Positions 1 through 22,904 of a DNA stretch of 22,904 bases are shown piece by piece. The position numbers were made by a program, and so were the translations under genes. The notes under the pieces are model-generated. The model did not search any database, was not told the origin of the DNA, and saw only the letters and a program-made list of their open reading frames with translations. Numbering within the stretch: the first letter of the stretch is position 1; each line of letters begins with the position of its first letter. The DNA is from a virus, in IMG/VR virus record IMGVR_UViG_3300034418_002430, positions 1 to 22,904 of that record. One strand, given 5' to 3'.

Positions 1-985
1 CCAATCCAAACTGCATGACCACACGCACGTTATCGCTGCCGTCGTACTGGTAAACTGGAATGTATTGCGCAACAATCAGGTCTGTCATAAGGTTAGAACC
101 AACAACCAAGTTCTCGGTCTGTGCCAACACAATAGCGTCGTCAAACATACCTGGGCACTCAGCAATTGTAATTCCAAGGAAGTTCAATTGACCGAACGCT
201 TGGTTGGTAACCTGTGCGTTGTAACCTGTTCCCACAGAGTCGCCTGAACTCAAGGCAGAACCACCTGCCGTTGCCAATGCTTGGCGGTACAATGCGGCTG
301 TCTTAGAAGATACAAAGAACTTCAGGTCGGGCTTGGCCAAAATTCCAGACTTATCGGCAGCGGCTTTTTGGTACACTTCGCCAAATGACGCAATAACGTT
401 AGTTGCGCTCAATGACGCAGCGGTAAACTCTGTGTAGGTTGCCCCTGCGCACGCTGAATTAGACAATCCGTCTTCGTCAAATGTTCCGTCGTTAGACAAG
501 AAACCTTTAGTGAAGACTGACCCGCCTTTCCAAATCAGGTTCTCAACGCTTTCGGCTGTCTTAGCTGCGGTTTGTTCCATAACGAAGGCGCGGAACTCAG
601 GCGTGCCCCAATCGCTTGTAGCGCGTGAACCACGCTGCGACACCCATGAAGGGAGCAACGTACCACGGCACAACTCCTCGTTGACTTTAAGGTCAGTCAA
701 AGTCAACACAGACTCGTTCAGGGTAACGCTATTGCCGTCTTGGAACGCGCAGTTTGCGCCCTGAATAATGTCGTCTGCAATAGACGTCGTTTGAATGACG
801 GCCTTGTTTGTAATTCCGTCCAATGTGCGGACGTAGTTCTTAGCAATTGTATCGCCCGACTTAACGGCAGGCGCGACAAATGGCAACACCAAATCACCTG
901 CATAAGTAGGTGCATTCGGCGTACCAAAATTTGGATTCGCAAACGCCCGACGACGTGTGCGGTTTAGTGACCTGTAGCGGTTCAT
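1..985 (-). CDS. Major capsid protein (HK97-like), partial, cut by left edge
   Basis: The reading frame is open from an ATG at 985 to the window edge, giving 328 residues with no stop. The product is the likely major subunit of the phage head shell. It begins with a basic stretch (MNRYRSLNRTRRR) and continues with a mixed alpha/beta sequence containing segments such as LTLTDLKVNEELC and a region around SWVSQRGSRATSDWGTPEF, which resemble capsid proteins of Bacteroidota phages. The start overlaps the stop of the upstream scaffold-like gene by ATGA (985-982). Scaffold followed directly by capsid is the usual order, and a prohead protease lies further upstream in the same transcript. The basic N-terminus could be trimmed by that protease. 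The fold is inferred from context and general sequence character, not from a search. Confidence 0.75.
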   Translation of the reverse strand, partial: MNRYRSLNRTRRRAFANPNFGTPNAPTYAGDLVLPFVAPAVKSGDTIAKNYVRTLDGITNKAVIQTTSIADDIIQGANCAFQDGNSVTLNESVLTLTDLKVNEELCRGTLLPSWVSQRGSRATSDWGTPEFRAFVMEQTAAKTAESVENLIWKGGSVFTKGFLSNDGTFDEDGLSNSACAGATYTEFTAASLSATNVIASFGEVYQKAAADKSGILAKPDLKFFVSSKTAALYRQALATAGGSALSSGDSVGTGYNAQVTNQAFGQLNFLGITIAECPGMFDDAIVLAQTENLVVGSNLMTDLIVAQYIPVYQYDGSDNVRVVMQFGL

Positions 986-1515
986 TTCATCAATTTATTT
1001 ACCATGTTAGAAACGCGCTCCTTTACGCTGTTGCCTTCGGCTTGCAGCGCACCCGTAGCGACTGGGGCGTTTTTGTGTGGGTTAGCACTCAACTTTTGTG
1101 CAGCGGGCGCAGAACCCAACTCTTCAAGTTGCTTACGCATCAACGCAATCTGACGGCGCTGACGTGCAATAGTGTTGCGTTCACGGCTCATTTCCGTACG
1201 TTCCGTGCGACCACGGCGTGCTGCCCGACGCTTGCGGAACTCCGCGCGGTCTTCGCGTGACATACGGCTGTAGCGCGAACGACGTCCGCGACCCATGCGT
1301 GACTTGCGTTGGCGTGACGCCTCCACCTCTGTAGCTTCGGCAGGTGCTTCGGCAGGTGCTGCCTCTACCAAATCCATAGCCATTTGGTGTACGGCCTCGG
1401 CTTGTTCTGCGTTGAGTCCCATTGCGGTCAACGCCTCGACCAATGCAGTTGCAGGGTCGGCGGCAGGCGCTGCTTCCGCAGGCGCTGCTTCTTCTTCAAA
1501 CTTCCTTTTGAACAT
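982..1515 (-). CDS. Putative capsid scaffold or head morphogenesis protein
   Basis: This 177-residue protein has an unusual composition. Residues 1-65 are rich in Ala, Glu and Pro (repeats of APAEA type). Residues about 66-125 are very rich in Arg (RGRRSRYSRMSREDR, RKRRAARRGR). A predicted helical/coiled segment follows (RQRRQIALMRKQLEEL). Low-complexity acidic and basic halves with a coiled coil, placed directly before the capsid gene with an ATGA overlap, suggest a scaffold. I do not recognise a named family. The Arg-rich centre could instead bind nucleic acid, or the protein could be a minor head component. The ATG at 1515 is preceded by an A-rich leader (AACAAACAA) without Shine-Dalgarno sequence. 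Confidence 0.55.
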   Translation of the reverse strand: MFKRKFEEEAAPAEAAPAADPATALVEALTAMGLNAEQAEAVHQMAMDLVEAAPAEAPAEATEVEASRQRKSRMGRGRRSRYSRMSREDRAEFRKRRAARRGRTERTEMSRERNTIARQRRQIALMRKQLEELGSAPAAQKLSANPHKNAPVATGALQAEGNSVKERVSNMVNKLMK

Positions 1516-1526
1516 TTGTTTGTTAT

Positions 1527-1555
1527 TAAAAATTAGATGCCCTGTTTTATAGGGC
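1527..1555 (-). terminator. Weak hairpin plus T-run, possible attenuator/terminator before scaffold-capsid genes
   Basis: On the minus strand a 5-bp stem (GCCCT/AGGGC, 1539-1555) with a 7-nt loop is followed after six bases by a run of five T at 1532-1528. It lies between the mini-gene cassette and the scaffold gene. The stem is short and the T-run is not adjacent, so this could be a partial terminator, an mRNA processing site or chance. Confidence 0.25.
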
Positions 1556-1567
1556 TTCGTTTATTCA

Positions 1568-1903
1568 TCAATACCCATCAAAAATTGAAGGGTCGTCTTT
1601 GACAATTACGTCGTTTAGTTTATCGGCCAATGGATGCCCCCATTCTTCAAGAATCAAACACCCGACAATGGATGCCCCGTAAATGTCCCAACGCAAGTCT
1701 TCCGCAATTGCCTTAGCGTACTTGTAGGTATCATATCCGCCGTTGTAATATGGCTCTAAAACTTTGGCTGCGACGTTGTAATTCACGTCCTCGAACAAGT
1801 CAAAAACCATGTCAATAGCCATTTGGTCGCTTGTCATTTCGTCCGCGTATTCGTTGGCTAATCCAACTTCAGCACGTGAAGCAATGTCTGTAATTTTTCT
1901 CAT
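1568..1903 (-). CDS. Acidic mini-protein I of cassette, unknown function
   Basis: The product has 111 residues, with about 22 Asp/Glu against 9 Lys/Arg by hand count (net about -13). It looks mainly helical (for example DQMAIDMVFDLFEDV and YAKAIAEDLRWDIYG), with no signal peptide and no membrane segment. I do not recognise a family. It is the last of nine small acidic genes between the protease and the scaffold gene. Its ATG at 1903 overlaps the preceding stop by ATGA, so it is probably translationally coupled. It lacks the repeated linker seen before most cassette genes. Confidence 0.8.
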   Translation of the reverse strand: MRKITDIASRAEVGLANEYADEMTSDQMAIDMVFDLFEDVNYNVAAKVLEPYYNGGYDTYKYAKAIAEDLRWDIYGASIVGCLILEEWGHPLADKLNDVIVKDDPSIFDGY

Positions 1904-2118
1904 TTCACCCTAACGTTATTGTACCCGTAAATTTCATACAATTCGCCAAGCAAGTCGTCTAGTTCATACTCGTCAAGTGGGTACGTTGTAATCTGTACGT
2001 TGTATTTGTTTGTGTACTTGTATCGGTCAACATAGGTGTCTAAACCTGCGTTGTCAATGTCGCTCTTGACGTCCGTTAGGTCGTCGTGCTCCACAATAAT
2101 AAATTCAATTCGTGCCAT
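1900..2118 (-). CDS. Acidic mini-protein H of cassette, unknown function
   Basis: The product has 72 residues beginning MARIEFIIVEHDDL, with about 16 acidic and 7 basic residues. I chose the ATG at 2118 because it follows the upstream TAA (2122-2120) by one base. The frame could be extended to 2181, but only across the end of the upstream gene. The order looks like beta-alpha-beta-alpha-beta with a Tyr-rich middle (DRYKYTNKYNVQITTY), so a small ferredoxin-like fold is possible. This is a guess from hydrophobic spacing. No family is recognised. Confidence 0.75.
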   Translation of the reverse strand: MARIEFIIVEHDDLTDVKSDIDNAGLDTYVDRYKYTNKYNVQITTYPLDEYELDDLLGELYEIYGYNNVRVK

Positions 2119-2119
2119 T

Positions 2120-2347
2120 TTATCTGCTTGCGTCCCGCACTTCGATAACGTCAAACCCTGCGCGAATAAGTGCCGCGTCAATTTCGTCTACGTCAGTCCA
2201 GTTCATGTTTTCCAAGTAAAGCCAAACGTCATTGAAATACTCTTCGGTGTAAAACGACCCACGCATTCCAATCGTGTTGTCTACTACGTCTTCAACGTCA
2301 ACCCAATTTGCGTCGGCTACTACAATGATTGCGGTGGTAATTGCCAT
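2120..2347 (-). CDS. Acidic mini-protein G of cassette, unknown function
   Basis: The product has 75 residues, with about 16 Asp/Glu and only 4 Arg and no Lys. It starts with a hydrophobic beta strand (ITTAIIVVAD), followed by acidic helices rich in Trp and Tyr. The start is fixed by the repeated linker: the upstream TAA (2361-2359) is separated from this ATG by the 11 bases ACCACAACGTT. No family is recognised. It probably acts in the cytoplasm, since no signal peptide or membrane segment is seen. Confidence 0.8.
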   Translation of the reverse strand: MAITTAIIVVADANWVDVEDVVDNTIGMRGSFYTEEYFNDVWLYLENMNWTDVDEIDAALIRAGFDVIEVRDASR

Positions 2348-2358
2348 AACGTTGTGGT

Positions 2359-2589
2359 TTAGATGTAACGTTCTCCAAAGGTTTGTTGCAACATATCAAA
2401 CAATTTGTTGGTCGCGTAGCTAGACAATGCGTCAAGTTCGTTGCTACTTGCGTCGTCCAACATTTCCTTCAATTCGTGGATGTATTCGACGTACAACAAG
2501 TCGTCGGCAAACGAAACGTCATAACCCAAGTCGTCGCCGTTTTGTGCGGCTCGCTCAATTTCTTTCTGCAGTTCCTTTAATGTGTACAT
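2359..2589 (-). CDS. Acidic mini-protein F of cassette, unknown function
   Basis: The product has 76 residues, about 17 acidic and 6 basic. It is predicted to be almost all helix (LKELQKEIERAAQNGDDLG, then HELKEMLDDASSNELDAL), resembling a short helical bundle. The linker before the ATG is a shortened variant of the cassette motif, AACCACACA (9 bases after TAA at 2601-2599). No named family is recognised. Confidence 0.8.
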   Translation of the reverse strand: MYTLKELQKEIERAAQNGDDLGYDVSFADDLLYVEYIHELKEMLDDASSNELDALSSYATNKLFDMLQQTFGERYI

Positions 2590-2598
2590 TGTGTGGTT

Positions 2599-2871
2599 TT
2601 AATAATTACTTGAGTCCCAACGTAGATACTCTTCGTCTAGCCAAGCCAAGACTTCATCAATCAAATCCTGCTCGCTGCCGTCCAAATAATCTGCCGCCTC
2701 AAATAGAAGGTCTGTCGCTTTCTCATACCCATCCCACCCGCGATTGTTCAAAATTTGGTAGGCGGTAATGACCGCAAAGTAGGCGTCACCATTAGGCAAT
2801 TCGTCTGCGATTGTTTCCAACCCATCAAATCCCTCTCGATTTAGAATATCCATTGCTTGTCTGCCGTTCAT
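2599..2871 (-). CDS. Acidic mini-protein E of cassette, unknown function
   Basis: The product has 90 residues, about 21 Asp/Glu and 5 Lys/Arg (net about -16). It is predicted to be helical throughout: AMDILNREGFDGLETIADEL, then YQILNNRGWDGYEKATDLL, then a third acidic helix pair. The two segments each contain an N-R-x-G-x-D-G pattern (LNREGFDG and LNNRGWDG), which suggests an internal two-fold repeat. The linker ACCACAACGTT precedes the ATG. No family is recognised. Confidence 0.8.
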   Translation of the reverse strand: MNGRQAMDILNREGFDGLETIADELPNGDAYFAVITAYQILNNRGWDGYEKATDLLFEAADYLDGSEQDLIDEVLAWLDEEYLRWDSSNY

Positions 2872-2882
2872 AACGTTGTGGT

Positions 2883-3167
2883 TTAGATAGGTGTGTACTC
2901 TACAATAATTTGAAAGCTATACTCTCCCATTCCTAGTTCAGTATCGAAAATATCCAGAATGTAACCCACGTTGTCGCGTATTACGTCCTTAATGTCTTCG
3001 GGGTCTGCGGGTTCAATGCCCTTGTTCTCAATGTAGCACTCTGCAAGCATTGACCTTTCGTCAAGGTAAAAGTCGAAAAAGTATGCCCCGCCACTGAAGT
3101 TGCGGTCAAGTTCCTTACACGCTGACGTTAGGTCTTGTTCTAATTCTTTGCCGTTGTAATATCCCAT
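2883..3167 (-). CDS. Acidic mini-protein D of cassette, unknown function
   Basis: The product has 94 residues, about 21 acidic and 7 basic. It begins MGYYNGKELEQDL, has an aromatic strand region (GAYFFDFYLDERSM) and ends with a hydrophobic strand (EYSFQIIVEYTPI), so it is probably alpha/beta. The ATG follows the linker ACCACAACGAT, 11 bases after the upstream TAA (3181-3179). No catalytic motif or membrane segment is visible and no family is recognised. Confidence 0.8.
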   Translation of the reverse strand: MGYYNGKELEQDLTSACKELDRNFSGGAYFFDFYLDERSMLAECYIENKGIEPADPEDIKDVIRDNVGYILDIFDTELGMGEYSFQIIVEYTPI

Positions 3168-3178
3168 ATCGTTGTGGT

Positions 3179-3448
3179 TTACAATAAGGTAAATATGAAG
3201 TCCACATATCCGTCGCCCGTTGACGCGTGAATTATATCTGCTCCCAAGTCATCCGCAAGGTCTTGCGCATAAAAAAGAACGTCCTCCTCATCGCCACGCA
3301 CAACACTTGTTCGCACCTCCACATCTACGTCGCTGTCAACAACCAAGTCGTCATATCCAAGAATTGAAGGGTGTTCTTGGTACGCGTCAAAGAAACGCTT
3401 TTGAACGGGGTTTAATGCCCCGTACTCTCTGCTACCATATCCATACAT
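3179..3448 (-). CDS. Acidic mini-protein C of cassette, unknown function
   Basis: The product has 89 residues, about 19 acidic and 5 basic. The N-terminus is rich in Gly, Tyr and aromatics (MYGYGSREYGALNPVQKRFF). An Asp-rich middle follows (DDLVVDSDVDVEV), and the C-terminus looks like helix then strand (QDLADDLGADIIHAS, then YVDFIFTLL). The ATG follows the linker ACCACAACGAT at fixed 11-base distance from the upstream TAA (3462-3460). No named family is recognised. Confidence 0.8.
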   Translation of the reverse strand: MYGYGSREYGALNPVQKRFFDAYQEHPSILGYDDLVVDSDVDVEVRTSVVRGDEEDVLFYAQDLADDLGADIIHASTGDGYVDFIFTLL

Positions 3449-3459
3449 ATCGTTGTGGT

Positions 3460-3702
3460 TTATAGAATTGTCGCTTCGTATTCACCCTGCATATCAATTG
3501 CGTCGGCAACCTCAAACAATAGGTCTTCATACTTCATCCAGTCGTCGCTGTCTGCGCTAACCTGAATTTCGATAAGGTCGCCGAAATTGTCAAAGTCGTA
3601 ATTCTTGTCGGCCTCTTGCATAGACACACCCACTTCGCTAAACGCGTCATACACGACGTCGGTCATATCAATAATGCGGCCACCTGCTACTTCTAAAATC
3701 AT
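3460..3702 (-). CDS. Acidic mini-protein B of cassette, unknown function
   Basis: This is the most acidic member relative to size: 80 residues with about 21 Asp/Glu and only 3 Lys/Arg (net about -18). It contains a beta segment (DLIEIQVSADSDDW) between helical stretches. It is separated from the preceding stop only by GAC (3705-3703) and has no cassette linker, so it is probably coupled to gene A. A DNA-mimic role is conceivable from the charge alone but is speculative. Confidence 0.8.
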   Translation of the reverse strand: MILEVAGGRIIDMTDVVYDAFSEVGVSMQEADKNYDFDNFGDLIEIQVSADSDDWMKYEDLLFEVADAIDMQGEYEATIL

Positions 3703-3705
3703 GTC

Positions 3706-3999
3706 TTAATGGTCTGTAATGTCAATGAAAATATCGTTGCCGTCCAACATAACATGAGGAACTAGATAACTAAATTCTCCAAGGTATTCCTCTAGCACAA
3801 CTGACAACTCACTCATGAAATCGTCAAGGCGTCGTGGATGATAAGCTACTGGTTCGTTATTGTGCAAGATGCCGTAATCCTCAATAACCACGGACGTGTA
3901 CCTACCACGCGAATCATAATCGACCCTTCCGTCAATGTGGTACAAGTCCATTACGTCTGACACCAACGACATAATGTATTTAATTTGGGTCGTATTCAT
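3706..3999 (-). CDS. Acidic mini-protein A of cassette, unknown function
   Basis: The product has 97 residues, about 18 acidic and 6 basic, and is the first gene of the cassette after the prohead protease. It has an N-terminal helix (IKYIMSLVSDVMDLYHI), a central strand region (RYTSVVIEDYGIL), a helix (RLDDFMSELSVVLEEYLG) and a C-terminal strand pair. The ATG follows the linker ACCACGACGAT, exactly 11 bases after the protease TAA (4013-4011). No family is recognised. Confidence 0.8.
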   Translation of the reverse strand: MNTTQIKYIMSLVSDVMDLYHIDGRVDYDSRGRYTSVVIEDYGILHNNEPVAYHPRRLDDFMSELSVVLEEYLGEFSYLVPHVMLDGNDIFIDITDH

Positions 4000-4010
4000 A
4001 TCGTCGTGGT

Positions 4011-5270
4011 TTAGCTGTATTGTTCCAGTGTTCCAATAGCAAGCAACAACTGGTCGATGTAGACTTGCATATTTCTGTCGGCGTTATCGTACGCCTCTGA
4101 CAAATAGTCGCGTGCCTTATCTAGGTCGCCGCGCTCTGACGCTTTGCTTGCGTCCATCATTGGGTCGTAAACAGACGACACCAACTCAGGGTCAACGTTC
4201 AACGCAATTTCGCTAATGGCTTCAGCCAGTCCTTCGCCGTTTTCACCCCACGCGTCAAGGTTGTCATCAATAATGTTTTGTGCTTGTCTTTGTGCGCTCA
4301 TGCTTTGTTGTTTTACTGCGCTCAATGTAGCACTTTTACGCTGTTTAGCCATACTCTTTGCGTATCTGTTTTTCAACAACGCCTTGTAGTAATTGACTTT
4401 CATAGCGTCCAACTCTACTGGTTCGGCCTCTGTTACCTCCTCTTCCTTCTCTTCAATTGCCTTTACTTCCCCGTCGTATTCTACCAATACCCCGTCGTAC
4501 ACTTCCAGTTCTACGCCCGCCTCAGTTTGGTATGTGCCGCTATCAATGCTTGTAGGTTCACCTTGTTCGTTCAATGTGTACACCTCGCACCCCGCGCTAA
4601 ACTCTTCGCTTTCTGTTACAAGCACATCGCCGTTAGTCAAAGTCGCTTCAGCGTAGAAGTTGCGGCCAGTGACTTTGTTGTATAGCGTTTGCCAAAACGT
4701 CGGCTTCTTAGGTTGCGCCTTACTTAGCTTTTCTAGCTTGTCCAAGAAATAACCTTCAATGCTTAGGCCGCGTACATCGCCCGACTTAATCTGTTGCCAT
4801 ACTTCGTCGTTGTCAACTTTCGCGCGTACCATCCATGTGCCTTCGTTCAAATCGTTAAACCCATACAAGTTGGCTTTGTCCATCTTTGGGTCTTGGACAA
4901 TCCACGACTCTACAACGCTGACACCCTCGACGGGTTCGGCGTGTTCGTATGTGTGGTTCAAATTGCGTTGCGACTTCATGTACAATTCGCTCGCCAGTTT
5001 ACACGTTTCCTTGCTGAAGTAAACGTCGTATTCTTCGTTATTGGCTTCGTCGTAACGTACAATCTTAAAGTCAGGGACAAGTGCAGGTGCAATCAATGTG
5101 CGCTGCTCTTCATCAACTTGCGCTAATTGTACTACCCGCGACTTGCCTTGTTCCTTATTAAAGGCGACCCAATTGACTTCAATTGCAGGTTCTTTGACCA
5201 ACGAAATTGCTTCGACACCAAATGCGCCTTCGGCTTCGTCAATTAACAACTCAATCAGTTTGCGGCTCAT
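4011..5270 (-). CDS. XkdF-type prohead serine protease with C-terminal helical extension
   Basis: This 419-residue protein opens with the hallmark of XkdF-like phage serine proteases (Peptidase_S78_2 type): GVEAISLVKEPAIEVNWVAF at residues 18-37. Candidate catalytic residues are His106 (NLNHTYEH) and Ser170 (GDVRGLSIEG). It would cleave scaffold and capsid during head maturation. A Gly/Glu-rich beta domain follows (about 205-265), then an acidic linker and a long helical tail (about 290-419) with a Lys/Gln/Ser-rich stretch, which makes it longer than a bare protease domain. The tail may serve as scaffold or core. I chose the ATG at 5270; a GTG at 5273 is in frame immediately before it. It lies between the tape measure gene and the acidic cassette. 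Confidence 0.75.
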   Translation of the reverse strand: MSRKLIELLIDEAEGAFGVEAISLVKEPAIEVNWVAFNKEQGKSRVVQLAQVDEEQRTLIAPALVPDFKIVRYDEANNEEYDVYFSKETCKLASELYMKSQRNLNHTYEHAEPVEGVSVVESWIVQDPKMDKANLYGFNDLNEGTWMVRAKVDNDEVWQQIKSGDVRGLSIEGYFLDKLEKLSKAQPKKPTFWQTLYNKVTGRNFYAEATLTNGDVLVTESEEFSAGCEVYTLNEQGEPTSIDSGTYQTEAGVELEVYDGVLVEYDGEVKAIEEKEEEVTEAEPVELDAMKVNYYKALLKNRYAKSMAKQRKSATLSAVKQQSMSAQRQAQNIIDDNLDAWGENGEGLAEAISEIALNVDPELVSSVYDPMMDASKASERGDLDKARDYLSEAYDNADRNMQVYIDQLLLAIGTLEQYS

Positions 5271-5290
5271 CACTATTCAATATAATCTGT

Positions 5291-7498
5291 TTACAAACTT
5301 GCGTTCTGTACAATGTTTCCGTAATCGCTTTCTTGCCCCTGTACATCGGACAAAACAACGTATGACCTAAACGACGTGGACTGACCACTTCCGCCTGTAA
5401 ACTCATTACTAAAGTCTTCAGCTAAGTTAGGGTCTAGTACATTCTGCGGCGGCCTTGACCCGCCACCCCCGCCGCCTGCGCTTGGCGAAGGTATGTTGGC
5501 GGCTTTCGCTTCGTTCATAATGCTTTTGATTTGGGCAAACCCTGCGACTACTGCCCCAACCATAGTTGCAATATATATAGGCAAAGTAATTGGCGCGGCG
5601 GCAGTGGTGGCTGCGGCGGCTGCTGTCGCCCCTTGAATAGCGTTAGCCAAGGCCATACCCTGCTGTAGCAACACCTGCGTTATTGCCAACCTGCGTTCAC
5701 GTACTGCCGCCTCTTCCTGAATGCGTGCAATTTCTTCGTCTGACGCACCACGTAGTTTTGCGTCAATAATGGCTGACTCCGTTTGCGCATCGCGCAAGTC
5801 TTGCAAACTATTTAGCGCATTACTAGTTGACGCCACAAAGTCTTGCACGGCGTCAAACTTTTGTTGCTGTATCGCTTTGTGGTCTGCCGCTTCTTTGTTG
5901 TCAATTTGCGCACGTTCGGCTGCACCCTGCGCGGCAATAGCCGTTAGGGTGTCTTGGTATTCGCGCTCAATTTGTTCTTGACTTTCGCCTGTTTGGTCTG
6001 CCAGTTCGATACGCTTATCCCGCGCTTCCTGCGCGATTTTGGTGCGCTCGTCAAATGCTGCCTGCACCTCGTCGCGCATACGCTCGTACTGCGCTGTGCG
6101 TTCGTCCATAGACAACAACTCCAATTCGCGTTCTAGTTCCGCGTATTCTTGCAGTTGCCGTGCCGCGCTTTCACGCGTTTGTTTTTGTAGGTCGTCTAGT
6201 TCACGCTGACGCTGTGCTTCTAATTCTATGGTATCGCGTCCGTACTCTTCGGCTAACGCTACCAATTTGTCATAGCGTTCGTTGACTGCATAAACCTGTT
6301 GCTCTTCACGCGTGCGCAATGCCTCGTCTAGCTTGGCCTGTTCGTTGGCAACACGTTCTTGAAGTCTTTTGTCTATTTGGTCTTCTAGCTGTTCGAGTTC
6401 AACGGCTTGTTTCTGCAACAACTTTGTGTACTCCTCGGCGCTCAACTGCGCTTCTTGCGCGTCGTTTCGTTCGCGTTCTTGTTTGCGTTCGAGGCGCAGT
6501 ATTTGTCGCTCCTCTTCGGTCTTACCTAACTCTTCTAGGAAGTCTGCCGTTTCTTGTTCAATCTTTTCGCGGGCATCGGCGCGACGTTTTGCCGCTTGTT
6601 CGGCAGCACGACTCGCAGATTCTGCCTCTGTTTTTTCTTTACGTCTTTCGTCCGCTGTTTGTTTAGCTTGTTCTTGAAGGTCTTTGTATGCCTTCGTTTG
6701 TTCCGCTAGTACGGCTACCTGCGCTTCTAACTCCTCTTTAAGGTCTTTGTTCTGTTGTAGGCGTTCGACCTGCGCGGCGGCGATTTGTTTAGGTGTACGA
6801 AACGCTGTCATTAACCCCGTCTGCAAATCCGTTAAGTCGTCGGTCAACGTCATGCTGTCCTCCATTACGGCGTTGCGCAATTCTTGCACCTTAATTTCCG
6901 CTTGTTCCGCCTGTTGTTTTGCCTCCAGTGCGGCCTGCGCTTGTTTCAATTGCTCTTCGCGGCTTGCCTCTGTGTCAATGACGTTGCCCAAACTGCGGTT
7001 CAAAACGTCAACCGCGTTAGCTACTGACTGCTCTGTACTTGCTTGGTTTTGCAGTATCGCAATGTAACTTTCTGTTTCTGTGTTAAGTTGAACGTACGCC
7101 TGTTTTTGACTTTCCGCTATCTTCTCATTACGGCGCTGTTCTTCACTGCTCAATCCAATTGCGTCGCTAACCGCGTCCCAATTAGCTACTAGTTCTTCCA
7201 AGGCAATAATCAGTAGGCCAATACCAATGCTTGCCCACGCCGCTTTCAATGCCTTGAAACTTTTTGACACGCGTTGTACGCCACGTTCTGTACTCTTAAA
7301 CGTGCGCAAAACACCTTGTAGGTTACGCGGCAAAATGCCTGTAAACAAGTCGGCTAACCCTTTCCAGTCTTTGGTCGGTTTTTTTGCTGCACGACTTGCA
7401 GTTTCTTGCGTCTTCTCCAAAGATTTACCAAAGTCGTCGAGCGACTTACGCGCCTCTTTGCTTTCGACCTTTAGCTGTACAATTAGTTCTTCAGCCAT
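5291..7498 (-). CDS. Tail tape measure protein
   Basis: The 735-residue product is dominated by heptad-like, Glu/Gln/Arg-rich coiled coil from about residue 120 to 590. A hydrophobic segment lies near the N-terminus (SIGIGLLIIALEELVANW) and a longer Ala-rich hydrophobic region near the C-terminus (ATTAAAPITLPIYIATMVGA), followed by a poly-Gly linker. This layout is typical of tape measures, which set tail length and enter the host envelope. It is the longest coiled-coil protein in the window and sits after the tail-tip genes. Its length implies a tail of roughly 100 nm if about 1.5 angstrom per residue applies. The start at 7498 overlaps the previous small gene by 8 bases. Confidence 0.8.
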   Translation of the reverse strand: MAEELIVQLKVESKEARKSLDDFGKSLEKTQETASRAAKKPTKDWKGLADLFTGILPRNLQGVLRTFKSTERGVQRVSKSFKALKAAWASIGIGLLIIALEELVANWDAVSDAIGLSSEEQRRNEKIAESQKQAYVQLNTETESYIAILQNQASTEQSVANAVDVLNRSLGNVIDTEASREEQLKQAQAALEAKQQAEQAEIKVQELRNAVMEDSMTLTDDLTDLQTGLMTAFRTPKQIAAAQVERLQQNKDLKEELEAQVAVLAEQTKAYKDLQEQAKQTADERRKEKTEAESASRAAEQAAKRRADAREKIEQETADFLEELGKTEEERQILRLERKQERERNDAQEAQLSAEEYTKLLQKQAVELEQLEDQIDKRLQERVANEQAKLDEALRTREEQQVYAVNERYDKLVALAEEYGRDTIELEAQRQRELDDLQKQTRESAARQLQEYAELERELELLSMDERTAQYERMRDEVQAAFDERTKIAQEARDKRIELADQTGESQEQIEREYQDTLTAIAAQGAAERAQIDNKEAADHKAIQQQKFDAVQDFVASTSNALNSLQDLRDAQTESAIIDAKLRGASDEEIARIQEEAAVRERRLAITQVLLQQGMALANAIQGATAAAAATTAAAPITLPIYIATMVGAVVAGFAQIKSIMNEAKAANIPSPSAGGGGGGSRPPQNVLDPNLAEDFSNEFTGGSGQSTSFRSYVVLSDVQGQESDYGNIVQNASL

Positions 7499-7658
7499 AT
7501 TTCATCAACATTTTCACCTTATCCCACAAACGTGTATTCAAGTCATAGTACCCGTACCAATACTTGTACACCTTCCGCTTCTTATTAAACTTACCATGTT
7601 GGCCTATCTGTATCATTTGCGGCAATGACGCGCCAACGTCTTCTATTAGCTGTTTCAT
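7491..7658 (-). CDS. Small basic protein between tail-tip and tape measure genes
   Basis: A 55-residue frame runs from an ATG at 7658, overlapping the upstream stop by ATGA, to a TGA at 7493-7491 that overlaps the tape measure start. The protein begins MKQLIEDVGASLPQM and is Lys- and Tyr-rich in the middle (KFNKKRKVYKYWYGYYDL). The coupled junctions at both ends and the lack of any gap argue that it is real. The function is unknown; it may assist tail assembly because of its position. No family is recognised. Confidence 0.75.
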   Translation of the reverse strand: MKQLIEDVGASLPQMIQIGQHGKFNKKRKVYKYWYGYYDLNTRLWDKVKMLMKYG

Positions 7659-10600
7659 CCTAGTAGTAAGTAATCGTCTTGTATCAATATGTATGATTCG
7701 TCTTGCATAGCCATTGCCTTAACCGCACTCGTTTGTGTTTGGTCAATTACTCTAACCTCGGCTGTCACTTGAATTGTCCAGTCGCCAGTAATGCCCCCGC
7801 AATAAAAACGCACGTAGTTTTTGTCGTCAACTACTGCCGCCTCAACGCCAAAACTTAGAGGCGAAGTATCGCCAATGCGTGACGTTACGTCGTCTGCACC
7901 CGCCTTACTAGTCACAAAATCTATGCTGCGAATTACACCTGTCCACGTGCCAAACTCTACGTCGCCTTTGTTTGCGTCTGTTGTGTCTGTCGCTATGTAC
8001 TCAACATTAAACCCTACGTTGACATTGGGCGGCAAAAGAAAGTGGTCAATGTTGTCTGAAGACTTGCCGTAGCTATACGTGCCCCCCGTGACGCTTGACG
8101 TTTCTAATTGAAAAGTAATGATTTGCGTGTTGTCGCTGTCGTCGACGCCGTACACGACTTGTCCCGCGCCAAAGTTCATGTACCCTAATGTGTCCTTCGA
8201 CACCATGCCACCTTGGTTTTTCATGCCGCGAAACAACGCCGAATCACATTGTGCGCCAGTGTTGCACCTGCCCGTGTCTTCGTCCCACGTCCATGTGCCG
8301 CCGCCGTAGTAAAAACAACAACCATAGTTGCCCGCCAGTGACAACCCCTGACTATCAATAAATGTGACAAGGCCGTCGCATGACACCTCAATGTTTTGTA
8401 CATCGAGCGTACACGTGCCTAATGCCTGTTCTACGTTCCCTGCATACACAAACTTTCTTAGTTGTGCCTTGCAGTTTCTGCGCTGTCCAACGTAGTATTC
8501 ACGAATAGCGTCAATGTAGTATAGCTGTGTGTCAATGCGTATGACGTCGCTATAGCTTAGGTTACTAACGTCGGCTACATCCAAACGCACTTCGCACTCG
8601 ACAACCCTTTGTTCTGTGTTGTATTTATCCCGCAACTCTCGGCCATACGCGGCCACTCGCAACCCCTGCCGCGTGGCATGGTCAACCCCATCCATTGAAC
8701 CCATTTGATTGAAATACAATGTGCGGTTGCCGTACCATGCCTGCGGTATTGACGTGTATTTAATGCTTGCCTGTGCAAGTTGTGTCGTGTCGTTTGCGTT
8801 GTCGTACAATATCAGGTTGTCCTGAACGCCTAGATAGTAACTTTCTTGCTGTTCACCCCTGTACAATAAGGTAGGCACGTGGCCGCGTGGTGACGCGTCG
8901 TAACTACTTTCCTGTTGGTGTGCGTACAGAAAAATAGGTTTTTCACTTTGGTTAATGCCGTCGGCGTAAAAGTGGTTGTACGTGTTTACGCTGTCAGGCA
9001 ATCGCCTAAAACGTGGACACGCAAAGTATTCACCTATCGTTTCGTCACCCTTAGCGTACGGCAAGGTGCTGCGAAATATCGCCCTGTCAAACGCTCCATA
9101 CGTTTCGTTCCACCACTGCGTCGCGTACTCCTCACCCTCGGCACTTTGAAAAGTAATTTGTCTGTGCAGGTTATCGCCGTTGCCGCGCACAACAAAGGGC
9201 TTGCTGCGGTCTACCTTAGTTGACCAATCCTTAGCTGACGAAGGGTCGTCATTAAACAACTTCGCCCGTTCCAACAAACTCACTTCTTTTGTGTAGAAGT
9301 TCACATCTAGCGCCAGATTAAAACGGGTCATTAACGCCTCAAACCATTCGCCGACTTGTTCCTGACCAATACTTTGTGGCACGGCTAGGTAGTCAGTGTC
9401 GGCAATGTAGCTGTTAAGCGTAACAGCAAAGTCGTTGCTTTCAATTACAATTGGATTAGCTGCCGCCACGCCCTCCCAATGAAATTTGAAAACAATGTAT
9501 TGACCTACACTTGCGGTGACAATTGTCGTGACTTCGTTGTTGTATTCCGACGTTCCTGAACTTTGGCCTGAACTAATACTAACCCATTGTATCGGCGTTT
9601 CAATTCCCTCTGAAAAGTTTAGGGCAGATACTCCTGTTTTGTGTAAGTCTGGTGTTGTGCCTTTTGTGTATCGCCAACGAATGGTAAACACGTACGTGCC
9701 AGTGTTGGGCGCTTCAAACCCTAATTGGGTAAATAAATTGTCAGGGTCGTACGTCGGTGTCGTAGCCGTATACGCCTCGATATTAAACCAATTTTCATAT
9801 ATCGACGTGCTTGTCGTCGTACTAGAACCATAAATTGAATAGATAACGTTGGTCGAAGTTCCCGTGCCCGTGTCCGTGACTTGTCCCTGTATTGATAACA
9901 ATTGACTGCCTACCACCTGTGCCCCGTAGTAAGGTCTGTATGTTTGATTCTCAGGGTCAGTCAGGTAATACATTTTGTCGAAACGCGGCGTGTCCCCGCT
10001 TGTAGCCATAGCCCCTGCGGTCATGTTTAGTTCATACCCTGCGTACTGCATAACTACCTGCAACAAATAACTGACCTGCAAGGCGGGTACATGACTGCGT
10101 GCCGTCCATCGCCGCGAACCTGTCTGACTATTTGTTACAAAACCTTGCGTCAAAACATACGGGCTATAGCTTGCGCCTTCGGGCACGTCTTGATATGTGT
10201 CTTGTATTGGATACCACACAACATCTTCACCAACTTCGCCGTCCGTAATATCATACAAGGCAGGCGCAACGTCTGACCCGTGGTTGCTGCGCTTTACATT
10301 TTCGGCGGTCTTGCGGTGGTTTAGCGCCTGCGATATTGTGCCGTCAGGGTTTGTAAACACATCGACCCACGACGCGCTGCGCAACTTGCCGTAAATGTCT
10401 ATAGTCGCTCCGTATATGACGCACTTGTATTTTCTTGCTTGTAAATCGGCTGACGTCACTTGCAAAACGCCTGCCAACACGCGCTCTCCGTTGTGAAAAA
10501 CTACTACGTCCTCGGTTGTGTTGGCGTTGCCTGTGCTACCAATTTCACGAAAACGCATAAGCCGTTTGTCGTTGGTGTCGGTAAAGGGTAGGTCAAACGT

Positions 10601-10762
10601 TAGGGTGTGCGGCGCTTTACTGCGCCCTACCTCAGTCATGTCGGCCAACTCAAAGTTTAGCGACAAAGACAAGTCATTGACGTCAAGGTAGTAGAAGTCG
10701 CTATGCGGGTATGGTTTTGAAGCCGTCGGTTTCAGTAGTTCGACAATAGCAATTTGCAACAT
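7655..10762 (-). CDS. Large tail-tip/baseplate protein
   Basis: At 1035 residues this is the largest protein in the window. The N-terminal part (about 1-110) resembles a domain frequent in Bacteroidota phage tail proteins: a statement of secondary-structure-rich sequence LSLNFELADMTEVGRSK followed by LTFDLPFTDTNDKRL. The central part is beta-rich. The region around 640-790 resembles baseplate hub-like domains (VRLDVADVSNLSYSDVIRID). A Cys/Gly/Trp-rich stretch about residue 810-860 may be a separate small domain. It follows another tail protein with a TAATG junction and precedes the tape measure. It probably forms the distal tail, but the exact role is inferred. Confidence 0.65.
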   Translation of the reverse strand: MLQIAIVELLKPTASKPYPHSDFYYLDVNDLSLSLNFELADMTEVGRSKAPHTLTFDLPFTDTNDKRLMRFREIGSTGNANTTEDVVVFHNGERVLAGVLQVTSADLQARKYKCVIYGATIDIYGKLRSASWVDVFTNPDGTISQALNHRKTAENVKRSNHGSDVAPALYDITDGEVGEDVVWYPIQDTYQDVPEGASYSPYVLTQGFVTNSQTGSRRWTARSHVPALQVSYLLQVVMQYAGYELNMTAGAMATSGDTPRFDKMYYLTDPENQTYRPYYGAQVVGSQLLSIQGQVTDTGTGTSTNVIYSIYGSSTTTSTSIYENWFNIEAYTATTPTYDPDNLFTQLGFEAPNTGTYVFTIRWRYTKGTTPDLHKTGVSALNFSEGIETPIQWVSISSGQSSGTSEYNNEVTTIVTASVGQYIVFKFHWEGVAAANPIVIESNDFAVTLNSYIADTDYLAVPQSIGQEQVGEWFEALMTRFNLALDVNFYTKEVSLLERAKLFNDDPSSAKDWSTKVDRSKPFVVRGNGDNLHRQITFQSAEGEEYATQWWNETYGAFDRAIFRSTLPYAKGDETIGEYFACPRFRRLPDSVNTYNHFYADGINQSEKPIFLYAHQQESSYDASPRGHVPTLLYRGEQQESYYLGVQDNLILYDNANDTTQLAQASIKYTSIPQAWYGNRTLYFNQMGSMDGVDHATRQGLRVAAYGRELRDKYNTEQRVVECEVRLDVADVSNLSYSDVIRIDTQLYYIDAIREYYVGQRRNCKAQLRKFVYAGNVEQALGTCTLDVQNIEVSCDGLVTFIDSQGLSLAGNYGCCFYYGGGTWTWDEDTGRCNTGAQCDSALFRGMKNQGGMVSKDTLGYMNFGAGQVVYGVDDSDNTQIITFQLETSSVTGGTYSYGKSSDNIDHFLLPPNVNVGFNVEYIATDTTDANKGDVEFGTWTGVIRSIDFVTSKAGADDVTSRIGDTSPLSFGVEAAVVDDKNYVRFYCGGITGDWTIQVTAEVRVIDQTQTSAVKAMAMQDESYILIQDDYLLLG

Positions 10763-12162
10763 TACGCAAGCGGTGTAGGTTGGTTACTATACTCGATATT
10801 GAACTTGTATTCAATGACCTTTTCTGTTTCCTTGTACATGAAACTAAACGACGTGTCAGTAATAATTACTGGGTAAAACGCTGCTTCGTGGTCTGTGCCA
10901 TTGCCCTTGAACCTTGTTGCTAAAACTTCGCGGCTGACTAACATCTGTTCTACCAGTGTGTTTAGGTTCTCGTCAATGTGTCCAGTAGCTACCCGTAGCT
11001 TACGACTAACATTGGTTGCCGCGCTAACTCGACTGCGCTTTAGTGGGTCGTCCAACACTAACGCACTGGTAGCGTTAGCCGTGTTGTAATTGCCTGTGGT
11101 TTTGTTGTAGGTGTTGCGCGTCATTTCCATAGACTGCTCGACGTAGGCAAAACAACTCAGGTAGTCATATCCGCCTAGCTTGTTCAAAAACTTCAATTGT
11201 ATTGGTGTCGTGCACCCATCAATGTTGTTGCTTGACGCACGCAACAACCGCACGTATGACGCGCCTTCAGGGTTTTGAAGCCCGTCTTCGGCATAGATTC
11301 TAATTTCTGTCCACGACCCGCTTGTAATCAAACCCCTTAGCGTGCTGCCGTAGAAATAGTTGCCGCCGCTATCTTTTAGGTTGGCAATGTCCCATGCCCC
11401 GCACGGCAACTCACGCACTACCTCGCCGTCGTTCTGTGTGCCAAAACCACTATACGCAACGTCTTGCAACGTAATACTAAACGTTTCTGAAATTGCGAAC
11501 GCCGCAACGACTAACACATTTATGCGGTCTAGCGACACGTCAAATTCAGAACCTGCCGTGTTGTTTGTCGCCAAAAATGAAACGCTGTACCTATCGTTGT
11601 CTGATATGTATGCTACCTGTGTCGGCGTGTTCAGAAAAATGTTGAAGGGCAAAGTTGGTCGCATGGTCAGGAACTTACCCGACGTGCCGTTAATAACATA
11701 GTCGTTCCAAGGGCTGTCGGCGCTACCAGTAAACTCATTCAATAAACTACCTGCAATGACGTAATGGTATGAACAAGTTTCTATTGTATCGCTGCCGTTG
11801 TCCGTTGTGCCCCAACATAGTTTGACCTTAAACTGGTTGTTTGCCGTCGGCGCTTTGTTCGCGCTATCCCATGTCGTTTCGTATTCGTCGCTGTTCAATA
11901 ACGACTGCTCAAGGTAAACACATCCCGACAACACGTTGCGCAGATTGAACACCCCAAACCCTTCGGCGTTAGGAAACGAACGAATGGTAGTAACTAAATG
12001 CTCCTCGAAGTTATCGCTGCGGTCATAGCGGTAAACCTTTACGAAGTATGACGGGTTGGTCATAGTACCTAACGACGACTCAAACGCACGAACGGGTTGG
12101 TTGTCGTATGCCCACAAAACTACCTTGTCAGGTTCGCGTATATCGTATAGTGTGAAGGCCAT
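10762..12162 (-). CDS. Tail structural protein (distal tail/baseplate type)
   Basis: The 466-residue, beta-rich protein has no membrane segment or signal peptide. It contains the segment LKFLNKLGGYDYLSCFAYVEQ (residues about 330-350), a pattern I associate with minor tail proteins of Bacteroidota phages and prophages. It ends in a strand-rich part (FMYKETEKVIEYKFNIEYS). TAATG overlaps link it on both sides, with the neck protein before and the large tail-tip protein after. It could be a distal tail or fibre-attachment protein. A tail tube role is less likely given its length. Confidence 0.55.
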   Translation of the reverse strand: MAFTLYDIREPDKVVLWAYDNQPVRAFESSLGTMTNPSYFVKVYRYDRSDNFEEHLVTTIRSFPNAEGFGVFNLRNVLSGCVYLEQSLLNSDEYETTWDSANKAPTANNQFKVKLCWGTTDNGSDTIETCSYHYVIAGSLLNEFTGSADSPWNDYVINGTSGKFLTMRPTLPFNIFLNTPTQVAYISDNDRYSVSFLATNNTAGSEFDVSLDRINVLVVAAFAISETFSITLQDVAYSGFGTQNDGEVVRELPCGAWDIANLKDSGGNYFYGSTLRGLITSGSWTEIRIYAEDGLQNPEGASYVRLLRASSNNIDGCTTPIQLKFLNKLGGYDYLSCFAYVEQSMEMTRNTYNKTTGNYNTANATSALVLDDPLKRSRVSAATNVSRKLRVATGHIDENLNTLVEQMLVSREVLATRFKGNGTDHEAAFYPVIITDTSFSFMYKETEKVIEYKFNIEYSNQPTPLA

Positions 12163-12785
12163 TAATTACTTAGGTTAAAGTTGACTTTAATGTTGTTGAC
12201 TTTGCGTTGCAGCACATTGCCAATCGCTGCGCTAATGTCTTTGGCGTATGCGTTTTCTAGAAGTTTCTTGTAGCGTGTAAATTGCGCTTGAATAGTAGGC
12301 ATTAAAAAGGGCGTTGGAGCAATACCATGCAGGTAAACGTTGCGGCTAATAACATAGGCCATGCCGTCGTACGACATAAACCGACCTGTCTTTTTATCGT
12401 TCCACTGGGCTACGGGCTTGTCTACAATCCACTGCCTAATGCCCCTACGCAGCCCGCCCACCTCGCCGCTACCTGTGCCAAACTGAAACGGGCTGTCAGG
12501 CGCTTTGTTGCTTGTCAGTGCCCCACGCACGCCTTTCTCCACAAATACCCAATACGGCGCATTTTCCATAGGCCACGTAACTACGGCGTTGCCTTGGTCG
12601 TCAACGGACACCTCATGTTCAATGCTATCGCTTAGGTTGCCCGTGCTGTTTTTGCCTGCCTTGTCCAGTATTGCCCGCGCCGTTCTAGACACAAACGCCC
12701 CATAGCTATTCAGTGTTTGGTAAACCTTGTTTAGCTTGACACGCTCGTCGCGTCCTAAAATGCTCACCTTTAATTCTAAAATCAT
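12162..12785 (-). CDS. Head-tail joining / tail completion protein (HK97 gp10-like)
   Basis: The 207-residue protein shows the layout of HK97 gp10-like tail completion proteins. An N-terminal helix is followed by a segment of the type AGKNSTGNLSDSIEHEVSVD, a beta hairpin (AVVTWPMENAPYWVFVEKGV), a Gly-rich loop, and a C-terminal part with APTPFLMPTIQAQFTRYKK. The 'GNLSDSI ... YWVFVEKG ... PFL-P' series is characteristic. It would cap or connect the tail to the neck. The ATGA overlap with the preceding gene at 12785 and the TAATG at 12162 place it inside one operon. Confidence 0.65.
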   Translation of the reverse strand: MILELKVSILGRDERVKLNKVYQTLNSYGAFVSRTARAILDKAGKNSTGNLSDSIEHEVSVDDQGNAVVTWPMENAPYWVFVEKGVRGALTSNKAPDSPFQFGTGSGEVGGLRRGIRQWIVDKPVAQWNDKKTGRFMSYDGMAYVISRNVYLHGIAPTPFLMPTIQAQFTRYKKLLENAYAKDISAAIGNVLQRKVNNIKVNFNLSN

Positions 12786-13249
12786 TCAAAAGGTGCTTCG
12801 CATAGGTTCAGTGGTGCGGGTACATGAATTGTAAACGTAGCCGACCAACCCGTAAGTAGGTTACTGAACTTGCTTGTAAACGGCTGACAATCCACGGGCA
12901 TTTCAAAAGCCCATGTTTTATTTACCCTGTTGTCTGCCGCCGCACTAACGGCCAAACTAAACTGCGCCACTACGTCTTGCATAAGCAAAAACGTTTCGGT
13001 GTACACGTCTACTAGCGTGTCGGTCTGCTCTTCAATTACTAGGTCTGCTACTATGACTTCATACCTGTACTGCACATATCCGCTGTTAATCTGTGCGCCG
13101 CTACAATTGGCATACAACAAAGGGTATTTGTCAACACCTATTTGTTCAATGTCTAGTTCCTGCGTGCTGTTGGTGTGAAACGCCTGTAGAATTTCGTGTG
13201 CGTCTACAATCGTGCGAAACGTCAGGTCAATGTCTTTAAGCGTTTCCAT
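12782..13249 (-). CDS. Putative tail terminator / tail completion protein
   Basis: The 155-residue protein resembles small head-tail or tail terminator proteins of Bacteroidota phages. It has an N-terminal helix (DAHEILQAFH), the segment KYPLLYANCSGAQI, a beta strand pair (VQYRYEVIVADLVIEE), a long helix (VYTETFLLMQDVVAQFSLAV) and a C-terminal strand (TGWSATFTIHVPAPLN). The position directly before the gp10-like gene fits. The assignment comes from layout and order, so other neck roles remain possible. It overlaps the upstream small ORF by 14 bases. Confidence 0.5.
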   Translation of the reverse strand: METLKDIDLTFRTIVDAHEILQAFHTNSTQELDIEQIGVDKYPLLYANCSGAQINSGYVQYRYEVIVADLVIEEQTDTLVDVYTETFLLMQDVVAQFSLAVSAAADNRVNKTWAFEMPVDCQPFTSKFSNLLTGWSATFTIHVPAPLNLCEAPFE

Positions 13250-13373
13250 TGATTTTTATGCTTTCAGTTAGCTGTAGGTCGATTTCGTAGGCAAGGAAAG
13301 TAAACGCCTCAGTAATCAATATACGGCTGACCGCATCCAGTTGTAGTAAGTCCCCGTTAGCCAAGCGGTACAT
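13236..13373 (-). CDS. Small protein or frameshift-encoded C-terminal domain of the upstream gene
   Basis: If translated alone from the ATG at 13373 (TAATG with the upstream stop), the product has 45 residues, beginning MYRLANGDLLQLDAV. The same frame is open further upstream through the T9 run at 13488-13480, giving 81 codons from 13481. A -1 shift there would add this frame to the upstream protein as a long C-terminal extension. The part before 13373 is WGWYRVMYRL-like and would be wasted in the stand-alone model. Both modes could operate. The frame ends with TAA 13 bases into the next gene. Confidence 0.6.
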   Translation of the reverse strand: MYRLANGDLLQLDAVSRILITEAFTFLAYEIDLQLTESIKINGNA

Positions 13374-13987
13374 TACTCTGTACCATCCCCATTTATCCCT
13401 AAACTCCCGTTTGCCCTCTGATTGTTCCACACTTGTGAATAGAACGGCATATCTATCGCAAAGGTTTCTGCGGTATTCCAAAAAAAAAGCATCGCACCTA
13501 CGGCCAACGTCATAGGCATTTCACGCATTAACGCCACCCTATCTTCATCAATTGTGTAGTCCTCAATTTTGTAGTGGCCTTTGATATGTTCAATGACGGG
13601 TCGATACATGATAGCTAACGCCCTGTCTAGGTTTTGCCATAGGTCGCCCTTCGTGCAGTGCATTTCAAGGTCTACATATTCACCAAAGGTTAGTTTAGCC
13701 CAATTCGGTATAAACCCGTATTGGTTGCCTTCAACCTCAAATATCTGTACCAACTCGTAATGTTCCTTTGGTTCTTCCTCTACCCACTTTAGGCGCTGCA
13801 CAATGTCGTTATAGCTTGCGTTGGTCAGGTAATCTACCTCTAATTCATTCAAATCGCAGAACGCTGTAATCGCTACAACGGCCTTCTCTTTGTCCGTGCG
13901 TGCGTGTTCAATGCTCTTTGTGTAGTGTTGGTACTGACCAATAGTAATGTCCTCCCAACTTTCGGGTATCTTAATTTTCTTGTTCAT
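13373..13987 (-). CDS. Candidate tail assembly chaperone (frameshifting gene)
   Basis: The 204-residue protein begins MNKKIKIPESWEDITIGQYQ and contains FIPNWAKLTFGEYVDLEM and LDRALAIMYRPVIEH, segments I associate with a conserved virion-module family of Bacteroidota phages without firm function. At residue 169 (ML-FF) the gene crosses a T9 run. A -1 shift there would replace the last 35 residues with 81 others, giving a fusion of about 250 residues. A short form plus a -1 extended form is the pattern of tail assembly chaperones such as lambda G/GT. The start overlaps the terminase stop by ATGA. The chaperone role is inferred from the frameshift arrangement. Confidence 0.5.
   Translation of the reverse strand: MNKKIKIPESWEDITIGQYQHYTKSIEHARTDKEKAVVAITAFCDLNELEVDYLTNASYNDIVQRLKWVEEEPKEHYELVQIFEVEGNQYGFIPNWAKLTFGEYVDLEMHCTKGDLWQNLDRALAIMYRPVIEHIKGHYKIEDYTIDEDRVALMREMPMTLAVGAMLFFWNTAETFAIDMPFYSQVWNNQRANGSLGINGDGTE
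13457..13488 (-). promoter_or_regulatory. Candidate -1 ribosomal frameshift signal (T9 run plus hairpin)
   Basis: On the minus strand a run of nine T (13488-13480) is read in the zero frame as CTT TTT TTT TGG. After 7 bases follows a 6-bp hairpin, CGCAGA-AACC-TTTGCG (13472-13457, one G-T pair). The -1 frame is open from just upstream of the run to 13236. Slippery run, 7-base spacer and downstream stem are the three parts expected of a programmed -1 signal. Transcriptional slippage on T9 is an alternative. Confidence 0.55.
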
Positions 13988-15144
13988 GCTATGACGTAAT
14001 GGCCTGTGCGGTTGGCTAGTTTATTTAGGCACACGTAACGCGTTGCGTCTACGGCGTGGTTATACAAATCTACTGGTTGTCCCATCAACCTGCCGTCTTT
14101 ATCGGACTTCCATTTGTAGTTGCGAAACTCTTTGTTGACGTTGACACTATCGGCCTTGACGTACAACTTGCGGCGGCGCATAATATCAATGCCCGCCCGT
14201 ACTGAGTCTGCACCTTTCTTTGCGGGCTTGACATTGAACCCTTCGCGTCGTAACTCCTCAATGCTTTTTGGTTCGGCGCTGTCGGCAATTACTTCGTCAC
14301 TGCGCGTTATGCCTACGTCGCGCATATACTGGGCTAAGTCTTGGTTGGTCATACCTGTTTCATACATGACCTCTTCTATATAAATGTCGCCCTGCCTATC
14401 GCCTAGAATGTAAACTGCAACAAGTGCCGTCGGGTCAGTAGCGTACCCCCAATCCAAACCATAGGCCAATAGCTTTGCCTGTTCAGGTCTATCCTTGTAC
14501 GTGTGTGTTACAAAAACATTGTCACGGCTGACGCCCTTCTGACCCAACCCAAACACACGCCAGTAGTTTTCGTCTGTGTCTTTGAGGCGTTCAATTTCCG
14601 CAATGGTCTGTGCATTCAGAAACGGGTTGTCTTTGTATGTGCTAATAAAAAAGTTGGCGTCGTCCCTAGGTATCAATTCGTCGTATATGTACGAATACTC
14701 CATCGACGGGTTAAAGTCACAAATGAACTTCTCTGTTGTACGCATAAGCAACTGGTACGTTTCGTCCCGCGACAACTCGTTTATTTCGTTGACGTAACAA
14801 ATTTGTCTTTTGCGTCCTCGTATTCTGTCGGGTGTGTCTACGCTAATAAACTCCCACATATTGCCAAACAAGTAATACGTCTGCTCGGTTTTGTTGTGGT
14901 TCTTCTCAGTGTACCAACCCTGACTTGTTAGCACCTCCACAAAGTCACGCAGCACTGACCCGCGCAAACTAGGAAACGTCTTGCGTACTACGCTAATTGT
15001 CCAACCTGCATTCGGGTTGGCCGCGCACCACTCAGCCAATACCTGCACACAACTAAACGTCTTGCCACTACGACTGCCGCCTTGGTGTATAGATAGGCGT
15101 TTCTTGCAACTCTTTAAGTCGTAGTATGTCTTGGGCTGCGTCAC
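13984..15144 (-). CDS. terL: Terminase large subunit
   Basis: The 386-residue protein is the ATP-driven motor and nuclease that packages DNA into proheads. The Walker A motif is GGSRSGKT at residues 22-29 and the Walker B-like motif is ICYVNEIN at 115-122 (Asn-Glu in place of the common Asp/Glu-Glu). The nuclease domain shows Asp231 (YGLDWGYATDPTALV), Asp288 (EVIADSAEP) and a C-terminal Asp (HAVDATRYV). This set fits the Terminase_3/XtmB type. The length is slightly short but complete. The ATGA overlap with the small subunit gene supports the start at 15144. Confidence 0.95.
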   Translation of the reverse strand: MTQPKTYYDLKSCKKRLSIHQGGSRSGKTFSCVQVLAEWCAANPNAGWTISVVRKTFPSLRGSVLRDFVEVLTSQGWYTEKNHNKTEQTYYLFGNMWEFISVDTPDRIRGRKRQICYVNEINELSRDETYQLLMRTTEKFICDFNPSMEYSYIYDELIPRDDANFFISTYKDNPFLNAQTIAEIERLKDTDENYWRVFGLGQKGVSRDNVFVTHTYKDRPEQAKLLAYGLDWGYATDPTALVAVYILGDRQGDIYIEEVMYETGMTNQDLAQYMRDVGITRSDEVIADSAEPKSIEELRREGFNVKPAKKGADSVRAGIDIMRRRKLYVKADSVNVNKEFRNYKWKSDKDGRLMGQPVDLYNHAVDATRYVCLNKLANRTGHYVIA

Positions 15145-15461
15145 TCTTCCTTGCCCAAATTGCTTTCTTTTTGGTCTGTGCGTTCTAGCACTTCGTCAAA
15201 CCATGTCGGCGTTGTTGGCTCTACGTCCATGCTTACTTGCAATTCTTGTTGCTTGGGCATAAAGTATGGCATCAACCCGCCAAGTGCTTTTAGGTACTTC
15301 TCGCTTGACTCGGTACGCAACGCGTCTAGGGCGTCCTCGATATGCTTGACCTCGCCGTTCATAATAGACACGAACAACGCCCGCGCTTCGCTGCTCACTT
15401 TATCCTGCGCCCCCTTTGGTCTACCCTTTGGGTTGCCGCTTTGTCCTTTCTTGAATGGCAT
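15141..15461 (-). CDS. terS: Terminase small subunit (DUF5681-like)
   Basis: The 106-residue protein opens with FKKGQSGNPKGRPKGAQDK, the N-terminal signature of DUF5681-type phage proteins that usually lie just before the large terminase gene. A helical middle (SSEARALFVSIMNGEV, then YLKALGGLMPYFMP) and an acidic tail follow. It would recognise the phage DNA for packaging. The ATGA overlap with the large subunit at 15144 strengthens the call. No classic helix-turn-helix is obvious, which is usual for this type. Confidence 0.75.
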   Translation of the reverse strand: MPFKKGQSGNPKGRPKGAQDKVSSEARALFVSIMNGEVKHIEDALDALRTESSEKYLKALGGLMPYFMPKQQELQVSMDVEPTTPTWFDEVLERTDQKESNLGKEE

Positions 15462-15477
15462 TGTTTCTAGTTGTTGT

Positions 15478-15702
15478 TTACAATACGCTACCTAGCGTGT
15501 AACGTGCCACACTTGTCTTACCTCCCCACCTGTTAGGTACGTCTACCATAGTCATAGGTACGTCGTAACCTTCTCTTCGTAATGTGTGAATGGTTGCAGA
15601 TAGTCGTGTGTTGCCAAGGTCTTGAATGGCTTGCAGACTGGTTATGCTTTTGTGGTTCTGTAGGTACTCCAACAAACGCGTTTTGTGTGTTTCCTTTTTC
15701 AT
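15478..15702 (-). CDS. Small winged-helix DNA-binding protein (HTH_39-like)
   Basis: The 74-residue protein has the layout of HTH_39-type winged helices: KTRLLEYLQNHKSITSLQAIQDLGNTRLSATIHTLRREGYDV contains three helices and the start of the wing. It then reaches a basic wing and RYTLGSVL. It overlaps the upstream gene by ATGA and lies directly before the terminase small subunit. It may assist recognition of the packaging site or regulate late genes. The family call is good but the role is inferred only from position. Confidence 0.75.
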   Translation of the reverse strand: MKKETHKTRLLEYLQNHKSITSLQAIQDLGNTRLSATIHTLRREGYDVPMTMVDVPNRWGGKTSVARYTLGSVL

Positions 15703-16046
15703 TCTTCTAACTTGTTTTTATAGTGTTGTATGATTCTCTCTGTTTCGTTTTTGTAAAAGTCTTTGAAGTTTCCGCGTTCTTCCATCTTCCAAAACTTGAA
15801 CAAGACATTGCGCAACCTTTGACTCTGTGTCTTTGGTTCGTCGTATAGGTCTAGTTCAATTGCGTCTAGTTCTTCTAACTCTTCCTTGGGCATCGTTTCT
15901 TGTCCTCTAAAATACAAAATACCAAAGGTGTCTAGTTGGCTGTCAATTGTACTTACCTCGTTTGTTGACAATTCCTGTGTGACAAATCGCAGTGTGACCG
16001 ACCTGTCTTTACGGCGTTGGTAGCCGTCCAGTTGTGCCGCGTACAT
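15699..16046 (-). CDS. Conserved phage protein, unknown function
   Basis: I set the start at the ATG at 16046 because it forms a TAATG overlap with the previous stop. The open frame could extend to 16103, but only across the end of the previous gene. The 115-residue product begins MYAAQLDGYQRRKDRSVTLR, followed by a beta-rich N-terminal half (FVTQELSTNEVSTID, FGILYFRG). The C-terminal half is helical and charged (LRNVLFKFWKMEERGNFKDF). I associate this beginning with a small family found near terminase genes of Bacteroidota phages, without known function. Confidence 0.65.
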   Translation of the reverse strand: MYAAQLDGYQRRKDRSVTLRFVTQELSTNEVSTIDSQLDTFGILYFRGQETMPKEELEELDAIELDLYDEPKTQSQRLRNVLFKFWKMEERGNFKDFYKNETERIIQHYKNKLEE

Positions 16047-16504
16047 TATTCGCATGACGCCTCGTAAACTTGTTCTAGTTTCTTCAACGCTGTGACTAAG
16101 CACGTGCCGCAGTTAGTGAACTTCCTGCGTTGTCCGTACACCTGTTCCCACACATTGACCAATTGGATTTGTTCGGGTTTACGCAATCTTCCGCTTTTCC
16201 ATGCGGGTTGCAAAATAGTTTCCCATTTCTCTTTGCTTTCGTCATCCATCAGTTGCGCGTACGGAAACAATTTGTTTAACGCTTCCTGACGTTCCTTGCA
16301 TCCGCAGTCGTCACCCGCTACTGCCTTAACCACTTTATCAATACCTGTTGCCTCAGTCACTTTAGCAATGGTATCGCCTAGCCCCTTACTCGGTGCTTTT
16401 TTCTTCTTTGTTGTTCGTGGCTTGCGCTTCGTTGTGCTTTTGGATTTTGCGCTTGGCTCTTCTAATGGCTTTGTGGATTGTGTTTTTGTTGATTCCTGTT
16501 GCAT
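16046..16504 (-). CDS. Lys-rich protein with Cys pairs, unknown function
   Basis: The product has 152 residues. Residues 1-40 are Lys/Thr/Ser-rich (KRKPRTTKKKKAPSKG) and probably disordered. The segment GLGDTIAKVTEATGIDKVV leads into DDCGCKERQEALNKLFPY, and another Cys pair lies near the C-terminus (TNCGTCLV). The two CxC/CxxC pairs could bind a metal. The N-terminus overlaps the end of the sigma-like gene by 119 bases in another frame. The basic N-terminus may bind nucleic acid. The core segment is one I associate with Bacteroidota phages, but no function is known to me. Confidence 0.65.
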   Translation of the reverse strand: MQQESTKTQSTKPLEEPSAKSKSTTKRKPRTTKKKKAPSKGLGDTIAKVTEATGIDKVVKAVAGDDCGCKERQEALNKLFPYAQLMDDESKEKWETILQPAWKSGRLRKPEQIQLVNVWEQVYGQRRKFTNCGTCLVTALKKLEQVYEASCE

Positions 16505-16955
16505 CGCTTAGGGTTTGTAATGTGTGTTCGTGTAAATAATAGACTTTGAAAATTTCGCGCTCAAACCAAGGTATGTCGGCAAGCACTTTGTTAATGGCTG
16601 CCACCTTGTTCTTAATCGTCCTCGTCATTGTGTCCTCTGTTTCCTGACTATACACTAAGAATTGAACGTGGAAGTCTATTGTGTTGTCCTCTATTTCTTT
16701 GTGTTTCTTGTATTTGTAGTAGAACCTTGTCGTCTTGCTAAACGCGTTAATCTTTAGAACCCTCGCAATGTAGTACCATAGTTCGCCACGCTCACACATT
16801 TCTTCGTACTTGCCTGTCGTGTCCTCCAGTAACCAAATGCAAGTGTCATGAAAAAGGTCGTCGCCCAAAGATTCGCCTACATACATTCGGCACATATCCT
16901 GTAGCTGCTCGTACGCATCAACTAGAAATTGCTCAGTGCAGGCGGTACAACTCAC
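16386..16955 (-). CDS. Sigma-70-like region 2/4 protein
   Basis: The 189-residue protein looks like a small RNA polymerase sigma factor. A helical N-terminal part with acidic ALF-type spacing (LGDDLFHDTCIWLLED) resembles region 2. The C-terminal part, LADIPWFEREIFKVYYLHE followed by LQTLSDATGINKNTIHKAI and RRAKRKI, is a region-4 helix-turn-helix. A charged tail ends the protein. It could switch host RNA polymerase to late phage promoters. It lies between the replication module and the terminase genes, a fitting place for a late switch. The start overlaps the NinG gene by ATGA. Confidence 0.7.
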   Translation of the reverse strand: MSCTACTEQFLVDAYEQLQDMCRMYVGESLGDDLFHDTCIWLLEDTTGKYEEMCERGELWYYIARVLKINAFSKTTRFYYKYKKHKEIEDNTIDFHVQFLVYSQETEDTMTRTIKNKVAAINKVLADIPWFEREIFKVYYLHEHTLQTLSDATGINKNTIHKAIRRAKRKIQKHNEAQATNNKEEKSTE

Positions 16956-17350
16956 AACTCGTCCAATAGTTTTTTGTAGTGCTTGCGCATATCTACTATG
17001 TCCTGTAAACTATACTTCTTTGTTTCTTTGCTCATGTTGTATATGCGCTCGGCTGTGCCCTTGCCATACTTAGCGTCCAACGCTAGTCCATATTTATAGT
17101 TTTGGTTGCTATCGTACAAATTACATTTTGGGCACTGGGGCAAAACATTGACTAAACCTTCTTCGGGCACGTGCAGCCAACGCGTACTATAACATGACCG
17201 ACTCATAAAATGCCCCGCGTGCATAGACTTGACTTCGCGCTGAACGCCACACGTCACACAAGTACAAAGGCCGTACTTATCGGCGTGAAACTTTCGCACG
17301 TATTGACTGAATACGGCGTCTAGTTTTTTTACTTCGCGTGACTTACTCAC
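16952..17350 (-). CDS. ninG: NinG/Rap-like recombination nuclease
   Basis: The 132-residue protein matches the NinG (Rap) pattern. A basic N-terminus (KKLDAVFSQYVRKFHADKYG) leads to zinc-binding CTCVTCG (Cys29, 31, 34), the core SMHAGHFMSR (His44, His47), then NVLPQCPKCN (Cys73, Cys76) and a helical tail. In lambda this family promotes recombination and cleaves branched DNA. Length is shorter than lambda NinG (about 200) but typical for the compact forms in other phages. The gene is 14 bases downstream of its predecessor in the replication module. Confidence 0.85.
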   Translation of the reverse strand: MSKSREVKKLDAVFSQYVRKFHADKYGLCTCVTCGVQREVKSMHAGHFMSRSCYSTRWLHVPEEGLVNVLPQCPKCNLYDSNQNYKYGLALDAKYGKGTAERIYNMSKETKKYSLQDIVDMRKHYKKLLDEL

Positions 17351-17364
17351 AATCTACAATATAA

Positions 17365-17892
17365 TTACTCCGTGCCTAGGTGTTTCTTGACGCGCTGACC
17401 CAACCCACTATTCTTTGGCTTATCGGGTGTCGTGACCTTCAGTTGGTCAACCGCTTCGCGTACTGGTTGTGACTCGCCTAGGTCATGCTTTAACCTATCG
17501 ACGTGTTCATACTTCCTGTTTTGCATTTGCCGTTCAAGAATTGGTGCGCGTACTTCCCCCTCATACCTGCGCAACGCGTCAAGTATTTCGGCGGTCTTCA
17601 ATCGTTCGTATAGCTTACCCATCTTGCCTTGAATAATCATGTCAAAACAAGTTCGTACCTCTTCCAATTTCAATGCAGGGAAATCTTCTACAATGGCTCG
17701 ACAAGTCATAGTCAACTCTTCGTCTGTTGATAGGGTCTTGTTTGCGTCAACCATTTTGCACAATCTACCTACCTCTGTTACCAACCACAACCGCACGCCC
17801 TTCTCATGCACTTCGTCTACCTTCATAGCCGACTTTATGTTTGTGCCCTTTGTCCAAGCGTCCGTAGGTGTGACCCCTGCAATCTCACCCAT
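17365..17892 (-). CDS. Replication-module protein of unknown function
   Basis: I chose the ATG at 17892 (MGEIAGVTPTDAW, 175 residues), which overlaps the initiator gene by 8 bases. The open frame reaches an earlier ATG at 17973, but that would lie well inside the initiator gene. The protein is helical: VRLWLVTEVGRLCKMVDANK, LTMTCRAIVEDFPALKLEEV and KLYERLKTAEILDALRRYEG. The last part resembles the conserved middle of proteins that follow replication initiators in Bacteroidota phages. A helicase-loading or initiator-partner role is possible, but no ATPase motif is present. Confidence 0.65.
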   Translation of the reverse strand: MGEIAGVTPTDAWTKGTNIKSAMKVDEVHEKGVRLWLVTEVGRLCKMVDANKTLSTDEELTMTCRAIVEDFPALKLEEVRTCFDMIIQGKMGKLYERLKTAEILDALRRYEGEVRAPILERQMQNRKYEHVDRLKHDLGESQPVREAVDQLKVTTPDKPKNSGLGQRVKKHLGTE

Positions 17893-18526
17893 TAACAACG
17901 AAGTCGATTGCTCCGTCAGTTGTGAAGTTGCCCGCGTCAAACCCGCGTGACTTTTGTTTCCATTGTTCTGCATTGCGTTTCCAGTTTCTAGCGGCGGCCT
18001 GCCAGTCCTTTATAGATTTGCCGCGCCCTTGTTTCCATCCATTGCTTTCGTAGTAGTCAACAAATTTATCTGCTTCGTGTGTGTCCAATCCCAATTCATT
18101 AAAGTAGATATACACTTCTTGACGTGAATTTGGCTTTGCCCTACTAACTTGTTTTCTAGGTTGTTCTCTACTTTGTATTCTATGTAGACATTTTGGCGAC
18201 CCTGCCTCGCCATTTTGTCTACCCTGCATAGACAAATTGTCTAGTCTGCTTAGACACTTACGCACCCTGCCGTCTGTCTTTACTTCTATTAAGTCGCGTT
18301 CTTTCAATTCCGTTATAGCCCGCGATACGCTGCGTTGGCTTACGCCGTACTCCCGTGCTATCGTTTCATTGCTCTTAAAGAAGTACGAATGGTTGCCTGT
18401 AAACGAATGTATATCTGCCCACAACAATTTAGCTATTGCACTCATGTGTGTATTCAGTATTTCCACTGGTAACCACAACCCCTTAAATTGTCGGGTTACC
18501 TCGGCAGGTACTTTGTCGTGTTGCAT
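17885..18526 (-). CDS. Replication initiator with winged helix (HTH_36 type)
   Basis: The 213-residue protein has a winged-helix N-terminal domain (GLWLPVEILNTHMSAIAKL, then SNETIAREYGVSQRSVSRAI, then TELKERDLIEV). A low-complexity linker (about residues 88-133) follows, then a C-terminal segment (YFNELGLDTHEADKFVDYY, GRGKSIKDWQAAARNWKR) common in phage replisome organisers. It would bind the origin and recruit the host helicase. The linker-coding part carries four 22-bp DNA repeats, as in lambda O, where the origin lies inside the initiator gene. It sits among SSB-like and NinG genes. The start overlaps the preceding gene by 31 bases, so it may be slightly shorter. Confidence 0.8.
   Translation of the reverse strand: MQHDKVPAEVTRQFKGLWLPVEILNTHMSAIAKLLWADIHSFTGNHSYFFKSNETIAREYGVSQRSVSRAITELKERDLIEVKTDGRVRKCLSRLDNLSMQGRQNGEAGSPKCLHRIQSREQPRKQVSRAKPNSRQEVYIYFNELGLDTHEADKFVDYYESNGWKQGRGKSIKDWQAAARNWKRNAEQWKQKSRGFDAGNFTTDGAIDFVVNG
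18184..18270 (-). repeat. Four-unit 22-bp iteron array, candidate replication origin
   Basis: On the minus strand, units begin at 18270, 18249, 18227 and 18205 (spacing 21, 22, 22). Each opens with GCAGGGT (GCAGACT in the second), and most carry (A/C)CAAAATG near the middle and TGTCTA at the end. The second unit also contains a perfect 7-bp inverted repeat TAGACAA-A-TTGTCTA at 18243-18229. A 22-bp period is not a multiple of three, so the repeat is kept as DNA rather than as protein. Two helical turns per unit fits cooperative binding by the initiator encoded here. Confidence 0.75.
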
Positions 18527-18663
18527 CTTTTGTTTAGTTCTTCTCCTAATGCCCTGATAAGGTGACTATACTTAGAAGTCAGGTTTACGTCTTTCTTATT
18601 CTCTTGGTAGGCAAACCTAATCAATAGGTGTTTACGCCACTGCTTCAGTTCTTCAACCCCCAT
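18496..18663 (-). CDS. Small helical protein, unknown function
   Basis: I chose the ATG at 18663 (MGVEELKQWRKHLL), overlapping the preceding stop by 11 bases; the frame could also be read from 18690. The 55-residue product is basic and helical (YSHLIRALGEELNKR). It lies between an HTH protein and the replication initiator, whose start it overlaps by 31 bases. No family is recognised. The tight coupling supports it as a real gene. Confidence 0.6.
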   Translation of the reverse strand: MGVEELKQWRKHLLIRFAYQENKKDVNLTSKYSHLIRALGEELNKRCNTTKYLPR

Positions 18664-18886
18664 TGTTGATATGTCTAAGGTCGCTTTCACGCTGTTGTAT
18701 AATTTCTAAAATAGTGTTTGCATCTAATCCCGTTTGAACTACCATGTCTTCCAAGTGGTACAGAAAGCGTCGCGGGTCTTGTTGATACCAACGTGCCGCC
18801 GTCCTCACTCCTAATCCAAGTTGACGCTCCATGTTTGCCTGTGACCCATAGTATTTTTTGATAAATGCGTTAAATGTCAAGTTCAT
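18653..18886 (-). CDS. Small HTH protein (Cro/YdaS-like)
   Basis: The 77-residue protein contains FIKKYYGSQANMERQLGLGV followed by RTAARWYQQDPRRF, which fits a helix-turn-helix of the Cro/YdaS kind. A C-terminal helix follows (GLDANTILEIIQQRESDL). It may repress or tune the early operon, possibly at the operator-like repeats near 20309-20358, but this is inference. It overlaps the preceding gene by 17 bases. Confidence 0.6.
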   Translation of the reverse strand: MNLTFNAFIKKYYGSQANMERQLGLGVRTAARWYQQDPRRFLYHLEDMVVQTGLDANTILEIIQQRESDLRHINNGG

Positions 18887-19067
18887 CTTTAATCATATTC
18901 AATGTGCCTATAAGGTGCATCGCGCCTTCAGCAACTTTGTTGCAATAACTTTCCCAATCTTGGTGGTTGGCTGCTCCCTGTAATGAAGTCACGGCCAACT
19001 GCATAGCCCAACGTACGTCGTCTTCGTTTACGCTATCTGCTAAATACTCTCCGTTAATTAGTACCAT
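18870..19067 (-). CDS. Small helical protein, unknown function
   Basis: The 65-residue protein begins MVLINGEYLADSVNEDDVRW and is otherwise helical (MQLAVTSLQGAANHQDWESY, AEGAMHLIGTLNMI). The TAATG overlap with the SSB-like gene (19069-19065) fixes the start. No family, membrane segment or motif is recognised. Position suggests a replication accessory role. Confidence 0.65.
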   Translation of the reverse strand: MVLINGEYLADSVNEDDVRWAMQLAVTSLQGAANHQDWESYCNKVAEGAMHLIGTLNMIKDELDI

Positions 19068-19594
19068 TAGAACGGCAAGTCTTTATCGCCGTGTGCAGGT
19101 GCATCTACGGGCGGTATGTTTTCTGTTGACACGGCTTGCGCACGTTGCGAAGTCTGTTCTTTGTAGATACCTCCCCATGTATCGAAGTTGTCGTGCATTG
19201 ACTTCAGGTGTTTAGCTACTCCCCAAATGTCATACAACGTTACTTTGTCGGGCGCTGTCGTACCATGAAACAGATATTGCTGCGCTTCACGTATAGCCCA
19301 CTGGGTGACAATGCTTTCTTGCCTTTCTACATTGTGGCCTTGCGCCTGTCGTGGTTGCTGTTGTTTTTGTGTGGCGTAACCTGCCTTGTCTAGGGACAAC
19401 CGCACCCCGTATTTTGTGTGTTTATGACTCTTAACTACTACCTCTTCGCCGACCGCCCAACGGGTCATAGTCTGTGCTGACACCTCACCTACCAATCCAT
19501 TTTCTAGAATGCAATCAAATCGGTGGTAGGTTGTGCCGTCTTTGCCTTGGTCTGTACCTGTGTGTGTCAGGTGTTCAATCTTTGTCGTTTCCAT
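19067..19594 (-). CDS. SSB-like ssDNA-binding protein with bacterial-type C-terminal tip
   Basis: The 175-residue protein has an N-terminal beta-rich part (YHRFDCILENGLVGEVSAQT, then VGEEVVVKSHKHTKYGVRLS) that could form an OB-fold. A Gln/Pro/Ala-rich linker, a helical middle (LYDIWGVAKHLKSMHDNF) and a disordered tail ending in DKDLPF follow. That ending closely resembles the DDDIPF tip of bacterial SSB, the docking site for host replication and repair enzymes. It would coat ssDNA and recruit host factors. The position before the initiator supports this. The OB-fold is inferred, as direct similarity to SSB is not obvious. Confidence 0.6.
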   Translation of the reverse strand: METTKIEHLTHTGTDQGKDGTTYHRFDCILENGLVGEVSAQTMTRWAVGEEVVVKSHKHTKYGVRLSLDKAGYATQKQQQPRQAQGHNVERQESIVTQWAIREAQQYLFHGTTAPDKVTLYDIWGVAKHLKSMHDNFDTWGGIYKEQTSQRAQAVSTENIPPVDAPAHGDKDLPF

Positions 19595-19598
19595 CGTT

Positions 19599-19841
19599 TC
19601 AGTTTAGGTTAATTTCTTCTAGGTAATCAGTGTATAGTTTCCCTTTTGTTACTATCAATCCTTTGTGTCCAGTATTAACACGTGGGTCTTTGCTGTCGTA
19701 CTCCCATAGTTCGTCAAGTGTCCACAACTTGCGTTTGCATCGTAGGTCTATGTATTCATCAACTTCGTTGCGCAACCCCGTCACCCACTCTACAAACTTG
19801 TTTCCGTCTTGCGTCAGGTATTGTATTTGGTACGCTTTCAT
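19599..19841 (-). CDS. Small protein of unknown function
   Basis: The start at 19841 (MKAYQIQYLTQDGNKF) gives an ATGA overlap with the preceding stop and 80 residues; the frame could extend to 19880 only inside the previous gene. It has beta strands at the N-terminus, a helix (LRNEVDEYIDLRCKRKLWTL) and a short C-terminal part. The gene lies 4 bases before the SSB-like gene. No family is recognised. Confidence 0.65.
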   Translation of the reverse strand: MKAYQIQYLTQDGNKFVEWVTGLRNEVDEYIDLRCKRKLWTLDELWEYDSKDPRVNTGHKGLIVTKGKLYTDYLEEINLN

Positions 19842-20026
19842 CCGTAGTTCTGTTGAATTGATTTTTGGAACTCTGACCATAGCGCGTCAAACTTGCGCTT
19901 ATACTCTTCCATGTCGCGCACAATTTCTTGCGACGTAATGTGTGCCGTCCATGCGTTGTAGTCCTCCGCAGGCGTATCGGGGTACGCCGTGCTGCGCACC
20001 CCGTTTGGCTTCAGTTTACTTTTCAT
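19838..20026 (-). CDS. Small protein of unknown function
   Basis: The 62-residue protein is basic at the N-terminus (MKSKLKPNGVRS) and then helical (ITSQEIVRDMEEYKRKFDAL). It overlaps the preceding gene by 11 bases and the next by ATGA, which supports coding. No domain or family is recognised. Confidence 0.65.
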   Translation of the reverse strand: MKSKLKPNGVRSTAYPDTPAEDYNAWTAHITSQEIVRDMEEYKRKFDALWSEFQKSIQQNYG

Positions 20027-20282
20027 TCGTGGAAGGGTTCGTGTTCATTTCCATCTTAGTGCATAGTACCACTGCGCCTACAATGTGTTGACCCAACATA
20101 GCCGACGCGAATACGTTTGGCTTCAACCCCAATAACAACCCCTCTTCGTTGACGTAACAATCGCCGTATGGAGAAGAAACCAATTGAATGTAACCGCCTA
20201 CGGCTTCCTGCAATGTTTCCAACTTGTCGTTTGGCAGCAACGTAATGTCGGCGTTTTCGCTAATTCTGTACGTGTAACTCAT
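20016..20282 (-). CDS. DUF3846-like protein, first gene of the early operon
   Basis: The 88-residue protein contains GGYIQLVSSPYGDCYVNEEG followed by LLLGLKPNVFASAMLGQHIV and GAVVL. This resembles DUF3846, a small domain found in phages and mobile elements with unknown biochemical role. The first gene after the promoter is often made early, so it may act in host takeover. The ATG at 20282 follows an A-rich leader (AACAAACAAAACACT). Confidence 0.7.
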   Translation of the reverse strand: MSYTYRISENADITLLPNDKLETLQEAVGGYIQLVSSPYGDCYVNEEGLLLGLKPNVFASAMLGQHIVGAVVLCTKMEMNTNPSTNEK

Positions 20283-20306
20283 AGTGTTTTGTTTGTTTAA
20301 CTGACG

Positions 20307-20337
20307 CTAATGTACGGCAATGTACGCAATATCCAAA
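20307..20337 (-). promoter_or_regulatory. Bacteroidota-type promoter for the early/replication operon
   Basis: On the minus strand TTTG (20337-20334) is followed after 19 bases by TACATTAG (20314-20307), against the Bacteroidota consensus TTTG and TAnnTTTG. One position differs. The expected transcript start is near 20300, about 20 bases before the ATG at 20282. It lies just downstream of the terminator, as expected for a new transcription unit. Confidence 0.65.
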
Positions 20338-20358
20338 CGTTGCTTATCAACAATTGTT
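20309..20358. promoter_or_regulatory. Candidate operator: phased direct repeats and a palindrome
   Basis: Two copies of AATGTACG (20309-20316 and 20319-20326, plus strand) are 10 bp apart, one helical turn, and overlap the -7 box and spacer. A 10-bp perfect palindrome AACAATTGTT lies at 20349-20358, upstream of the -33 box. A third AATGTAC is at 20455-20461. These could bind a phage repressor or activator, but short repeats in AT-rich DNA may arise by chance. Confidence 0.4.
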
Positions 20359-20360
20359 CG

Positions 20361-20397
20361 TGCAAAACAGAAAAGGCCGCCCACGTTTGGACGGCCT
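20361..20397 (-). terminator. Intrinsic terminator of the lysis/phosphoesterase unit
   Basis: On the minus strand AGGCCG and CGGCCT pair (20397-20392 with 20379-20374), extended by two G-C pairs past a bulge. The hairpin is followed at once by TTTTCTGTTTT. It lies about 90 bases after the phosphoesterase stop. The stretch 20398-20484 between them shows no further ORF. No comparable T-run follows on the plus strand. Confidence 0.85.
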
Positions 20398-20484
20398 CAC
20401 CTGTTGGGAGAATAAAACACTATGCGCTTATCAGATGCCTAGACAAGCGAATGCAATGTACACAACCTAAACTACCCTGCCAAC

Positions 20485-21333
20485 TTAAATCGCTTCTTCT
20501 ACCCAATCATTCCATTTGCCGCCAGTGTATTCTACGACCCACCACCAACCACCTAAACGCGGTTGCCCAAATCCTTTTTCTGTTTCCCATCCACTAAACC
20601 CGTCGCCTAGTTTTTTGTAGCTGCCGCAACGTACGTGGTGGGTAGTTCGTAGGTGTCGTTCCATTTTGCGCGTCAACCTTTCAACGCTCATAGGCACATA
20701 CCATTTGTTGTGGTCGTGACCACGTAGTAAAATGTCTGCGTCAGGGTATCGCGCGGCGTCTATATCCACGCCCAACACACCTTTACTTCGTGGCGCGTTG
20801 CCTCCGTACCCGTGGTGGTAGTGCATCAAATAACTTCGTTGTTCGGTGCGGTACGCAAATCGCCAACGTACCCAACCCGCATAACCTCCTAACTCTATAC
20901 TACTCCCGACGTGTTGTAGTCCGTTTACTACTCGTTTGCTTATGTCCGTGTGCTGTCGCTTGCGTACGTTTGTTTCGTGGTTGCCCTGCACATAGATAGT
21001 TAGTAGGTCTTTGTACGGCTCTAAAAACTTAACCGCATCGTTGACTATCAAATCAAAATAGTCTTGCCCTCTGTACTCAGGGCGTAACCCTGCGGGCAAT
21101 GTATTGCGTGGGTCGTATTTACCACCCATCGCGTCAAGGAAGTCGCCGTTTAGAAAGATAGCTGCGTTACGTTCACGGGCTAGTTCTAAATGTTTCTTCA
21201 ATAATTTGCGGTCGCACTTGGTGCTGTCAAAATGTACGTCGCTTAGAAATAGCGTGTACGTTCTTTCGCCTGCCTCAACTTCCCTCTTTACGCCGTGTAC
21301 ATTCCGCGCGTGTATTTGTATTGGTATGCTCAT
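20485..21333 (-). CDS. Calcineurin-like metallophosphoesterase
   Basis: The start at 21333 (MSIPIQIHARNVHG, 282 residues) is preferred; the frame extends to 21399 only inside the previous gene. The full metal-binding series is present: SDVHF (Asp32, His34), NGDFLD (Asp64), QGNHE (Asn118, His119), HYHHG near 178 and RGHDHN near 215. It should be an active two-metal phosphoesterase, possibly acting on nucleic acid or nucleotides. The C-terminus is Trp/Gly-rich (GGWWWVVEYTGGKWNDW). It is the last gene before the terminator, after the lysis genes, an unexpected place for an enzyme. The substrate cannot be inferred. Confidence 0.85.
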   Translation of the reverse strand: MSIPIQIHARNVHGVKREVEAGERTYTLFLSDVHFDSTKCDRKLLKKHLELARERNAAIFLNGDFLDAMGGKYDPRNTLPAGLRPEYRGQDYFDLIVNDAVKFLEPYKDLLTIYVQGNHETNVRKRQHTDISKRVVNGLQHVGSSIELGGYAGWVRWRFAYRTEQRSYLMHYHHGYGGNAPRSKGVLGVDIDAARYPDADILLRGHDHNKWYVPMSVERLTRKMERHLRTTHHVRCGSYKKLGDGFSGWETEKGFGQPRLGGWWWVVEYTGGKWNDWVEEAI

Positions 21334-21541
21334 AGAATGACAAACAGATTGGTAGGACACCGACCGCGCACAGAATAACGTGCGGCCAAGTTGCCCCAAC
21401 CTCCGTTATTTCTGTACACGCTGTCAGTACAATAACGCCGCCTATAGTCCGCTTTGCTGACCAACGACGTAGGTTGCCTTTTGTCTTGAAAATTTCAGTT
21501 AGGTCAAGACGTGACAACAAAGACGCTAGGTTAGTCTTCAC
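21275..21541 (-). CDS. Putative holin (two membrane segments, GTG start)
   Basis: The 88-residue protein has a charged N-terminal part, then two hydrophobic segments (TIGGVIVLTACTEI and WPHVILCAVGVLPICLSFY) with a short loop, and a charged C-terminal tail. Size, two membrane segments and position next to the amidase gene fit a holin. No in-frame ATG exists upstream of the first membrane segment; the GTG at 21541 overlaps the previous stop region by 11 bases. The C-terminus overlaps the phosphoesterase gene by 59 bases. Confidence 0.6.
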   Translation of the reverse strand: MKTNLASLLSRLDLTEIFKTKGNLRRWSAKRTIGGVIVLTACTEITEVGATWPHVILCAVGVLPICLSFYEHTNTNTRAECTRRKEGS

Positions 21542-21701
21542 TCTTCTTACGGCGGTCGCCAGTAATTGCGGTAATCAACACGTCAATATACCCGAAGATT
21601 TGGTTGTCGGTTTCAGTTGGTGTCAGGTTGACAATAACTTTTACGAAGGCCATAAGGCCGACTACCAAGGCCAACCAGTTTTCTGCGATAAACTCACTCA
21701 T
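21531..21701 (-). CDS. Small single-pass membrane protein, holin-like
   Basis: A 56-residue frame starts at an ATG at 21701, overlapping the amidase stop by 8 bases (ATGAGTGA), and ends with TAA at 21533-21531. It has one hydrophobic segment (NWLALVVGLMAFVKVIV) and a charged C-terminus (DRRKKSED). It fits between amidase and the second membrane protein, so it may be a holin, a holin partner or a spanin-like factor. No family is recognised. Confidence 0.65.
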   Translation of the reverse strand: MSEFIAENWLALVVGLMAFVKVIVNLTPTETDNQIFGYIDVLITAITGDRRKKSED

Positions 21702-22125
21702 GATTTGTAATTAAAAAATTGTATTTGTCTGCGACCTCAAACGAAGGGCACGCTTTTTTAGCGTATTCGTTGTGGCCGTGGATTGTAAGGTGTTGGCCGA
21801 ATACCATGCGTAGACTCTGCACCAACTTAATGAATGCTATGTCCTGTATCGGCGTCATTGTGTCTTTTGGTTTGTTGTCCTTATCTACCCCACCAATGTA
21901 ACACACGCCTATGCTGTCGGCGTTGTGGCCGCGTGTGTGCGCCCCTGACTTTTCAATTGGTCTGCCCTTTTCTATTGTGCCGTCAAGCCATATCACATAG
22001 TGGTAACCAATGTCTGACCAATTGCGCGGCGGGCTAGTATGCCATTGACGTATAGTGGCAACGTCAAAGTGTGCGCCTTCAATAGTGGCGCTGCAATGCA
22101 ATATAATGCGGTTCAGTGACCTCAC
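21694..22125 (-). CDS. N-acetylmuramoyl-L-alanine amidase (T7 lysozyme-like endolysin)
   Basis: The 143-residue enzyme cleaves the bond between muramic acid and the first peptide residue of peptidoglycan. It resembles T7 lysozyme along its length: IILHCSA (His10), DIGYHYVIWLDGTIEKGRP (Tyr41), HNADSIGVCYIGG, and HGHNEYAKKACPSF (His118, Lys124, Cys126). His10, His118 and Cys126 correspond to the zinc ligands and Tyr41 and Lys124 to the catalytic residues. No signal peptide is present, so release needs a holin. The ATGA overlap at 22125 links it to the coiled-coil gene before it. Confidence 0.95.
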   Translation of the reverse strand: MRSLNRIILHCSATIEGAHFDVATIRQWHTSPPRNWSDIGYHYVIWLDGTIEKGRPIEKSGAHTRGHNADSIGVCYIGGVDKDNKPKDTMTPIQDIAFIKLVQSLRMVFGQHLTIHGHNEYAKKACPSFEVADKYNFLITNHE

Positions 22126-22328
22126 TCCACTTTGTTTTTAGCTAGTAGTAGCTTTATCTCATTTACGCCGTCCATCAATTCGCGTAGAATCTTAGCTACG
22201 TTCTCCTCATTCTTTTCTAACTGGTACAATCGTGACTTAACCTTCGTCATATCTGTGTGCAATTTGACGTAGGTAGCCAGTATGCCCGTCGCTCCACTAA
22301 GTGCTACACTAATCAATTCCTGTGTCAT
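22122..22328 (-). CDS. Small membrane/coiled-coil protein, XhlA-like lysis accessory
   Basis: The 68-residue protein has a mildly hydrophobic N-terminal segment (LISVALSGATGILATYVKL) followed by a coiled coil (KVKSRLYQLEKNEENVAKIL and RELMDGVNEIKLLLAKN). Small membrane plus coiled-coil proteins of this size occur beside holin and amidase genes, as XhlA does in Bacillus phages, though in XhlA the membrane segment is C-terminal. ATGA overlaps join it to both neighbours. Confidence 0.55.
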   Translation of the reverse strand: MTQELISVALSGATGILATYVKLHTDMTKVKSRLYQLEKNEENVAKILRELMDGVNEIKLLLAKNKVE

Positions 22329-22462
22329 GGCTCTACTACTCTTAGGCGTGTTTCAAGGTCTTCAATCTTAGCGGCCATTTCTTCTAGAATAGGTATCAAA
22401 ATTTCCGAATCTAGAATGTCCAACTTAGCGTCGTCAGTTAAGGTGTCGATACGTGTGCTCAT
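22325..22462 (-). CDS. Small acidic coiled-coil protein
   Basis: The ATG at 22462 overlaps the preceding stop by ATGA, giving 45 residues, beginning MSTRIDTLTDDAKLDILDSE and ending in a helix (EEMAAKIEDLETRLRVVEP). The frame could extend to 22525 inside the preceding gene, but the coupled start is more likely. It may be a fibre-associated or lysis-accessory protein. No family is recognised. Confidence 0.6.
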   Translation of the reverse strand: MSTRIDTLTDDAKLDILDSEILIPILEEMAAKIEDLETRLRVVEP

Positions 22463-22904
22463 TGTTGAAATAGAATTGTAAAAGACACATTGCCCATAGC
22501 TTGGTTCATGTTGTTTTCTAACCAAAACGCATAAGTTGAACCTTCAGCCATGCCCGCCGCAGCCGTAAATTCAAACGTCGTTTCCATACGCGACGCGTAA
22601 ACGGGCGTCGTAGTAATCGTTTCCTTGTCCGTAGTTGTGTTATCTAACGCCACTTGTCGCAAGGTCAAACTTAACGTCCCGCTTGTCGGCGCTGTGTATT
22701 CATGTCTTAAAATAACCTTCAGCAATTGACCCGCGTTAGGCATGGCTAATTTGTTGCTACGTTGTAACGTAGTGTATTCTGTTTCTGTGTTGCCTACGGG
22801 CAAGTACACGTCACGAAGGGCATTATCAAAAAATGACCCAACGACGACACACTTGTTTTTTAACGACGACCCGAAATTGGTTGTCGTAATTTTTTTGCTA
22901 CTCC
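22459..22904 (-). CDS. C-terminal part of a virion surface/fibre-like protein, cut by right edge
   Basis: The frame is open from the edge and ends with a stop at 22461-22459; about 147 residues are present. A GTG at 22809 could be read as a start, but the frame continues upstream without a stop and with coherent sequence (CVVVGSFFDNALRDVYLPVG). The visible part is beta-rich, with LLKVILRHEYTAPTSGTLSL and a Trp/aromatic end (YAFWLENNMNQAMGNVSFTI), consistent with a jelly-roll-like domain of a tail fibre or receptor-binding protein. The identity is inferred from composition and the position before the lysis genes. Confidence 0.5.
   Translation of the reverse strand, partial: SSKKITTTNFGSSLKNKCVVVGSFFDNALRDVYLPVGNTETEYTTLQRSNKLAMPNAGQLLKVILRHEYTAPTSGTLSLTLRQVALDNTTTDKETITTTPVYASRMETTFEFTAAAGMAEGSTYAFWLENNMNQAMGNVSFTILFQQ

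What the first reader, a model, noticed from the sequence alone, without database searches (positions are those of the whole stretch)
1568..3999. Cassette of nine very acidic mini-genes inserted into the head module
Between the prohead protease and the scaffold/capsid genes lie nine consecutive genes of 72-111 codons. Hand counts give each a net charge of about -9 to -18. They share no obvious sequence similarity with each other, have no membrane segments and match no family I recognise. Compact head operons do not usually carry such a block. The uniform charge with diverse sequence recalls DNA-mimic or anti-defence proteins, which are often small, acidic and grouped. Head decoration or packaged proteins are also possible, as the genes would be expressed late with the capsid. 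This is the best candidate in the window for an undescribed system.
Basis: partly seen in the sequence, partly recalled or inferred. Interest (0 to 1): 0.78.

Follow-up and report, generated by a model that had tools for sequence, protein, structure and literature searches.

The report
Shuffling array of acidic phage mini-genes
Next to its capsid genes this virus of bacteria carries a row of small, strongly negatively charged genes joined by one short repeated DNA linker; related viruses carry different genes on the same kind of linker, often with a known blocker of bacterial DNA-cutting defences, so the row looks like a swappable kit of anti-defence proteins.

Summary
In detail: nine consecutive minus-strand genes (1568-3999), net charge -9 to -18, no family match. 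IMG/VR relatives carry the same kind of array beside the prohead protease. One lineage uses this linker, a second uses TAAACAACAGAGATATG; no array mixes them. In 38 non-redundant arrays I count 109 variable families of small acidic proteins, nearly all without a Pfam match; dN/dS is about 0.16. Content turns over fast: phages with proteases at least 98.7% identical often share only 1-2 of about 7 genes, and swapped units are bounded by linkers. Seven of 11 array-bearing records encode the DNA-mimic antirestriction protein ArdA; 0 of 8 array-less relatives do. ArdA or mini-proteins are also fused to the head protease. Best reading: a hypervariable cassette array of small anti-defence, probably DNA-mimic, proteins made with the head and possibly packaged and injected, as T4 internal proteins and P1 DarA are. 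Architecture and turnover are shown; function and packaging are inferred. Gene H's sequence similarity to ArdA is weak and its predicted fold does not support it.

The parts
4011..5273 (-). prohead protease (Peptidase_S78_2); its last ~85 aa are homologous to a mini-gene that is free-standing in the sister lineage
   Evidence: Pfam E=3e-15; BLASTP 5e-12 to L174:2699-2974 and 1e-11 to L168:7595-7870
3997..4013 (-). linker TAAACCACGACGATATG joining protease stop and gene I start
   Evidence: one mismatch
3706..3999 (-). mini-gene I, 97 aa, net -12; family also in L069, L047, L168, L227, L266; predicted fold abb-abb
3460..3702 (-). mini-gene H, 80 aa, net -18; weak similarity to ArdA; predicted ferredoxin-like fold
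3446..3462 (-). linker TAAACCACAACGATATG (H stop to G start)
   Evidence: exact
3179..3448 (-). mini-gene G, 89 aa, net -14; 98.9% identical gene in L070 between different neighbours, relative in L174
3165..3181 (-). linker TAAACCACAACGATATG (G stop to F start)
   Evidence: exact
2883..3167 (-). mini-gene F, 94 aa, net -14; relatives in L069 and L174
2869..2885 (-). linker TAAACCACAACGTTATG (F stop to E start)
   Evidence: exact
2599..2871 (-). mini-gene E, 90 aa, net -16; relative in L069
2587..2602 (-). decayed linker (TTAAAACCACACAATG) before gene D
   Evidence: sequence
2359..2589 (-). mini-gene D, 76 aa, net -11; relative in L050
2345..2361 (-). linker TAAACCACAACGTTATG (D stop to C start)
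   Evidence: exact
2120..2347 (-). mini-gene C, 75 aa, net -12; relatives in L167, L168, L241
1900..2118 (-). mini-gene B, 72 aa, net -9; relatives in L237 and L241; no linker
1568..1903 (-). mini-gene A, 111 aa, net -13; no relative found; no linker; occupies the end of the array where relatives carry ArdA
982..1515 (-). scaffold-like protein, 177 aa, net +11, arginine-rich
   Evidence: position before the capsid gene and family shared with array-bearing relatives
2..985 (-). major capsid-type protein, cut by the window end
   Evidence: phrog_11320 4.5e-12 and phrog_1623 virion structural protein 6e-6

Best explanation
The block is a hypervariable array of single-gene cassettes inserted in the head operon of a group of tailed phages that probably infect Bacteroidota. 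Each cassette is one small acidic ORF; a constant linker of about 15-17 bp joins the stop codon of one ORF to the start codon of the next, and the linker sequence is fixed within a phage lineage. Cassettes are gained, lost and reordered as whole units by recombination between phages, probably within the linkers. The encoded pool (more than 100 families) is most likely a set of small anti-defence proteins, many of them DNA mimics in the broad sense, each aimed at a different host nuclease or DNA-binding defence and working beside ArdA. Because they are encoded with protease, scaffold and capsid, and because ArdA and mini-proteins also occur fused to the prohead protease, at least some are probably built into the prohead and delivered with the DNA. 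Shown: array, linkers, turnover, purifying selection, ArdA association, fusions. Inferred: linker as crossover site, anti-defence activity, DNA mimicry of the single minis, packaging and injection.
For: Linker 5 copies vs 0.22 expected. 39 arrays in two lineages with mutually exclusive linkers, all copies in one block beside the protease. Linker conserved only from about -14 to +2 around the start codon in 41 and 171 different genes. 109 variable families in 38 arrays, 44 seen once, hardly any conserved adjacency. Proteases at least 98.7% identical with mostly different cassettes. Identical genes between different neighbours, identity ending in the linkers. 205 minis mean net -11.8 against +0.7 for ordinary small phage genes. 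dN/dS 0.16. ArdA above the Pfam cut-off in the arrays, in 7 of 11 array records and 0 of 8 array-less relatives. Protease-ArdA fusion in L155; window protease C-terminus homologous to a free mini-gene; another mini-domain on the proteases of L070 and L052. Single ArdA domains of 88 and 114 aa are active antirestriction proteins (PMC12548430). Head-packaged anti-restriction proteins are known in T4 (PMC12373910) and P1 (PMC12810830).
Against: No experiment. The window itself has no ArdA. Only H and a relative of G show a weak ArdA similarity, and H is predicted as a ferredoxin-like fold without an ArdA match. Acidic charge alone does not prove DNA mimicry. No common signal peptide or capsid-targeting sequence is visible after the ATG. 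No integrase, resolvase or ERF recombinase was found in the array-bearing records, and NinG is not specific to them. The ArdA contrast is not corrected for phylogeny and the records are incomplete.
Confidence: 0.5

Rival explanations
1. The minis are head-core or internal structural proteins with no role in anti-defence: acidic filler or co-scaffold that pairs with the arginine-rich scaffold and tunes prohead assembly or DNA packing, with sequence free to vary.
For: Late head operon; scaffold of array-bearing phages is near neutral to basic (-7 to +21) while array-less relatives have an acidic one (-29 to -40); mini-domains fused to the protease.
Against: A structural core should not change almost completely between phages with nearly identical proteases. 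Purifying selection on each family shows that the sequences are not free. The scaffold contrast is confounded: the acidic domain of the array-less scaffold resembles part of the window's protease (read from the sequence). It does not explain ArdA.
Confidence: 0.18
2. The minis are late host-takeover or regulatory proteins (binding RNA polymerase, nucleoid proteins or other phages' factors), varying with host range rather than with restriction systems.
For: Small acidic proteins can mimic DNA towards any DNA-binding protein; a DUF3846 relative is an early gene in the window and a cassette in lineage 2.
Against: ArdA association; takeover genes are usually early, and this block lies in the head operon.
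Confidence: 0.17
3. The linker is not a recombination joint but a start-associated regulatory or translation signal, kept identical by a lineage-specific factor; cassettes move by ordinary illegitimate recombination and only those with the right signal are kept.
For: Exact placement stop-to-ATG and lineage-specific consensus, as in the start-associated sequences of Cluster K mycobacteriophages (PMC3203893). No dedicated recombinase was found.
Against: No Shine-Dalgarno core in the linker; some cassettes (window A, B, H) lack it; units with constant spacing and no gene remnants at the joints favour exchange through the linker.
Confidence: 0.45
4. The variable orders are assembly artefacts of metagenomes made by the short repeated linker.
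For: All array sequences are metagenomic contigs and the linker is a 17-18 bp repeat.
Against: The same orders recur in contigs of different metagenomes: runs of 5-8 linker-headed genes in L226/L249, L236/L284, L241/L274, L241/L285, L255/L278, L264/L283 and L259/L263, and the window's five in L002 and L003. Homologues differ by point changes with a purifying pattern.
Confidence: 0.05

Closest known systems
ArdA and small ArdA (sArdN, sArdC) antirestriction proteins (PF07275; PMC12548430)
   Same: A true ArdA gene belongs to many of these arrays; one array has a free C-terminal ArdA part of 131 aa (L258); the minis match sArdA in size and acidity.
   Different: Nearly all minis, including eight of the nine in the window, show no significant ArdA homology, and gene H is predicted with another fold.
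T4 internal proteins Ip1, Ip2, Ip3 (PMC12373910)
   Same: Small proteins of the head, variable between relatives, each blocking one defence subtype; the proposed delivery with DNA is the same.
   Different: No homology was found; no shared N-terminal capsid-targeting stretch is visible; here 5-11 genes per array on a repeated linker.
P1 DarA/Hdf head proteins (PMC12810830) and polyvalent proteins (PMC5512222)
   Same: Anti-defence proteins made with the head; polyvalent proteins include ArdA domains and are predicted to be packaged and injected.
   Different: Here the domains are mostly separate small genes in an array instead of one large polypeptide; ArdA is fused to the prohead protease only in some relatives.
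Start-associated sequences (SAS) of Cluster K mycobacteriophages (PMC3203893)
   Same: A short repeat directly upstream of the start codons of many unrelated small genes, often overlapping the previous stop codon.
   Different: SAS contain a Shine-Dalgarno core and lie in the non-structural half of the genome; here there is none, the repeat lies only in the head operon, its sequence is lineage-specific, and gene content turns over rapidly.
Integron gene cassettes and anti-CRISPR/anti-defence islands
   Same: Arrays of single-gene modules with a shared junction; clustering of anti-defence genes.
   Different: No integrase or attC-like element was found; the linker is only about 15-17 bp; the site is the phage head operon.

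Membership tests
ArdA (PF07275) | profile match above the curated cut-off: the ~240-aa gene of the relatives' arrays | tested here: met
   L051, L033, L162, L050, L069 all above 27 bits
ArdA (PF07275) | profile match above the curated cut-off: the nine window genes | tested here: not met
   no Pfam ArdA match; none in the window record; H only 18.5 bits with an HMM built from these phages' ArdAs
ArdA (PF07275) | ArdA fold: window gene H | tested here: not met
   predicted ferredoxin-like, pLDDT 92, no ArdA among the PDB or BFVD matches listed
DNA-mimic proteins (ArdA, Ocr type) | strongly acidic small protein | tested here: met
   net -9 to -18, pI 4.05-4.39
DNA-mimic proteins (ArdA, Ocr type) | surface charges placed like B-DNA phosphates and binding to a DNA-binding enzyme | not testable with these tools
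   needs structures, electrostatics and binding assays
phage internal (injected) head proteins, T4 Ip / P1 Dar type | present in the capsid and injected | not testable with these tools
   no virion proteomics; location and protease fusions only
phage internal (injected) head proteins, T4 Ip / P1 Dar type | common capsid-targeting N-terminus | tested here: not met
   no conservation beyond the ATG across 41 and 171 genes
integron gene-cassette array | tyrosine integrase encoded in the same element | tested here: not met
   no PF00589 match in 11 array-bearing records, several incomplete
start-associated sequences (SAS) | short repeat just upstream of start codons of different gene families | tested here: met
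start-associated sequences (SAS) | Shine-Dalgarno core (AGGAG) and place in the non-structural half of the genome | tested here: not met
   linkers AACCACAACGAT and AACAACAGAGAT lack AGGAG; block only beside the protease; SAS features from PMC3203893

The most novel reading that the evidence does not exclude
A phage cassette system: lineage-specific 17-bp stop-to-start linkers let phages exchange single-gene modules from a pool of more than 100 small acidic protein families, loaded into the capsid beside ArdA and the protease and injected as a combinatorial set of nuclease inhibitors that changes faster than the rest of the head operon.
Probability: 0.3. Interest if true: 0.93.

Novelty: new variant of a known kind. 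Interest (0 to 1): 0.82.

Why it matters
If the reading is right, one scannable DNA signature (the linker) leads to a reservoir of more than 100 unstudied small acidic families that are prime candidates for inhibitors of restriction, BREX, CRISPR and other nuclease defences. It would show how a phage renews its anti-defence set gene by gene without an integrase, and it makes testable whether anti-defence proteins are loaded into capsids through the prohead protease. Even if the function differs, a hypervariable array inside an otherwise conserved head operon needs explaining.

Tried and rejected
Pfam, PHROG and NCBIfam scans of the minis gave almost nothing. The 16-base linker pattern WAACCACAACGATATG brought in many single matches that by context are chance (most of L053-L067). 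NinG/Rap as the dedicated shuffling enzyme was dropped because array-less relatives also have it. A clean scaffold charge switch as proof of packaging was dropped as confounded by domain rearrangement. H as an ArdA domain was kept only as a weak lead because the fold does not agree. The fold of gene I matched best only designed proteins. A 99.9% profile match of H's cluster to ArdA was traced to one true ArdA fragment (L258) in that cluster; H alone reaches 13%. No Bacteroidota-type promoter was found by pattern and sigma-70-like sites were at chance level. No Rfam hit. No DNA match among deposited phages for the left 12 kb, and ArdA and two minis found none by tblastn.

Full report
What was checked. 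The nine ORFs at 1568-3999 are present on the minus strand with the stated lengths and charges and have no significant Pfam or PHROG match. The gene before them (4011-5273) is a Peptidase_S78_2 prohead protease; after them come a 177-aa basic scaffold-like protein and a capsid-type protein. Of 59 annotated small genes of three Bacteroidota phages only 3.4% reach net -9, and none of 12 other small genes of the window does, so nine in a row is not chance. The window is an IMG/VR virus record of 22,904 bases classed as linear. The host is unknown; the protease and terminase relatives among named phages point to Bacteroidota.

The linker. Five gene starts share TAAACCACAACG[A/T]TATG (one copy with a single mismatch), which begins with the stop codon of the preceding gene and ends with the next ATG; 0.22 copies are expected. 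Gene D has a decayed copy. Searching IMG/VR with the pattern and with protease and capsid alignments found relatives with several copies. A sister lineage has the same architecture with TAAACAACAGAGATATG. Over 39 arrays none mixes the two linkers, and the good copies lie in one block directly before or after the protease. Aligned on the ATG, 41 and 171 different genes are conserved only from about -14 to +2.

Content and turnover. The 226 linker-headed ORFs (a few of them the protease or another longer gene) have a median of 78 aa and net -12, and none is above -3. Single-linkage clustering at E<1e-4 gives 109 variable families in 38 arrays, 44 seen once, Chao1 about 148; among 95 array pairs that share two or more families few keep any adjacent pair. 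These numbers depend on the clustering and on a simple ORF caller. Eight of the nine window genes have relatives in other arrays; gene A has none. Phages whose proteases are at least 98.7% identical often share only one or two cassettes. Where one gene sits between different neighbours, identity usually stops within the linkers; since a whole-gene swap must break between genes, the informative facts are that units are intact, spacing is constant and the linker is shared by unrelated genes. dN/dS is about 0.16 over 80 pairs from 34 families. Several orders recur in contigs of different metagenomes, which argues against assembly artefact. Relatives of gene I and of family 5 found in IMG/VR lie, as far as their contigs were examined, in this phage group.

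Link to anti-defence. The ~240-aa, very acidic gene at the scaffold end of many arrays is ArdA by Pfam above the curated cut-off. ArdA is found in 7 of 11 array-bearing records and in 0 of 8 array-less relatives (Fisher 0.0065, not corrected for phylogeny and with incomplete records). One array carries a free C-terminal ArdA part (L258). Published work shows that single ArdA domains of 88 and 114 aa have antirestriction activity with different enzyme preferences (PMC12548430). Window gene H and a relative of gene G score slightly above 33,700 shuffled sequences against an ArdA HMM, but H is predicted with good confidence as a ferredoxin-like fold with no ArdA structure among its listed matches, so this stays a weak lead.

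Link to the head. In L155 one ORF contains protease and ArdA; L177 appears to have the same arrangement by reading, although its ArdA part has no Pfam match. The last ~85 aa of the window's protease match a free-standing mini-gene of the sister lineage, and L070 and L052 carry another mini-domain in that place. A fusion to the prohead protease should place the partner in the prohead, and genes made late can protect incoming DNA only if delivered with it. T4 Ip proteins (PMC12373910) and P1 DarA/Hdf (PMC12810830) are precedents. Packaging here is inference.

Mechanism. Shown: cassette structure, two lineage-specific linkers, rapid turnover, purifying selection, ArdA association, protease fusions. 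Inferred: recombination through linkers, anti-defence activity, capsid loading. No integrase, resolvase or ERF was found; NinG/Rap is present in the window at 16952-17350 and in 7 of 8 array records but also in some array-less relatives. A translation or regulatory role of the linker, as proposed for Cluster K SAS (PMC3203893), is about as likely as a recombination role, and the two are compatible. Because the rivals on the linker and on the proteins answer different questions, their confidences do not sum to one.

Novelty. I found no description of such arrays in the open-access library, which does not hold most subscription journals. The parts (ArdA, injected anti-restriction proteins, anti-defence clustering, start-associated repeats) are known kinds; their combination is a new variant, and could be called a new kind if packaging and linker exchange are proven.

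Noticed in passing
L163, L166, L172, L173, L175, L177, L180, L155: A third lineage has acidic mini-genes around the protease without a uniform linker; some share families with lineages 1 and 2. In L155, and apparently L177, ArdA is fused to the protease.
   Followed up: partly
window 20016-20282: An early-region gene matches DUF3846 (E=4.7e-12); a DUF3846-type gene also occurs as a linker cassette in lineage 2 (e.g. L174:85-339), so array and early-region accessory genes exchange members.
   Followed up: partly
L034:2635-2651, L035:3276-3292, L040:1574-1590: A single exact copy of the window's linker precedes the start of the same gene (about 190 aa, resembling a head maturation protease to my eye) in three other contigs without an array.
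   Followed up: no
L162:7686-8405 and other array ArdA genes: These ArdA proteins (238-250 aa) are longer than the Pfam model and match its C-terminal part twice, as if the dimer/antirestriction domain were duplicated.
   Followed up: no
window 16952-17350: NinG/Rap junction endonuclease (phrog_5034 6e-22); common in array phages but not specific to them.
   Followed up: yes
L179, L182, L183 scaffold genes compared with window 4011-5273: In array-less relatives the acidic scaffold carries a domain (MYAEMILDDGRVLATEDEQ...) that in the window lies inside the protease (NFYAEATLTNGDVLVTESEE...), so protease and scaffold domains have been rearranged.
   Followed up: partly
L167:8411, L162:8408 and other members of family 2 (29 contigs): One acidic gene of about 85 aa (MWDRIYDIWIG...) keeps a fixed place just downstream of the protease/ArdA genes, unlike the shuffled minis; perhaps a true head protein.
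   Followed up: no
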